NCBI GenBank assembly: GCA_902616645.1
Contig: CACMTO010000001.1
Span: 62,001-126,000 of the forward strand
Direction: 5' to 3'
From: an uncultured Pelagibacteraceae bacterium
GTDB taxonomy: Bacteria; Pseudomonadota; Alphaproteobacteria; Pelagibacterales; Pelagibacteraceae
DNA: 64,000 nt
Positions 1-64,000 of the stretch are shown here, piece by piece. The translations under genes were made by a program, and so were the position numbers. The notes beneath the pieces are model-generated. The model was not told where the DNA came from and searched no databases. It was given only the letters and a program-made list of their open reading frames with translations. How positions within the stretch are numbered: the first letter of the stretch is position 1; each line of letters starts with the position of its first letter.

Positions 1-176
1 CAGATATTTTGATTAGAACAGGAAATACTAAAAGACTTAGTAATTTTTTATTATGGCAGCTTGCTTATTCTGAAATTTTTTTTGAGAGAAAACTGTGGCC
101 TGAGTTTAATGAAAAGGACTATAATAAAATTATCAAAAAATTTAAAAATATAAAAAGAAATTACGGAAATATTTAA
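1..176 (+). CDS. uppS: Isoprenyl transferase (undecaprenyl diphosphate synthase), C-terminal part
   Basis: The window opens inside a gene; reading from base 3 gives 57 residues ending in TAA at 174-176. The segment DILIRTGNTKRLSNF followed by LLWQLAYSE and LWPEF is the conserved C-terminal signature of cis-prenyltransferases, where the RxG arginine binds the isopentenyl diphosphate. The enzyme makes the C55 lipid carrier for peptidoglycan and LPS synthesis. The stop overlaps the cdsA start by one base (TAATG), so the two are translationally coupled. uppS-cdsA-dxr is the standard bacterial order. The N-terminal three quarters lie outside the window. Confidence 0.93.
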   Translation, partial: DILIRTGNTKRLSNFLLWQLAYSEIFFERKLWPEFNEKDYNKIIKKFKNIKRNYGNI

Positions 177-808
177 TGAACGTTTTAATTAAAAGAATAC
201 TTAGTTCTATAATACTTTTTCTAATAGCAATATTTTTTATAATAAAAGGGTCTTTTTATTTTATTTTTTTCTTAAGTATACTTTTCTTATTTTCATATTT
301 GGAGTGGTCAAATCTAAATAAAAAAAAATATTTTTTAAAATTTTTAGGAATTGTTTTTTTATTATTTTCATTTTACTTAACTTACTTAATTAGAGAACAA
401 TATGGTTTGTATTTTTTTCTTTTTATTTTAACTATTTGTATTTCCACAGATGTTGGTGGCTATATATTTGGGAAAATACTCAAAGGACCTAAATTAACTA
501 AAATCAGTCCTAATAAAACTTACACAGGAGTTATAGGTAGTTTTTTGTTATCACTATTATCAGGTTTGTTTTTTATTAAATATACACAAATTAATTATAT
601 AAATGAAATTTCAATCAAAATTTTCTTTGCTATGATATTAATTTCATTAATAAGTCAAATTGGAGATTTAATAATTTCTTACTTTAAAAGAAAAGCTGGT
701 TTAAAAGATACAGGAAAAATTTTACCAGGTCATGGAGGTTTGCTTGACAGGATTGATGGTCTAATTTTTGTTATGCCCATGATATATATATTAACCTTCT
801 TAATATAA
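176..808 (+). CDS. cdsA: Phosphatidate cytidylyltransferase (CDP-diglyceride synthase)
   Basis: Converts phosphatidic acid and CTP to CDP-diacylglycerol, the precursor of the anionic and zwitterionic phospholipids; an integral inner-membrane enzyme. The protein (210 aa) has several hydrophobic helices and the CDS signature near residues 175-193, with GLKDTGKILPGHGG followed by LLDRIDG. It is shorter than the usual roughly 270 residues, with the shortening at the N-terminal membrane part. It overlaps uppS and dxr by single bases on either side, so it sits inside one operon. The assignment is firm from motif and context. Confidence 0.93.
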   Translation: MNVLIKRILSSIILFLIAIFFIIKGSFYFIFFLSILFLFSYLEWSNLNKKKYFLKFLGIVFLLFSFYLTYLIREQYGLYFFLFILTICISTDVGGYIFGKILKGPKLTKISPNKTYTGVIGSFLLSLLSGLFFIKYTQINYINEISIKIFFAMILISLISQIGDLIISYFKRKAGLKDTGKILPGHGGLLDRIDGLIFVMPMIYILTFLI

Positions 809-1968
809 TGAAAAAAAAAATAGCAATACTTGGTTCTACTGGTTCAATCGGAAAATCAACTATAAATATTCTAAAAAAGAATAAAAATGATTTTGAAGTT
901 GTTTTATTAACAACTCATAAAAATTTAAAAGAACTATATAAACAAATAAAAATATTTAATGTAAAAAATATTATTATTACAGATCAAAAAAGTTTTAATA
1001 TTTTTAAAAAAAAAAAAATTAAGAAGTTAAGAGTTTTTAACAACTATAATGATTTAAATAAAATCATTAAAAAAAAATTAGACTATACAATGAGTGCTAT
1101 TTCTGGTTTAGCAGGTCTCGAACCAACGTTAAAAATTATTTCAAAAACGAAAAAAATAGCAATTGCTAACAAAGAAAGTATTATTTGTGGGTGGAGTCTA
1201 ATTAAAAAAGAATTAGATAATTACAAAACCACCTTCATACCTGTTGACTCAGAGCATTTTTCTATTTGGTCCCTAGTCAAAGACGTTAAAAAAGAAATTA
1301 TAAAAAAAGTATATTTAACAGCATCTGGAGGACCTTTTTTAAATTGGCCAATTATTAAAATTAGAAATGTTTCACCTAAAAAAGCTATTAATCATCCAAA
1401 CTGGTCAATGGGAAAAAAAATATCAATTGATTCTGCTACCATGATGAATAAAGTTTTTGAAGTAATTGAGACCCAAAGAATTTTTGATCTTCCAAAATCT
1501 ATAATCAGAATTTTAATTCACGAAAAATCTTATGTTCATGCAATAGTAGAATTTAAAAATGGATTAAAAAAGATTTTGGTTCACGATACAGATATGTCAA
1601 TACCAATTTTTAATACTCTTTATGAAAAAAAAATTACTAATTTTAAATTTAAGAATTTAGATATAAAAAAACTAAATCATCTTAATTTAAGAGAAATTGA
1701 CCAAAAAAAATTTCCTTTAACCAAAATTCTAAAATCAATTCCTGAGAAAAACTCATTATTTGAAACAATCATTGTAAGTGCTAATGATGAATTAGTAAAT
1801 TTGTTTTTAAATAAAAAAATCTCGTTTATAAATTTTCAAAAAATACTCCTCAATTTTGTTAAATTAAAAGAGTTTACAAAACTTAAAAAAAAAAAGCCTA
1901 AAAATATAAAGGAAATCAATAATCTAAATGAGTATGTAAGATTGAAAATTAAAAAGTTATGTATATAA
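808..1968 (+). CDS. dxr: 1-deoxy-D-xylulose 5-phosphate reductoisomerase
   Basis: Second enzyme of the MEP isoprenoid pathway: DXP to MEP using NADPH, in the cytoplasm. The 386-residue length is normal. Visible motifs are the N-terminal dinucleotide-binding GSTGSIGKST (about residues 9-18), ANKESII, the substrate and metal site DSEHFSIW near 148-155, and SIDSATMMNKVFEVIE. It overlaps cdsA by one base and is followed directly by bamA. In most Alphaproteobacteria the protease gene rseP lies between dxr and bamA; it is absent here. ispDF of the same pathway is also in the window (23.8-24.9 kb). Confidence 0.96.
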   Translation: MKKKIAILGSTGSIGKSTINILKKNKNDFEVVLLTTHKNLKELYKQIKIFNVKNIIITDQKSFNIFKKKKIKKLRVFNNYNDLNKIIKKKLDYTMSAISGLAGLEPTLKIISKTKKIAIANKESIICGWSLIKKELDNYKTTFIPVDSEHFSIWSLVKDVKKEIIKKVYLTASGGPFLNWPIIKIRNVSPKKAINHPNWSMGKKISIDSATMMNKVFEVIETQRIFDLPKSIIRILIHEKSYVHAIVEFKNGLKKILVHDTDMSIPIFNTLYEKKITNFKFKNLDIKKLNHLNLREIDQKKFPLTKILKSIPEKNSLFETIIVSANDELVNLFLNKKISFINFQKILLNFVKLKEFTKLKKKKPKNIKEINNLNEYVRLKIKKLCI

Positions 1969-1973
1969 GTTGC

Positions 1974-4211
1974 ATGATGTTAAAGGTACTTTTAATAAGT
2001 ATATATTTGATAATAAAAACTAGTTTATCATTTGCAGAAATTGTTAATGATATTATGGTTACTGGAAACGAAAGAGTTTCTAAAGAAACAATAATAAATT
2101 TTAGTGAATTAAATAAAGGAGATGATGTTTCATCTAGTGATTTAAACAAATCCTTAAAGAGTTTATACGATACTAATTTTTTCGAAGACGTTAAAGTTGA
2201 AATAAACAATAACCTAGTAAAAATCAACGTTAAAGAATATCCAATTATACAAGAAATAATAATAAATGGAATTAAAAGAAAAAAAACTATAGAAGAATTA
2301 AAAGACCAGATCTCATTAAAAGATAAAAATCCATTTAATAAATCTTTAATTAAAAGTGATCAAAATAGAATTTTAAATATTTTTAAACAATCTGGATTTT
2401 ATTTTGCAAAAGTAGATGTTCGTGTGGAAATAAACGAGAATAAGACTATAAATATTATATATAATGTTGAAAGAGGTGAAAAAGCAACAATAAAGGAAAT
2501 AAAATTTATAGGTGATAAAAAATTTAAAAATAGAAAACTACATAGCATTATTACTTCAGAAGAAAACAAGTTTTGGAAATTTTTATCTAAGGGTAAATAT
2601 CTGAATATTGAAAGAATAAATTTGGACAAGAGATTACTTAAAAACTTTTATCTAAATAAGGGTTATTACCAAGTACAGATAAAAGATGCTTATTCAAAAA
2701 TTTTAAATAATGAAGATTTTATTTTAACTTTTAATATTTCTGCAGGGAAAAAGTATAATTTTGGAAATTTAAATTTAAATCTACCGTCCGATTTTGATCC
2801 TGAAAAGTTTGAAAGTCTGAGAAAAATTTTTAAAAAAATTGAAAATAAATCTTATAATTTTAAACAAATAGAGGACATTTTAGAGGAAATAGAAAATATA
2901 GCTCTTTTAGAAAATTACGAATTTATAAATGCTAAAGTAGTTGAGACAATCGTTGATGATAAAATTGATTTTACATTTAATGTTGTTGAATCTGAAAAAG
3001 TTTTTGTCGAAAAAATAAATATTTATGGGAATAATATTACTACTGAGGAATTTATTAGAAATAATCTTGAAGTAGATGAAGGAGATCCTTACAATAAAAT
3101 TCTTCAGGCAAAATCTGTAAGTAATTTAAAATCACTTCGAATTTTCTCATCTGTTGAAACTAAAATAAGAGAATCTGAACAGTCCGATAAAAAAGTAATT
3201 GATTATATAATTGACGAAAAACCAACTGGTGAAATTTCCGCAGCTGCCGGTGTTGGAACTGAAGGAACCACCCTGTCTTTTGGTGTTAAAGAGAATAATT
3301 TTAATGGAAAAGGTATTAAACTTGAGACAAGTCTTGCTTTAAGTGACGACTCAATAAGAGGTATGTTTGATTATACCCATCCAAATTTTGCTTATTCTGA
3401 TCGAGCTTTAAATATGAATTTACAGAGTACTGTAACAGACAAGTTGACTGATTACGGATACAAAAGCAGTCTTAACAGCATTGGTGTAGGAACTCAATAC
3501 GAACAATATGACGATGTGTTTTTCTCACCTTCAATCTCAATTTCAAATGAAAAAATCAATACTACGACTGACGCTTCTGCTGCATACAAAAAACAAGAGG
3601 GTTCTTACTTTGACACATATTTTAAGTATGGACTAACTTATGATAAGAGAAATTATAAATTTCAACCCACTGACGGTTTTGTAAGTAATTGGATGCAGCA
3701 TATACCAGTTTTTTCAAATAATGCCTCAATTATAAATGGATACTCAATAACAACCTTCAAGGAACCTATAGATGACATGATAATTTCAGCTGGTTTTTTC
3801 GGCAGAGCGATTAATTCTATAACAGATGACGATGTTAGAGTTTCAAAAAGATTATATGCTCCATCTTCAAGATTAAGAGGATTCCAACGAGGAGGAGTGG
3901 GTCCAAAAGATGGTGATGATTATGTGGGTGGAAATTACGTTGCAACAATAAATGCCTCTACAACTGTTCCATATATTCTACAGACTATGGAAAATATGGA
4001 TCTAAAGTTATTTTTAGATGCAGGAAATGTATGGGGTGTTGATTATTCAAGTAGTGTTGATGATAGTAATAAAATTAGATCTTCAACAGGAGTCGCTCTT
4101 GAAATATTAACACCAGTTGGTCCTCTTTCTTTTTCATATGCTGAAGTTATAACTAAAGCTGGAACAGATAAAACAGAGTCCTTTAAATTTCAATTAGGTA
4201 CTACATTTTAA
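1974..4211 (+). CDS. bamA: Outer membrane protein assembly factor BamA
   Basis: Core of the BAM complex, which folds beta-barrel proteins into the outer membrane. The protein starts with a hydrophobic signal peptide ending near SLSFA, followed by about five POTRA repeats (to about residue 425) and a C-terminal 16-strand barrel of the Omp85 family. The conserved RGF of loop 6 (in SSRLRGFQRGG) is near residue 635, and the chain ends in phenylalanine (LGTTF), the usual barrel terminal signal. The frame is open from an ATG at 1959 that overlaps dxr; the ATGs at 1974 or 1977 give a cleaner signal peptide, so I chose 1974. skp follows without a gap. Confidence 0.93.
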   Translation: MMLKVLLISIYLIIKTSLSFAEIVNDIMVTGNERVSKETIINFSELNKGDDVSSSDLNKSLKSLYDTNFFEDVKVEINNNLVKINVKEYPIIQEIIINGIKRKKTIEELKDQISLKDKNPFNKSLIKSDQNRILNIFKQSGFYFAKVDVRVEINENKTINIIYNVERGEKATIKEIKFIGDKKFKNRKLHSIITSEENKFWKFLSKGKYLNIERINLDKRLLKNFYLNKGYYQVQIKDAYSKILNNEDFILTFNISAGKKYNFGNLNLNLPSDFDPEKFESLRKIFKKIENKSYNFKQIEDILEEIENIALLENYEFINAKVVETIVDDKIDFTFNVVESEKVFVEKINIYGNNITTEEFIRNNLEVDEGDPYNKILQAKSVSNLKSLRIFSSVETKIRESEQSDKKVIDYIIDEKPTGEISAAAGVGTEGTTLSFGVKENNFNGKGIKLETSLALSDDSIRGMFDYTHPNFAYSDRALNMNLQSTVTDKLTDYGYKSSLNSIGVGTQYEQYDDVFFSPSISISNEKINTTTDASAAYKKQEGSYFDTYFKYGLTYDKRNYKFQPTDGFVSNWMQHIPVFSNNASIINGYSITTFKEPIDDMIISAGFFGRAINSITDDDVRVSKRLYAPSSRLRGFQRGGVGPKDGDDYVGGNYVATINASTTVPYILQTMENMDLKLFLDAGNVWGVDYSSSVDDSNKIRSSTGVALEILTPVGPLSFSYAEVITKAGTDKTESFKFQLGTTF

Positions 4212-4703
4212 ATGAAAAAAATTTTTTTAATCATATTTTTTTCTTTAGTATCTTATAATTTATCTGCGTCAGAAAAAATAGCTATTGCAGATGTTGATTT
4301 TATTTTAAAAAGTTCGAAAAAAGGTATTTCTATTCAAAATAAATTCAAAGCTCAAAACGAAAAAGTAATAAACAAATTTAAAAAAAAAGAGCAAAAACTT
4401 AAAGATAAGGAACTTGAAATTTCTAAAAAGAAAAATGTATTATCTGACAAAGATTTTAATAAGGAAGTGTCAGATTTTAAGAAGGAAGTAGAGTCTTATA
4501 ACCTGGAAAGAAAAAAAGAGTCTGATAAATTAACAAAAGATAGAAATACAGAAATAGTGAAATTATTAAAAGAAATTAATTTAATTTTAGTAGAATACTC
4601 AAAAAAAAATAATTTATCTACAGTGTTAGATAAAAAATATGTTATTATGACTAAAAGTGAAAATGATATAACAAAAAATATTCTTGAAATTTTAGATAAA
4701 TAA
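4212..4703 (+). CDS. skp: Skp/OmpH family periplasmic chaperone
   Basis: Periplasmic holdase that keeps unfolded outer-membrane proteins soluble on the way to BamA. The 163-residue protein has a signal peptide (about 1-19, ending NLSAS), then the family start EKIAIADVDFILKSS and a long Lys/Glu-rich coiled coil (about 45-125), the tentacles of the Skp trimer. The C-terminal SKKNNLSTVLDKKYVI matches the end of OmpH proteins. It begins directly after the bamA stop codon, the usual bamA-skp arrangement. Confidence 0.9.
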   Translation: MKKIFLIIFFSLVSYNLSASEKIAIADVDFILKSSKKGISIQNKFKAQNEKVINKFKKKEQKLKDKELEISKKKNVLSDKDFNKEVSDFKKEVESYNLERKKESDKLTKDRNTEIVKLLKEINLILVEYSKKNNLSTVLDKKYVIMTKSENDITKNILEILDK

Positions 4704-4706
4704 AAA

Positions 4707-5153
4707 ATGGAAACATTAAATAAAGATCAAATTTCGAAATTATTGCCTCATCGAGAGCCAATGTTGTTAATTGATGAGTTAAAAGATATTAAAAAATTAC
4801 AATCAGCTACAGCTATAGTAAACGTAAAAAAAAATAGTTTTTACGTCGATGGTCATTTTCCAGGACAACCTGTGATGCCGGGTGTTCTAATAGTCGAGGC
4901 TTTTGGTCAAGCTGCTGCAGCTTTGACGGCCCATGGCATAGATAAAAAAACTTATGAAAATAAACTTGTATATTTAATGAGTGTAGAAAAAGCTAGATTT
5001 AGAAATCCAGTTATTCCGGATTGTAAACTGGAACTTAAAATTCAAGCTATCAGATCCCACGGAAAGGTTTGGAAATATAAAGGTGAAGCCTTTGTTTCAG
5101 AAAAAAAAATGGCTGATGCTCAATGGTCAGCTACAATTGTTGATAGGAAATAA
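4707..5153 (+). CDS. fabZ: 3-hydroxyacyl-[acyl-carrier-protein] dehydratase FabZ
   Basis: Dehydrates 3-hydroxyacyl-ACP in the fatty-acid elongation cycle; it competes with LpxD/LpxA for hydroxyacyl-ACP. The hot-dog-fold protein (148 aa) starts with the typical LLPHREPMLLIDE and has GHFPGQPVMPGVL with catalytic His50, then Glu64 in IVEAFGQ. It lies between skp and lpxD; the commoner order is skp-lpxD-fabZ-lpxA, so fabZ and lpxD are swapped here. A gap of a little over 50 bases separates it from lpxD; the rest of the cluster is much tighter. Confidence 0.96.
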   Translation: METLNKDQISKLLPHREPMLLIDELKDIKKLQSATAIVNVKKNSFYVDGHFPGQPVMPGVLIVEAFGQAAAALTAHGIDKKTYENKLVYLMSVEKARFRNPVIPDCKLELKIQAIRSHGKVWKYKGEAFVSEKKMADAQWSATIVDRK

Positions 5154-5207
5154 TTAGCAATAAATCTTGATAAGCATTTAGAATAAGTTTTGATATTTAA
5201 CTTATTA

Positions 5208-6185
5208 ATGGTCAATCCTTTTTTTAAAAATTCTGGACCTCATAATATAAATTATTTGCTTAAAGCAATTAACTTAAAAAGTGATGGTTTAACCGATGAT
5301 GAAATTAAAGATATTAAAGAATTAAAATCATCACAAAAAAATGAAATAACCTTTTTCCACTCAAAAAAATATGTTGAATTAGCAAAAAATACAAAAGCCT
5401 CATACTGTATAACATCTGAAAAATTTCAATCATTTTTACCAAATACTTGTAAAGCAATTATTTCCGATAAAGTTTTACTGCATACTGCTCAAATAACAAA
5501 AATTTTTTATCCAGATTCTATAACTGATGATTATGATAGTACTGTAAAAGATGCAAATGAGACAGAATTTAAAGATAAAGTTAAATTTGGAAAAAATGTT
5601 TTAATTGGTGAAAATGTAAAAATTGGTACAAACTGTTTAATTGGTCATAATTCAATCATAGAAAAAAATGTGAATATAGGCAATTATTGTTCTATAGGAT
5701 CTAATGTAATTATCAGAAATTCATTAATTAAAAACAATGTTCACATTTTAGATGGTTGTGTGATTGGAAAAAAGGGATTTGGTTTTTTTCCGAATAAGGA
5801 TAAGAATTTTAGGTATCCACAAATAGGTATAGTAATAATTGAAGATAATGTAGAAATAGGTTGTGGATCTACAATAGATAGAGGCTCTCTTTCAAATACA
5901 ATAATAGGAAAAAATTCGTACCTAGATAATCAAATACATATTGCTCACAATGTTAAAATTGGTGAAAATTGTATTATTGCAGGACAAGTAGGTTTTGCTG
6001 GAAGCTCTACTTTAGGAAATAATGTCATGATCGGAGGTCAAGCAGGTATTTCAGGTCACCTTAAAATCGGAAATAAAGTGCAGATCGGTGGTGGTAGTGG
6101 AGTTATAAAAAATATTCCTGATAATTCTAAAGTAATGGGTTATCCAGCTAAAGATTTAAAAAATTTTATTAGAGAAAATAAATGA
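5208..6185 (+). CDS. lpxD: UDP-3-O-(3-hydroxyacyl)glucosamine N-acyltransferase LpxD
   Basis: Third step of lipid A synthesis: adds the N-linked hydroxyacyl chain to UDP-3-O-acyl-glucosamine. An N-terminal uridine-binding domain (ITFFHSKKYVELAKNTKA) is followed by many hexapeptide repeats (IGENVKIGTNCLIGHNSII and onwards), making a left-handed beta helix. The catalytic His is in QIHIAHNVKIGE (about residue 247). The frame is open from a TTG at 5190; I chose the ATG at 5208, giving MVNPFFKNSG, because it matches the expected short N-terminus. The end overlaps lpxA by four bases (ATGA). Confidence 0.93.
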   Translation: MVNPFFKNSGPHNINYLLKAINLKSDGLTDDEIKDIKELKSSQKNEITFFHSKKYVELAKNTKASYCITSEKFQSFLPNTCKAIISDKVLLHTAQITKIFYPDSITDDYDSTVKDANETEFKDKVKFGKNVLIGENVKIGTNCLIGHNSIIEKNVNIGNYCSIGSNVIIRNSLIKNNVHILDGCVIGKKGFGFFPNKDKNFRYPQIGIVIIEDNVEIGCGSTIDRGSLSNTIIGKNSYLDNQIHIAHNVKIGENCIIAGQVGFAGSSTLGNNVMIGGQAGISGHLKIGNKVQIGGGSGVIKNIPDNSKVMGYPAKDLKNFIRENK

Positions 6186-6958
6186 TAGATAAAACAGCCA
6201 TAATAAATAAAAATGCAAAAGTTCATCCAAGTGTTAAGGTTGGACCATATTCTGTTATTGGTCCTCAAGTAGAAATTGGAGAAAATACAGAAATACAATC
6301 ACATGTAAGCATTACTGGAAATACCAAAATTGGAAAAAGAAATAAGATCTATCCATTTGTTTCAATCAATGATCCTCAAGACTTAAAATATAATGGTGAA
6401 GATACTAGTTTAATTATTGGAGATGATAATAAAATAAGAGAATATGTAACAATAAATCCTGGAACAGTTGGTGGTGGAGGAAAAACTGTAATTGGAAATA
6501 ATTGTTTATTTATGATTTCATCTCATATAGCGCATGATTGTCACATAGGGAATAATGTCATTATTGCAAACAATGTACCTTTAGGAGGTCATGCTATTAT
6601 TGAAGACAACGTAGTTATAGGTGGAAATTCTGCTGTTCAACAGTTTACTAGAATTGGTAAAATGGCAATGATTGGAGGAATGACAGGAGTATTACACGAT
6701 GTTATTCCGTATGGATTATCCACAGGAAATAGAAATTCATTACAAGGATTGAATTTAATAGGGATGAGAAGAGCTAAATTTGAAAATAAGGATATTTTAG
6801 GTTTGAGCGAAGCTTATAAGGAGATTTTCGCTAGCAAAAATATCAATGAAAATATAAGTAAATTAAATGGCTCATTCCAAGATAATCCATTAGTTAAAGA
6901 AGTAATAGAATTTATTACCAAAGATAAAAAAAGGTCTATTTGTACCCCATTTTCATAA
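6182..6958 (+). CDS. lpxA: Acyl-ACP--UDP-N-acetylglucosamine O-acyltransferase LpxA
   Basis: First committed step of lipid A synthesis. The 258-residue protein is built of hexapeptide repeats. The LpxA catalytic segment SSHIAHDCHIGN contains His118, equivalent to His125 of E. coli, and GGMTGVLHDVIPYGLSTGNR is family-specific. A C-terminal helical domain closes the protein, with an unusual tail (RSICTPFS). It overlaps lpxD by four bases and ends one base before lpxI. Confidence 0.96.
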   Translation: MIDKTAIINKNAKVHPSVKVGPYSVIGPQVEIGENTEIQSHVSITGNTKIGKRNKIYPFVSINDPQDLKYNGEDTSLIIGDDNKIREYVTINPGTVGGGGKTVIGNNCLFMISSHIAHDCHIGNNVIIANNVPLGGHAIIEDNVVIGGNSAVQQFTRIGKMAMIGGMTGVLHDVIPYGLSTGNRNSLQGLNLIGMRRAKFENKDILGLSEAYKEIFASKNINENISKLNGSFQDNPLVKEVIEFITKDKKRSICTPFS

Positions 6959-6959
6959 G

Positions 6960-7754
6960 ATGATAGGATTAATTTTTGGTGATACAGATTTTCCAAATAA
7001 AATATTAGAGACAATCAAAAAAAGAAAAATAAATTATTTAATAATAGATTTATCCACATCTAAGAAATTTAAAAAAGATAGTAGATCTTATTCAGTCTCT
7101 ATGGGTCAATTTGGAAAAATAATTGATATACTTAAAGAAAATAGCTGTAAAAAGGTCTTATTTGCAGGGAAAGTAAATAAACCAAACTTTTCTAGGCTAA
7201 AGCTAGACATCAAAGGAATTTATTATATTCCAAGAATTATCAAAGCATCGAAACTTGGGGATGCTGCAATTTTGAAAGAGATAATAAAAATATTAGCTCT
7301 AAATAAGATTAAAACTGAAAATTCACTTATATTCAACCCAGAGCTTTCACTTAAAAAAGGTAATTATTCGAAATTAAAGCCTAGTAATAAAGATAAATCA
7401 GACATTAGAAAAGCTATTAAGACGCTAAATACTTTAAAACAGTATAATTATAGTCAGGGCGTAGTAGTTAGAAATAAAAAAATAGTTGCTATTGAAGGAA
7501 AAGGTGGAACCCAAAAAATGCTTCAAAAAAGTAGAAGTAAAAAATTTAGAAATCAAGGAGTTTTAGTTAAGTTTCCAAAAAGAAAACAAGATCTTAAAGT
7601 AGACTTACCCACTATTGGATTAAAAACGTTTAAACAAAGTAAGACAGCTGGATTAAAAGGCATTGTTATAAAAAGTAAACAACATGTATTTTTAGATAAA
7701 AACAAATGTATTAGCTTTGCAAATAAAAATAAGATGTTTATCTCGGTGAAATGA
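6960..7754 (+). CDS. lpxI: UDP-2,3-diacylglucosamine pyrophosphatase LpxI
   Basis: Cleaves UDP-2,3-diacylglucosamine to lipid X plus UMP. LpxI (DUF1009 family) replaces LpxH in most Alphaproteobacteria. The 264-residue protein begins MIGLIFGDTDFP, has the KKVLFAGKVNKPNF segment near residue 70 and the family signature GVLVKFPKRKQDLKVDLPTIG near 203-223 followed by AGLKGIVI. It sits between lpxA and lpxB, its normal place. Its presence matters for another gene: the LpxH-like phosphatase at 42974 is not needed for lipid A. Confidence 0.93.
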   Translation: MIGLIFGDTDFPNKILETIKKRKINYLIIDLSTSKKFKKDSRSYSVSMGQFGKIIDILKENSCKKVLFAGKVNKPNFSRLKLDIKGIYYIPRIIKASKLGDAAILKEIIKILALNKIKTENSLIFNPELSLKKGNYSKLKPSNKDKSDIRKAIKTLNTLKQYNYSQGVVVRNKKIVAIEGKGGTQKMLQKSRSKKFRNQGVLVKFPKRKQDLKVDLPTIGLKTFKQSKTAGLKGIVIKSKQHVFLDKNKCISFANKNKMFISVK

Positions 7755-8887
7755 AAAAAATTTTTGTACTAACTGGCGAACCTTCAGGAGACAAATTAGC
7801 ATCGACTGTAATTAATAAACTTCAACAAAATCATTCTGATATAGAATATTTAAGTGTTGGAGGATCTCATTTAAATAAACTTGGGGTCAAATCAATATAT
7901 GATCTTAAAGAGATAACATATATTGGTTTTACTAGTGTTATTCTAAATTTATTTAAAATCAGAAACAAAATAAATAAGACTGTAAATGAAATAATTGAAT
8001 TTAATCCTGATATTCTTTTTAGTGTAGATAGCCCAGATTTTACCTTAAGAGTAGCTGAAAAAGTTAAAAGTATAAATCCAAAGATTAAAACTATACATTA
8101 TGTTGCACCACAAGTATGGGTATGGAGAGAGGGTAGGGTTAAAAAATTTAAAAAGTTTTTAGACCATGTTTTATTGTTATTCAATTTTGAAAAAAAATAT
8201 TTTGATAAAGAAAATATTCAGAACACTTTTGTTGGTCATCCTTTACTTGAAAATAAAGAAAATATTAAAACAAATTTATCAAATATAATTGATGAAAATA
8301 AAAAAATTATATCTTTATTTGCTGGAAGTCGAACATCTGAAACGAATATTCTTTTACCAATCTTAATAGATTTTATTAAATTAATGAATGAAAAATTTAA
8401 CGAATACAATTTTATTTTCCATGCAACTGATCAAAATATAGATTTTATCAAAGATGAAGTTAAGAAAATAAACTTTAATAATGTTGAGGTGATATCAGAC
8501 GAAAAGATCAAATCACAAATATTATCAAGCTCAGTGTTTGCTGTGTCAAAATCCGGAACTGTTTCTCTTGAAATCTGTAATGCAAAAATTCCATCTATAA
8601 TAGTTTATAAAATGAATTTTATTAATTTTTTTATTGTAAAGTTTTTAGTTAAGACCAAATTTGCAAACATAATTAATATAATTAACCAAAAAGAAATAAT
8701 TCCAGAATTAATTCAAAAAGAATGCAATTCAAAAGAAATTTTTAGATCTGTAGTATACTTTTTAAAAAATCCCGAACTTATGAAAAAACAAATTCTCGAT
8801 GTGAATAATACTTTAAAGGAGATCAAATCTAAAACTTCCTCATCATCAGAAGCTTCAGCAGTAGTTTCAAACTATCTTAGCAGTTAG
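7751..8887 (+). CDS. lpxB: Lipid-A-disaccharide synthase
   Basis: GT19 glycosyltransferase that joins lipid X to UDP-2,3-diacylglucosamine, forming the lipid A disaccharide on the inner membrane. It opens with FVLTGEPSGDKLAS, has SVDSPDFTLRVAEK, then HYVAPQVWVWREGR and FVGHPLLE, with LFAGSRTSE starting the C-terminal UDP-binding domain. The start overlaps lpxI by four bases. The last 21 bases overlap the end of gltX on the other strand, so no terminator lies between these convergent genes. It is the last gene of the envelope operon. Confidence 0.95.
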   Translation: MKKIFVLTGEPSGDKLASTVINKLQQNHSDIEYLSVGGSHLNKLGVKSIYDLKEITYIGFTSVILNLFKIRNKINKTVNEIIEFNPDILFSVDSPDFTLRVAEKVKSINPKIKTIHYVAPQVWVWREGRVKKFKKFLDHVLLLFNFEKKYFDKENIQNTFVGHPLLENKENIKTNLSNIIDENKKIISLFAGSRTSETNILLPILIDFIKLMNEKFNEYNFIFHATDQNIDFIKDEVKKINFNNVEVISDEKIKSQILSSSVFAVSKSGTVSLEICNAKIPSIIVYKMNFINFFIVKFLVKTKFANIINIINQKEIIPELIQKECNSKEIFRSVVYFLKNPELMKKQILDVNNTLKEIKSKTSSSSEASAVVSNYLSS

Positions 8888-10264
8888 TCGTTTTTGAACT
8901 TCCTCTTTTCCTAAAGACAAAATTATATCATATATACCGGGTCCAAACTTCGAACCTGTTAGTGCAATCCTTAATGGCTGTCCAACACCCTTAAAATTTG
9001 TATCGTGAGATTTTATGAGCCCATTTACTATTGGTTCCAAAATTTCTCGAGAAGGCAGATCTATTTTTTTAAATTGAGCATTAAAATCAGAAATTACTTT
9101 TCTTGCTTTATCATCAATTAATTTAACATCATCCTTATTAAAATTGACCTCATCTCTTATAATATATTGACCATTATTAAATATATCTTCCAAAGTTTTT
9201 GCTTTATTTTTTAAGAAAGTGAGTGATTTTTTGATCTTTTCTTTTTTATCAGACTTAATTTCACTTTTATATAATTTGCAATATTCTGTTAATTGATTGA
9301 ATAAATCACTTTCATCAATATTCTTAATATAGTGCTCATTCATTGACAAAATTCTACTCATATCAAGTTTAGAGGGAGATTTTCCAATGCCCTCTAAATT
9401 AAAAAATTTTATACTTTCGTCTAATGTAAATATTTCTTTATCTTTATAAGACCAGCCTAATCTTAAAAGATAATTTCTAAGAGCATCAGGCATAATTCCA
9501 ATTTTGGAGTAATCATCTAATGTAGAAGCCTGATCTCGCTTTGATAGTTTCTTTCCTTCTATTGTATGTATCAACGGTATATGTGCAAATGAGGGCAATT
9601 CCCAATTCATGGCTTGATAAATTTGTATTTGTTTAAAGGTGTTGATTTTATGATCATCACCTCTAATAATATGTGTCATCTTCATTTGGTGATCATCTAC
9701 AGATGCTGACAAATTATACGTAGGGGTTCCATCGTTTCTTAAAATTATAAAATCTTCAATTGTATTATTTTCAATTTCTACATTACCTTGGACCAAATCT
9801 TTCAATACTGATGTTCCATTAATCTTACTTTTAAATCTAATAACAGGCTTGATATCTTTTGGAGCGTCAGATTCTTTTTTATCTCTCCATTTTCTATCAT
9901 AAATATAAGGGATTTTTTTTTGCCTTGCTCTCTTTTTTTGTTCTTCTATTTCTTCACTTGAACAATAACATTTATATGCATGACCGTTTTTAAGTAGTTC
10001 ATTTACAATTTTTATATGATCATTTACTTTTTCTGATTGAATATATTCTTCTCCATCATAATGGATACCAATCCATTTAAGAGATTGGATTATTTGTTCT
10101 TTATATTCATCTTTTGATCTTTCTTTGTCTGTATCTTCCACCCTTAAATAAAATTTACCACTATGATTTTTTGAATATAACCAATTAAATAGAGCTGTTC
10201 TAACGCCACCAATATGCAATGCACCAGTAGGCGAGGGAGCAAATCTAGTTGCTACTTTTTTCAT
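8867..10264 (-). CDS. gltX: Glutamate--tRNA ligase
   Basis: Class I aminoacyl-tRNA synthetase charging tRNA-Glu, cytoplasmic. The N-terminal HIGH-type motif is SPTGALHIGG (11-20) and the KMSKS-type motif KLSKRD lies near residue 240, preceded by IEGKK. The 465-residue length is normal. The C-terminal RIALTGSKFGPGIYDI is typical of the alphaproteobacterial form. lexA lies 22 bases upstream on the same strand. Whether it is discriminating or nondiscriminating (charging tRNA-Gln as well) cannot be decided from the sequence alone. Confidence 0.95.
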   Translation of the reverse strand: MKKVATRFAPSPTGALHIGGVRTALFNWLYSKNHSGKFYLRVEDTDKERSKDEYKEQIIQSLKWIGIHYDGEEYIQSEKVNDHIKIVNELLKNGHAYKCYCSSEEIEEQKKRARQKKIPYIYDRKWRDKKESDAPKDIKPVIRFKSKINGTSVLKDLVQGNVEIENNTIEDFIILRNDGTPTYNLSASVDDHQMKMTHIIRGDDHKINTFKQIQIYQAMNWELPSFAHIPLIHTIEGKKLSKRDQASTLDDYSKIGIMPDALRNYLLRLGWSYKDKEIFTLDESIKFFNLEGIGKSPSKLDMSRILSMNEHYIKNIDESDLFNQLTEYCKLYKSEIKSDKKEKIKKSLTFLKNKAKTLEDIFNNGQYIIRDEVNFNKDDVKLIDDKARKVISDFNAQFKKIDLPSREILEPIVNGLIKSHDTNFKGVGQPLRIALTGSKFGPGIYDIILSLGKEEVQKRLTAKIV

Positions 10265-10286
10265 TAAAATGGTTTAGACTATTTTT

Positions 10287-10964
10287 TTAGAAGTTTCTAT
10301 ATAAAGATACTAATATACCCTGAACTTTTACTCTATCAGGTCCAAATATTTTGGTTTCATAATTTTTGTTGGCACTTTCTAAAGCAACGACTTTACCTTT
10401 TTTTCTAATTCTTTTTAACATTGCTTCATGCTCATCAATTAGAGCAACAACAATTTTTCCATTATCAGCTGTATCTGTTCTTTTAATAATTACAGTATCG
10501 CCTTCATGAATTCCAGCTTCAATCATTGAGTCCCCTTGAACTTTTAAACCAAAATAATCTCCATTTTTCTCTAAATTGTTTGGCAAGGGTATTCTTGAAA
10601 CCTCATTTTGAATAGCTTCAACAGGTGTTCCAGCAGCAATTTTTCCTAAAACTGGCACTTCTGCTTCATCTGATGATAAATTTTCCTCATCTAAACCACC
10701 TTTAATAACACTTGGCGAAAAACTGTTATAAATATCGTTCGCAGAGGCCGTTTCAGGCAGTTTAATTACTTCTAATGCTCTTGCTTTATGAGCAAGTCTT
10801 TTAATAAAACCTCTTTCCTCCAATGCACTTATGAGTCTATGAATTCCTGACTTAGATTTAAGGTTTAATGAGGCTTTCATTTCCTCATAAGATGGAGAAA
10901 CACCAGAGCTTCTCAACTTCTTGTTGATAAATAAAAGCAGGTTTTTTTGTTTTTTTGTTAGCAT
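10287..10964 (-). CDS. lexA: LexA repressor, SOS response regulator
   Basis: Represses DNA-damage genes and self-cleaves with RecA. An N-terminal winged helix (residues 1-65, starting [17 protein letters not shown]) is followed by a linker and a C-terminal S24 peptidase domain. The cleavage site Ala111-Gly112 is in GKIAAGTP, the catalytic Ser146 in GDSMIEAG and the catalytic Lys184 in AMLKRI. All residues needed for self-cleavage are present. A perfect alphaproteobacterial LexA box lies 25 bases upstream of the start, so autorepression is expected. trpC lies upstream on the same strand and gltX downstream. Confidence 0.96.
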
Positions 10965-10988
10965 AAGAACAAATATCGTACGAAATCT

Positions 10989-11003
10989 GTTCTACAAAAG
11001 TTC
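10989..11003. promoter_or_regulatory. LexA box (GTTC-N7-GTTC) upstream of lexA
   Basis: The bases read GTTC TACAAAA GTTC, an exact match to the direct-repeat operator GTTCN7GTTC known for alphaproteobacterial LexA, unlike the palindromic box of E. coli. It lies in the 89-base gap between trpC and lexA, 25 bases before the lexA start codon, where it can overlap the promoter. Binding is inferred from the motif and position. Confidence 0.88.
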
Positions 11004-11053
11004 TCTTCAATTCACAATAGTAAAAAAAGCTAATAAAATAGAGAACTATTTGA

Positions 11054-11845
11054 CTAAAGAACCGAAAAAATAGAATTATTCTCTAAATTCTTTAAAAGTG
11101 ATTCACCAATTAGAAAAGTTTTAATAGAGGTTTTTTTTGAGAGTTCAATTAGTTCATCTTTTGTTTTAATTCCGCTTTCAGAAATTAATGGACCTTCATG
11201 ATTAACTAAAACATCATGAATATCAAAGGTTGTATTTATATCTGTTTTAAGAGTTTTTAAATTCCTATTATTGATACCAATTAATGCTTCTTTAAATTTT
11301 AAAGCTTGTTTTGCTTCCTCAACTGTATGTACCTCAACTATAACAGACATATTTAATTTAAGTGCTTCTTCGTATAACTCATTCGCAAGGTTTTCACTTA
11401 CACCAGCTAATATAATTAATATTGCATCTGCCCCATGACTTTTTGCTAGTGGAATTTGAAATTTATCTACAAAAAAGTCCTTACAAAGAATTGGTAATTT
11501 TATATTTTTTTTAATTTCACTTATATGTGTTAAATCTCCTAAAAAAAAGTCTTCCTCAGTCAAAACCGATAAACAAGTAGCTTTATTTTCATGATATATA
11601 CTAGCTATTTTAATAGGGTCATAATCATCTATGATTACACCTGCAGAAGGACTTGCTTTTTTGATCTCAGCTATAATAGAAAATTTATTTTCCTTAATAT
11701 TTTTTTCAATATTTTCTTTAAAATTAATAAAAGTTTTATTTTTCTCTATTAATTCGTTTAATGAGCCTATTGAAATACTTTTTTTAGAATTTTCTATTTT
11801 TTCTATTTTTTTTTTAATTATTTTTTCAAGAACATTTTCAGGCAT
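11054..11845 (-). CDS. trpC: Indole-3-glycerol phosphate synthase
   Basis: Fourth step of tryptophan synthesis: closes the indole ring from CdRP. The protein (263 aa from the chosen start) is a TIM barrel with IIAEIKKASPSAG, LSVLTEEDFFLG, PILCKDFFVDKFQI and the phosphate-binding end LIGESLL; the catalytic Lys/Glu set is visible. The frame stays open to 11944, but homologues begin at MPENVLEKII, so the start is placed at 11845. This start overlaps the trpD stop by eight bases. No trpF domain is fused. The order trpE-trpG-trpD-trpC is the normal alphaproteobacterial one. Confidence 0.94.
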   Translation of the reverse strand: MPENVLEKIIKKKIEKIENSKKSISIGSLNELIEKNKTFINFKENIEKNIKENKFSIIAEIKKASPSAGVIIDDYDPIKIASIYHENKATCLSVLTEEDFFLGDLTHISEIKKNIKLPILCKDFFVDKFQIPLAKSHGADAILIILAGVSENLANELYEEALKLNMSVIVEVHTVEEAKQALKFKEALIGINNRNLKTLKTDINTTFDIHDVLVNHEGPLISESGIKTKDELIELSKKTSIKTFLIGESLLKNLENNSIFSVL

Positions 11846-12830
11846 TTTGAATTGTTTCCAAATGTTCGATAACTTTATTTGACAAAATATGCTCTCTTGC
11901 ATTTTTATACGCTTCAGTAAACTCTTCATAAGATTCATTAACAATTAATCCAGCTGCAGCATTTAGACATACTGCTTTAGAAAAATCATTATCCTCACCT
12001 TTAAATATATCAATCATTTTTTCTGCATTGAATTTTGCGTCATCACCAACAAGATTTTCAAATTTATCTGCATTAATATTTAATTTTTTTGGATCAATAA
12101 CAATTTCAGAAATCTCATTGTCTTTTAATTGAATAACATTTGTTTTAGCATACGGCGAAATTTCATCTAAGCCATCTTCGCTATTTACAATCCATGCAAA
12201 TTTAATATTCAAGTTATTTAAAGCATTTGCAAATATTCTTAAAAGTTTTTTATCAAAAACACCAACCACCTGTCTTTTTACTAAAGCAGGGCTGCTTAAC
12301 GGTCCGATCATATTAAATATTGTTCTTTTTCCAATTTTTTTTCTAGTTGGACCAACAAACCTCATAGCAGTATGATAATTAGGAGCAAACATAAAACCAA
12401 AATTATTTTTATTTATTTGATCTTCGATTTCTTTTGGTTCTAGATTTATTTTAATATTTAAAGCCTCTAAAACATCACCTGATCCACACTTAGATGATAC
12501 AGCTTTATTCCCGTGTTTAGCCACTTTAACATTCATACTTGCAAGCAATAGTGCAGATGCTGTAGATATATTGAGTGTATTCATTCCATCTCCACCAGTA
12601 CCACATGTATCAACGCAATTTTCTACATTTACTCTTTTAGACATATTTCTAAGCACAAAGACACCACCCGCTATTTCATCTGAAGCCTCACCCTTAGCGG
12701 ATAAAAGTGTCAAAAAATCAAATATTTCTTGATCTTCTGCTTTTCCCTCCATTAATAATTCAAAAGCAGCTTTGCTTTCAACAAAAGATAGATTTTCTTT
12801 ATTTTTAATTTTTTTAATGAACTGTTTCAT
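11838..12830 (-). CDS. trpD: Anthranilate phosphoribosyltransferase
   Basis: Second step of tryptophan synthesis: transfers phosphoribose from PRPP to anthranilate. Visible motifs are DTCGTGGDGMNTLNIST (PRPP site, about 77-93), KHGNKAVSSKCGSGDVLEAL and FMFAPNYHTAMRFVGPTR. Length 330 aa is typical. The start codon directly abuts the stop of a candidate 22-residue peptide (TAAATG), and the end overlaps trpC by eight bases. It is therefore an internal gene of the trp operon. Confidence 0.96.
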   Translation of the reverse strand: MKQFIKKIKNKENLSFVESKAAFELLMEGKAEDQEIFDFLTLLSAKGEASDEIAGGVFVLRNMSKRVNVENCVDTCGTGGDGMNTLNISTASALLLASMNVKVAKHGNKAVSSKCGSGDVLEALNIKINLEPKEIEDQINKNNFGFMFAPNYHTAMRFVGPTRKKIGKRTIFNMIGPLSSPALVKRQVVGVFDKKLLRIFANALNNLNIKFAWIVNSEDGLDEISPYAKTNVIQLKDNEISEIVIDPKKLNINADKFENLVGDDAKFNAEKMIDIFKGEDNDFSKAVCLNAAAGLIVNESYEEFTEAYKNAREHILSNKVIEHLETIQNA

Positions 12831-12899
12831 TTAACTACTCATTATCATAACTGTTATAATCATAAAAATTATAAGTGCCCAATAGCCAAAATTTTCCAT
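12831..12899 (-). CDS. Candidate 22-residue single-helix membrane peptide in the trp operon
   Basis: This short frame fills the only sizeable gap in the trp operon. It starts eight bases after the trpG stop and its TAA abuts the trpD ATG. The product starts MENFGYWALII and ends TVMIMSS, with an uninterrupted hydrophobic stretch long enough for one membrane helix. There is no clear Shine-Dalgarno, but few genes here have one. I do not recognise it. It could be a real small membrane protein, a leader that couples trpG to trpD translation, or chance. Conservation between SAR11 strains would decide. Confidence 0.45.
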   Translation of the reverse strand: MENFGYWALIIFMIITVMIMSS

Positions 12900-12907
12900 A
12901 TTTATAC

Positions 12908-13477
12908 TTAAATTTTAATGAAGTTTTTTAAAATTTTAATACCTAATTTAGTTTTAATACTTTCAGGGTGAAATTGCACTCCATGAACATCATATTTTTT
13001 ATGTTGAACACCCATAACTAAACCTTCTTTACTCTCAGCCGTGATTTCAAGATGTTTTGATAGTGATTTTTTCTCAATAATTAAGCTGTGATACCGTGTT
13101 GCCTCAAATGATTTTGGAAGATTTCTTAAAATTCCCACTTTTTTTGAGATGATTTTACTTGTTTTACCATGCATTAGCTTTTTAGCTTGAATGATTTTAG
13201 AGCCAAATACTTGTCCTATAATTTGGTGACCAAGACAAACACCAAGAATTGGAATTTTTTTATATAAAGATTTAACTATTTTTAAACAATTACCTGATTG
13301 ATCAGGATTACCTGGGCCTGGTGAGATAACAATTTTATTATATTTTCTTTTTAATATCTGATTAGATGTAATTTGATCATTTCTAATTACATCAACGTTT
13401 ACTTTTAATGATGATAGATAATGATAAAGATTGAATGTAAAACTATCATAATTATCTATTAAAATTATCTTTTTCAT
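12908..13477 (-). CDS. trpG: Anthranilate synthase component II (glutamine amidotransferase)
   Basis: Class I glutamine amidotransferase that supplies ammonia to TrpE. The 189-residue protein has IDNYDSFTFNLYHYL at the N-terminus, ISPGPGNP, the nucleophile Cys81 in LGVCLGHQ and His170/Glu172 in VQFHPES. No other domain is fused. The start overlaps the trpE stop by four bases. A trpG-type subunit can also serve p-aminobenzoate synthesis; since it is embedded in the trp operon, tryptophan is its main job, with dual use possible. Confidence 0.95.
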   Translation of the reverse strand: MKKIILIDNYDSFTFNLYHYLSSLKVNVDVIRNDQITSNQILKRKYNKIVISPGPGNPDQSGNCLKIVKSLYKKIPILGVCLGHQIIGQVFGSKIIQAKKLMHGKTSKIISKKVGILRNLPKSFEATRYHSLIIEKKSLSKHLEITAESKEGLVMGVQHKKYDVHGVQFHPESIKTKLGIKILKNFIKI

Positions 13478-14934
13478 CTTAACGCATCGATTAAAGCTTT
13501 TGCTTTATTTATCGTTTCTTCATATTCTTTTAAAGGTTTACTATCAGCAACAATCCCAGCTCCAGCTTGAACATAAAATTTATCTTTTTTCGCAACTGCT
13601 GTTCTTAGGGCTATACAAGTATCAAATTCTCCATTTGCTGAAAAATACCCAATTCCACCTGCATATACTTTTCTTTTGGTTGTTTCTAGTTCATCAATTA
13701 TTTCCATAGCTCTTATTTTAGGGGCTCCCGAAACAGTACCTGCAGGAAAGCCAGCTAAAAGTGATTTAAACTTTGAAAATTTATTATTATATACTCCAAC
13801 AACATTTGAAACTATATGCATTACATGTGAATATTTTTCAATTATAAATTTTTCGGTTACTTTGACTGAATTTATTTTTGAAACCTTACCAGCATCGTTT
13901 CTTCCTAAATCTAATAGCATTAAATGTTCAGAAAGTTCTTTTTTATCTTTTAGAAGATCTTTTTCGTAAAAAAGATCTTTTTTTTTGTTTTTACCTCTCG
14001 GTCTTGTTCCAGCAATAGGTCTAACAGTAATTTTATTATCACGTAGCCTTACTAATATTTCTGGGCTCGCTCCAATAATTTGAAAATCACTGAAATTAAA
14101 AAAAAACATGAAAGGAGAGGGGTTAGTTACTCTCAATTTCTTATAAATATCTATTGGTCTTTTTGTTAATTTAGTCTCAAATCTTTGGCTTAGCACAACC
14201 TGAAAAATGTCTCCTAGTTTAATATATTCTTTTGCTTTCTTTACTTTTGATAAAAAACTATTTTTTGATGTATTAGATTTTATCTTAATATTATTTGAAT
14301 TTTGCAGATTTTTTTTATTTAAATTTTTAATTGAGGATTGAATTAATAATCTGAAAAGATTAGAATTTATCTCATCGTATTTCTTTTGATAATCATTTAT
14401 CTTTTCATCTTTGAAAATATTATGAATATAAAATATTTCTTTTTTTAAATTGTCATGAATAATAAGAGTTCTTGGTCTCAAAAGTCTTACATCTGGTAAT
14501 TTCAGATCATCTTTGCAATTATTAGGAATTTTTTCTACATATCTAATTGCGTCATAAGAAAAATATCCTGAGATAAGTGAACAAATTTTTGGTAAATTTT
14601 TTGGAGTTTTAAATTTAAAATCTTCAATTATTTTTTCAATTAAAATTTCCGGTTTATCATTTAATTTTATTTTTCTATTATTCTTAATAAGAAATGAGTT
14701 TTTGCCATTAAATTCCCATATTTTATCAGGATTTTTTCCAAAAATTGTGTACCTACCTTTAATTTTTCCTTTCTCAACTGACTCAAAGATAAAGCTGTTT
14801 TTTTCATCTAAGAAATTATCAATTAGATTTAAAATTTCATCTTCACCTTTAATTCTTTTAGATGTATATATTATTTGATTTTGTTTGTTTCTATGTCGAA
14901 ACTTAAATTCTTTGAAGCTTCGATTTATTATCAT
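13474..14934 (-). CDS. trpE: Anthranilate synthase component I
   Basis: Converts chorismate plus ammonia to anthranilate. The chorismate-binding domain is clear: KEYIKLGDIFQVVLSQRF, PSPFMFFFNF, ASPEILVRL, RPIAGTRPRGK, LDLGRNDAGKVS, AGFPAGTVSGAPK and IALRTA, ending with a QAGAGIVADS segment. Length 486 aa is normal. It overlaps trpG by four bases and the ppiD-like gene by four bases, so the tryptophan genes share a transcript with a periplasmic chaperone. No leader peptide or attenuator is visible upstream, because the preceding gene runs into it. Confidence 0.96.
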   Translation of the reverse strand: MIINRSFKEFKFRHRNKQNQIIYTSKRIKGEDEILNLIDNFLDEKNSFIFESVEKGKIKGRYTIFGKNPDKIWEFNGKNSFLIKNNRKIKLNDKPEILIEKIIEDFKFKTPKNLPKICSLISGYFSYDAIRYVEKIPNNCKDDLKLPDVRLLRPRTLIIHDNLKKEIFYIHNIFKDEKINDYQKKYDEINSNLFRLLIQSSIKNLNKKNLQNSNNIKIKSNTSKNSFLSKVKKAKEYIKLGDIFQVVLSQRFETKLTKRPIDIYKKLRVTNPSPFMFFFNFSDFQIIGASPEILVRLRDNKITVRPIAGTRPRGKNKKKDLFYEKDLLKDKKELSEHLMLLDLGRNDAGKVSKINSVKVTEKFIIEKYSHVMHIVSNVVGVYNNKFSKFKSLLAGFPAGTVSGAPKIRAMEIIDELETTKRKVYAGGIGYFSANGEFDTCIALRTAVAKKDKFYVQAGAGIVADSKPLKEYEETINKAKALIDALR

Positions 14935-16349
14935 TGAAAGAAATTTTTTACTCGTTCTATTGTTTTTTGATTTAATACCACATTATACTTTTCATTTAAA
15001 AAAAAATCATATGATTTAAGAATATTATTTTTGGTATTAGTATTTTGTTTATTAATATATTCCTTAAATTTCTCATCGTTAATGTTGATATTTTCACTAT
15101 CAATACTTTTTATTTTTGCAAGATATACTACATTTAAGTAATCATTAATTAAGGTAAATGATCCAGCTGGTAGAGAATACAAAAGCTCAACAGTATTTGC
15201 CTCAAATTTTTGATTATCATTTATTGACGTTAATTTTAAATTTTCAATTTTATTATTTCCCATTTTTTTAAAATCATTGTCATTAAATTTTTTATCATTA
15301 ATCTTTTTAAATAATGTTCTGTTATAATCAAATTTATTTCTTTGACTAATAAGTTCTAAAATTTCTTTTTTTAAGGCTGGATCATCTATATTTGGTGATC
15401 GCTCTTCAGTTTTGTTAATTTTATAAACAACATAATTGTTATCATTTTCTATTATATCAAAATCAATATTTCTTGAATCATATATTTTTTTTTCAATTTT
15501 ATTTTTTTCTGAAGTATTTCTGTAATCTTTGACTTCAATTATTTTAATATTATAGTCAGATAGAATTGATCTCAAATCTTGGTTATTTAAAAACTTTTCC
15601 TCAATTTTATCAATTGTATCAAAAAATGTTTGATTAAAATCGTCTACTCCAATTAGATTTTTAGGATTTAAAATTGCATAATCAAAGTCAATATATTCAA
15701 CTTTTAATTCATTTTCATTTTGTTTTAAGAAATCCGTGATTTCAGTTTCAGTAAATTCACTTTTTTTTTTATAAAAGCTTTCTAGATTTATATATTCTAC
15801 TTCAATATTTTTATTTTCTTCCTCATAAAGTTTTTTTACTAAAAATTTTGGAACTGATGTACCTGCTCCAATATAATCAAATAAGTTTTTTTGGAGAGCA
15901 ACACCTTTAATTCCCAACTCAAAAGATACTGCTGATTGATTTTTTTCAAGTAAAAATTTTTCGTATTTTATTCTATCGAAGTCTCCATTTTCATTTAGAA
16001 ACTTTTTATCAGTTTTAATTTTTTTCAAAAGTGTATTTTCAGAAATGAGAATATTGAAATTTTCTACTTCAAGATCTAGCAAAGTTGTTGATATCAAAGT
16101 TGATAATAATTCCTCAATTATATTTTTATCTAAATTTTCTCTTATAATTTTTTCAGATATATTTAATGATCTAATATGATCTATAAAATCTTGAGTAGAA
16201 ATATTTTTATTATTTATTTTTACGATATTGTTTGTGTTTCCACTGCTAAACATACTACCCATCCCCCAAAAGACAAAGGGAATAATCATAATAAAAACTA
16301 ACAAACCAGCAAATTTTGTTTTTGCAAAATTTCTAAAACTACTTATCAT
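14931..16349 (-). CDS. PpiD/SurA-N family membrane-anchored periplasmic chaperone lacking the parvulin domain
   Basis: The start (MISSFRNFAKTKFAGLLVFIM with IPFVFWGMGSMF) is the PpiD-type single N-terminal anchor. Next comes the SurA_N-like chaperone region (NIVKINNKNISTQDFIDHIR and FDRIKYEKFLLEKNQS). At 472 aa it is well short of the usual 620 or so. After EFTETEITDFLKQNENELKVEYIDFDYA there is no parvulin core: no GGDLG and no HIL motif. It is probably a chaperone without prolyl isomerase activity, helping outer-membrane or periplasmic proteins fold. It is the first gene of the minus-strand trp transcript and diverges from tpiA. Confidence 0.82.
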   Translation of the reverse strand: MISSFRNFAKTKFAGLLVFIMIIPFVFWGMGSMFSSGNTNNIVKINNKNISTQDFIDHIRSLNISEKIIRENLDKNIIEELLSTLISTTLLDLEVENFNILISENTLLKKIKTDKKFLNENGDFDRIKYEKFLLEKNQSAVSFELGIKGVALQKNLFDYIGAGTSVPKFLVKKLYEEENKNIEVEYINLESFYKKKSEFTETEITDFLKQNENELKVEYIDFDYAILNPKNLIGVDDFNQTFFDTIDKIEEKFLNNQDLRSILSDYNIKIIEVKDYRNTSEKNKIEKKIYDSRNIDFDIIENDNNYVVYKINKTEERSPNIDDPALKKEILELISQRNKFDYNRTLFKKINDKKFNDNDFKKMGNNKIENLKLTSINDNQKFEANTVELLYSLPAGSFTLINDYLNVVYLAKIKSIDSENININDEKFKEYINKQNTNTKNNILKSYDFFLNEKYNVVLNQKTIERVKNFFQ

Positions 16350-16405
16350 TTATCTATAAATTTATTGATCTCTAAAAAGCAAACCTATAGATTAAATTTT
16401 ACCTT

Positions 16406-17146
16406 ATGACAAATAAATATATGTATTTTGTGGCAAATTGGAAAATGTTTGGTAACTTAAAATCAATAAATACATTGAATAAAGTTATAAAATTTTCAAA
16501 ATCCAAAGAAATTAATAAAGGAAGATTAATTTATTGTCCTCCATATACATTATTAAACTCTTTTTATAAAAAATTTAAAAATTGTTTAATAGATATTGGC
16601 GCTCAAAATTGTCACGAGAATGATGATTATGGAGCACATACAGGTTATGTAAATTCAAAAATGCTCAAAAGCATTGGAGCAAATTATGTAATTATAGGTC
16701 ACTCAGAAAATAGAAAAAAGGGTGAGAATGATAATTTAATTAATCTAAAAGTTAAAAGTGCGATTAAGGCAAAATTAAAAGTAATTCTATGTATCGGTGA
16801 AACATTATCAGAAAAGAGAAAAAGAAAAACTAAATCAATTCTTTCTAAACAAATTAAAATTGGTCTTAAAAATATAAAAAAAAATTCAAATATATTTATT
16901 GCTTATGAACCCGTTTGGTCAATCGGGACTGGCAATATTCCAAATCAATATGAATTGGAAAAAATTTTAGAATTTATAAAAAAAAGTTTTAGAGGAAAAG
17001 CCCCTAAAATATTATATGGAGGATCAGTAAATCCTCGAAATATTATGGAATTAAAAAGGGTTAATTATCTTGATGGTTTTTTAATTGGTGGTGCATCTCA
17101 AAGTGCAAAAAAATTTATTGATATAGTAAAAAAAACATATAGTTAA
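16406..17146 (+). CDS. tpiA: Triosephosphate isomerase
   Basis: Interconverts DHAP and glyceraldehyde 3-phosphate. Motifs: VANWKMFGN (substrate Asn/Lys), YVIIGHSENRK with catalytic His99, IAYEPVWSIGTG with catalytic Glu168, and the phosphate loop ILYGGSVNPRN. Length 246 aa is normal. It opens a plus-strand run tpiA-secG-pyrG-kdsA-eno, the standard alphaproteobacterial order, and diverges from the ppiD-like gene over 56 bases. An in-frame ATG at 16421 is a possible alternative start. Confidence 0.96.
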   Translation: MTNKYMYFVANWKMFGNLKSINTLNKVIKFSKSKEINKGRLIYCPPYTLLNSFYKKFKNCLIDIGAQNCHENDDYGAHTGYVNSKMLKSIGANYVIIGHSENRKKGENDNLINLKVKSAIKAKLKVILCIGETLSEKRKRKTKSILSKQIKIGLKNIKKNSNIFIAYEPVWSIGTGNIPNQYELEKILEFIKKSFRGKAPKILYGGSVNPRNIMELKRVNYLDGFLIGGASQSAKKFIDIVKKTYS

Positions 17147-17151
17147 CTATC

Positions 17152-17454
17152 ATGGAAAATATATTGCTTGTACTTAACATTATATTAGCTGTGATATTAG
17201 TCATTTTAGTATTAGTTCAGAAATCTGAGGGTGGCGCCTTAGGTATTGGAGTGTCTCAAGAAAGCTTCATGTTCTCTAGGACTGCAGGTAATTTTATGAC
17301 AAAAGCTACAAGTTTCGTTGCAATCCTTTTTATAATATGTAGCTTGGGTTTAACTATAATTTCAAGAGGAGAACTAACTCCATCTTCTTCAGTATTGGAT
17401 ACTGTTGAGGAAAAAAATGAAGATACGCCCAAGATTCCAGATAACAATAATTAA
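17152..17454 (+). CDS. secG: Preprotein translocase subunit SecG
   Basis: Small subunit of the SecYEG protein channel in the inner membrane. The 100-residue protein has two hydrophobic helices (about 4-22 and 50-70) around the typical cytoplasmic loop LVQKSEGGALGIG followed by RTAGNFMTKAT, and a polar acidic tail (VEEKNEDTPKIPDN). It lies between tpiA and pyrG as in other Alphaproteobacteria. Confidence 0.95.
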   Translation: MENILLVLNIILAVILVILVLVQKSEGGALGIGVSQESFMFSRTAGNFMTKATSFVAILFIICSLGLTIISRGELTPSSSVLDTVEEKNEDTPKIPDNNN

Positions 17455-17494
17455 TACTTTTCAATTAGATTTTTATTCGCTATAAGATACTTCC

Positions 17495-19111
17495 ATGGCG
17501 CGATTTATATTTGTCACTGGCGGCGTGGTTTCATCTTTAGGAAAAGGTCTATCCTCAGCTTCATTGGCTTACTTGTTAAAATCTCAAGGTTATAAAGTTA
17601 GATTAAGAAAAATGGATCCATATTTAAACGTTGATCCTGGTACCATGAGTCCGTTTCAACATGGAGAAGTTTTTGTAACTGACGACGGTGCAGAAACAGA
17701 TTTAGACTTGGGTCATTATGAAAGATTCACAAATATATCCTCAAAACAATCTGATAATATAACTACTGGTCGTATTTACAGTGACGTTATAAAGAGAGAA
17801 AGAAAAGGTGGATACCTAGGAAAAACTGTTCAGGTAATTCCTCACATAACAAATCGAATTAAAGAATTTATAAAAAAAGATATTACAAATGAAGATTTTG
17901 TAATATGCGAAATTGGAGGAACAGTTGGAGATATTGAAAGCTTACCTTTTATCGAAGCCATAAGACAATTTTCAAATGAGGAGGGTAGGTCGAAAACATT
18001 ATTCATCCACTTAACTTTTGTACCTTTTTTAAAATCCTCAGATGAAATAAAAACTAAACCAACGCAACATTCAGTTAAAGAACTGAGGAGCATTGGTATT
18101 CAACCAGATATAATTATTTGTAGATCTCAACAATCAATACCATTAGATCAAAGAAAAAAAATATCGCTATTTTGTAACGTTCCAATTGATAATGTAATAG
18201 AGACTATTGACGTAAGAACGATTTACGAAGCGCCAATAAGTTTTTTTAATCAAAAACTTGATAAACAAGTTTTAAAATACTTTAAATTAAAATCAAAAAA
18301 AAGACCTAATTTAAATCCATGGAAAAAAATAACCAAAATTGTCTTAAATACAAAAAAAACTGTAAATATCGCAATCATTGGTAAATATGTAAATTTAAAA
18401 GATGCTTATAAATCCCTGGATGAAGCTTTAATACATGGAGGTATTTATAATAAAGTTAAAGTAAATTTAATTAGAATAGAGTCTGATAATTTAAAAAAAA
18501 ATGAAATAAAGAAAAAATTTAAAAATGTTTCGGGGTTATTAATACCTGGTGGTTTTGGTAAAAGAGGAACAGAGGGTAAAATCTCAGCTATTAAATTTGC
18601 GAGAGAAAACAAAGTACCATTCCTTGGTATTTGTTTTGGTATGCAGATGGCTATCATTGAATTTGCAAGAAATCAGTTAAAAATTAAAAAAGCTGGATCA
18701 AGTGAACTAGATAAAAATTGCTATCCAGTGATAGGTTTAATTAATGAGTGGGATAAAGATGGAATAAAAATAAAAGGAACAGATAAAGATTTAGGTGGAA
18801 CAATGAGATTAGGCTTATATGAAGCTAAATTAAGAAATAATTCTGCCATAAATCGAATCTATAAATCAAAAACGATTAAAGAAAGACATAGACATAGATA
18901 TGAAGTTAACAATACAATTAAAGATAAATTTGAGAAAAAGGGATTAATTTTTTCAGGAATGTCACCAGATGATAAATTACCGGAAATAATTGAACTTAAA
19001 AATCATCCTTGGTTTATAGGAGTTCAATTTCATCCTGAATTTAAATCTAGACCTTTGTCCCCTCATCCTTTATTCTCATCTTTTATCAAAGCAGCGAAAA
19101 ATCATAAATGA
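17495..19111 (+). CDS. pyrG: CTP synthase
   Basis: Makes CTP from UTP, ATP and glutamine. An N-terminal amidoligase domain ([40 protein letters not shown]) is followed by a class I glutamine amidotransferase domain with Cys380 in FLGICFGMQ and the His/Glu pair in [11 protein letters not shown]. Length 538 aa is normal. It starts 40 bases after secG. The end overlaps kdsA by four bases. CTP also serves KDO activation and CDP-diacylglycerol synthesis, which fits the neighbours. Confidence 0.97.
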
Positions 19112-19932
19112 ACAGTGTAAAAGTAAATTGTGGAAAAATTGAAATATCTAACGATAACAAAATTTGTATAATCGCAGGTCCTTGCCAACTTGAGACAGAG
19201 CAACACGCAATTGATATTGCTGGAAAAATTAAAGAAATAACAAAAAAATATAATGTTGGATTTATCTTTAAAACATCATTTGATAAGGCGAACAGAACTA
19301 GCCTTAAAGGAAAAAGAGGAGCTGGATTAGAAGCGTCACTTCCAGTTTTTGATAAGATAAAAAAAGAGTTGGATATTCCGATTTTGACAGATATTCATAA
19401 TATTGAACAATGTTCTATTGTTTCAAAACATGTTGATGTCATTCAAATCCCAGCTTTTTTGTGCAGGCAAACAGACTTACTGGTTGCTGCCGCTAAAACG
19501 AATAAAATTATAAATGTAAAAAAAGGTCAGTTTTTAGCGCCCTGGGATATGGAAAATGTAACAAAAAAAATTTCTGACTCAGGGAATAAAAATATTTTAG
19601 TAACAGAAAGAGGAGCTAGCTTTGGATACAACACTTTAGTTTCAGATATGAGATCTTTGCCAATCATGGCAAAGAATGGATATCCAGTTATTTTTGATGC
19701 AACTCATTCTGTTCAACAACCAGGTGGCCTTGGTGAAAAAAGCGGAGGTCAAAGAGAATTTGTAGAGTATTTAGCAAGAGCCGCTGTAGCTGTTGGAGTT
19801 GCTGGAGTATTCATTGAAACTCACCAAGACCCAGATAACGCACCATCAGATGGACCAAATATGCTTCCTTTAGAAAATTTAGAGAATCTATTAAAACAAC
19901 TTACAGAGATAGATAGTTTAATAAAAAATTAG
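19108..19932 (+). CDS. kdsA: 3-deoxy-8-phosphooctulonate synthase
   Basis: Condenses arabinose 5-phosphate and PEP to KDO 8-phosphate for the LPS inner core. The TIM-barrel protein (274 aa) has [51 protein letters not shown] and [12 protein letters not shown]. It overlaps pyrG by four bases and eno by one. KdsA links this run to the lipid A operon at the start of the window: both are needed for a KDO-lipid A core. Confidence 0.96.
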
Positions 19933-21188
19933 TGAGTAAAATTTTAAAAGTAAAAGCGCGTCAATTATATGATAGTAGAGGTAATCCAACTATTGAAGTA
20001 GAAGTTTTTACAAAAGACAATAGCGCTAAAGCAATATGTCCTTCTGGTGCATCAACAGGAACTTATGAGGCATTTGAAAAAAGAGATAAACAAAACAAAA
20101 AATATTTAGGCAAAAGCGTTTTGAACGCTGTTAAAATAGTAAATACTATAATATCAAAAAAATTGAGAGGATTAAATGTACACAACCAAGAGAAAATTGA
20201 CGCCTTGATGATTAATTTAGATGGAACTAAACAAAAAAATAAATTAGGTGCAAATTCTATTTTAGCAGTATCCATGGCTGTAAAAAAAGTTTCTTCAATA
20301 GAAAAAAAAATACCTCTTTTTAAAAATTTTATAATTAAAAATAATTTTAAACTACCCTATCCGTTGATGAATATTATTAATGGTGGAGTTCATGCAAACA
20401 ATGGTCTTAGAATTCAAGAATTTATGATAAGACCTGATAAAGCAAAGAATTTTTCTGATGCAATGAGAATTTGTTTTCTTGTTATAAAAAATTTAAGGAA
20501 ATTAATTGAAAAAAAAGGACTATCAACTTCAGTTGGTGACGAGGGAGGTTTCGCGCCAATGATTAGTAGCAACAGTCAAGCTTTAGATTTAATTATAGCG
20601 GCAATTAAAAAATCAGGTTTTACAAATGGTATAGATGTATCAATTTGTTTGGATGTTGCAGCTAATGAATTATTTAAAAAAAATAAATATTCAATCCATT
20701 CAAAAAAATACATTTCAGTAAAAAAATCAATTGCAGAATATGTCAAAATAATCAAAAAATACAAAATTAAGTCAGTCGAAGATCCTTTTGCTGAAAATGA
20801 TTGGTTAGCGTGGAATAAACTAATGAAGTCTATCAAAAAAGTTCAAATTGTAGGAGATGATTTGTATGTTACAAATTTGGAAAGATTAAAAAAAGGTTTT
20901 TTAAATTTATCATCAAATGCAATTTTGATAAAACTTAATCAAATAGGCACTGTTTCGGAAACTTTGGATGTTATTAGGTTTGCTCATAAAATAGGCTTTA
21001 AAACAATAATTTCTCATAGATCTGGTGATAGTGAGGATACGTTTATTGCTGATTTAGCAGTTGGAACTGCCTCAAATCAAATAAAAACTGGATCTTTAGC
21101 CAGATCCGAAAGAGTCGCAAAATATAATCAATTATTACGAATAGAAGAAAATCTTGGAAAAAAATCTACAATGAATAAGATTAATTAA
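19932..21188 (+). CDS. eno: Enolase
   Basis: Dehydrates 2-phosphoglycerate to phosphoenolpyruvate. It starts with GTG in the overlap TAGTG with kdsA. Motifs: ARQLYDSRGNPTIEVEV, SGASTGTYEA, NGGVHANNGL (metal and substrate), VGDEGGFAP, SVEDPFAENDW, VGDDLYVTN, ILIKLNQIGTVSET and SHRSGDSEDTFIADLAV. Length 418 aa is normal. It is immediately followed by ftsB, the common eno-ftsB pairing. Confidence 0.97.
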   Translation: MSKILKVKARQLYDSRGNPTIEVEVFTKDNSAKAICPSGASTGTYEAFEKRDKQNKKYLGKSVLNAVKIVNTIISKKLRGLNVHNQEKIDALMINLDGTKQKNKLGANSILAVSMAVKKVSSIEKKIPLFKNFIIKNNFKLPYPLMNIINGGVHANNGLRIQEFMIRPDKAKNFSDAMRICFLVIKNLRKLIEKKGLSTSVGDEGGFAPMISSNSQALDLIIAAIKKSGFTNGIDVSICLDVAANELFKKNKYSIHSKKYISVKKSIAEYVKIIKKYKIKSVEDPFAENDWLAWNKLMKSIKKVQIVGDDLYVTNLERLKKGFLNLSSNAILIKLNQIGTVSETLDVIRFAHKIGFKTIISHRSGDSEDTFIADLAVGTASNQIKTGSLARSERVAKYNQLLRIEENLGKKSTMNKIN

Positions 21189-21496
21189 TGCTAAAAAAAT
21201 TAAAAAAAAACTACTTTTTATTAGTTTCCACTTTTTTAATTTTTTATTTTTTTTTTAATCTTTTGTCTGGCCAAAGAGGTCTTATCTCTTTTTTTGAAAA
21301 AAAGCAGATTTTAAATGATCTAGTAAACAAGGAGCTTTTATTGATAAATCAGATTAAGGACTTGGATTTTAAAAATTCGTTATTAAGTGACAATCTTGAT
21401 CTTGATTATATTGAAACTTTGATTAGAGAAAGGTTTTTATTTGGAAAAAAAAATGAAAAAATTTATATATTAAAATACAATGACACAGAAAATTAG
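21188..21496 (+). CDS. ftsB: Septum formation initiator FtsB/DivIC
   Basis: Bitopic division protein that joins FtsQ and FtsL in the divisome. The 102-residue protein has one N-terminal membrane helix (about 9-27, [13 protein letters not shown]), a DivIC-like [12 protein letters not shown] and a short coiled coil, then the conserved end [22 protein letters not shown]. It overlaps eno by one base and lipA by 17 bases. In most Alphaproteobacteria pdhA-pdhB-pdhC-lpd come next; here lipA follows directly. Confidence 0.88.
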
Positions 21497-22412
21497 ACCT
21501 AGACATCCTGAGAAAGTAAAAAATCCAGTTAATCCTATTAAAAAAAAACCAGACTGGATAAGATCTAAATTAGTAAATAGTAAAGAATTTTTTACAACAA
21601 AAACTGTAGTTAACAGAAGTAATCTTGTTACTGTATGCCAAGAAGCTAATTGTCCAAATATTACTGAGTGTTGGAGCAAAAGGCATGCAACCTTTATGAT
21701 AATGGGTGACACGTGTACTAGAGCTTGCGGATTTTGTGATGTAAAGACAGGCAAACCTGACAAATTGGATCCATTTGAGGACATTAAAATAGCTAATGCA
21801 GTTAAAAAATTAAACTTAAAACATGTAGTGATTACTTCCGTTGACAGAGATGATTTACCAGACGGTGGATCAAATCATTTTAAAAAAGTAGTCGAAACCA
21901 CAAGAAAAAAAAATCCCAATACAACTATTGAGGTTTTAACACCTGATTTTCTAAGAAAAGGAGATTCTTATAAAAAATTACTTCAAGCAGATTTGGATGT
22001 ATTTAATCATAATATTGAAACTGTACCGAGACTTTATTTAAAAGTAAGACCAGGGGCTAGGTATTTTGCATCTCTAGAACTTTTAAAAAATGCAAAAAAA
22101 GATAACACTAAAGTATTTACTAAATCAGGAATAATGGTTGGGCTTGGAGAGGAGCATGATGAAATATTACAAGTCATGGATGATTTAAGATCTGCGAATG
22201 TAGATTTTATTACAATTGGTCAGTATCTTCAGCCATCTGTTAAACATCATCCTCTTGAAAGATATTATCACCCAGATGAATTTAAAGAATTAGAACAAAT
22301 AGCAAAATCTAAAGGTTTTCTTTTAGTTTCATCATCTCCTTTAACTAGATCTTCTTACCATGCAGATGAAGATTTTGCTAAACTTCAAAAAAACAGATTA
22401 AATTTAAATTAA
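21480..22412 (+). CDS. lipA: Lipoyl synthase
   Basis: Radical SAM enzyme inserting two sulfurs into octanoyl groups on lipoyl domains. Both iron-sulfur sites are complete: the auxiliary cluster CX4CX5C at Cys53/58/64 ([13 protein letters not shown]) and the radical SAM CX3CX2C at Cys79/83/86 (CTRACGFC), plus the C-terminal RSSYHA serine. Length 310 aa is typical. The start overlaps ftsB by 17 bases; the end overlaps ratA by one. Lipoate is needed by 2-oxoacid dehydrogenases and glycine cleavage, encoded elsewhere. Confidence 0.97.
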
Positions 22413-22870
22413 TGCCGAAAGCTTCTGTAAAGAGGTTAATTGAATGTCAAAAAAAGGATTTAATAAATCTTGTCCTTGATATTGAAAAATATCCTGAATT
22501 TGTACCATTTTGCTTTGGCGCAAAAATCTATGAAAATAAAGATGAGGGTGATTTGAAAAAAATAATAGCTGATCTAACTATTGGAAAAGGACCGTTCAAA
22601 GATACCTACAAAAGCGATGTAGTTTTTAACAAAAAAAAAGATAATATTTTTGTTAAAAATATAGAAGGACCTTTAAATCATCTCTCAAATAATTGGACAT
22701 TTTCTGATAAAAAAAATGGAATTACAGAGGTTACTTTTGATATTGACTTTGAAATTAAAAATAAATTTTTGAATTCATTGATGGTTGTTTCATTTCAATT
22801 TGGATTAGAGAAAATAGCTGACGCATTCCAGAAGAGAGCAGAAGAGCTATTTGGCAGCTCTAAGAATTAA
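22412..22870 (+). CDS. RatA/Coq10 family START-domain protein (ubiquinone-binding)
   Basis: A 152-residue polyketide-cyclase/START-like fold protein: it begins with VKRLIECQKKDLINLVLDIEKYPEFVPFC, typical of Coq10/RatA, and ends FQFGLEKIADAFQKRAEELFG. In Alphaproteobacteria it follows lipA and is thought to bind and deliver ubiquinone to the respiratory chain; the E. coli relative RatA has been called a ribosome-association toxin. The Coq10-like role is more likely here because no antitoxin partner is present. Its 3' end overlaps the convergent pncC gene by 24 bases. Confidence 0.85.
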   Translation: MPKASVKRLIECQKKDLINLVLDIEKYPEFVPFCFGAKIYENKDEGDLKKIIADLTIGKGPFKDTYKSDVVFNKKKDNIFVKNIEGPLNHLSNNWTFSDKKNGITEVTFDIDFEIKNKFLNSLMVVSFQFGLEKIADAFQKRAEELFGSSKN

Positions 22871-23308
22871 ATTTAATGCTTTTCTAACTGTAGCTTTTTG
22901 TATTAAAGATCTGTTTTTGGCTTTAAATAAGCATTTATTAACTTGTATTTTATTACCTTTTTTTACTCCAATATAAACTAGACCAACAGGTTTTTCTTTA
23001 GTACCACCTTTTGGTCCTGCAATACCAGTTATTGAAACATTGATGTTAGCTTTAGATATTTTAGATAAATTTTTAACCATTGCTGAACAACATTCGTGAC
23101 TTACAGCACCATACTTTTTAATAATATTTTTATTTACTTTTAAAATCTTAATTTTTGCTTGGTTAGAGTAGGTGACAAGACCTAAATTAAAAACTTTTGA
23201 TGCACCACTAATCGAAGTTATAGAGCTTGCTAATAATCCCCCTGTACACGATTCTGCAAATGAAATTTTAAGTTTTTTTTTAGTTAGTAGTTTTATTAAA
23301 GTTTTCAT
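22847..23308 (-). CDS. pncC: CinA C-terminal family nicotinamide-nucleotide amidase
   Basis: Deamidates nicotinamide mononucleotide to nicotinate mononucleotide, recycling NAD. The 153-residue protein consists only of the CinA C-terminal domain, with ISFAESCTGGLLASSITSISGASKVF (nucleophile Ser, about residue 18) and SITGIAGPKGGTKEKPVGLVYIG in two conserved blocks. There is no N-terminal molybdopterin-like domain. It overlaps pgpA by four bases; pgpA and ispDF lie upstream in the same transcript, the usual alphaproteobacterial group. Confidence 0.91.
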   Translation of the reverse strand: MKTLIKLLTKKKLKISFAESCTGGLLASSITSISGASKVFNLGLVTYSNQAKIKILKVNKNIIKKYGAVSHECCSAMVKNLSKISKANINVSITGIAGPKGGTKEKPVGLVYIGVKKGNKIQVNKCLFKAKNRSLIQKATVRKALNLILRAAK

Positions 23309-23811
23309 TGGATAAAATAGCTTTTAAAAATCATAAAAAAAATTAATGATAAAACAACATAAAAACCTGCACAAATATCATCCATAATTACACCAAAACT
23401 ATTTTTAAATTTTTTATCAAAAAAATTTACAGGAAATGGTTTTACTATGTCAAAAAATCTAAATAAAATAAAACAGGCACCATAAAAAATAATTGCTTCA
23501 TCATAAGATTTTTCTGTACCATGTGAAATCTCATACATGTATATTGGTATAGATTGACCAATAAACTCATCAATAACTACCTCTTTTGGATCTTTGTTTG
23601 TATTATCTCTAATATGTACTGCGACTGCTATAAAAGAAAAAAAAAAGATAATTGTTAGAAATAAAAATATTATAATTGGAGACAAATTTAATGTATGAAA
23701 AAAAATATATAATAAAATCACTGTTGCCAAAGACCCAAAAGTACCAGGAATTTTTGGAATTCTTCCTATTCCAAACATTGTAACAAATAACGTATTAATT
23801 CTTTTAATCAT
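23305..23811 (-). CDS. pgpA: Phosphatidylglycerophosphatase A
   Basis: Dephosphorylates phosphatidylglycerol phosphate to phosphatidylglycerol, in the inner membrane. The 168-residue protein has GIGRIPKIPGTFGSLATV near the N-terminus and DPKEVVIDEFIGQ, then the membrane-embedded segment FILFRFFDIVKPFPVNFFDKK and GVIMDDICAG, all PgpA hallmarks. Four hydrophobic helices are visible. It overlaps ispDF by eight bases and pncC by four. Confidence 0.92.
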   Translation of the reverse strand: MIKRINTLFVTMFGIGRIPKIPGTFGSLATVILLYIFFHTLNLSPIIIFLFLTIIFFFSFIAVAVHIRDNTNKDPKEVVIDEFIGQSIPIYMYEISHGTEKSYDEAIIFYGACFILFRFFDIVKPFPVNFFDKKFKNSFGVIMDDICAGFYVVLSLIFFMIFKSYFIQ

Positions 23812-24910
23812 ATTTTGTGATTGAAATTATTACCTCGCAAGCTATTGCTTTTTCTTTTCCTATTAGACCTAGTTTTTCTACTGTTTTACCTTTTAGATTA
23901 ATTAAATCTTTATTTAAATTAGTGAGTTTAGATATAGATTTGATTATTTTATTTCTATATCTTGATACTTTAGGTTGTTCACAGATTAAATTAATATCTA
24001 AATTATTTATAGAAAAATTTGATTTATAAAGATTTTCTACAACCGGCTTTAACATTTTTGGTGATCTTATATTCTTATATTTTTTAGTATTTGGGAAATA
24101 TGTACCTATATCCTTTCTTCTTAATGCTCCTAAAATTGCATCTGTAATTGCATGTAAAATTACATCACCATCAGAATGCCCTTTTAAACCTGAATGAAAT
24201 GGTATTTTTGCACCACCAAGAAAAAGTTTTTTATTTTTAACCAATCTATGAATATCAAATCCTAAGCCGTAGTAAGTTTTGGGTAATTTAACATCATCTA
24301 AATAAGTAATCTTATTATTTAAATTTTCACCTAAAATAAATTTTATTTTAAGACCTTTATTTAAAAATAATGATGCTTCATCATTAATTTTAGATTTTTC
24401 TTTAGTTGCTAGATCATATAACTCACTAAATCTAAAAGCTTGAGGTGTTTGAGTTAAAAACGAGTCTTTTCTTTTTAAATTGAAAACTTTATTTTCAACT
24501 TTATGTTTAATTGCGTCATTTGAATTTATAATTGGTACAACAGCGTTACTTTTTTTTAAATTTTTAGAAATAGTTTTAAGCAGCTTTATTGAAAAATTTG
24601 GTCTTGCAGCATCATGAATATAAACATTTTTTGGTTTATATCTTTTTATATATTTTAAAGCGTTTAATGAAGAATCTGCTCTTTCTTTACCACCTTCAAT
24701 TATGGTAACTAATTTTGGATATTTCTTTTTTTTTAGCCGTCTAATATTATTTGATACGATAATTATTTTTTTAAATAATTTAGAATTTAAGGATTTTTCT
24801 ACAGAGTGATCTATAATTTCCTTATTTTTATATTTGTAGAATTGTTTAGATAAATTACTACTAAATCGCTTACTTTTTCCTGCTGCTAATATTACAAAAT
24901 AGTTGTTCAT
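23804..24910 (-). CDS. ispDF: Bifunctional IspD/IspF (MEP cytidylyltransferase / MEcPP synthase)
   Basis: A fusion of two steps of the MEP pathway. Residues 1-210 are the IspD cytidylyltransferase (ILAAGKSKRFSSNLSKQF; VYIHDAARPNF; TQTPQAFRFSEL). Residues about 215-368 are the IspF cyclase (YGLGFDIHRLVKNKKLFLGG with the metal-binding Asp/His pair, GLKGHSDGDVILHAITDAILGAL, DIGTYFPNTKKYKN). The fusion is typical of Alphaproteobacteria. The pathway is completed in part by dxr in this window. It diverges from ntrY over 26 bases. Confidence 0.95.
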   Translation of the reverse strand: MNNYFVILAAGKSKRFSSNLSKQFYKYKNKEIIDHSVEKSLNSKLFKKIIIVSNNIRRLKKKKYPKLVTIIEGGKERADSSLNALKYIKRYKPKNVYIHDAARPNFSIKLLKTISKNLKKSNAVVPIINSNDAIKHKVENKVFNLKRKDSFLTQTPQAFRFSELYDLATKEKSKINDEASLFLNKGLKIKFILGENLNNKITYLDDVKLPKTYYGLGFDIHRLVKNKKLFLGGAKIPFHSGLKGHSDGDVILHAITDAILGALRRKDIGTYFPNTKKYKNIRSPKMLKPVVENLYKSNFSINNLDINLICEQPKVSRYRNKIIKSISKLTNLNKDLINLKGKTVEKLGLIGKEKAIACEVIISITKYD

Positions 24911-24936
24911 TTATTTAAATGCTATAATTCTAAATT

Positions 24937-26724
24937 ATGTTAGATTTTTTAAAAAAAAATATATTCATTATTTTTTTATCTAGTATCACACTATTTATTG
25001 GATTTTTAACTTTTTTGACGTTTATTGATAGAAGTTTTATTGAGTTAAATCAAAAGAATCTACAAAACTTACTAATTTTAAATATTTTATTACTTTTTTT
25101 ATTATTTGTATTTATTTTTATAGAAATAAAAAAATCAATTAAAGTTGATATTGACCAGGATGGTTTATCATCAAACAAAAGGTACATTACATATTTTTCT
25201 TTATTTACTCTTATTCCTTCAATTTTGATTTCTGTTTTTTCTCTATTTCTTTTCTCGTTTGCTTTAGAAAAATATTTTGATAAAAAAGTAACAACAGTTG
25301 TAAATAACTCTTATGAACTTGCAAAAAATTATGTTGAAGAAGTTAAAAATAAAATTGAGTCTGATATTGTACTTATAGCATTTGATACAAATAAAAGTGC
25401 AAATTTTTTGAACGATAATATTAATGAATATTTAAGATTTTTAAGAACTCAAAAGTTAATTAGAAATGTTGATGAAATTCATATCATAGATAAAAATAAA
25501 CAATTATTATATTCAACCGAAGAAAAAAACAAATATGTTGCTCCAGTAGATAAAGCATTGAGCTTGGTTATAGAAGACGATAGACCACTTAAGATAATTG
25601 ATGCTCCAGCAAATAAATCTGCCGCAATTATGAGACTTCAATCTTTCAATGATAGATTTTTATATGTCGTAAAATTTTTAGATAAAGACATCTCAAATTA
25701 TCTTTCGCAGTCTCAAGAAGCAATAAATTTTTATTATACAGTTGAGGAGAGAAACACTGGTATTAAGATTTCATTTGCAATTATATATATTATTATTGTT
25801 TCCTTATTGCTATTTATATCAATTACAATAGCTATTCGTTTTTCATCAAGGTTTTTTAGATCTATAAATAATTTGATTTTAGCATCAACAGAAATTGGAA
25901 GAGGCAATTTAAATATTAAAGTTCCAGAAATTAAGACTGATAAAGATATGGAAATATTAAACAAAAATTTTAATTTAATGACTGTTCAATTGAAAAATCA
26001 ACAAGATAAATTAATTATCAATGAAAGACATGAAGCATGGGGTAACTTAGCTCGAAAACTTGCACATGAAATTAAAAATCCCCTTACTCCAATTCAATTA
26101 ACCATTGATAGAATCAAGAATAAATATTTAATTAAACTGTCAAATGAAGAAAAAGATAATCTTAAAGAAAACTTAAAAATTATTAATAATCAAATTAAAC
26201 AAATTGAAAATCTAGTAAATGAGTTTTCAGATTTTGCAAGAATGCCAAAACCAATATTAAAGGATAATGATTTAATCAAAATCTTAAAAGAGAATGTAAA
26301 ATTATTATCTGAAATCGACCATTCAATTAAAATAAGTATTCATCAAAACAAAGAAAAGATTTTTTTTAATTGTGACAAAGAGCAAATAGCTAGAGTTTTT
26401 TTTAATTTGATAAAAAACTCAATAGAGAGTATTCAACAAAAAACTGAAAAAAACCTTAATTTTGAAAAGAAAATTTCAATTGAAATTCAAGCAAATAATG
26501 ACCATATTAAAATCACATTAATTGATAATGGAATTGGTCTTGATAAATTGAAAGGAAACATTAAAGAAATACTAAATCCTTATTTCACCACAAAAAAAAA
26601 TGGTACAGGTTTAGGTCTATCAATTGTTAACAAAATTATAAATGATCATAATGGAAAACTTTATTTTTTTTCAATTGATAGTGGAGCCAAAGTAGAAATT
26701 AATTTTAAATTAGATGACAGTTGA
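24937..26724 (+). CDS. ntrY: NtrY-type membrane sensor histidine kinase, no PAS domain
   Basis: Membrane kinase partner of NtrX, associated with nitrogen and envelope/redox control in Alphaproteobacteria. Two membrane helices open the protein (about 9-27 and 37-60), then a helix pair flanks a periplasmic sensing region (about 85-285). A HAMP segment follows (SSRFFRSINNLILASTEIGRG), then HisKA with phospho-acceptor His377 in LAHEIKNPLTP, and HATPase_c with NLIKNSIES, DNGIGL and GTGLGLSIVNKI. At 595 aa it is shorter than the usual 730 or so because no PAS lies between HAMP and HisKA. It overlaps ntrX by 11 bases. Confidence 0.9.
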   Translation: MLDFLKKNIFIIFLSSITLFIGFLTFLTFIDRSFIELNQKNLQNLLILNILLLFLLFVFIFIEIKKSIKVDIDQDGLSSNKRYITYFSLFTLIPSILISVFSLFLFSFALEKYFDKKVTTVVNNSYELAKNYVEEVKNKIESDIVLIAFDTNKSANFLNDNINEYLRFLRTQKLIRNVDEIHIIDKNKQLLYSTEEKNKYVAPVDKALSLVIEDDRPLKIIDAPANKSAAIMRLQSFNDRFLYVVKFLDKDISNYLSQSQEAINFYYTVEERNTGIKISFAIIYIIIVSLLLFISITIAIRFSSRFFRSINNLILASTEIGRGNLNIKVPEIKTDKDMEILNKNFNLMTVQLKNQQDKLIINERHEAWGNLARKLAHEIKNPLTPIQLTIDRIKNKYLIKLSNEEKDNLKENLKIINNQIKQIENLVNEFSDFARMPKPILKDNDLIKILKENVKLLSEIDHSIKISIHQNKEKIFFNCDKEQIARVFFNLIKNSIESIQQKTEKNLNFEKKISIEIQANNDHIKITLIDNGIGLDKLKGNIKEILNPYFTTKKNGTGLGLSIVNKIINDHNGKLYFFSIDSGAKVEINFKLDDS

Positions 26725-28069
26725 AATTTTAATAGTTGACGATAATGCTGATATTAGAAATATCTTGAATGAATTAATTCTTGATGCTGGTTATCAAACT
26801 CGTTTAGCAGCAAATTATAAACAAGCATTAAATGAAATAGACAAAAAGATACCTGACGTTGCAATTCTTGACGTAAAATTAGATAAAGGTGAAAATGATG
26901 GTATTGAATTATTATCTTATATAAAATCAAAGAGCAAAGATGTTCCTGTTATTATAATATCTGGTCACGCAAATATAGAAATGGCTGTTAGCTCTTTAAA
27001 ACATGGAGCTTTTGAGTTTATTGAAAAGCCTTTTGATCAACCAAGATTACTTAATTTTATACGTAGAGCTGTAGAAAATTTAAATTTGAAAACCCAAAAT
27101 AAAGAATATGAGGATAAATTATTTTATTCATATGATCTAATAGGAGATAGTAAAAATATTTCTAATATAAGAGAACAGATAAATAAAATCTCAATTACTG
27201 ATAGTAGAATTTTAATAAATGGTGCCTCTGGGTCAGGAAAAGAGTTAGTTGCGAGAAAAATTCACAAAGAATCTAAAAGAAAAAATAAACCATTCGTCAT
27301 TCTGAATGGAGCTTTGTTAGATGCTAATAAATATGAATTAGAGTTATTTGGTGAAGAAAAAGAAAATGGCTCTATTTCATTTGGATCTTTAGAAAAAGCA
27401 AATAAGGGAACATTGCTTATTGATCAAGTTTCAGAAATCCCTTTAGATATTCAATCTAAAATTTTAAGAGTGCTAACTGATCAAAAATTTAAAAGATTGA
27501 ATGGAAGTAAAGACATTTATGTAGATGTGAGATTAATCTGCTCTTCAAGTAAAGATTTGAAAGAGGAAATAATAAATGGAAATTTTAGAGAGGATCTTTA
27601 TCACAGGCTCAATGTTTTTGAGATAAATATTAAGCCTTTGAATGAACGTTTATCTGATATTCCTTTGCTGATAAAATATTTTTCAAAAAAGATTTCTGAA
27701 AATTATAACATTAAAGAATTAGAAATTGATGATAATAATACCTATATTCTAAATCATAATTGGAAAGGCAATGTCAGAGAATTAAGAAATCTTATAGAGA
27801 GAATTGCTATATTACAACCAGACACTAAAGACAAAATTTCATCAATTGTAAAAGAATCCCTTAAAATTGAGAATTTAAGTAATAAAATGACAGAAAATAG
27901 CCTATCTGTACCCTTAAAAGAGGCTAGAGAAAAATTTGAAAAGGAGTATTTAACTATCCAATTAAAAAAATTTAATGGAAACATATCTAAAACAGCAAAT
28001 TTTGTTGGAATGGAAAGAAGTGCCTTGCATAGAAAACTTAAAGGTTTAGGGATTAAAGAGTTTAATTAA
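26714..28069 (+). CDS. ntrX: NtrX-type response regulator with degenerate AAA+ domain
   Basis: Receiver domain (1-120) with phospho-acceptor Asp53 in AILDVKLD, a sigma54-activator-like AAA+ domain (about 140-380) and a Fis-type helix-turn-helix (about 420-447, NISKTANFVGMERSALHRKL). Walker A GASGSGKE is at 170-177. The GAFTGA loop that contacts sigma54 is replaced (GEEKENGSISFGSLEKA), and Walker B reads LLIDQ with Gln238 where the catalytic Glu is expected. It probably acts as a classic DNA-binding regulator, not as a sigma54 remodeller. trkA begins at the next base after its stop. Confidence 0.9.
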   Translation: MTVEILIVDDNADIRNILNELILDAGYQTRLAANYKQALNEIDKKIPDVAILDVKLDKGENDGIELLSYIKSKSKDVPVIIISGHANIEMAVSSLKHGAFEFIEKPFDQPRLLNFIRRAVENLNLKTQNKEYEDKLFYSYDLIGDSKNISNIREQINKISITDSRILINGASGSGKELVARKIHKESKRKNKPFVILNGALLDANKYELELFGEEKENGSISFGSLEKANKGTLLIDQVSEIPLDIQSKILRVLTDQKFKRLNGSKDIYVDVRLICSSSKDLKEEIINGNFREDLYHRLNVFEINIKPLNERLSDIPLLIKYFSKKISENYNIKELEIDDNNTYILNHNWKGNVRELRNLIERIAILQPDTKDKISSIVKESLKIENLSNKMTENSLSVPLKEAREKFEKEYLTIQLKKFNGNISKTANFVGMERSALHRKLKGLGIKEFN

Positions 28070-29461
28070 ATGAATATTATAATTTGTGGTGCTGGCAGAG
28101 TTGGTTTCACTATTGCAAAATTACTAAGTGAGCAAGGTCACTCTATCACAGTAATTGATCAAGCTAGTGAAGATATTCAAAAAATAAATGATAGCTTAGA
28201 TGTAAAAGCGATTGTAGGAAAAGCTACGTATCCATCGATACTTGAAAAAGCCAATGCGTCAGAAACAGATATGATTATTGCAGTCACTAGAAATGACGAA
28301 ATTAATATGCTTATATGTCAAATAGCATTTTCAATTTTTAAGATTCCAAAAAAAATTGCTCGAATTAGGTCCCAGGATTATTTAAATCCAAAATTTACTA
28401 GGGTTTATAGTAAAGAAAATTTACCAATAGATGTCATAATTTCCCCTGAAATTGAAATAGCGAAATCCATTCAACGAAAACTAGAGGCTCCTGGTGCATT
28501 AGATAGTGTTCCCTTTGCTGATAATAAGATCAGATTATTGGAAATTTTAATTAAAGATGGATGTAAATCAATTGATATAAAATTTAACGAACTAACAAAA
28601 AAATACCCAAAACTTGATGCTAATATTATAGGAATTAATAGAGATGATAAATTCTTTATTCCAAAAAAAACTGACACAGTAAAAAAAAACGATAAGATTT
28701 ATATTATAATTAACTCTTTACAAATGTCAGAAACTTTAGAGAGTTTTGGACATTTAGAAAAAATATCCAAAAAAATTTTAATAATTGGTGGTGGGAATAT
28801 CGGATTTAATCTTGCAAAAAATATTGAGGAGACGCTAGAGACTGTCAGAGTAAAAATTATTGAAAAAGATAAAGATCGTGCTGAATATTTAGCTAAAGAA
28901 TTAAATGATGCAATAGTTATAAATGGAAATGGATTAGATGAAGAGACTTTAAGCGAAGCAAATCTTGATGAAGCTGAAACTGTTTTAGCTTTAACAAATG
29001 ATGACGAGGATAATTTAATGGTGAGTGTACTGGTTGAAAAATTTACAAAAGATCAAAAAAAAATTGATGATAAAAGAACAATGGCATTAATTAATAAACC
29101 AAATTATTCTTTGCTACAGTCCTCATTAAAAATTGATGATTTAATAGATCCGAGAATGAACACAGTTTCAAGTATCTTAAAACATGTACACAAAGGGACT
29201 ATAGAAAACGCTTATACAATTTCTAATGGAGAGTATGAAGTAATAGAGGCAGAAATTATTGAAACTTCTGAGTTAATTAATAAAGAAATAAAAAATTCAA
29301 ATTTTCCAGATGAAATTAGAATTGGAGCAATACTAAGAGATAAAAAAGTTATTATTCCAAGATCAGATTTTGTATTCCAAAAAAATGACAGGGTTGTGTT
29401 TATTACAAAGAAAGAGTCTATTTCTTTTGTTGAAAATATTTTTAGATTAAGTTCAGTTTAA
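28070..29461 (+). CDS. trkA: Trk potassium uptake system regulatory protein TrkA
   Basis: Peripheral NAD(H)-binding subunit that gates the TrkH channel. Two RCK halves are visible: the first with IICGAGRVGFTIAKLL (residues 3-18) and the second starting KILIIGGGNIGFNLAK (about 235-250), each followed by a TrkA_C lobe. Length 463 aa is typical. It lies immediately after ntrX and four bases before trkH. The ntrYX-trkA neighbourhood is conserved in Alphaproteobacteria. Confidence 0.94.
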   Translation: MNIIICGAGRVGFTIAKLLSEQGHSITVIDQASEDIQKINDSLDVKAIVGKATYPSILEKANASETDMIIAVTRNDEINMLICQIAFSIFKIPKKIARIRSQDYLNPKFTRVYSKENLPIDVIISPEIEIAKSIQRKLEAPGALDSVPFADNKIRLLEILIKDGCKSIDIKFNELTKKYPKLDANIIGINRDDKFFIPKKTDTVKKNDKIYIIINSLQMSETLESFGHLEKISKKILIIGGGNIGFNLAKNIEETLETVRVKIIEKDKDRAEYLAKELNDAIVINGNGLDEETLSEANLDEAETVLALTNDDEDNLMVSVLVEKFTKDQKKIDDKRTMALINKPNYSLLQSSLKIDDLIDPRMNTVSSILKHVHKGTIENAYTISNGEYEVIEAEIIETSELINKEIKNSNFPDEIRIGAILRDKKVIIPRSDFVFQKNDRVVFITKKESISFVENIFRLSSV

Positions 29462-29465
29462 TTAG

Positions 29466-30872
29466 ATGTTGAAGATACAATTAAGATACTTAAGTTTTTT
29501 TTTTGGTTTAATATCAGTTTTATCTTTTTTTAATATAATATATTCATATTACTTAAATTGGTATTTAAATCTAAATACTTATTATTTTAGTTTATTAAGC
29601 TCTTTAATAATTTCTTTATTTTTTTTTAATCTAAAAGTATCTAAAGCAAAATTAACAATATTTGATAAAATATTAACAGTTTTTTTGGGTTATATATTGA
29701 TACCTTTAATTTTATCAATACCTTTTTATTTTAGTATTTATAATTTGACATTTTTAAACTCCTATTTTGAGGCGGTTTCTGGATTTACATCTACTGGTTT
29801 TACAATATTTGATAATATTAAAAATGTGGATCAAAGTTTAATATTATGGAGATCAGTAACCCAATGGATTGGGGGTTTATATTTTCTTTTCTCCATAATT
29901 TTTTTAATAGATATTTATGATGAGAGTTTTAAAAAAACTTTGACAAACTATATTTCATTTAATAGTTCAGAAATATTTAAACAGGCAATTAAAATTTTTT
30001 TATTATATTCTTTTTTAACATTAACAATTTTTATAATCTTAAATATTTTTTCTTTGAGGTCATTTGACTCCCTAAATTTAGCCTTCACTTTAATTTCATC
30101 AGGTGGTTTTTTACCAGTTAATGACTTATCAAATATAATTAAAGATAATTCACAGATAATAATTTTGTCAGTTTTGATGTTACTATCTTTTTTTAGTATT
30201 TTTTTTATTTATAATTTGCTTTTTTTGAGAAGTAGAAATATAAATTTTTTTTATGAGGATTTGCACCTCATTATTTATCTTATAGTTGTTGGAGCTCTTT
30301 TTCTTCTTTTTTTTAGCTTTAATGAAAGCTTTTTTTACAATTTTCTTTCAGTCACCAGTAGTATGTCAAATATTGGATTTACGCTACAAAATGATGATTT
30401 AGATTTTAATTTTATTTATTTAATTTTAGTAATAATTGGAGGATCTTTTTTTTCAACAAGCTCTGGTTTACGTTTTATAAAAATTTATTCCTTATTTAAA
30501 TATTCATTAAATCAAATTCTTTCTTTTAGTAAACCCAAAAATATTTTTATGAATAAGTTAATATTTACTAACATTAATTTTGATTTTAACGAAATATGTA
30601 AATATTTTTTAACAATCTTAATATTCATTTTGTCACTTTTGTTGTTAACTACATTTTTATGTTTGAGTTCTATTGATTTTGAAAGCTCTTTTAAGTTATC
30701 GATTTTAACATTAATGAATACCGTAAACTCTTCTGCATATGGTTTGGCTGACTTTGACTTTAATAATTTGCAATTTTTTACAAAATATTGTCTAATTTTC
30801 TTCATGATTATAGGAAGAGTTGAGTTGTTAACATTTTTACTAATTTTGAGAAAATTTCTTTTAAAAAATTAA
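29466..30872 (+). CDS. trkH: Trk/Ktr potassium transporter membrane subunit
   Basis: Potassium channel-like transporter of the TrkH family, in the inner membrane. The 468-residue protein is almost wholly hydrophobic with about ten helices. The selectivity-loop segments are visible: EAVSGFTSTGFTIF (about 99-112), LISSGGFLPV, SVTSSMSNIGFT and LTLMNTVNSSAYG, each with the expected glycine or a close variant. The gene follows trkA by four bases and ends 30 bases before tRNA-Arg. Confidence 0.92.
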   Translation: MLKIQLRYLSFFFGLISVLSFFNIIYSYYLNWYLNLNTYYFSLLSSLIISLFFFNLKVSKAKLTIFDKILTVFLGYILIPLILSIPFYFSIYNLTFLNSYFEAVSGFTSTGFTIFDNIKNVDQSLILWRSVTQWIGGLYFLFSIIFLIDIYDESFKKTLTNYISFNSSEIFKQAIKIFLLYSFLTLTIFIILNIFSLRSFDSLNLAFTLISSGGFLPVNDLSNIIKDNSQIIILSVLMLLSFFSIFFIYNLLFLRSRNINFFYEDLHLIIYLIVVGALFLLFFSFNESFFYNFLSVTSSMSNIGFTLQNDDLDFNFIYLILVIIGGSFFSTSSGLRFIKIYSLFKYSLNQILSFSKPKNIFMNKLIFTNINFDFNEICKYFLTILIFILSLLLLTTFLCLSSIDFESSFKLSILTLMNTVNSSAYGLADFDFNNLQFFTKYCLIFFMIIGRVELLTFLLILRKFLLKN

Positions 30873-30902
30873 TTTATTAATGTATATGTAATATGGAAAT
30901 AT

Positions 30903-30979
30903 GCGCCCTTAGCTCAGCTGGATAGAGCATCGGTTTTCTAAACCGAGGGTCGTAGGTTCGAATCCTTCAGGGCGCGCCA
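30903..30979 (+). tRNA. tRNA-Arg (anticodon TCT)
   Basis: The 77-base cloverleaf is clear. The acceptor stem GCGCCCT pairs with AGGGCGC, the D-arm reads AGCTCAGCTGGATAGAGC, the anticodon stem TCGGT/ACCGA encloses loop TTTCTAA with anticodon TCT, and the T-arm has GTAGGTTCGAATCCT. Discriminator G is followed by an encoded CCA. It reads AGA and AGG codons; AGA is the commonest arginine codon in these AT-rich genes. Confidence 0.96.
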
Positions 30980-31153
30980 TTTTGACGTTTTTTTGGTATT
31001 ATTTTTTATAAAAAATACTTGACTAGAATTCTTAAAAATCATTTTTACCGAATAATTTATGTTGAAGACTTATTTTGAACATGCTTAAATTAGAAATATT
31101 CAAAAGCAATTTTGAATTATTTGTTAACAAATAAATAAACAATAGGAAGAAAT

Positions 31154-32194
31154 ATGTTTAAATACTTAAAACAATTAACTTCTTTAGTCGCTATGGTGGC
31201 TGTGTTGTTCACTTTTACAACAGAGACTATGGCTGCTAAAAAATCAAAAACACTTAAAAACACTCAAAAAAAGGGTTTTGTAAGATGTGGAGTATCTCAG
31301 GGTCTTCCAGGATTTTCTAATGCAGATGCAGCAGGAAATTGGACTGGTGTTGACGTTGATGTATGTAGAGCAGTTGCTGCTGCAGTACTAGGTGATGCAA
31401 ACAAAGTTAAGTTTACACCATTAAGTGCTAAAGAAAGATTTACAGCTCTTACTTCTGGAGAAATAGATATTTTATCTAGAAACACAACTTGGACTCTTTC
31501 TAGAGATGCAGATATCGGACTTACTTTCGTAGGTGTAAATTTTTACGATGGACAAGGTTTCATGGTAAGAAAAAGTTCAGGTATTACTTCGACTAGCCAA
31601 TTTAAAAATGGTATCTCAGCTTGTACGAATATAGGTACAACAACTGAGTTAAACATGAGAGACTTTTTTAATTCAAAAGGAATTTCTTATGAGCCAGTAG
31701 CTTTTGAAAAAGCTGACGAGGTTGTAGCTGCTTACGATGCAGGTAGATGTGATACATATACTACTGACAAATCTGGTTTAGCTGCTCAAAGAACTAAGAT
31801 GAAAAATCCTGATGAACACATTGTTCTACCAGAAACTATTTCTAAAGAACCTTTAGGACCAGTTGTTAGACAAGGTGATGCAGTATGGGAAGATATCGTC
31901 AGATGGTCTTTGAATACAATGATCGAAGCTGAAGAATATGGCATTACATCAGCTAATGCAGACATGATGAAAACTTCAGAAAATCCAGCAATTAAAAGAT
32001 TAGTTGGTGCTGAAGGTGAATTAGGTGCTGCTTTTGGTTTAGATAATGACTGGAGCTTAAGAATCATTAAGCAAGTTGGTAATTATGGTGAAAGCTATAA
32101 GAGAAATATAGCTGACACTGGAATTTTACCAGACAGAGGTCCAAATCAATTATGGACTAAAGGCGGAATTCTTTACGTTCCACCTGCAAGATAA
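31154..32194 (+). CDS. aapJ: General L-amino acid ABC transporter, periplasmic substrate-binding protein
   Basis: Family 3 solute-binding protein (AapJ/BztA/YhdW type) capturing a broad range of L-amino acids in the periplasm. It has a signal peptide (about 1-27, ending TMAAK), then VRCGVSQGLPGFSNADAAG, GVDVDVCRAVAAAVLGD, LTSGEIDILSRNTTWTLSRD and a C-terminal DRGPNQLWTKGGILYVPPAR, all typical. Length 346 aa. AGGAAG lies six bases before the ATG, a good ribosome site. A strong terminator separates it from the permease genes, which should give more binding protein than permease. Confidence 0.94.
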   Translation: MFKYLKQLTSLVAMVAVLFTFTTETMAAKKSKTLKNTQKKGFVRCGVSQGLPGFSNADAAGNWTGVDVDVCRAVAAAVLGDANKVKFTPLSAKERFTALTSGEIDILSRNTTWTLSRDADIGLTFVGVNFYDGQGFMVRKSSGITSTSQFKNGISACTNIGTTTELNMRDFFNSKGISYEPVAFEKADEVVAAYDAGRCDTYTTDKSGLAAQRTKMKNPDEHIVLPETISKEPLGPVVRQGDAVWEDIVRWSLNTMIEAEEYGITSANADMMKTSENPAIKRLVGAEGELGAAFGLDNDWSLRIIKQVGNYGESYKRNIADTGILPDRGPNQLWTKGGILYVPPAR

Positions 32195-32212
32195 TTGTAG
32201 TTTAAAACATTT

Positions 32213-32245
32213 AAAAAGGGCTAGATTTTTCTAGCCCTTTTTTTT
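32213..32245 (+). terminator. Rho-independent terminator after aapJ
   Basis: A perfect hairpin (AAAAAGGGCTAG, loop ATTTTT, CTAGCCCTTTTT) runs into a T tract. It lies 18 bases after the aapJ stop and 24 bases before aapQ. It is likely to end most transcripts after aapJ and allow partial read-through into the permease and ATPase genes. Confidence 0.9.
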
Positions 32246-32268
32246 ATAAACTCATATATTATCCAATT

Positions 32269-33420
32269 GTGAATTTTAAACTTAAAGATATTGTACCCCA
32301 ATTAGTAACAGTAATTGCCGTAGTTTTAATTTTTGGTTTTTTTACTTATAACGCTCAAATCAATATGGAAAATAGGGGTATTGATTTTGGTTACGGTTTT
32401 TTATCACAAGAATCATCATTTGACGTTCAGTTTTCTTTAATCGAATACGATGGATCTCATTCTTATTTTAGAGCTTATTTGGTTGGTTTACTAAATACTA
32501 TTCTTGTTTCAGTTATTGGAATTATTATTGCTACTATTCTTGGAGTAATTGTTGGTGTTGCTCGATTATCAAATAATTATCTAATAAACAAATTTGCAGC
32601 CTTTTATGTTGAATTTTTTAGAAATATTCCATTATTGTTACAGATTTTCTTTTGGTACTTTGCCGCCTTAAGGGCTTTACCTTTACCGCAGGATGCTGAA
32701 GCAATATTTGGAGTTTTTTTCTTAACGATTAAGGGTTTATATGTTCCAGCTTTTGTCTGGCAAAATTTTAATATTTTCTTTTATTCAATAGTTGCCGCAG
32801 TATTAGCAATTATTATTATTCATATTCATTCAAAAAAAGTTCAAGAAAATCAAGGTAAGCAAATTCCAGTTTTTTTAATATCGTTAGGATTAATATTTAT
32901 TCTTCCATTACTAGGTTTTGTATTAGGTGGTGTAAGACTTTCATTTGAAGTACCCGTTTTAAAGCAGTTAGCCACAACATCTTTTATCTATGAGGGTGGT
33001 GTAAGTTTACCTCCAGAATTAATAGCTTTAACTTTATCCTTATCTTTATATACAGCAACTTTTATTGCAGAATGTGTAAGAGCGGGAATTCAAGGTGTGG
33101 GCAAAGGACAAAAAGAAGCTGCAGCTTCAATAGGATTAACTCCAAATCAGGTGCTTAAACTTGTAATTATGCCCCAGGCTTTAAGAATAATAATTCCACC
33201 AACAACAAACCAATATTTAAATTTAACTAAAAATTCATCATTAGCTGCGGCTATAGCTTATCCAGATTTAGTTTTAGTATTTGCTGGGACTGCATTAATG
33301 CAAACAGGAAAAGCAATTGAAATTGTTTCTATCACTATGTTCACGTATTTAACTTTAAGTATTTCAATTTCAATTCTAATGAATTGGTACAATAAGAAAA
33401 TAGCAATTCAGGAAAAATAA
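32269..33420 (+). CDS. aapQ: General L-amino acid ABC transporter permease AapQ
   Basis: Inner-membrane permease subunit of the polar amino acid family. The 383-residue protein starts with GTG. A long N-terminal part with NMENRGIDFGYGFLSQESSFDV is characteristic of the Aap/Bzt/Yhd type, with VEFFRNIPLLLQIFFWYF and the EAA loop ECVRAGIQGVGKGQKEAAAS near residues 267-286, followed by VIMPQALRIIIPP. The stop overlaps the aapM start by one base. Confidence 0.93.
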   Translation: MNFKLKDIVPQLVTVIAVVLIFGFFTYNAQINMENRGIDFGYGFLSQESSFDVQFSLIEYDGSHSYFRAYLVGLLNTILVSVIGIIIATILGVIVGVARLSNNYLINKFAAFYVEFFRNIPLLLQIFFWYFAALRALPLPQDAEAIFGVFFLTIKGLYVPAFVWQNFNIFFYSIVAAVLAIIIIHIHSKKVQENQGKQIPVFLISLGLIFILPLLGFVLGGVRLSFEVPVLKQLATTSFIYEGGVSLPPELIALTLSLSLYTATFIAECVRAGIQGVGKGQKEAAASIGLTPNQVLKLVIMPQALRIIIPPTTNQYLNLTKNSSLAAAIAYPDLVLVFAGTALMQTGKAIEIVSITMFTYLTLSISISILMNWYNKKIAIQEK

Positions 33421-34862
33421 TGTCAAAAATAAATTTTTTAAAACCTGATAAAGCAAACTTAAATACTTTTTTGTATTTAGGTTCTTTTCTATTTTTTATC
33501 AGTGTTTTAGATGTTTTCTTAAATTCCTTTTTTAGTTTGAATTTTACAAGTTTTTTACCTAGTTTTTTGAGTTTTTTATTACCACTGATACTTGGTTTTA
33601 TTGGCCTTTATTTTATCAGAATTGAATTTAGTGGGATTAAATATTTAGATCTCTTAAATAAACATATAAATACAAATAATTTCAATGCTATTTTATCATT
33701 ATTAATTATATTTATTATTTTAAAATCAATTCCTCCGATATTAAGCTGGTTTGTTATAGATGCTAGTTTTGCAGGGGACTCAAAAGACGTTTGCTCCGGT
33801 TCAGGTGCTTGTTGGACATATATAAAAGTTTGGATGAGAAGATTTATGTATGGAATGTATCCAAATGCTGAACAATGGAGAATAAATTTATCTTTTATAG
33901 CTTTAGTGCTATTAGGATCTGTTGGTTATTTTGCTACCGACAAGTTTAAAAAATATTTAACCCTTTATTATGTTGTAATTTATCCATTAATTGCATTTTT
34001 ATTCATCTTTTTCTTTATTTCAGGAGGACCTGTCTTTTTTGATTTTTCATATGGAATTATTGCTGCAATTATATCAATAATGATTGGTTTCTTTATTCCA
34101 AATAAATATAAGTTTTATTATTTTTTAATAGTCCCTCTACTGCTTTATATCGTTTTAAAATACTTCATTTTTTACGAAGAAATGATTGAATTAGGTAAAT
34201 TAGATGGTTTAAATTGGGTTGAGACCGGTGCTTGGGGAGGCTTATCACTTACATTTATTATTTCCTTTTTTTGTTTAATTTTTTGTTTTCCAATTGGAAT
34301 GGCTTTTGCTTTAGGAAGAAGATCAAATTTTCCTTTAATTAGATATATATCAGTCGGTTTCATTGAATTTTGGAGAGGAGTACCACTAATAACAGTTTTA
34401 TTTATGTCTGCTGTGATGTTTCCAATGTTTTTACCAGAGGATTTTTTTATAGATAAATTAGTAAGAGCAATTATTGCAATATCTTTATTTGAGGCTGCCT
34501 ACGTTGCTGAAGTAATTAGAGGTGGCCTTCAAGCATTACCGAGAGGTCAGTATGAGGCTGCAAAATCTTTGGGAATGGGTTATTGGAAAATGCATATTTT
34601 TGTAATTTTGCCCCAGGCATTAAAATTAGTTATACCTGGTATTGCCAATACTTTTTTAGCCTTAGTAAAAGATACTCCTTTAATATTTGTTGTAGGGCTT
34701 TTAGAAATAGTTGGAATGTTAAATTTAGCAAAAACTAATCCAGAATGGTTAGGTTTTGCAATGGAAGGTTACGTGTTTGCTGCGATAATTTTCTGGATTA
34801 TTTGTTATGCAATGAGTAAATATAGTTATAATCTAGAACAAAAATATAAAACTGATAGATAA
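33420..34862 (+). CDS. aapM: General L-amino acid ABC transporter permease AapM
   Basis: Second permease subunit. It carries the Aap-specific periplasmic loop with paired cysteines ([17 protein letters not shown] then MYPNAEQWR), [16 protein letters not shown], and the EAA loop [20 protein letters not shown] with [13 protein letters not shown]. At 480 aa it is longer than the usual 385 or so because of extra hydrophobic helices at the N-terminus and in the middle. It overlaps aapQ by one base and ends one base before aapP. Confidence 0.92.
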
Positions 34863-34863
34863 A

Positions 34864-35598
34864 ATGTCTGACAATATAATACAAATTAATAATATGAATA
34901 AATGGTTTGGAGATTTTCAAGTTTTAAAAAAAATTAATTTAGAGGTAAAACCAAAAGAAAAAATCGTAATTTGTGGCCCTTCTGGTTCAGGTAAATCTAC
35001 TTTGATAAGGTGTATAAATAGATTAGAGGAGCATCAAGAAGGAGATATTATTGTTGATGGCACTGAGTTGACAGAAGATACAAAAAATATTGAACAAATA
35101 AGGGCTGAAGTAGGAATGGTTTTTCAACAATTTAATTTATTTCCGCATTTATCAATTTTAGATAACTGTACATTAGCGCCTATTTGGGTAAAAAAAATGC
35201 CTAAAAAAGATGCAGAGGAACTAGCTTTAAGACATTTAGAGAGAGTACAAATTTTAGATCAATCACAAAAATATCCAGGCCAGTTATCAGGAGGTCAACA
35301 ACAAAGGGCTGCAATCGCAAGAGCATTATGCATGGAACCCAAAATAATGCTTTTTGATGAGCCAACTTCAGCTTTAGATCCGGAAATGATTAAGGAAGTG
35401 CTTGATGTAATGGTAAATTTAGCAAAGCAAGGTATGACAATGATAGTCGTTACTCATGAAATGGGCTTTGCAAAAGAAGTCGCCGATCAAATGATATTTA
35501 TGGATGAAGGAATGATAGTCGAAAAGGCTGATACAAAGGAATTTTTTGCTAATCCCAAGAGTGATAGGACTAAACTTTTTCTGAGCCAGATACTATAG
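34864..35598 (+). CDS. aapP: General L-amino acid ABC transporter ATP-binding protein AapP
   Basis: ABC ATPase driving the amino acid importer, on the cytoplasmic face. Walker A GPSGSGKS is at 38-45, the Q-loop in [12 protein letters not shown], the signature LSGGQQQR, Walker [15 protein letters not shown] and the switch His in [12 protein letters not shown]. Length 244 aa is typical. It is the last gene of the aap cluster; a 161-base gap follows. Confidence 0.95.
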
Positions 35599-35759
35599 TC
35601 AATCACAAATTCAAGAAATATTTCTCAAATTAGAGGGTAAAGATTGCTTGACATATATCCCATAAACTAGGTTTTTTCTTAAAAATAAAAAAAATTATAG
35701 TTGCAGTAGCTATCAAAAACTAGTTCAATAAGTCTTTTAAAAAATTAAGAGGGGTCTTA

Positions 35760-36131
35760 ATGGAAGATAATTTTAATAGACATCTAGGCAATAAATTAAA
35801 GCTTAGGAGATTGGCCTTAGGTTTAACTCAAACTAAAGTAGCAAAAGCAATAAATGTAACATTTCAACAAATCCAAAAATATGAAAAAGGAACAAATGGA
35901 GTTAGTTCAATTAGATTATTACAACTTTCTAATTATCTAAAAGTTCCAATAAATTATTTTTTTGAGGATTTTTCGGAATATTTAATAAATTTAGAAAAAT
36001 CTCAAGAGGGCCATATGAATGTTAATTATAATTTTTTAGTTAAATTATATTCAGAATTAAATGCGGACCAAAAACTAAAATTTAATAAATCTTTACAAGT
36101 AGCGAGTAGCAATATCACCAAAGTTGGATAA
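35760..36131 (+). CDS. XRE-family helix-turn-helix regulator
   Basis: A 123-residue DNA-binding protein. The helix-turn-helix spans about 10-65: LGNKLKLRRLALGLTQTKVA, then FQQIQKYEKGTNGVSSIRLL and LSNYLKVPINYFFEDF. This matches the stand-alone regulator found in many Alphaproteobacteria (PhrR-like). The rest is a short helical tail of unknown role. A good Shine-Dalgarno (GAGGGG) lies a few bases before the ATG. It is monocistronic: the upstream gap is 161 bases and a convergent tRNA gene begins three bases after its stop. Its targets are not visible. Confidence 0.85.
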   Translation: MEDNFNRHLGNKLKLRRLALGLTQTKVAKAINVTFQQIQKYEKGTNGVSSIRLLQLSNYLKVPINYFFEDFSEYLINLEKSQEGHMNVNYNFLVKLYSELNADQKLKFNKSLQVASSNITKVG

Positions 36132-36134
36132 TTT

Positions 36135-36210
36135 TGGCTCCTCGGGCAGGACTCGAACCTGCGACCAATTGATTAACAGTCAACTGCTCTACCAACTGAG
36201 CTACCGAGGA
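36135..36210 (-). tRNA. tRNA-Asn (anticodon GTT)
   Basis: On the minus strand the cloverleaf starts TCCTCGGTAGCTCAGTTGG; its acceptor stem TCCTCGG pairs with CCGAGGA. The anticodon loop CTGTTAA carries GTT within the stem TTGA/TCAA, and the T-arm is GCAGGTTCGAGTCCTGC. The CCA end is encoded at 36135-36137. It lies downstream of tRNA-Cys on the same strand, 50 bases away, and may be co-transcribed with it. Confidence 0.95.
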
Positions 36211-36260
36211 ATGTAAAAATCACAACTTACTTTCTTTTAAAACTAAAACAACATTTTTTT

Positions 36261-36334
36261 TGGAGGCAACGCCCGGAATCGAACCGGGATACAAGGATTT
36301 GCAATCCTCTGCGTAACCATTCCGCCACGTTGCC
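36261..36334 (-). tRNA. tRNA-Cys (anticodon GCA)
   Basis: On the minus strand the cloverleaf starts GGCAACGTGGCGGAATGG; its acceptor stem GGCAACG pairs with CGTTGCC. The anticodon arm AGGATTGCAAATCCT holds GCA, the T-arm is CCCGGTTCGATTCCGGG, and the end TCCA includes an encoded CCA. The upstream 120 bases to valS hold no gene and must contain the divergent promoters; I see no clear promoter consensus there. Confidence 0.95.
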
Positions 36335-36454
36335 ATATGTTTTAGATGATAGCTACAAGGTGTTTTATATTAAATATTTGTAATTAGTCTATTAAATAAC
36401 GATCTAATTTGATTATTGTTAATTTGGATTATTAAATTATAAACTAGATAATCC

Positions 36455-39081
<2,627 letters not shown>

Positions 39082-39082
<1 letters not shown>

Positions 39083-40800
39083 TGCGGAAGTTTAATAAAA
39101 AGAAATTACCTAGTCGTCATACATCTTTAGGTGCTGATAGAGCTCCACATAGATCATTTTATTATGCAATGGGTGAAACTGAAAAAGATGTCTCTAAACC
39201 ATTTATTGGTGTTGTATCAACATGGAATGAAGCAGCTCCTTGTAACATAGCTTTAATGAGACAAGCTCAGTCAGTTAAAAAGGGTGTTAGAGCATCTGGA
39301 GGAACGCCAAGAGAATTTTGTACAATTACAGTTACTGATGGTATTGCAATGGGTCACGAAGGTATGAAATCTTCGTTAATCTCAAGAGAAGTAATAGCAG
39401 ATAGTGCAGAACTAACTGTAAGAGGCCATTGTTATGATGCATTAGTAGGTATCGCAGGTTGTGATAAATCTTTGCCAGGCCTAATGATGTCAATGGTTAG
39501 ATTAAACGTTCCAAGTGTATTTATTTATGGGGGATCAATACTTCCAGGAAAATATAAGGGCAAAGATGTTACGGTTGTTGATGTGTTCGAGGCTGTTGGA
39601 AAACATTCATCAGGACAAATGTCTGCAAAAGAATTAAGAAAATTAGAATTAGTTGCATGTCCTACAGCTGGAGCTTGTGGAGGTCAATTCACAGCTAACA
39701 CTATGGCATGTGTGTCGGAGGCAATTGGTTTAGCTTTACCTTATTCAGCAGGAACTCCAGCACCATATGAAGAAAGAGATAAATATGCAAAAGCAAGTGG
39801 GAGAATGGTAATGGAATTATTAGCTAAAAGAATTAAACCAAGAGATATTGTTACAAGAAAAGCATTAGAAAATGCTGCAACAATTGTTGCTGCAACTGGT
39901 GGTTCAACAAATGCAGCATTACATTTACCAGCAATTGCAAATGAAGCCGGGATAAAATTTGATTTAATGGATGTTGCAAAGATATTTAAAAAAACACCTT
40001 ATCTTGCAGATTTAAAACCAGGTGGAAAATATGTTGCTAAAGATATGTGGTTAGCAGGTGGTGTACCAATGTTATTAAAAACTTTATATGACGGTGGTTA
40101 TATTCATGGTGATTGTATGACTGTTACAGGTAAGACAATGAAAGAAAATTTAAGGGGAATTAAATTTAATCCAAAACAAAAAGTTTTAAGAGCTTATAAC
40201 AAACCCTTATCACCAGATGGTGGTGTTGTAGGATTAAAAGGTAATTTAGCCCCAGAAGGTGGAATTGTTAAAATTGCAGGACTAAAAAAATTACAATTTA
40301 CTGGAAGAGCAAGATGTTTTGATAATGAAGAAAGTGCAATGAAAGCAGTGCAAAGTAGAAAATATAAAGATGGTGATGTAATCATTATTAGATACGAAGG
40401 ACCAGTAGGGGGGCCAGGTATGAGAGAAATGCTTTCAACAACTGGTGCAATTTATGGTCAAGGTAAAGGAGAAAAAGTCGCTTTAATAACTGATGGAAGA
40501 TTTTCAGGAGCAACGAGAGGCTTTTGTGTAGGTCACGTTGGACCAGAAGCAGCATTAGGTGGACCAATTGCTCTTTTACGTAATGGAGATGTAATTGATA
40601 TTGATGCTAAAAAAGGAACAATTAATGTTCGATTAACTAGAGCACAATTAGCTTCAAGAAGAAGAAAATGGAAGGCTAGAAAATCTGATTTTGGATCAGG
40701 AACACTTTGGAAATATGCGCAAACAGTTGGACCGGCGTATTTAGGAGCACCAACTCATCCTGGTAAGAAAAAAGAAGTTAAGGATTACTCAAAAATTTAA
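39082..40800 (+). CDS. ilvD: Dihydroxy-acid dehydratase
   Basis: Iron-sulfur enzyme making the 2-oxoacid precursors of valine, isoleucine and leucine. Motifs: [21 protein letters not shown] (first cluster cysteines), [45 protein letters not shown] and [17 protein letters not shown]. Length 572 aa is normal. It is coupled between valS and manC by one-base overlaps. The pairing of valS with a valine-synthesis gene is suggestive but may be chance. Confidence 0.96.
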
Positions 40801-41990
40801 TGAAAATTCGCCCAGTTATTTTATGTGGTGGAGCAGGAACAAGACTTTGGCCTAATGCTAAAAAACATCAAGCTAAACAGTTTATAGATTTTGGTAATTG
40901 GACTTTATTAGGTAAAACTTTAGAAAGAGTTAAAGCACCTATATTTGATGCACCAATTATAAGCACTAATGCAAAATATCTAAGACAAGTAAAACAGCAT
41001 TTAAAAAAAAATAGAATAAGAAAATTTAAGATAGTTTTAGAGCCAGCTAAAAGAAATACAGCACCAGCTATTTTAAGTACTGCTTTAATAAAAGATATTC
41101 CTAATGAACAACCTTTAATGTTTTTAGCAGCAGATCATTTAATAGAGAAGGTTGGTTTATTCAATAAAGCTATCAAAAAAAATCAAAAGAAACTTACTAA
41201 TAATAATATTTTTATTTTTGGGATTAAACCCACTATGCCCTCCAGTGAATTTGGATATTTTTTAACAAAAAATAATAAAGTATCTAAATTTTTAGAAAAA
41301 CCTAAAGAAGCTAAAGCTAAACAAATAATTAGTAAAAAAGGTTATTGGAATTCTGGAATGTTTTATATGAGAAAAGACTCCATTATTAATAATTTTAAGA
41401 AATATCAGCCAAATATTTACCGAAACTGTAACAAAGCTGTATTAAAAGCAAAATATAAAAGTAATGTGTATTATTTAAATAAACAAGCATTCACTAAAGC
41501 AACAGCTAAGTCTTTTGACTATGCAATATTAGAAAAAACTAAAGATATAAATGCTATTAAGTTGGATATTCCTTGGTCTGATTTAGGATCTTGGAAAGAA
41601 ATCTGTAAGATGTATGGACGAAATAAAAAACATTATTTTAAAAAGAAAAATGTATTTCATAGACCTTGGGGTAGTTATGTAAATCTATTTAATGGTAAAG
41701 AGTTCTTGATTAAAGAATTATATGTAAAACCAAAAGGTATATTAAGTCTTCAAAAACATCATCACAGAGCTGAACACTGGGTAGTAACCCAAGGTAAACC
41801 TAAAATTACGTTAGATAAAAAATATTTTACCATGAAACCTGATGAAACTATCTTTATTCCATTAGGTGCAATCCATAGAATAGAAAATCCCTATAAAAAA
41901 CCAGTAAAAATAATTGAAGCACAAGTAGGCTCAATTTTAAAAGAAACTGATATAGTTAGATACCAAGATATTTATGGAAGAATAAAATAA
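40800..41990 (+). CDS. manC: Mannose-1-phosphate guanylyltransferase with fused mannose-6-phosphate isomerase cupin, short form
   Basis: Makes GDP-mannose for surface polysaccharide. The N-terminal nucleotidyltransferase (about 1-275) has ILCGGAGTRLWPNAK, LEPAKRNTAPA, FLAADHLIE, EKPKEAKAK, YWNSGMFYMR and IPWSDLGSWKEI. The C-terminal cupin (about 285-396) has RPWGSYVNLF, LQKHHHRAEHWVV, IPLGAIHRIENP and DIVRYQDIYGR. The beta-helix linker normally between them (about 65 residues) is missing, so the protein is 396 aa rather than about 470. The catalytic motifs of both ends remain, so it is probably active. Confidence 0.88.
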   Translation: MKIRPVILCGGAGTRLWPNAKKHQAKQFIDFGNWTLLGKTLERVKAPIFDAPIISTNAKYLRQVKQHLKKNRIRKFKIVLEPAKRNTAPAILSTALIKDIPNEQPLMFLAADHLIEKVGLFNKAIKKNQKKLTNNNIFIFGIKPTMPSSEFGYFLTKNNKVSKFLEKPKEAKAKQIISKKGYWNSGMFYMRKDSIINNFKKYQPNIYRNCNKAVLKAKYKSNVYYLNKQAFTKATAKSFDYAILEKTKDINAIKLDIPWSDLGSWKEICKMYGRNKKHYFKKKNVFHRPWGSYVNLFNGKEFLIKELYVKPKGILSLQKHHHRAEHWVVTQGKPKITLDKKYFTMKPDETIFIPLGAIHRIENPYKKPVKIIEAQVGSILKETDIVRYQDIYGRIK

Positions 41991-42875
41991 TTATTTTATA
42001 AGAAAATTCACTTTTTTATTTGATAGATTTAAATGAATTTTTTTATATGAACCAAAATTATCTCCATCAATTTGAACAGGTATCAAATCATTTCCATCAA
42101 TTGTAATGTTTTGTGCATAAGTAGTAATAACATTTTTATTTTTACTTAAATCACCATTAAGAATTATTAAAAAAATTGAATATAATAAACTAATCCTAGT
42201 CAAATCTTTAAATATATAGGTGACTAATTTCTCTTCAAAAATATTTGTTTTATTTATTTTATGATGTCCAGCGTAATATTTGGTATTTGAAGATAATATC
42301 CAGTCTGCTTGATAAAATTGACCATCAAAAGTGACATTTAACTTTTTATTATTCATAAACAAGAAATATTGAAAACCTTTGATACCAAATATAATTTTAC
42401 CTAGAATCTTTTTAATTTTTGAATTAATTGAATGAACAATTTTTGCATCCCATCCTATACCAGCCATTAAAAAGAAATAATTATCGTTAATTTTTACAAG
42501 ATTAGAGGATTTATAATTATTAGAAACCAACACATTTACTATATCATCAACTTTTTTATTCATTGATAATTCAGCTTGAAGCAAATTTGCAGTGCCAGCA
42601 GGAATATAACCTATGGCAAAATCGTCTTTAAAATCAAAATTATTTTTAATTAATTCATTAATTGCAAAAGAAACTGAACCATCACCACCAGCTATTATTA
42701 GTCGATCATAATTTTTTTGATTAAAATTTTTGAAAATTTTCTTAGCTTGATTTATTGTTTTTGTTTCAAAGTAGTCTACAGAAATATTCTCTTTTAACTT
42801 AGATAAAATCCTATTTATGAATATAGATTTTCTTCCAGAGGAAGAATTCAAATTATATATCAAACAACATAACAT
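41991..42875 (-). CDS. Diacylglycerol kinase family lipid kinase (YegS/DagK-like)
   Basis: A 294-residue DAGK-catalytic-family protein with the nucleotide-binding GGDGS at 63-67, the following GYIPAGTANLLQAEL and the C-terminal PVQIDGDNFG. It probably phosphorylates diacylglycerol or a related lipid to phosphatidic acid. It is divergent from plcP, whose product would be diacylglycerol, and a Pho-box-like repeat lies in the shared 98-base gap. I infer a role in handling the diacylglycerol released in lipid remodelling; sphingosine or other lipid substrates cannot be excluded. Confidence 0.8.
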   Translation of the reverse strand: MLCCLIYNLNSSSGRKSIFINRILSKLKENISVDYFETKTINQAKKIFKNFNQKNYDRLIIAGGDGSVSFAINELIKNNFDFKDDFAIGYIPAGTANLLQAELSMNKKVDDIVNVLVSNNYKSSNLVKINDNYFFLMAGIGWDAKIVHSINSKIKKILGKIIFGIKGFQYFLFMNNKKLNVTFDGQFYQADWILSSNTKYYAGHHKINKTNIFEEKLVTYIFKDLTRISLLYSIFLIILNGDLSKNKNVITTYAQNITIDGNDLIPVQIDGDNFGSYKKIHLNLSNKKVNFLIK

Positions 42876-42894
42876 AATTAATCCTTAAAAAATT

Positions 42895-42927
42895 TTTAAC
42901 AAATTTGTAACATTCAAATGAGATAAC
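42895..42927. promoter_or_regulatory. Pho-box-like 11-base direct repeats upstream of plcP
   Basis: Two 11-base units, TTTAACAAATT and TGTAACATTCA (42895-42916), match the two first units before pstS at 17 of 22 positions. A weaker third unit follows. PhoB boxes are 11-base-spaced direct repeats of a 7-base core. A TTAGAT at 42930-42935 is placed right for a -10 hexamer. The site lies between dagK and plcP and could serve both. Confidence 0.68.
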
Positions 42928-42973
42928 AATTAGATGATTCGTGTTACAGTTGTATTAAAATATAGGTCTTTAA

Positions 42974-43786
42974 ATGCCTAATTTACTTAAATATAAAAGT
43001 ATATTTATTTCTGATGTTCATTTAGGTACCAAGGGTTGCCAGGCGAAAAAACTTTTAGAGTTTTTTAAAAACTCAAGATCCGAAAATCTTTATCTTGTAG
43101 GGGACATTATAGATATCTGGGAAATGCAAAAAAGTTTTTTTTGGCCTCAAGAACATAATGATGTAATCCAAAAAATTTTAAGAAAAGCTAGACATGGTAC
43201 CAAAGTTTTCTACATAATGGGTAATCATGACGAAATGTTAAGAAAATTTATTCCAATGCATTTTGGTGACATCCATATGGTTAATAGAGTTGTTCATGAA
43301 ACAAATGCAGGAAAAAAATATGTTGTTGTTCATGGTGATGCTTGGGATGGTGTTATGAAACATGCTAAATGGTTATCTAAACTTGGATCAATAGCCTATA
43401 ATTTACTATTAAAATTAAATTTAATAATTAATTTTTTTAGAAGATTGAGAGGAAAAGAATATTGGTCTCTTGCAAAATTTTTAAAGTATAAAGTCAAAAA
43501 TGCAGTTAAATATATTGGTGAATATGAAAAAACACTTTCAGATTATGCAAAAAGAAAAAAATTTGATGGGATTATTTGTGGCCACATCCATCATGCTGAG
43601 GATAGAGACTTTAATGGGGTCAATTATTTAAATTGTGGAGACTGGGTTGAATCTTGTACCGCATTAGCCGAAAATTATGATGGTAGTTTTGAAATATTAT
43701 ATTGGGACAAAATAAGAGAACAATATTTAGACGATAAAGAAATAATTGAACCAATTAAAACTGAAGAATTAAAAAAAGCTTCATAA
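42974..43786 (+). CDS. plcP: PlcP-like phospholipase C (LpxH-family metallophosphoesterase)
   Basis: Binuclear metallophosphoesterase with all ligands visible: Asp14/His16 (SDVHLG), Asp44 (VGDIID), Asn84/His85 (GNHDE), His120 (VHGD) and His204/His206 (CGHIHH). By family it resembles LpxH, but lipid A is already served by lpxI in this window. It stands three bases before an Agt-type glycosyltransferase, with phoR next. This is the plcP-agt pair known from Sinorhizobium and marine Alphaproteobacteria, where PlcP removes phospholipid head groups in P starvation. The Pho-box-like repeat upstream agrees. The assignment is by context and family, not by a direct match. Confidence 0.8.
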   Translation: MPNLLKYKSIFISDVHLGTKGCQAKKLLEFFKNSRSENLYLVGDIIDIWEMQKSFFWPQEHNDVIQKILRKARHGTKVFYIMGNHDEMLRKFIPMHFGDIHMVNRVVHETNAGKKYVVVHGDAWDGVMKHAKWLSKLGSIAYNLLLKLNLIINFFRRLRGKEYWSLAKFLKYKVKNAVKYIGEYEKTLSDYAKRKKFDGIICGHIHHAEDRDFNGVNYLNCGDWVESCTALAENYDGSFEILYWDKIREQYLDDKEIIEPIKTEELKKAS

Positions 43787-43789
43787 TTA

Positions 43790-44797
43790 ATGAAAATTTT
43801 AATTGCTACAGATGCATATTTTCCACAAGTAAATGGTGTCGTAAGAACCTTACATGAAACAGGCAATGTATTAAAAGAACAAGGTCATAGAATAGAATAT
43901 ATTACACCTGACTTATTTTTTACTTTTCCGATGCCGAAATATAATGAAATTAAGTTGTCTATAAATGTATGGCCAAGAGTTGGTAATTTAATAAAGAAAA
44001 TCAATCCAGATGCAATTCATATCGCTACCGAAGGCCCGATAGGCACTATGGCAAGAAGATATTGTTTAAAAAATAATCTAAAGTTTACTACGAGTTTCCA
44101 TACAAGATTTGATAAATATCTAAAACTTTACTTTCCTATTATACCAGCAAAATGGGCTGAAAAATTCTTAGCAAATTTTCATAATAAGGCTGAGAGAATT
44201 TTAGTAACTACAGAGTCTATGAGAAAAGAATTAATCGATATAGGTATAGATGACAATAAAATGATTACTTGGACTAGAGGAGGAAATCATGGAGCTTTTA
44301 AGAACCCTAAAAAAATTGATTTACCTCATAAAAGACCTATTTGGATTTATGTTGGAAGAGTTGCAGTTGAAAAAAACATAAGAGCTTTTTTAGAATGTGA
44401 TTTAGAAGGTACAAAAATAATTATAGGAAAAGGACCTGATTTAAAAAAATTGAAAAGAGAATTCCCTAAAGATATTTTTTTAGGAGAAAAAACAAATGGT
44501 GAATTAGCATCACATTTTGCATCCTCTGATGTTTTTGTTTTCCCTAGTAAAACAGATACATTTGGAATTGTAGTTACAGAAGCTTTAAATTGTGGAACAC
44601 CTGTTGCTGCGTATCCTGTTCCAGGTCCTAAAGATATATTTGAAGGATCCAAAATAAATTGTTTAGATGATGATCTTAAAGTATCAGCCCAAAAAGCTTT
44701 AAAAGTTGACAGAAATGATTGTCTTGAATTTGCAAAAAAATTCACTTGGGAAGAAACAGCAAAAATATTTTTTAACAATATTTCACCAAATCATTAG
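43790..44797 (+). CDS. agt: Agt-like GT4 glycosyltransferase for glycolipid synthesis
   Basis: GT4-family transferase (335 aa): the N-terminal TDAYFPQVNGVVRTLHE and TSFHTRFDKYLK are typical of diacylglycerol glycosyltransferases of the SqdX/Agt group. The C-terminal donor site has WIYVGRVAVEKNI, FPSKTDTFGIVVTEALNCGTPV. In the known pathway Agt adds glucose or glucuronate to the diacylglycerol left by PlcP, replacing phospholipids with P-free glycolipids. It forms a two-gene unit with plcP (three-base gap) and precedes phoR. The sugar donor cannot be told from sequence. Confidence 0.82.
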   Translation: MKILIATDAYFPQVNGVVRTLHETGNVLKEQGHRIEYITPDLFFTFPMPKYNEIKLSINVWPRVGNLIKKINPDAIHIATEGPIGTMARRYCLKNNLKFTTSFHTRFDKYLKLYFPIIPAKWAEKFLANFHNKAERILVTTESMRKELIDIGIDDNKMITWTRGGNHGAFKNPKKIDLPHKRPIWIYVGRVAVEKNIRAFLECDLEGTKIIIGKGPDLKKLKREFPKDIFLGEKTNGELASHFASSDVFVFPSKTDTFGIVVTEALNCGTPVAAYPVPGPKDIFEGSKINCLDDDLKVSAQKALKVDRNDCLEFAKKFTWEETAKIFFNNISPNH

Positions 44798-44862
44798 TTA
44801 ATTTTTCCTTAATTTATTTGCATTAAAAAGTGTAATGATGCAAAATTAAGCCATCTAAATTT

Positions 44863-46008
44863 ATGGAATATTTCCTCATTCTACTTATAGTTGTAATAGT
44901 TTATCTTCTCTATTTACTTAATCAAAAAAAAAATAAATCAATAAATACCGCTACAATAGTTAATAAAAGAGAAGAAAAAACAAAAAGAGTAATTATTGAT
45001 GAGCTTGAAGATCAATTTTTTGCATTAAATAAATTTAACATAATTAAATATGCCAATCCAAGTGCATTAAAAAGATTTGGAAGTAATTTAATTGATAAAA
45101 ACATATCTTCTATAATTCGAAAACCAGAATTAATAGAAAATATTGAAAAAGCTATCGTAGAAAATAAAACAAAAAATATTGATGTTGAAATAGACCTCCC
45201 ATCATATCAATTCTATAAAATTTATATTATTCCTGGCCCAACTCATTTGTTTACTGAACCAGACTCTGTTGTGTTATTTTTAAAAGATTTTACTGAAATT
45301 ACAAAAGCACAAAAATTTAAAACTGATTTTGTAGCAAATGTAAGCCATGAATTAAGAACACCTTTAATGGCAATCAAAGGATCACTAGAAACAATTGAGG
45401 GCCCAGCGTCTGATGATGAAAAGGCTAAAAAAAAATTTATGAAAATAATGACTGATCAATCAAATAGAATGGAAAATTTAATTAATGATCTTTTAATACT
45501 CACAAGAATTGAATTAGAAGAACACATAAGGCCAAACTCTTTAGTTGATATAAATGATCTTTTCAAAACAATCATCAGTAATTTTGAGATTGTTTTAAAA
45601 AGAAAGAAATTAAATATTAATTTATCTCTCGCCAATCCAACAGTTGTTATTGGAGATGAAAAAAAATTACAAACTGTTTTTTCTAATCTTTTAGATAATG
45701 CAATTAAGTATTCAAAGGAAAATAAGTCTATTTTTATATCAAGCAAAATTAGCGATGGTAAATTGTTAGAAAAAAATTTTATGATCAGTATTAAAGACGA
45801 AGGTGTTGGCATTCCTCAAAGATATATTTCTAGAATTACAGAAAGATTTTTTAGGGTAGATCTTGAACAAAGTAACAAGGTTGGTGGAACCGGTTTAGGA
45901 TTAGCTATTGTTAAACATATAGTTACTCAACATCGTGGACACTATGAGATTCTAAGTGAGGAAAACCAAGGAACTGAAATTCAAATTTATTTACCAGCGA
46001 AAACTTAA
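44863..46008 (+). CDS. phoR: Phosphate regulon sensor histidine kinase PhoR
   Basis: Membrane kinase that controls PhoB. One N-terminal membrane helix (about 2-20) leads into a PAS-like segment (about 45-145), then HisKA with phospho-acceptor His162 in ANVSHELRTPLMAIKGS and HATPase_c with LLDNAIKYSKEN, DEGVGIP, ERFFRVD and GGTGLGLAIVKHI. Length 381 aa. It lies upstream of the pst cluster, with phoB at its far end. The gap before it (65 bases) shows only a lone GTGTAA half-site. Confidence 0.92.
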   Translation: MEYFLILLIVVIVYLLYLLNQKKNKSINTATIVNKREEKTKRVIIDELEDQFFALNKFNIIKYANPSALKRFGSNLIDKNISSIIRKPELIENIEKAIVENKTKNIDVEIDLPSYQFYKIYIIPGPTHLFTEPDSVVLFLKDFTEITKAQKFKTDFVANVSHELRTPLMAIKGSLETIEGPASDDEKAKKKFMKIMTDQSNRMENLINDLLILTRIELEEHIRPNSLVDINDLFKTIISNFEIVLKRKKLNINLSLANPTVVIGDEKKLQTVFSNLLDNAIKYSKENKSIFISSKISDGKLLEKNFMISIKDEGVGIPQRYISRITERFFRVDLEQSNKVGGTGLGLAIVKHIVTQHRGHYEILSEENQGTEIQIYLPAKT

Positions 46009-46099
46009 ATTTAAAAAATATTATATTGTAATAGTTTTAGAAGGTTTTTTTAACAATTCTTTACTTGATTAATGTTAATCTTTTAATTAATTTTTTTAT

Positions 46100-46708
46100 A
46101 TGGTTAAAATATTCAAAAATATTTTGATTTTTGCTTTTTTATTAAGCTCTATAACAACAAGTGTTTTTTCTAAAGATATCACAACATTATTAAGAAATCA
46201 GCAACTTACAGTTTTTGATATTGGAATTTTTAGATTAGAGGCAGATTTGAAAACTTCATATCCTTCTATTAAAGATCATTTAGAAGTTACTGAAGCTGAA
46301 TTTTATACAGACGTAGTTACCTCGTATTCTAAAAATTCAATTGATTTAATTGTTTCTGTTCCTATGAATAGAAATCTCAAGAAGGAAAATTATTTTTCAG
46401 ATTCTTTTAGATGTAGGAATATTTTTAATTCTGTAAGAGATTTTTTATTGAGGAATGAAAATTTGAGTAATTATAGATATACTATGGCTACAAGCTATTT
46501 AACCTCTATATTTTCAACCCCAAGTTCATGGCCAGACTGGAGATATGATGAAGAAATTAGAGAGGAACTAGTAAACTTAGTAAAACTAGAAATAACTTTA
46601 CGTCCAACCAAAGAACTAGCTCTTAATGAACAGGTAAACCCTGTTTCATGTATTGGTGGCTTAGAAACTGATATTGACCAAATAATTATATCAAAAAAAT
46701 ACAACTAA
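46100..46708 (+). CDS. Unknown secreted protein in the Pho locus
   Basis: I do not recognise this protein. It is 202 aa with a clear signal peptide (about 1-24, ending SVFSKD), so it is exported to the periplasm or beyond. The mature part is soluble, mixed in secondary-structure pattern, with just two cysteines (Cys105 and Cys184) that could form a disulfide, and a Trp-rich patch SSWPDWRYDEEI. It has no lipobox. Placed between phoR and pstS, with a Pho-like half-repeat TTTAACAATTC 41 bases before its ATG, it is likely to work in phosphate acquisition or in the P-starvation response. That is inference from position. Confidence 0.85.
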   Translation: MVKIFKNILIFAFLLSSITTSVFSKDITTLLRNQQLTVFDIGIFRLEADLKTSYPSIKDHLEVTEAEFYTDVVTSYSKNSIDLIVSVPMNRNLKKENYFSDSFRCRNIFNSVRDFLLRNENLSNYRYTMATSYLTSIFSTPSSWPDWRYDEEIREELVNLVKLEITLRPTKELALNEQVNPVSCIGGLETDIDQIIISKKYN

Positions 46709-46719
46709 AAAGTTACCTT

Positions 46720-46752
46720 TTTAACAAAAGTGTAACAATTCTGTAATATTAA
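46720..46752 (+). promoter_or_regulatory. Pho-box-like triple direct repeat upstream of pstS
   Basis: Three 11-base units follow without gap: TTTAACAAAAG, TGTAACAATTC, TGTAATATTAA. Each starts with the core TNTAA. This is the spacing of PhoB sites. TTATAC at 46766-46771 is a possible -10 hexamer, 13 bases on, as expected for PhoB-activated promoters that lack a -35. pstS starts 65 bases after the repeats. Confidence 0.75.
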
Positions 46753-46817
46753 AGATTCAATAAATTTATACGAGTCAATCATCTTTTAATTAATAAATAA
46801 CGAAAGGATTAAAGATA

Positions 46818-47849
46818 ATGAAAAAACTAACTATAGTAATTGCTTCTTTAGTTGCACTTTCAATTGCAACTGTTGCTCAAGCAAGAGATCAAATTAAGAT
46901 AGTTGGTTCTTCTACAGTATTCCCTTATGCAACAGTTGTTGCTGAAAGATTTGGTGGTTCAGGATTTAAAACTCCTGTAATCGAGTCTACTGGTACTGGT
47001 GGTGGAGCTAAACTATTCTGTGCTGGTGTAGGTGAACAACATCCAGATATTACAAACGCATCAAGAGCTATGAAAGATAAAGAAAAAGCTCTATGTAAGA
47101 AAAATGGTGTTAATGATATCGTTGAGATCGTAATTGGTAACGATGGTATTACATTAGCTTACAGCAAAGATGCAAAACCAGTAAACTTTACTAAAGAACA
47201 ATTATATTTAGCACTTGCTGCTCATACAGTTGTTGATGGTAAATTAGTTCCAAATATTTATAAAACTTGGGACCAAATTGACCCTAGCTTACCAAAACAA
47301 AAAATTTCAGTGATGATCCCACCGGGAACATCAGGAACTAGAGATGCTTGGAATTCTTTAGTAATGAAAAAAGGTATGACTAAAGAAGCTAAAGCTCTTT
47401 ATAAAGCTGGTTTTGAAGCTGGAAATAAAAAATACAAAAAACCTCAAAAACTTTACAGAGAAGATGGTGCTGCTATTGAAGTTGGAGAAAACGATAGTTT
47501 AATCATCCAAAAGTTAACTCAAGATAAAGAAATGTTTGGTTTCTTTGGTTTCAGTTATTTCTTAGCTGCAAAAGATAAATTGCAAGCAGCAAGTATTGAT
47601 GGTGGACAACCGTCATTAAAGTCTATTCAAGACTACAGTTATGCTGTTGCTAGACCTTTATTCTTCTACGTGAAAAAAGCACACGTTGGAGTAATTCCAG
47701 GCTTACATGAGTTTGTGAAAGAATTCACAACTAAGAAAGCTATTGGAAAAGGTGGTTACTTAGCAGACATTGGTTTAGTGCCATTAGACTCTAAGTTGTA
47801 TAAAACAACTAGAACTAATGCTACGAAGCTAGTTGCTATGGGTGATTAA
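46818..47849 (+). CDS. pstS: Phosphate ABC transporter substrate-binding protein PstS
   Basis: Periplasmic high-affinity phosphate-binding protein. Signal peptide about 1-22 (ends ATVAQA), then IKIVGSSTVFPYATVVAERF and VIESTGTGGGAKLFC, the phosphate-contacting loops, SRAMKDKEK and PPGTSGTRDAW near residues 173-183. Length 343 aa. AAAGGA upstream is a fair ribosome site. A strong terminator follows, so pstS should be transcribed more than pstCAB. The three Pho-like repeats upstream predict induction by P starvation. Confidence 0.96.
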   Translation: MKKLTIVIASLVALSIATVAQARDQIKIVGSSTVFPYATVVAERFGGSGFKTPVIESTGTGGGAKLFCAGVGEQHPDITNASRAMKDKEKALCKKNGVNDIVEIVIGNDGITLAYSKDAKPVNFTKEQLYLALAAHTVVDGKLVPNIYKTWDQIDPSLPKQKISVMIPPGTSGTRDAWNSLVMKKGMTKEAKALYKAGFEAGNKKYKKPQKLYREDGAAIEVGENDSLIIQKLTQDKEMFGFFGFSYFLAAKDKLQAASIDGGQPSLKSIQDYSYAVARPLFFYVKKAHVGVIPGLHEFVKEFTTKKAIGKGGYLADIGLVPLDSKLYKTTRTNATKLVAMGD

Positions 47850-47873
47850 TTATTCCTCAGTTAACAAATGATT

Positions 47874-47905
47874 AAAAAGGGGGTCTTTTTAGACCCCTTT
47901 TTTTT
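47874..47905 (+). terminator. Rho-independent terminator after pstS
   Basis: A GC-rich hairpin (GGGGTCT, loop TTTT, AGACCCC) is flanked by an A run and an eight-base T tract. It lies 25 bases after pstS and 35 before pstC, and mirrors the terminator between aapJ and aapQ. Confidence 0.9.
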
Positions 47906-47940
47906 AAAAAAAGAGTAAAGTCCTCACTTAAGGAGATTCT

Positions 47941-49326
47941 GTGAACTTAATATTATTTACATTTATTGTTCTTCTAGGTTTCACAAGCTATTATTTTGGA
48001 CGCAAAAAAGCATATACAATTCAATCTACAAAAAAAAGATTAACCGCATTACCACAATTTTATGGTTATTATCTTGCAATCTGGTGTGCAATACCAGCCT
48101 TTATAATTTTTTCATTATGGGCAATTTTTGAGCCCACAATTGTAAAACTATTAATCTTAAGTGATTATTCAAATCAAGGTTATCTTGATGATGAATTAAA
48201 TTTAATATACGAAAAAACAAAAGCATTGTCTCGAGGTCAATTCACTGGAGAAATTACACCTTTTATTGAGGCTTCAGCTGAAAAATATTTAAGTCTTCGA
48301 TCAATAGCTCAAAGTTCAAAAGTTGTTATAGTATTATCTGCAATTATTGCCTCTGTTGCTTATGCATATAAAAGAATTTCATCTAATTCTAGAACAAGAG
48401 AACCAGTTGAAAAATTTTTGAACGCAGTTTTATTTACAGCTTCTTTAGCTGCAATATTAACTACTGTTGGAATAGTTTTTTCACTTATATTTCAAACCAT
48501 AGATTTTTTTAAAGTAATTCCATTATTTGATTTTGTCTTTGGAACTCACTGGTATCCAGCAAAAGCTTTTGTTAGAGATTCTTCTGAGGCTTTAGATCCG
48601 ACAATGTATTCAGATACTTTTGGAGCAGTCCCTATTTTTGCAGGTACTTTTTTTATTGCATTTATTGCTATGTGCGTTGCTATCCCAATTGGATTAATGA
48701 GTGGAATTTATTTAGCTGAATATGCATCAACTAAAGTTAGACAATATGCAAAACCATTAATTGAAATTTTAGCTGGTATACCAACAGTTGTTTATGGTTT
48801 TTTTGCTGCCCTAACTGTTGGACCATTTTTGAAAGAATTAGGAACTTCAATGGGTCTTGAAGTTTCAGCTGAAAGTGCTTTAGCAGCAGGAGGGGTAATG
48901 GGTATTATGATCATACCATTTATTTCAAGTTTAAGTGACGATGTAATTACAAGTGTGCCTCAAAGTTTAAGAGATGGAAGTTACGCTATGGGAGCAACTA
49001 AATCAGAAACAATTAAGAGAGTTATTTTTCCCGCGGCATTGCCGGGGATAGTTGGATCTATTTTACTTGGTGTTTCAAGAGCTATTGGAGAAACAATGAT
49101 AGTTGTTATGGCCTCTGGTTTAGCTGCTAATTTAACTTTAAATCCTTTAGAGTCTACTTCAACGATTACAGCTCAAATTGTAGTTATTCTAATTGGTGAC
49201 CAAGCTTTTGGCGACCCAAAAACGCAAGCTGCTTTTGCTTTAGGTATGTCATTATTTTTAGTAACACTTTGTTTAAATATTGTGGCCTTGAGAGTAGTTA
49301 AAAAATATAGAGAAAAATATGAATAA
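47941..49326 (+). CDS. pstC: Phosphate ABC transporter permease PstC
   Basis: Inner-membrane permease. It starts with GTG; AAGGAG lies a few bases upstream, a strong ribosome site that supports this start. Alphaproteobacterial-type long form (461 aa) with an N-terminal region (helices at about 1-15 and 38-70) before the core. The core has FGTHWYPAKAF, PIFAGTFFIAFIAM, IEILAGIPTVVYGFFA, and the EAA-type loop SLRDGSYAMGATKSETIKR with PAALPGIVGS. The end overlaps pstA by eight bases. Confidence 0.94.
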   Translation: MNLILFTFIVLLGFTSYYFGRKKAYTIQSTKKRLTALPQFYGYYLAIWCAIPAFIIFSLWAIFEPTIVKLLILSDYSNQGYLDDELNLIYEKTKALSRGQFTGEITPFIEASAEKYLSLRSIAQSSKVVIVLSAIIASVAYAYKRISSNSRTREPVEKFLNAVLFTASLAAILTTVGIVFSLIFQTIDFFKVIPLFDFVFGTHWYPAKAFVRDSSEALDPTMYSDTFGAVPIFAGTFFIAFIAMCVAIPIGLMSGIYLAEYASTKVRQYAKPLIEILAGIPTVVYGFFAALTVGPFLKELGTSMGLEVSAESALAAGGVMGIMIIPFISSLSDDVITSVPQSLRDGSYAMGATKSETIKRVIFPAALPGIVGSILLGVSRAIGETMIVVMASGLAANLTLNPLESTSTITAQIVVILIGDQAFGDPKTQAAFALGMSLFLVTLCLNIVALRVVKKYREKYE

Positions 49327-50587
49327 AAATAAAGAACAATTATTAAATAAAAGATATAAAGCTGAACAGCGATTTCGCTTATACGGTTTGAGTGCAATTT
49401 TTATGGCACTTTTATTTTTAACAATCTTTATTTTTAAAATTTTTTCAACTGGCTATTCAGCTTTTCAAAAAACATGGCTTATTGTTCCAGTAACTTTCGA
49501 TGCTGAATTAATGATGTTAGACCAAAATCCTTCTAAAGAAGATTTACAGGACGCTGATTATTACGATATAGCATTAAAATCAATGGCTGATTTAGATCCA
49601 AACGCCAATGAAGATCAAGAAAATGAATTGAAGAGAATGGTGTCTTATTTTTTTGAAAAAGAAATTAAAAATGAACTTTTAAATGACCCTAATTTAATAG
49701 GAAAAACAAAGGAAGTTTATCTAACTGCTTCAGATGATTTAGACCAAGTCTTTAAAGGAAATTATCCAAGAGATTTACCTGAAGACCAAAGAAGAGTAAG
49801 CGATTATCAATTAAAAATTTTTGATCAACTTGTTGCAAATGGTAAGGTTGAAAGTAAATTTAATATAAGTTTTTTTACAAATGCTGACTCAAGAGAAGCT
49901 GAGCTAGCTGGAATAGCAAGTTCATTTATGGGCTCAATTTTTTCTATACTTGTTTGTTTAATGATAGCTTTTCCTGTTGCGGTTCTAGCTGCAATCTATC
50001 TTGAAGAATTTGCCCCTAAAAATAGATTTACTGATTTTATTGAAGTTAATATAAACAACTTAGCAGCGGTTCCATCTATAGTTTTTGGTCTATTAGGGTT
50101 AGGAGTTTTATTGGCTATATTTCAATTACCAAGGTCTACCCCATTAGTTGGAGGTATCACTTTGTCCTTAATGACCTTACCAACAATAATTATAGCTGCT
50201 AGAGCATCTTTAAAAGCAGTTCCACCAAGTATAAGAGAGGCAGCACTTGCTATGGGAGCAAGTCGAATGCAAACCACAATGCATCATACAGTTCCTCTTT
50301 CTATGCCTGGCACTTTATCAGGAACAATAATTGGTTTAGCTCAAGCTTTAGGAGAAACTGCACCCTTAATTTTAATTGGAATGGTTGCTTTTGTTAACAC
50401 GATACCTGGATCACCCATGGATCCTGCTGCAAGCTTACCAGTTCAAATTTATATTTGGGCTGAAAGTGCTGAAAGGGGATTTGTAGAAAAAGTTTCGGCA
50501 TGTATAATGGTCTTACTTGGCTTTTTAATAATAATGAATTTATTTGCCCAAATAATAAGACATAAGTTTGAGAAAAAATGGAGTTAA
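49319..50587 (+). CDS. pstA: Phosphate ABC transporter permease PstA
   Basis: Second permease subunit. Long form (422 aa) with an N-terminal helix (about 20-42), a large acidic periplasmic segment (about 55-185, [13 protein letters not shown]) and the permease core: [32 protein letters not shown], and the EAA loop [20 protein letters not shown] with [11 protein letters not shown] and [16 protein letters not shown]. It overlaps pstC by eight bases and stops one base before the chosen pstB start. Confidence 0.94.
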
Positions 50588-50588
50588 A

Positions 50589-51344
50589 ATGATAAAGATT
50601 AAAGCAAAAGATGTTGATGTTTTTTATGGAAAAAAACAAGCGCTCTTTAATATAAGTTTAGATATTGAGGAAAATCAAGTAACGGCATTAATTGGTCCAT
50701 CTGGTTGTGGTAAATCAACTTTCCTAAGATGTCTTAATAGAATGAATGATGTAATTGATATCTGTAGTGTTAAAGGAGAAATTTTAATTAATGATTTTAA
50801 TATCAATGATAAAAGTTGTGATGTCGTAAGACTAAGAGAAAAAATTGGTATGGTTTTTCAAAAACCCAATCCTTTCCCAAAAACTTTATATGAAAATGTA
50901 TCTTACGGTCCAACAATTCATGGTATGGCTCAATCAAAACAAGAAATGGATGAAATTGTTGAAACTAGTTTGAAAAAGGCTGCACTATGGGAAGAGGTAA
51001 AAGATAGGTTGCATGAACCTGGAACTGGATTATCTGGAGGACAACAGCAAAGACTTTGTATTGCTAGAGCGATTTCTGTAAGACCTGAAGTTATATTAAT
51101 GGATGAACCTTGTTCAGCATTAGATCCAATAGCAACAGCACAAATTGAAGAATTGATTGATGAGTTAAAAAAAGAGCACACAATAATAATTGTAACTCAT
51201 TCTATGGCTCAAGCAGCACGTGTTTCTCAAAATACAGGTTTTTTTCATTTAGGACAATTGATTGAACATGGATCTACTGATAAAATATTTAAGAATCCTG
51301 ATAATAAAAAAACTCAAGATTATATAACAGGGAGGTTCGGATAA
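50589..51344 (+). CDS. pstB: Phosphate ABC transporter ATP-binding protein PstB
   Basis: ATPase of the Pst importer. Walker A GPSGCGKS is at 36-43, the Q-loop in [17 protein letters not shown] (PstB-specific), signature LSGGQQQR, Walker [14 protein letters not shown] and switch His in [13 protein letters not shown]. The frame is open from a TTG at 50568 inside pstA; the ATG at 50589, just after the pstA stop, gives the normal 251-residue protein and is chosen. It overlaps phoU by one base. Confidence 0.96.
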
Positions 51345-52051
51345 TGTCTGAAGCACCACATACAGTCAAATCTTACGAAGAAGAACTAAAAAATCTTAAT
51401 GCTAATATAATTAAAATGGGAAGTGCATGTGAAGATTCTTTAGGTAAAGCAATTCAAGCCATTACAACAAGAGATACCAATATTGCAGAAGCTGTTATTC
51501 AAGAAGATGAAAAAATAGATAAATATGAGACTTTAATTGAACAGCAAGTTGTGAATTTAATTGCTTTAAGACAACCTATGGCAATTGATTTAAGAGAGAC
51601 AGTAACGGCTTTGAAAATGTCTTCAGATTTAGAAAGAATAGGTGATTTAGCAAAAAATATATCCAAGAGAACACTTTTGCTTAACGAAAATCTTCCAAAG
51701 AACTTGGTAGACTCATTGAATAGAGTATCTACCAATGTTCAAAAACAATTAAAATCAACATTAGATGCTTATTTAGAAAGATCTGCGCCAATGGCAGTAA
51801 ATGTTTGGGAAGGTGATGAGCAAATAGATGATCTAACAAATCTTTGTATGCAAGAAGTTATAAAATATCTTAAAGAAAATGAAAAAAATTTAGAAGATGG
51901 AACCCATTTATTGTTTGTAACTAAAAACATAGAGCGTATTGGTGATCATACTACAAATGTTGCAGAACAAGTTTATTATTTAGTTAAAGGCGAATATTTA
52001 GAAGGTGATAGACCCAAGGGAACAGAGCCAATTGTAACCGGAGAAAAATGA
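51344..52051 (+). CDS. phoU: Phosphate transport system regulator PhoU
   Basis: Negative regulator linking Pst transport state to PhoR. The 235-residue all-helical protein shows the two PhoU repeats, each with a metal-binding E/DxxxD patch: MKMSSDLERIGDLAKNIS and FVTKNIERIGDHTTNVAE. It overlaps pstB by one base (TAATG) and is three bases before phoB. The order pstS-C-A-B-phoU-phoB is standard. Confidence 0.95.
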   Translation: MSEAPHTVKSYEEELKNLNANIIKMGSACEDSLGKAIQAITTRDTNIAEAVIQEDEKIDKYETLIEQQVVNLIALRQPMAIDLRETVTALKMSSDLERIGDLAKNISKRTLLLNENLPKNLVDSLNRVSTNVQKQLKSTLDAYLERSAPMAVNVWEGDEQIDDLTNLCMQEVIKYLKENEKNLEDGTHLLFVTKNIERIGDHTTNVAEQVYYLVKGEYLEGDRPKGTEPIVTGEK

Positions 52052-52054
52052 TTT

Positions 52055-52738
52055 ATGTCAGCTCATGTTTTCATAGCTGAAGATGAAGCATCAATTGTTA
52101 GTTTGTTAAAGTACAATCTTGAAAAAGAAGGTTATAAAGTCAGTCATTCAGAAAATGGAGAAGATGCTCTTAAACAAATAAAATTAAAACAGCCAGATTT
52201 AATATTAATGGATTGGATGTTACCAGAATTATCTGGTGTTGAAATTTGTAAAAACTTAAAAAAAGATAATAAGTTTAATGATATTCCTGTCATTATGTTA
52301 ACTGCAAAAGGGGAGGAAGAAGACAAATTAAAAGCATTTGATACAGGTGCAGATGATTATGTAACTAAACCTTTTAGTCAAAAAGAATTGAATGCTAGAA
52401 TTAAATCTTTATTGAGAAGATCTAAACCTCAATCATCATCAGACATTGTAGAATTTACTGATTTAAAAATAGATCGGATTACAAAAAGAGTTTATAGAAA
52501 AGATAAAGAAATTACTTTGGGTCCAACTGAATTTAAACTCTTAGATTTTTTTATCAAAAATCCAAAAAGAGTTTATTCAAGAGAACAACTCTTAAACAAT
52601 GTTTGGGGAGAAAATATATATGTTGAGTCTAGAACAGTTGATGTTCATATTAGAAGATTAAGACAAGCAATTAACATACAAAATACAAAACCTTTAATTA
52701 GAACAGTAAGATCAGCTGGTTATTCTTTAGAATCTTGA
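52055..52738 (+). CDS. phoB: Phosphate regulon response regulator PhoB
   Basis: OmpR-type transcription factor. Receiver domain with the acidic patch EDE (9-11), phospho-acceptor Asp53 in LILMDWMLPE and the Lys in DDYVTKPFS. The C-terminal winged helix (about 130-227) has LGPTEFKLLDFFIKNPKRVY, VWGENIYVESRTVDVHIRRL and IRTVRSAGY. It should bind the 11-base repeats before pstS and plcP. The last 19 bases overlap the convergent sixA. Confidence 0.95.
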   Translation: MSAHVFIAEDEASIVSLLKYNLEKEGYKVSHSENGEDALKQIKLKQPDLILMDWMLPELSGVEICKNLKKDNKFNDIPVIMLTAKGEEEDKLKAFDTGADDYVTKPFSQKELNARIKSLLRRSKPQSSSDIVEFTDLKIDRITKRVYRKDKEITLGPTEFKLLDFFIKNPKRVYSREQLLNNVWGENIYVESRTVDVHIRRLRQAINIQNTKPLIRTVRSAGYSLES

Positions 52739-53244
52739 AGATCTTTGGGTCTTATAAATTTTTTTAATACTCCCTTTTTCTCAACTTCATTCCAGGATTT
52801 AATATCAAACTCAATTTTTGCAAATGCTGCTGTTGGGAATTTATAATTCATTAGTTTAAAATTATTCGTATTATGATTTTTTGTAAGATTTCGTACTAAA
52901 TTTTTCACTGATGGTTCATGGTTTATAATCAAAATTGATTTATATTCACTGGATATTTCTTTAATTTTTTTTACAATTGCATTCTCATCAACTAAATATA
53001 AATCTTTTGAAAAATTAACTTTTTTTGGCTTATTAATTTTCTTGGATAAAATTTGAAAAGTTTTTTTTGTTCTTTTTGATGATGAAATTAATGCATAATC
53101 AAATTCAAATTTTTTTTTAACAAAAAATTCACAAATCATTTTTGCATTTTTCTTGCCTCTTTTAGTAAGTGGTCTATCAAAATCATTAATACTTAAATCA
53201 TCCCAACTAGATTTTGCGTGTCTCATGACGTATAATTGGTACAT
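52720..53244 (-). CDS. sixA: SixA-type histidine phosphatase
   Basis: Small phosphoglycerate-mutase-fold protein (174 aa from the chosen start). The RHG-type motif is MRHAKSSWDD with catalytic His9; FDRPLTKRGKKNA and the second His in LIINHEPSVKNLVRNL are typical of SixA. It dephosphorylates phosphohistidine in E. coli; its target here is unknown. The frame is open up to 53337 but the homologous start is MYQLYVMRHAK, which leaves a 13-base divergent gap to ppk. It overlaps phoB at its 3' end. Confidence 0.88.
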   Translation of the reverse strand: MYQLYVMRHAKSSWDDLSINDFDRPLTKRGKKNAKMICEFFVKKKFEFDYALISSSKRTKKTFQILSKKINKPKKVNFSKDLYLVDENAIVKKIKEISSEYKSILIINHEPSVKNLVRNLTKNHNTNNFKLMNYKFPTAAFAKIEFDIKSWNEVEKKGVLKKFIRPKDLQDSKE

Positions 53245-53257
53245 AAAATCTAAATAT

Positions 53258-55414
53258 ATGACTGCTTTAAAAAAACAACATAAAGAAGAGTTGAAATCTA
53301 AATATATAAATAGAGAGCTTTCTTGGTTAAAATTCAACGATAGAGTACTTTTAGAGGCGCAAAATATCGAAAATCCTCTTTATGAAAGAGTAAAGTTTTT
53401 ATCAATTGCTGGGTCTAATCTAGATGAATTTTTTATGGTCCGTGTAGCTGGGTTATATAGTCAAATAAAACAAGAAGTTGACTCACTAAGCTCTGATGGT
53501 TTGACACCTGAAGAGCAAATGGATGAGGTAGTGCTTGAAACTAAGAATCTATTAAAAAAACAGAACAAAATTTTTATTCAACTGATTATGGAATTAAAAA
53601 AAAATAATATCAATTTAGTTAAACCAGTTAATTTAAATACTAAGGATAAAAAAAAACTTTTAGAAATATTTAAAGAAGAGATTTACCCTTTATTAACACC
53701 ATCAGCAATTGATCCTGCACATCCATTTCCATTTATAATCAATCAAGGAAGAGCAATTGTAATGAAGTTAAGAAAAAAAAATAAAAAAAGGATTTTAAAC
53801 TCAATAATAGTAATACCAAAAGCATTATCTAGATTTATTGAAATTGAGTCTTCAAAAAATCATAAGAAATTTGTGATTCTAGATGATGTAATAAGTTTTT
53901 TTGCTAATGAAATTTTTCCAGATCATGATTTAGAAAAGAAAATGATTTTTAGAGTAATAAGAGACAGCGATGTAGAGATTCAAGAGGAAGCAGAAGATTT
54001 GGTTAGATCTTTTGAATTGGCTTTAAAAAGACGTAGAACGGGTGATATTGTTCGTTTAGAGGTTCTTGAAAATAGTGATAACGAATTGATAAGATTTATA
54101 ACTAATAAATTAGATATAAATCCTGACTATATTTATGATGTTGCTGGCCTTGTTGGAATTCAAGATATAGATCAAATATGTAAAGTAAAAAATCCAAAAT
54201 TAAAATTTAAACATTTTACACCTAGAGAAGTTGAAAGATTAAAAGAATATAATGATAATTTTTTTGAAACTATTAAAAAGAAAGATTTAGTTGTTCATCA
54301 TCCTTTCGAAACATTTGACTCAGTAATTGAATTTTTAAACCAAGCAGCAAATGATAAAAAAGTTATAGCTATAAAACAAACTCTATATAGAACAACTCTA
54401 GACTCACCTATTGTTAAAGCTTTAATAACAGCTGCAGAAAACGGAAAAACAGTTACCGCTTTAATTGAAATTAAAGCTAGATTTGATGAGGAAGCTAATA
54501 TTCAACTATCAAGAAGTTTAGAAAAAGTAGGTGTTCAAATTGTTTATGGTTTTGCTAAATATAAAACTCATGCAAAATCATCATTAGTTTTAAGAAGAGA
54601 ACAGGGTAAAATACAAACTTATTTTCATTTAGGAACTGGCAATTATCATCCAGTAAATGCTAAAATTTATACTGATTTGTCTTTATTTAGTTGTGATAAG
54701 AAAATGGCATCAGATGTTGAAAAGTTTTTCAATTATGTAACAGGATACGCAAAACCAAAAAATTTAAATAAAATTTCTATTTCGCCAGTAAATATGAGGC
54801 AAACCTTAAATGAAAATATTGATGCTGAAATTAAAAATTCTAAAAATGGAAAATTTGCAGCTATTTGGGCAAAAATGAACTCTTTAGTAGATCCAGAAAT
54901 TATTGATAAATTTTATGAAGCTTCGAATGCTGGTGTAAAAATTCATTTATTTGTAAGGGGTGTTTGTTGTTTAAGACCAGGAGTAAAAGATAGATCAGAA
55001 AACATATTTGTAAAAAGTATCATAGGAAGATTTTTAGAGCATTCTAGAATTTACTGCTTTAGTAATGGTACAAAAAAAATGCCTAATAGAAATGCAAAAG
55101 TATATATTTCGTCAGCTGATTTAATGCCGAGAAATTTAAATCGAAGGGTAGAACTTCTAGTCCCAATTGAAAATGAGACTGTTCATGAACAGATCTTAGA
55201 TCAAATAATGTTGGCAAATTATCTTGATACTAATCAGAGCTGGGAACTTGAAGCTGATGGTAATTATAAAAAAATTAAATATAGTAAGAGCGATTCCTTT
55301 TCAGCTCATGAATATTTTATGAATAATCCGAGCTTATCTGGAAGAGGTAAAGCTAAACTAAGAATGCAGCCTAAACAACTGCACTTAAGATTGATTAAAA
55401 GTGGAAGTAATTAA
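53258..55414 (+). CDS. ppk: Polyphosphate kinase 1
   Basis: Makes polyphosphate from ATP. The N-terminal domain starts YINRELSWLKFNDRVLLEAQ; next come LSIAGSNLDEFFMVRVAGL, LLTPSAIDPAHPFPF, the catalytic core with AIKQTLYRTT, the phospho-accepting His in GFAKYKTHAKSSLVLR, YFHLGTGNYHPVNAK and a final PNRNAKVYISSADLMPRNL. The frame is open from 53153, but the ATG at 53258 (MTALKKQHKEELK) gives a 718-residue protein of normal length. ppx follows with a 14-base overlap. The pair sits beside the Pho cluster, consistent with phosphate storage. Confidence 0.95.
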   Translation: MTALKKQHKEELKSKYINRELSWLKFNDRVLLEAQNIENPLYERVKFLSIAGSNLDEFFMVRVAGLYSQIKQEVDSLSSDGLTPEEQMDEVVLETKNLLKKQNKIFIQLIMELKKNNINLVKPVNLNTKDKKKLLEIFKEEIYPLLTPSAIDPAHPFPFIINQGRAIVMKLRKKNKKRILNSIIVIPKALSRFIEIESSKNHKKFVILDDVISFFANEIFPDHDLEKKMIFRVIRDSDVEIQEEAEDLVRSFELALKRRRTGDIVRLEVLENSDNELIRFITNKLDINPDYIYDVAGLVGIQDIDQICKVKNPKLKFKHFTPREVERLKEYNDNFFETIKKKDLVVHHPFETFDSVIEFLNQAANDKKVIAIKQTLYRTTLDSPIVKALITAAENGKTVTALIEIKARFDEEANIQLSRSLEKVGVQIVYGFAKYKTHAKSSLVLRREQGKIQTYFHLGTGNYHPVNAKIYTDLSLFSCDKKMASDVEKFFNYVTGYAKPKNLNKISISPVNMRQTLNENIDAEIKNSKNGKFAAIWAKMNSLVDPEIIDKFYEASNAGVKIHLFVRGVCCLRPGVKDRSENIFVKSIIGRFLEHSRIYCFSNGTKKMPNRNAKVYISSADLMPRNLNRRVELLVPIENETVHEQILDQIMLANYLDTNQSWELEADGNYKKIKYSKSDSFSAHEYFMNNPSLSGRGKAKLRMQPKQLHLRLIKSGSN

Positions 55415-56912
55415 AAGTAAAAATAGTTTAAAATTAAATCAGGCAAAATTAGCTATAATAGACATTGGATCAAACTCTATAAGAATGCTAATTTATGAAG
55501 ATTTCAGTTCTTCTCGTGTGCCTTTTTTTAATGAAAAAGCAGTTTGTGAACTTGGAAAAAATTTAGATAAATCCAAAAAACTTCACAGATCTGGTACCGA
55601 ATATGCTTTAAAAGTTTTAAAAAGATTCTCTGAAATTTTAAATGTTTCAAAAATCACAAATCTTAAAATCATTGCAACAGCAGTTTTAAGAGAAGCAACT
55701 GATACAAAACCATTTATTAATGAAGTTGAAAAACTTTTTAAAACTAAGATTAATATATTATCTGGTGAAGAAGAAGCTGAATGCTCAGCTGAGGGAGTAA
55801 AAATAGGCTTTGAAAATGTCAATGGATTAGTTGCTGATCTTGGAGGTGGAAGTTTAGAATTAGCTCGAGTTGAAAATAATATAGTTACTAATAAAAGCTC
55901 ATTACCTGTTGGAGTTTTAAGATTATTAAATAATCCTATAGTTAAAAAAAGAAATTTAGCAAAATATATCAAAAAATTATTAAGAGAAGAAAAATGGCTT
56001 TCAAAAAAGAAATTTAATAATCTATATTTAGTTGGAGGTACCTGGCGAGCATTATTTAAATTACATCTTTTTCAAAATAATCATCCGGTACATATAATTC
56101 ATCAATATAGTATTGATAACAATGTTTTATCTAAGTTTGTTGAAAAAATTTCATCTTTTAATAAATCTAAACTTAAAACAGTTGAGTATATTTCAAAATC
56201 TAGAACAGCGTATTTACCTTATAGTTGCATTATACTTGATGAAATTATGAAAGTTACAAATCCAAGAAATATAATTTGTTCTATAAGCGGTTTGCGTGAA
56301 GGTTCTTTATCAATTGACTATTTTAAAGATGTAAAAGAATCAGAAATTTTTCATAAAGCACTTGAGAATATTGCAAAAAAAAGAGGTGATCTAGGATCGA
56401 ACTATAAAAAATATTATGATTTTATTCAGCCAGTTTTTGAAGGCAATGAACATTTTAATAAGAAATTATTATATCTGGCATGTGTATTAAGTCATATGGA
56501 TTGGGGATTAGGAGCATTTCAAAAAGCTGAATTGGTATTTCAAGAAACAATAAATACTCCTTTTCTTAGATTGACTCATAAAGAAAGAATACAATTAGCT
56601 TTGTCATGTTATTGGCGGTACTGTAGTATCAAGTATAATCCAAAGATGGAGTATCTAACTTTTTTAAATAATAATGAAATTTTTTCAAGCAAACAAGTTG
56701 GAGCAGCATTGAGATTTTCACAATCATTGACCTCGATATCTACGATATTTCTTGAAGAGTTTAAATTGTATAAAAGAGGTAATGCTGTATTTTTAAAAAT
56801 TCCATCACAACATCAAGAAATAATCTCAAAACAAGTTACTAAAAGATTTAAAGCTCTTGCTAGAGAATTATTTTTAGAGCCAAGAATAATTTATTCAAAT
56901 AATTCAAAATAA
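55401..56912 (+). CDS. ppx: Exopolyphosphatase / guanosine pentaphosphate phosphatase (Ppx/GppA)
   Basis: ASKHA-fold phosphatase (503 aa): LAIIDIGSNSIRMLIYE, the phosphate loop region IIATAVLREATD, SGEEEAECSAEGV and the second phosphate motif ADLGGGSLELA, then SGLREGSLSIDYF. The C-terminal half resembles the HD-like domain of the longer Ppx form (YLACVLSHMDWGLGAFQKAEL). It starts with GTG inside the end of ppk. It degrades polyphosphate and may also cut pppGpp. It closes the plus-strand P-metabolism run. Confidence 0.92.
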   Translation: MEVIKSKNSLKLNQAKLAIIDIGSNSIRMLIYEDFSSSRVPFFNEKAVCELGKNLDKSKKLHRSGTEYALKVLKRFSEILNVSKITNLKIIATAVLREATDTKPFINEVEKLFKTKINILSGEEEAECSAEGVKIGFENVNGLVADLGGGSLELARVENNIVTNKSSLPVGVLRLLNNPIVKKRNLAKYIKKLLREEKWLSKKKFNNLYLVGGTWRALFKLHLFQNNHPVHIIHQYSIDNNVLSKFVEKISSFNKSKLKTVEYISKSRTAYLPYSCIILDEIMKVTNPRNIICSISGLREGSLSIDYFKDVKESEIFHKALENIAKKRGDLGSNYKKYYDFIQPVFEGNEHFNKKLLYLACVLSHMDWGLGAFQKAELVFQETINTPFLRLTHKERIQLALSCYWRYCSIKYNPKMEYLTFLNNNEIFSSKQVGAALRFSQSLTSISTIFLEEFKLYKRGNAVFLKIPSQHQEIISKQVTKRFKALARELFLEPRIIYSNNSK

Positions 56913-57030
56913 CCTAAATTAATTAAACTTTAATAATAAGTAAATATTTCTGTAACTTAATCTTTGTAGTTTAATTATAAATTTAAACTATTCTTACTTC
57001 TTCCCTCGTTTAAATTTTGTTAATTAACTA

Positions 57031-57064
57031 CTTTCTTCCTTCTCTTAAATGAGAAGGGAGAAAG
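57031..57064 (+). other. Strong hairpin without T tract in the ppx downstream gap
   Basis: CTTTCTTCCTTCTC at 57031-57044 pairs along all 14 bases with GAGAAGGGAGAAAG at 57051-57064, around the loop TTAAAT. One pair is a U-G wobble in plus-strand RNA and would be a mismatch in minus-strand RNA, so the plus strand is favoured. No T tract follows, so it is not a standard terminator; it could stop or protect the ppx transcript, or be an RNA element. The rest of the 163-base gap holds nothing I recognise. Confidence 0.55.
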
Positions 57065-57075
57065 ATGATTTGGAT

Positions 57076-57285
57076 TTAATTATTTATAGATGCAGGAGAT
57101 TGCTCTGCATTCTTCTTAGCAATTTTTTTTGCTTTTTTTTCTGCAACCTTTTTTTCTAGACCAGCAATTTTAATATTAAGGCTTGATAATTTTTTTTCTT
57201 TAGCTGTTATTTTATTTTTAAGTTTATCAATTGATCTTAATATCTTTATTTTTTTCTTTTCATTTTTTTTTAGTTTTTTTCTCAT
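57076..57285 (-). CDS. Small lysine-rich coiled-coil protein
   Basis: I do not recognise this 69-residue protein. It is extremely basic, begins MRKKLKKNEKKKIKILRSI, has heptad-like repeats over about 10-55 (IDKLKNKITAKEKKLSSL) and ends with a polar tail (AEQSPASINN). The frame is open to 57321, but a perfect GGAGG lies five bases before the internal ATG at 57285, which decides the start. Such a strong ribosome site is rare in this window and suggests high expression. Nucleic-acid binding or a structural role is possible; neither is shown. Confidence 0.65.
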   Translation of the reverse strand: MRKKLKKNEKKKIKILRSIDKLKNKITAKEKKLSSLNIKIAGLEKKVAEKKAKKIAKKNAEQSPASINN

Positions 57286-57363
57286 TACTGCCTCCGAATT
57301 ATTTGAAATTAATTTAATCATATTATCCTTAAATAAAAAAGATATTTTGATACAACCTATGGT

Positions 57364-57855
57364 TTATAGATTTTCAAGAATTGTTATTAGATATAAAAAC
57401 ATTGCTATATGAGAACTATTATTGAATTTTTGATTTAATATTAATTTAAATATCTCTCTTTGATTAAAAAGATGAATTCTAATACCTTGTTCTGGTTTCG
57501 AAATTTTAATTAAGTCTTCTGTGTAATAACCAGTAATTTTAGTAGTTAGTCTTCCAGGTTCATTATAAAAAGTTATTATTTTAGTCAATTTTGATCTTGA
57601 TCTATATCCTGTTTCTTCTCTTAATTCCTTATATGCTGATTGGAGAGTTGTTTCCTTTTTTTCCACTATGCCAGAAGGAAACTCGTAATTAATTTTATTA
57701 ATTGGAACTCTTTTTTGGGAAACTACTACATATTTGTCTTTAATCTTAGGTATTACTAATGAAAGATTAGAAGTTTTAAGATAATGATAAAACTCTTTTT
57801 TTTTAAATTTTTTGTTAATTAAACTTATTCGATTGGTAAGTTTTATATTTTTCAA
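57364..57855 (-). CDS. NUDIX hydrolase
   Basis: The Nudix box spans Gly62 to Tyr84: GIVEKKET then KELREETGY, with all catalytic glutamates (Glu68, Glu77, Glu80, Glu81). The 163-residue protein has YEFPSG before the box and a conserved FYNEPGRLTTKI after it, similar to ADP-ribose pyrophosphatase-type enzymes; the substrate is uncertain. Its start overlaps the aquaporin-like gene by four bases, so it is the last gene of the arsC cluster. Confidence 0.87.
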   Translation of the reverse strand: MKNIKLTNRISLINKKFKKKEFYHYLKTSNLSLVIPKIKDKYVVVSQKRVPINKINYEFPSGIVEKKETTLQSAYKELREETGYRSRSKLTKIITFYNEPGRLTTKITGYYTEDLIKISKPEQGIRIHLFNQREIFKLILNQKFNNSSHIAMFLYLITILENL

Positions 57856-58511
57856 TTTTTTTCTAAAAATAACTTTTTAACAATAAGTACAGCAATTAAC
57901 ATTCCAATAAGCTCAGCTAAAATATAATAAGGAGTATTTAAATAACTAATACCAGTAAAAGATTCTGTAAATGTTCTAGCAATAGCAACCGCAGGATTTG
58001 CAAAAGAAGTTGAAGAAGTAAACCAATAACCAGCAGTAATATAAAGACCAACACTAGCAGCAACAGCAATTTTGCCCGACTTCATAGACCCAAAAATTAT
58101 AATTATAAGCCCTAATGTTGCTATTACCTCAGATGTGAGTATGTAAATTCCATCTCTTGATTTAGTAGACAATTCATAAACTTCATGTTCAAAAAAGAAA
58201 TTAGCTAAACCAACACCAATTAAGCAACCAACCAATTGAGCAATGATATAGTAGGGTAATAGTTTCTTTTTTAATTTACCCGTTATTGCCATTGCGATAC
58301 TTACAAATGGATTAAAGTGAGCTCCTGATACATCAGCAAAAACTGTAATAAGCACAAATAAACCTGCTCCTGTTGCTATAGTATTAGCAATTAACATCAC
58401 AGCAACATCATTAGTTAAGTTTTCAGCCATTAAACCTGAACCAACAATAATCATTACTAAAAAACAACTTCCTAATAGTTCAGCAAGAAAATAGCGGCTT
58501 TTATTTTTCAT
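57852..58511 (-). CDS. MIP-family channel (aquaglyceroporin), probable arsenite channel
   Basis: Six-helix channel protein (219 aa) with the two half-helix signatures NPF (67-69, in GAHFNPFVSIA) and NPA (172-174, in FANPAVAIAR), the pore Arg at 179. It is directly coupled to arsC (11-base overlap). In Sinorhizobium meliloti an aquaglyceroporin (AqpS) next to arsC lets arsenite leave the cell down its gradient. No ArsB or Acr3 pump is seen nearby, so the same use is likely here. Water, glycerol or other small solutes remain possible substrates. Confidence 0.85.
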   Translation of the reverse strand: MKNKSRYFLAELLGSCFLVMIIVGSGLMAENLTNDVAVMLIANTIATGAGLFVLITVFADVSGAHFNPFVSIAMAITGKLKKKLLPYYIIAQLVGCLIGVGLANFFFEHEVYELSTKSRDGIYILTSEVIATLGLIIIIFGSMKSGKIAVAASVGLYITAGYWFTSSTSFANPAVAIARTFTESFTGISYLNTPYYILAELIGMLIAVLIVKKLFLEKN

Positions 58512-58932
58512 AAAGTAATTCCTTTATTCTTTTATGAATATTATTGTAAACTTTTTCTATTATTTCATCTTTTTTATTTAAGTCGTTTGTTTCATTAAGT
58601 AATTTAACAGGATCCTCTATATCCCAATGAATTATCTGATCTTTATTTGGCCAAATGGGACAGACTTCATTATTGGCATTATTACAAACTGTAATAACAT
58701 AATCCATTTTAATTTGACCATTAATAAACTCATTAAAATTTTTAGATCTATAATTTGAAAGATCATAATGTTTTGATAATAAATAATTCTTCACATCTTC
58801 ATTAATTTTTCCTGTTGGATTACTCCCAGCACTAAAACCTTTATACAAATCGTCATACTCGTTATTTATTATACTTTCAGCAATAATACTTCTTGCTGAA
58901 TTACCTGTGCATACGAACAATATATTCTTCAT
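58501..58932 (-). CDS. arsC: Arsenate reductase, thioredoxin-linked LMW-PTPase type
   Basis: Reduces arsenate to arsenite. The low-molecular-weight phosphatase P-loop is CTGNSARS with Cys8, and Cys83 and Cys91 (ITVCNNANNEVCPIWP) complete the redox cascade of the thioredoxin-coupled family; the general acid Asp is in WDIEDP. Length 143 aa. The three cysteines separate it from protein tyrosine phosphatases. It overlaps the aquaporin gene and starts one base after the small membrane protein gene. Confidence 0.93.
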   Translation of the reverse strand: MKNILFVCTGNSARSIIAESIINNEYDDLYKGFSAGSNPTGKINEDVKNYLLSKHYDLSNYRSKNFNEFINGQIKMDYVITVCNNANNEVCPIWPNKDQIIHWDIEDPVKLLNETNDLNKKDEIIEKVYNNIHKRIKELLYEK

Positions 58933-59154
58933 TTAAAAAATAACTTTATAAATACCAATTACAAACAATGGAATTTGTAATCCAAAGTTTGTTAAGATTG
59001 CTTTATCTTTGCTAATAAATCCAGCAATGGTCCATCCAACAACTCCCAATCCATGAAAATATATATTTAATGGATATATATTTAAATTTGTAAGAAGTAT
59101 TCCCACTAAAACTAGAAACGTACTGATCCACTTTAGATATTTTTTTATAAACAT
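58933..59154 (-). CDS. Small membrane protein of unknown function
   Basis: A 73-residue protein with two to three hydrophobic helices (about 8-25, 34-48 and 53-71) and the central motif FHGLGVVGWTIAGF. I do not recognise the family with certainty. AGGAAA six bases before the ATG supports the start. It heads the transcript small protein-arsC-aquaporin-NUDIX and abuts arsC without a gap, so it may be part of arsenic handling, but nothing in it shows a function. Confidence 0.75.
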   Translation of the reverse strand: MFIKKYLKWISTFLVLVGILLTNLNIYPLNIYFHGLGVVGWTIAGFISKDKAILTNFGLQIPLFVIGIYKVIF

Positions 59155-59212
59155 AAAATTTCCTTTCGTTATTATTATTTCAGTTATGTTAAGAATTTAT
59201 TAAAATAAAGGA

Positions 59213-59614
59213 TTATCTACACTTTTTACATAATCCAAAAAACTCAAGATTGTATTTACTATATTTCATACCATCTTTGTCTTTGAAGTTAGCTAAGTAT
59301 TTAGAGAGACTTGCACTGCTGATTTCTGTTATCTTCTCACAAATCTCACAGATTGAAAATGCAGTAGCTTTTGATACCTGGCAGCTTGAATTATGACATG
59401 CAATAAAGGCATTTCGACTTTCAATTTTATGAATTTTTCCTATTTCAACTAGCTTATCTAATGCTCTATAAACTTGTAACGGAGCTTTAATACCTTTTTT
59501 TTGAACATTAAAAAGGATTGAATAAGCTTTCATTGGTTCAGGAGATTTATCAATTAAATCAAAAATAATTTGCTGATTTTTTGTGAGAGTATGTTCTTTA
59601 TGCATTGTTTTCAT
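59213..59614 (-). CDS. zur: Fur-family zinc uptake regulator Zur
   Basis: Zinc-sensing repressor. The 133-residue protein has an N-terminal winged helix (KAYSILFNVQKKGIKAPLQVYRAL) and a dimerisation domain with the two structural CXXC pairs, Cys89/Cys92 (CEIC) and Cys129/Cys132 (CKKC), plus a CHNSSC regulatory-site candidate at 73-78. It lies 15 bases after znuB, in the same transcript as znuCB. This context identifies Zur among Fur proteins. It should bind the palindromes between znuC and znuA, and so regulate its own operon. Confidence 0.92.
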   Translation of the reverse strand: MKTMHKEHTLTKNQQIIFDLIDKSPEPMKAYSILFNVQKKGIKAPLQVYRALDKLVEIGKIHKIESRNAFIACHNSSCQVSKATAFSICEICEKITEISSASLSKYLANFKDKDGMKYSKYNLEFFGLCKKCR

Positions 59615-59629
59615 TTTACAGATTCCTCA

Positions 59630-60433
59630 TTAATTTTTCAATTTAATAGATTTTTTTATTTTAAATAATGAAAGTATGAATAATAATAAAGCTGCTGTTA
59701 TAATTGATGGACCCGAAGATGTATTAAACTCTAAAGATGTGAATAATCCTATAATTACAGATAACAATCCTCCTATAATTGAATAGATAACCATACTTTG
59801 TGGACTTGATGATAAATTTCTTGCCATTGCAGCAGGAATAATCAGCATTCCAGTAATTAATAGTAATCCAACCATTTTAATTGAAATAGCGATGATTGCT
59901 GCCATTAAAATTGTAAATATAGCTTTAGCTCTATCCGGATTTAATCCTTCTGCCTCCGCTAGTTCATAATTTACTGTTGAAGCGAATAAAGGCTTCCAAA
60001 TTAATTTTAGAACTAAAAGGATTAATCCTCCTCCAAACCATATTATCAATAAATCATCAACCGAAACTGCTAAAATATCTCCAAATAATAATCCCATAAT
60101 ATCAAACCTGATAAATGTTAAAAAACCAATCACAACAAGTCCAACTGCCAGAGATGAATGAGCTAGAAGACCCAGCAAAGCGTCACCTGGTAAATTCGTT
60201 TTTTTCTGAAGTTGAATCAAAATTAAAGCTATCATCGAGGAAATAATAAATACTGAAATAGCAATATTAAATTCCATAGTAAAAGCTAATGTCACTCCCA
60301 ATAGAGCAGAGTGAGCTAAGGTGTCACCAAAATAAGATAATCTTCTCCATATGACAAAGCAACCAAGAGGTCCTGTTACAAAAGCAACTCCAATTCCAGC
60401 TACTAAAGCTCTTATAAAAAAATCATCAAACAT
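59630..60433 (-). CDS. znuB: Zinc ABC transporter permease ZnuB
   Basis: Family 3 ABC permease (267 aa, seven or eight helices) with the typical opening DDFFIRALVAGIGVAFVTGPLGCFVIWRR in two parts, then LAHSALLGVTLAF, LLGLLAHSSLA, LFGDILAVS, ITGMLIIPAAMARNL and a C-terminal FNTSSGPSIIT. Adjacent to znuC without a gap. It imports zinc delivered by ZnuA; the zur gene and the His-rich ZnuA separate it from manganese or iron homologues. Confidence 0.93.
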   Translation of the reverse strand: MFDDFFIRALVAGIGVAFVTGPLGCFVIWRRLSYFGDTLAHSALLGVTLAFTMEFNIAISVFIISSMIALILIQLQKKTNLPGDALLGLLAHSSLAVGLVVIGFLTFIRFDIMGLLFGDILAVSVDDLLIIWFGGGLILLVLKLIWKPLFASTVNYELAEAEGLNPDRAKAIFTILMAAIIAISIKMVGLLLITGMLIIPAAMARNLSSSPQSMVIYSIIGGLLSVIIGLFTSLEFNTSSGPSIITAALLLFILSLFKIKKSIKLKN

Positions 60434-61180
60434 CTAATTTTTTTTAATTTCACCTTCATCTGTATGAATATGGTCGTGCTTATGCTCATATCTACTCAAT
60501 ATTTGAGAAGCCTGCTCTCCAAATAAAGCTTTATACTCATTGTTTTTTGCAACATCTATTGGAGACCCTGAGCAACAAACATGGCCGTTTAAACAAACAA
60601 CATGGTCTGTTGCACTCATAACTGTATGTAAGTCGTGTGAAATTAATAAGATCCCACAACTTAATTCATCAGAAATTTTCTTAATTAGTTCGTATAAAGC
60701 TATTTCACCAGTAAAATCTACTCCCTGCACCGGTTCATCAAGTACTAATAGATCAGGTTTTTTTGATATGGCTCTAGCAAGTAGTACTCTTTGAAATTCA
60801 CCACCTGATAAATCTCCCAAATTTTTGTCTTTCAGATGAATGACACCAGTTAAAGATAAAGCTTCATCTATTGTCTCTTTATTAAGACTTTCTGTTAACA
60901 TCATGAAATCATTTACTCTTAGCGGTAACGTCCAATCAATTGAAATTTTCTGTGGAACATATCCAACTCTATTGGTGTATTTTTCAACTGAACCATCAAT
61001 CTTTTTGTAAATACCTAAAGCAATTTTAGCTGTTGTGCTTTTTCCTGATCCATTTGGACCTATCAGAGTAACTATTTTTCCTTTTTCAACCTGTAGTGAA
61101 ACACCTTTGACTAGCCATTTGTTATTCAACTGTAAACCAGCATCGTTTAATTTTACCAATATATTTTGATCAGTGCTCAT
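60434..61180 (-). CDS. znuC: Zinc ABC transporter ATP-binding protein ZnuC
   Basis: ABC ATPase (248 aa): Walker A GPNGSGKS (about 38-45), RVGYVPQKISIDWTLP, signature LSGGEFQR, Walker B LLVLDEPVQGVDF, switch His in LISHDLHTVMSATDHV and CLNGHVCCSG. The C-terminal tail has histidines (HKHDHIHTDEGE), as in many ZnuC proteins, which may bind zinc. It starts 70 bases from the divergent znuA, with two Zur-box candidates between. Confidence 0.95.
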   Translation of the reverse strand: MSTDQNILVKLNDAGLQLNNKWLVKGVSLQVEKGKIVTLIGPNGSGKSTTAKIALGIYKKIDGSVEKYTNRVGYVPQKISIDWTLPLRVNDFMMLTESLNKETIDEALSLTGVIHLKDKNLGDLSGGEFQRVLLARAISKKPDLLVLDEPVQGVDFTGEIALYELIKKISDELSCGILLISHDLHTVMSATDHVVCLNGHVCCSGSPIDVAKNNEYKALFGEQASQILSRYEHKHDHIHTDEGEIKKN

Positions 61181-61200
61181 TTTTTTTCTTGACTAATAAT

Positions 61201-61215
61201 TGTTATATTATTACA
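61201..61215. promoter_or_regulatory. Zur box candidate 1 (znuC side)
   Basis: TGTTATATTATTACA, one base off the perfect palindrome of the second box. It matches the alphaproteobacterial Zur operator TGTTATNNNATAACA. It lies 21 bases from the znuC start. Confidence 0.75.
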
Positions 61216-61218
61216 TGG

Positions 61219-61233
61219 TGTTATATTATAACA
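61219..61233. promoter_or_regulatory. Zur box candidate 2 (znuA side)
   Basis: TGTTATATTATAACA, a near-perfect palindrome, 18 bases centre to centre from the first box and 18 bases before the znuA start. Two boxes in one divergent promoter suggest that both transcripts are repressed together. Confidence 0.82.
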
Positions 61234-61250
61234 ATTTAAATATACAACAT

Positions 61251-62315
61251 ATGAAAAACTTAAAAAAATTACCATTAATCCTATCACTATTATCATTCTT
61301 AACAATATTTGCACCAGCAAACGCTGAGATTAAAGTAGTTGCAGCAATAAAACCAATCCATTCGCTTGCAAGTTATCTAATGGATGGTGTTGGTAAACCA
61401 GATTTAATTGTTGATGGTTATGCTTCCCCACATGGATTTGCACTTAAACCATCACACGCAAAAATGATACAAAATGCAGATATTATATTTTGGGTAGGTG
61501 AGGATATCGAAACCTTTTTAGAGAAACCATTAAAAACAATTGCAAAAGATGCTGAAAAAATCGAATTAATGGAAATTAAAGGTTTAACTAAACTTAAATT
61601 TAGAGAAAGAAATATTTTTGAAGGTCATGACGATCATGGGCATAAGGAAGATGATCATGACGATCATGCTAAGAAAGAAGACGATCATGATGATCACGAT
61701 CATGATAAAAAAGAAAAAGAACATGGCCATGATGAACACGGTCACGATAAAAAAGGTCATAAAAAAGATGATCACGATGACCATGGTCATGGGCACGAGG
61801 GACATGCTCACGGAGAATTTGATCCACACATATGGCTTGATCCAATGAATGCAAAAATAATTTTAAGTGAAATGGCTGATCACTTAATTGAAAATGATCA
61901 AAAAAATGAAGCAAAATATAAAGCAAATTTAAAAAAAGCTCATAAAGATTTAGATAAACTAACTAAGAAAGTTAAATCTGAATTAAACAAAGATTTCAAA
62001 TCAATAGTTTTTCACGATGCTTATCAATACTTTGAAAAAAGATTTGGTATAAATATTCTTGGAGCATTTACAGTAAATACGGACGTTATGCCTGGTGCTG
62101 AACAATTAGCTGAGATCAGAGAAGTAATTGAACATGATAAAGTGAGTTGTATATTTTCTGAACCTCAATTTAATCCTGATATAATTAAAGCTGTAGCAAA
62201 AGATACTAATGTTGCAACAGGTGTTATAGATCCATTAGGAGCTACACTTGATCCGGGAAAAAATTTATATTTTGATTTGATTGGCAACATGTCAAAATCA
62301 TTTAAAGGTTGTTAA
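61251..62315 (+). CDS. znuA: Zinc ABC transporter substrate-binding protein ZnuA
   Basis: Periplasmic zinc-binding protein of cluster 9 (354 aa). Signal peptide about 1-25 (ends APANA), then VVAAIKPIHSLASYLMDGV with the first zinc His, a very long Asp/His/Lys-rich loop at about 124-187 (repeats such as GHDDHGHKEDDHDDH), then FDPHIWLDP, FHDAYQYFEKRFGI and GVIDPLGATLDPG. The loop is the usual zinc-capture element but is unusually long. The frame is open from 61200 across the Zur boxes; the ATG at 61251 gives the signal peptide. It ends four bases into the convergent xthA. Confidence 0.94.
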   Translation: MKNLKKLPLILSLLSFLTIFAPANAEIKVVAAIKPIHSLASYLMDGVGKPDLIVDGYASPHGFALKPSHAKMIQNADIIFWVGEDIETFLEKPLKTIAKDAEKIELMEIKGLTKLKFRERNIFEGHDDHGHKEDDHDDHAKKEDDHDDHDHDKKEKEHGHDEHGHDKKGHKKDDHDDHGHGHEGHAHGEFDPHIWLDPMNAKIILSEMADHLIENDQKNEAKYKANLKKAHKDLDKLTKKVKSELNKDFKSIVFHDAYQYFEKRFGINILGAFTVNTDVMPGAEQLAEIREVIEHDKVSCIFSEPQFNPDIIKAVAKDTNVATGVIDPLGATLDPGKNLYFDLIGNMSKSFKGC

Positions 62316-63088
62316 GCTAAAGTCATTTCTATAGGAGTGTGGTCTGATGGCTTTTCTCGTCCTCTAGGATCTTTATTGATATTGATACTTTTAATTTTAT
62401 CTATCAGAGAATTTGAAACTAAAAAATGGTCTATTCTCATTCCGTTATTTTTTTGCCAAGCACCTCTCATATAATCCCAAAAAGTATAACCTTCTTTAGT
62501 TTCGTTAAAATGTCTATAGACATCATTAAATCCTAAATTAATAATTTCTCTTAATTTTTTTCTTATCTCTAATCTAAACAAGGCATCGTCTTCAAAACTT
62601 TTTGGGTTATATACATCTTCCGCTGATGGTATTATATTAAAATCTCCAGCTAAAATAATATTTTGATTTTTTTTATTTAAATTTTTTAATTGTTTAATTA
62701 AGTCATTGAGCCATTTTTTTTTATAATCATACTTTTCAGTGTCGACTGGATTACCATTAGGAGTATAAATATTGATTAATTGGATATTTTTTTTCTTATA
62801 TTCAATTTCAGCAGAAATTATTCTTGATTGTTTTAATTTATCTTTAATTAGATCTTTTCTGATGTTCTTTAATTTCCCTTTCGAGATAATTGCTACGCCA
62901 TTATAACTTTTTTGACCAAATACGTGGCTCTCGTAATCCATAGATGAAAAATCATCATAAGGAAAATTTAAGTCCTCTGTTTTGATTTCCTGCATCATCA
63001 AAATATCAGGCTTATATTTTAAGAGATAACTTTTTATATTTTCAATCCTAGCTCTAACAGAATTTACATTCCATGATGAGATTATCAT
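62312..63088 (-). CDS. xthA: Exodeoxyribonuclease III (AP endonuclease)
   Basis: Base-excision repair nuclease acting at abasic sites. Motifs: IISSWNVNSVRARI, LMMQEIKTED (metal Glu), INIYTPNG, LAGDFNIIPSAEDVYNP, GYTFWDYMRGAW, RIDHFLVSN and SDHTPIEM with the catalytic His. The frame is open to 63118 but MIISSWNVNS is the family start, giving 258 aa and a one-base overlap with erpA (TAATG). erpA, xthA and the divergent dgt form a conserved alphaproteobacterial neighbourhood. Confidence 0.95.
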   Translation of the reverse strand: MIISSWNVNSVRARIENIKSYLLKYKPDILMMQEIKTEDLNFPYDDFSSMDYESHVFGQKSYNGVAIISKGKLKNIRKDLIKDKLKQSRIISAEIEYKKKNIQLINIYTPNGNPVDTEKYDYKKKWLNDLIKQLKNLNKKNQNIILAGDFNIIPSAEDVYNPKSFEDDALFRLEIRKKLREIINLGFNDVYRHFNETKEGYTFWDYMRGAWQKNNGMRIDHFLVSNSLIDKIKSININKDPRGREKPSDHTPIEMTLA

Positions 63089-63405
63089 TAAAGTGAAAAG
63101 GAGACACCACAACCACAAGATGACTTGGTTTGTGGATTATTAATCTTAAATTGCTCACCAATTAATTCAGAGACATAATCAACTTCTGATCCTTTAAGTA
63201 AATCTGCTGAAGTTTTATCAATTAAAATATTTTGATAATTTAAATCGTCATCATTTTTTTCTTTGTCAAAAGTAAATTCGTATTGAAAACCCGAGCAACC
63301 ACCACCTTTGATAGCGATTCTAAAAAAAGAGCCTTTATCTTTTTTAGATAAAAGAACATTGATCTGTTTTAGTGCTTTATCGGTAAATTTAATTTCTTTA
63401 ATCAT
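63088..63405 (-). CDS. erpA: Iron-sulfur cluster insertion protein ErpA (A-type carrier)
   Basis: A 105-residue A-type carrier that delivers iron-sulfur clusters to apo-proteins. The three ligand cysteines are present: one in KGGGCSGFQYEF (about 33) and two in the C-terminal SSCGCGVSF. FKINNPQTKSSCGCG is typical of ErpA/IscA. Likely clients in this window include LipA and IlvD. It is the first gene of the erpA-xthA transcript and diverges from dgt. Confidence 0.93.
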   Translation of the reverse strand: MIKEIKFTDKALKQINVLLSKKDKGSFFRIAIKGGGCSGFQYEFTFDKEKNDDDLNYQNILIDKTSADLLKGSEVDYVSELIGEQFKINNPQTKSSCGCGVSFSL

Positions 63406-63427
63406 AATTGATCACTGGTATTAGTAA

Positions 63428-63433
63428 TATAAT
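63428..63433 (+). promoter_or_regulatory. Possible -10 hexamer of dgt
   Basis: TATAAT lies 22 bases before the dgt start in the 50-base divergent gap to erpA. No good -35 hexamer is found at the usual distance (TTGATC is only 14 bases upstream). Confidence 0.35.
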
Positions 63434-63455
63434 ACTAAAAATTATATTTTAAAGG

Positions 63456-64000
63456 ATGAAAAATTACTCAAAGTTAGGACTATTCAAAAGCAAAGGTAGA
63501 ATATTTTACGAAACACCCTCAAAATATCGATCTCCATTTCAAAGAGATCGAGATAGAATTATACATAGCGCCTCGTTTAGAAGATTAAAACATAAGACTC
63601 AAGTGTTTGTAAATACAGAGGGTGATCATTATCGAACTCGTATAACGCATTCAATGGAAGTATCTCAAATTGCAAGGTCTATTGCACGTTATCTAAATTT
63701 AAATGAAGACTTAGCTGAAACTCTTAGTCTTACTCACGATTTAGGTCACACACCTTTTGGACATGCAGGAGAGGATGCATTAAATGAATGTATGGAAAAT
63801 TATGGAGGTTTTGATCATAATTTTCAAACTGTTAGAATTGTAATGTTTTTAGAAAATAAATATTTAAGTTTTAATGGTTTAAATCTGACCATTGAAACAT
63901 TAGAAGGTTTGTTGAAACATAATGGTCCAGTTAATAATTTAGATTTATTAGATAATTTAGTTGGCGTAAAAAAGTTTAAGAATTTTATAAATTTTAAAAC
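63456..64000 (+). CDS. dgt: Deoxyguanosinetriphosphate triphosphohydrolase, N-terminal part
   Basis: The frame is open to the window end (181 residues). HD-domain phosphohydrolase: [31 protein letters not shown], the metal-binding [17 protein letters not shown], and the HD signature [15 protein letters not shown] followed by [11 protein letters not shown]. It hydrolyses dGTP or other dNTPs to the nucleoside and triphosphate. AAAGG lies just before the ATG. In other Alphaproteobacteria argS follows; it would be beyond the window. Confidence 0.94.

Follow-up and report, generated by a model that had tools for sequence, protein, structure and literature searches.

A dagK-type lipid kinase gene divergent from a plcP-agt unit at the phosphate locus of a SAR11 bacterium and in other Alphaproteobacteria

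RESULTS

Gene content and organization of the locus

The window, a stretch of 64,000 nucleotides (positions 62,001 to 126,000 of contig CACMTO010000001.1, assembly GCA_902616645.1), comes from a SAR11 genome of 1.04 Mb in 26 contigs that is 88.8% complete, and the named assemblies that match it best come from uncultured Pelagibacteraceae and Pelagibacterales. On its plus strand lie plcP (42974–43786), encoding a 270-aa PlcP-type metallophosphoesterase and putative phospholipase C (PF00149, 49.4 bits), and, 3 bp further on, agt (43790–44797), encoding a GT4 diacylglycerol glycosyltransferase of 335 aa (PF13439/PF00534). A gap of 65 bp separates agt from the gene for a phoR-like sensor kinase (44863–46008, plus strand; TIGR02966, 281.8 bits against a cut-off of 334), which provides the context of the pair and is followed by an unknown 202-residue gene and by pstS (46818–47849, plus strand; PF12849, 144 bits; TIGR02136, 135.9 bits, under the cut-off of 206.6), the first gene of pstSCAB-phoU-phoB. 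The best hits for phoR and pstS are PhoR/PnpS and PstS models, with scores under the equivalog or subfamily cut-offs and Pfam domains that pass; pstC, pstA, pstB, phoU, and phoB, in this order, were named by reading. On the minus strand, dagK (41991–42875) diverges from plcP and encodes a soluble lipid kinase of the DAGK_cat/YegS type (294 aa), and the two genes share a control region of 98 bp (42876–42973). The arrangement first proposed for this locus, a two-gene plcP-agt unit beside phoR-pst with dagK diverging from plcP, is thus confirmed. The interval to which the first-pass annotation assigned the unit (42895–44797) opens exactly at the repeat TTTAACAAATTTGTAACA (42895–42912) and closes at the agt stop codon; dagK falls outside it.

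PlcP and Agt

PlcP carries the metal-site motifs of a calcineurin-like metallophosphoesterase (DVH, GD, GNHD, HGD, and GHIHH) and is 44 to 57% identical to most of its homologues in the class. The first-pass annotation had called it an LpxH-family phosphatase, a label that holds at the level of the superfamily and fails below it: the LpxH model TIGR01854 gives 40 bits (cut-off, 190) and NF003743 gives 50 bits (cut-off, 134), and PlcP has GNHD in place of the GNRD of the two aligned LpxH chains. It is also the sole LpxH-model match detected in the genome. The argument that LpxI leaves the phosphatase free for another reaction stands as well, with lpxI located at 6960–7754 of the same window (PF06230, 126.7 bits; PF17930, 75.8 bits). 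Low LpxH-model scores together with an LpxI for the lipid A step set PlcP apart from LpxH, and the gene directly downstream of plcP, agt, is one for a non-phosphorus lipid. Drawing on orthologues, for which the PlcP reaction is known (PMC4796936), PlcP is probably a phospholipase C that cleaves phosphatidylglycerol or phosphatidylethanolamine to diacylglycerol.

Agt has the same residue as GTcp of HTCC7211 at all 15 positions mutated in that enzyme, which makes MGlc-DAG and GlcA-DAG (PMC8231724). By analogy with this orthologue, Agt probably converts diacylglycerol to glucosyl- and glucuronosyl-diacylglycerol. Gene order, low LpxH scores, and the GTcp residues together support the original claim of a unit beside phoR that turns phospholipids into glycolipids.

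The opposing view takes plcP for an lpxH and agt for a lipopolysaccharide glycosyltransferase, both serving lipid A and LPS. Many public homologues are indeed annotated as UDP-2,3-diacylglucosamine diphosphatase, and PlcP and LpxH belong to one phosphoesterase superfamily; against this stand the model scores, GNHD for GNRD, LpxI in the window, the Agt residues, and 11 of 19 genomes of the genus in which plcP was not found. We reject the LpxH/lipid A identity and regard the LPS reading as extremely improbable.

The order plcP then agt has been described in "Candidatus Pelagibacter" strain HTCC7211 (PMC4796936 and PMC8231724), and plcP clusters have been reported with putative Pho boxes (PMC4796936). 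Between agt and phoR, an ORF pair is present at 9 of 20 SAR11 loci, in contrast with the mere 65 bp in the window; in two that were checked, the pair consists of a GNAT and an acyltransferase gene (OlsB/OlsA-like). Carini et al. (2015) reportedly described a four-gene cluster and ornithine-lipid synthesis in HTCC7211. Family searches of the window's own genome returned no match to OlsB (PF13444) or DgkA (PF01219), absences that are provisional because such searches can miss a family (PlcP scores 38 bits with PF12850, yet none was returned from its own genome) and because the genome is 88.8% complete.

Pho-box-like repeats in the shared control region

A Pho-box-like repeat directed at plcP, TTTAACA-N4-TGTAACA (42895–42912, plus strand; 14/14 positions), is separated from the plcP ATG by 61 bp at its end and from the dagK ATG by 19 bp at its start. 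Facing it is a second repeat directed at dagK (42942–42959, minus strand; 13/14), and a third lies in the pstS promoter (46720–46748, plus strand), where it runs for three 11-bp steps and scores 14/14 over the first two. A PhoB-type tandem repeat with an 11-bp period is thus common to the plcP and pstS promoters, as in a Pho regulon. With at most one mismatch to the pattern, four matches occur in the whole genome (1.04 Mb): two in the dagK-plcP gap, one before pstS, and one within a coding ORF. Reversed, as a control, the pattern has no match at this threshold. This genome-wide count leads us to reject a chance operator, and the initial proposal that the unit has its own Pho-box-like operator is upheld by a repeat that is rare in the genome and held in common with the pstS promoter. 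When two mismatches are allowed, the window alone contains 6 matches against 2.7 expected, a number reached in 10 of 100 shuffles, and weaker copies therefore mean little.

Since the window and its relatives supplied the pattern, it is more fairly tested upstream of pstS and plcP at other loci. Upstream of pstS, scores at 15 loci (window included) range from 10 to 14 and are 13 or 14 at 11 of them. Upstream of plcP, a box of at least 12/14 is found at all 21 family loci examined (160 bp scanned), ending 61 to 74 bp before the plcP start, and three loci that lack an adjacent dagK (L079, L080, and L081) have it too. The dagK-plcP gap measures 89 to 112 bp at 17 loci whose dagK start was set by alignment, and at each of these the plcP box begins 1 to 27 bp upstream of where dagK starts. 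Boxes directed at dagK (12/14 or better) are rarer, being present at 4 of the 17, window included, with the plcP box standing alone at the other 13. Such a box also occurs in every one of the 78 near relatives that could be measured, out of 80 fetched; these are near-duplicates of each other. Best scores in 12 family gaps average 13.6, as opposed to 9.4 after shuffling (six family loci, L065, L071, L072, L076, L078, and L082, were omitted owing to a short cut, N, or a contig end). The 20 family loci were chosen from 46 plcP places and are mutually nonindependent.

The classical alphaproteobacterial Pho box reads CTGTCAT-N4-CTGTCAT. In the class-wide gaps (35 loci), its mean best score is 9.89 versus 8.56 shuffled, an enrichment that we count as weak since the reversed control is also raised (9.03 versus 8.38). 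Judged from its own counts and scores, the TTTAACA-N4-TGTAACA repeat is a putative Pho-type operator beyond chance and a predicted PhoB site.

Conservation in the family, the genus, and near relatives

Among 118 genomes of the family, plcP is present in 45 and dagK in 48; 41 have both, 4 only plcP, 7 only dagK, and 66 neither, a co-occurrence with P = 7.8e-20 when kinship is ignored. The family holds 46 plcP places, with agt directly downstream at 45 and dagK divergent at 40 (98 to 130 bp between aligned ends). A dagK found unlinked to plcP in relatives had been named at the outset as an outcome that would speak against the pairing; the search for conservation in SAR11 gave the opposite result. 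Most of the six places that lack an adjacent dagK concern contig ends: two lie at contig starts (G052 and G115), in G031 plcP is near a contig end and the start of dagK is still recognizable with closer queries, and in G023 dagK sits at the end of another contig. The remaining two genomes (G019 and G071) have plcP and no detected dagK, which in G071 is replaced by an Rce1-like protease gene.

Two of the seven dagK-only genomes (G010 and G032) contain dagK as contig-edge fragments; in G032, the gene is divergent from pstS, a 14/14 box points at pstS, and plcP was not found. The other five, all of one genus (g5) and 70 to 94% complete, carry a dagK that diverges from phoR; plcP was not found in them, this dagK has no neighboring agt, and 220 bp contain no box of at least 12/14. 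Since six genomes keep dagK at a pho locus and have no plcP that we could find, DagK is not strictly dependent on PlcP, and the tie between the two genes is looser than first supposed.

Within the genus of the window's genome, plcP, dagK, and agt are carried by 8 of 19 genomes, and plcP and dagK are both missing from the other 11. At six loci of the genus that lack the module, phoR (39 to 42% identical to that of the window) is divergent from manC, which precedes it directly (two loci) or with one ORF of 110 to 280 residues between them (four loci); none of the six has an ORF matching the 202-residue gene. These sequences suggest that two forms of the pho locus replace each other within the genus. 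Among 80 near relatives, the order dagK-plcP-agt is found in 78; in the remaining two, plcP lies where a contig ends.

The divergent pair in other Alphaproteobacteria

In a sample of 240 Alphaproteobacteria genomes, 82 contain plcP at E ≤ 1e-20. Leaving aside the window's own genome, dagK is divergent upstream of plcP in 37 of 81 plcP genomes among the matches listed (DAGK_cat matches taken down to about E = 1.6e-15), and the linked loci are spread over 30 family codes; a DAGK_cat gene lies elsewhere in 18 of the other plcP genomes and is lacking in at most 26, again among the matches listed. The matched dagK and plcP segments at linked loci are 179 to 675 bp apart, so that an intervening small gene is possible. 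An agt homologue, counted anywhere in the fetched stretch (ORF picking often missed the plcP ORF itself), accompanies 36 of the 37 linked loci, the remaining one being cut by a contig end. We accordingly reject a SAR11-specific kinase: the description of dagK as an addition to the known pair does not hold for SAR11 in particular, given the divergent pair elsewhere in the class, whereas its description as a genuine partner of plcP is strengthened by the family and class counts alike.

The plcP-linked kinases

DagK has a DAGK_cat domain (PF00781, 74.8 bits against a cut-off of 23.6) and the GGDG motif, which is present in all 52 linked kinases. Its best sequence match in the PDB is the diacylglycerol kinase DgkB of Staphylococcus aureus (2qv7, E = 2.4e-20), from the same DAGK_cat family and with the same GGDG and DG motifs; its score with TIGR00147 (YegS/Rv2252/BmrU) is 99.2 bits, under the cut-off of 118.65. 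Besides GGDG, all 52 linked kinases have PxGTAN, D143, K155, Y201, and DG. In DgkB, D68, D97, and D124 have their role as an Asp network. The equivalent of D68 is conserved in 52 of 52 linked kinases and those of D97 and D124 in none, which distinguishes the plcP-linked subfamily from DgkB; by comparison, ten unlinked paralogues (hand-picked, one per genome, from ten genomes also holding a linked copy) keep D97 in five cases and D124 in eight.

The kinase trees include 35 of the 37 linked kinases of the class sample (L171 and L182 are missing). In a quick tree, a branch with 99% SH-aLRT support has on one side 17 SAR11 and 35 class linked kinases plus one unlinked paralogue, L221, and on the other side the remaining nine unlinked paralogues. 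A careful tree, built under a simpler model and omitting four long rows (three unlinked and one linked), retains the clustering of linked kinases; here, the linked label requires two changes, and constraining the linked rows to a single group is acceptable by the AU test (p-AU = 0.16). With L221 inside the linked group and two label changes in the careful tree, a strictly linked-only clade is rejected, and the plcP-linked kinases are better described as a near-exclusive subfamily. Given this clustering and the linkage in 30 family codes, a merely hitchhiking dagK seems unlikely.

The missing equivalents of D97 and D124, together with the score under the TIGR00147 cut-off, make diacylglycerol no more than a candidate substrate of DagK; on the strength of the pairing, DagK would most simply use the diacylglycerol derived from PlcP.

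DISCUSSION

Relation to known systems

PlcP-Agt remodeling in SAR11 is already published, and what is added here is the occurrence of the divergent pair across the class, a subfamily of linked kinases, and the geometry of the shared promoter. We found no description of the divergent dagK-plcP pair in the main texts of the open-access papers searched. A diacylglycerol kinase is nevertheless already in print beside, or co-enriched with, genes of the same names (PMC3686209, PMC10734472, and PMC5082522), so that presenting the kinase as a new component overstated the case. Table 2 of Thompson et al. (2013; PMC3686209) includes, among the SAR11 genes over-represented at BATS, three that are HTCC7211-only and co-vary in metagenomes: a DAGK, a metallophosphoesterase, and a group 1 glycosyltransferase. 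Going by the names, these are probably dagK, plcP, and agt. The phosphate islands of HIMB59 are likewise described as containing a DGK, a gene named LpxH, and RfaG together with phoR-phoB-pst, varying with phosphate concentration, a likeness that we draw by description; their authors differ from us in assigning LpxH to lipid A metabolism and in giving DGK no direct phosphorus function (PMC10734472).

In Pseudomonas putida BIRD-1, DagK is enriched together with PlcP on Pi depletion, and the discussion of that study calls both PHO dependent; its passages on the phoBR mutant do not name DagK among the proteins absent from it (PMC5082522). The likeness to our locus is one of protein names and Pi-depletion response, and the passages on these proteins differ in making no statement of a divergent dagK-plcP pair (PMC5082522). 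At one Pseudomonas plcP locus that we viewed, the upstream gene is a helix-turn-helix gene and not dagK.

A proposed role for the kinase and its alternatives

We favor, with a probability of roughly 0.58, the interpretation of the locus as a phosphate-starvation membrane-remodeling cassette in which a co-induced DagK acts as a diacylglycerol valve. The observed elements are the identity of the genes, the conservation of their arrangement, and the repeats with their genome-wide rarity. Under phosphate limitation, PhoB would bind the repeat at 42895–42912 and switch on plcP-agt; PlcP would then cleave phospholipids into diacylglycerol and a phospho-headgroup, and Agt would glycosylate the diacylglycerol to its glucosyl and glucuronosyl forms. 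DagK would phosphorylate the same diacylglycerol to phosphatidic acid, and as a valve, a role that we infer, it would prevent diacylglycerol from building up and send acyl chains back to essential phospholipids, rather than serve as a separate recovery switch. The facing Pho box of its own makes co-induction of dagK within the same Pho program the likelier mode in this genome.

The first-pass annotation had envisaged a reversible switch between remodeling and recovery, which requires opposite control of the two sides. Spelled out, PhoB at the plcP box would activate plcP-agt and block dagK during starvation; once phosphate returned, PhoB would leave, dagK would be expressed, and leftover diacylglycerol would be rebuilt into phospholipid. 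Such reciprocity would suit the placement of the plcP box 1 to 27 bp upstream of the dagK start at 17/17 loci, as well as the 13/17 loci with no dagK-directed box of at least 12/14; it fits poorly with the dagK box in the window (13/14), in all 78 of the near relatives measured, and at three more loci of the family, and with the enrichment of DagK alongside PlcP in Pi-depleted P. putida (PMC5082522). For the locus as a whole we consider reciprocal control unlikely, and the switch does not stand as originally stated; opposite control is possible in relatives that have the plcP box alone. A related and equally tentative idea, to which we give only marginally more credit, is that the linked DagK forms a distinct ancestral subfamily dedicated to remodeling in Alphaproteobacteria, whose diacylglycerol branch point is set in SAR11 by two promoter wirings: a single box, as at most loci examined, from which PhoB would turn plcP on and block dagK, and facing boxes, as in the clade of the window, where two overlapping PhoB-box promoters would induce both genes and compete.

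It is also conceivable, if distinctly less probable than either of these, that DagK acts on some other lipid (e.g., a lysolipid, a glycolipid, or a long-chain base) and merely shares a phosphate-controlled neighborhood. The linked subfamily does lack D97 and D124 of DgkB and has an invariant D143 and Y201 of its own, and six genomes have dagK at a pho locus where plcP was not found; strong co-occurrence with plcP and the class-wide divergent pairing, however, point to the product of PlcP, and the closest PDB match is itself a diacylglycerol kinase.

Implications

PlcP-Agt remodeling lets very abundant ocean bacteria cut their need for phosphorus. If the kinase is a dedicated third component, as the valve interpretation holds, the fate of diacylglycerol would become a well-defined branch point, with an enzyme that can be named and a short common promoter, and would be addressable in culturable Alphaproteobacteria with the same dagK-plcP pair. 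The locus further suggests that genes listed as LpxH and DGK in the phosphate islands of marine bacteria other than SAR11 may serve lipid remodeling.

Variation in gene content around plcP and dagK

Among SAR11 pho loci, dagK is retained divergent from phoR in five genomes of genus g5 (L231-L235), with both plcP and agt missing beside it. At L081, a plcP locus without dagK, a second Pho-box-like repeat (scoring 13/14 against TTTAACA-N4-TGTAACA) lies upstream of plcP and is directed at the divergent neighbour. Judged by eye, this neighbour is similar to the gene for an Rce1-like protease at L080, also a plcP locus without adjacent dagK.

An ORF pair occupies the interval between agt and phoR in 9 of 20 loci of SAR11 relatives; in the two of these nine checked against Pfam (L064, 5417-6981; L077, 4924-6513), it consists of an OlsB/OlsA-like GNAT (PF13444) and acyltransferase pair in convergent orientation within that interval, and this pair is absent from the agt-phoR interval of the window. 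Between phoR and pstS, the window carries a 202-residue ORF (46100-46708), whose start is signal-peptide-like by eye and which has zero matches in Pfam, NCBIfam, and PHROG. This ORF recurs at many of the plcP-type pho loci read in SAR11 and was not seen at six pho loci of same-genus genomes lacking plcP and dagK.

A PlcP homologue, with 50% identity, is encoded by the pelagiphage Pelagibacter phage Mosig EXVC030M (L248, 1897-3732), where it is annotated as a UDP-2,3-diacylglucosamine hydrolase. A putative phosphate-transporter gene is divergent from the homologue, and a Pho-box-like repeat scoring 12/14 lies between the two.
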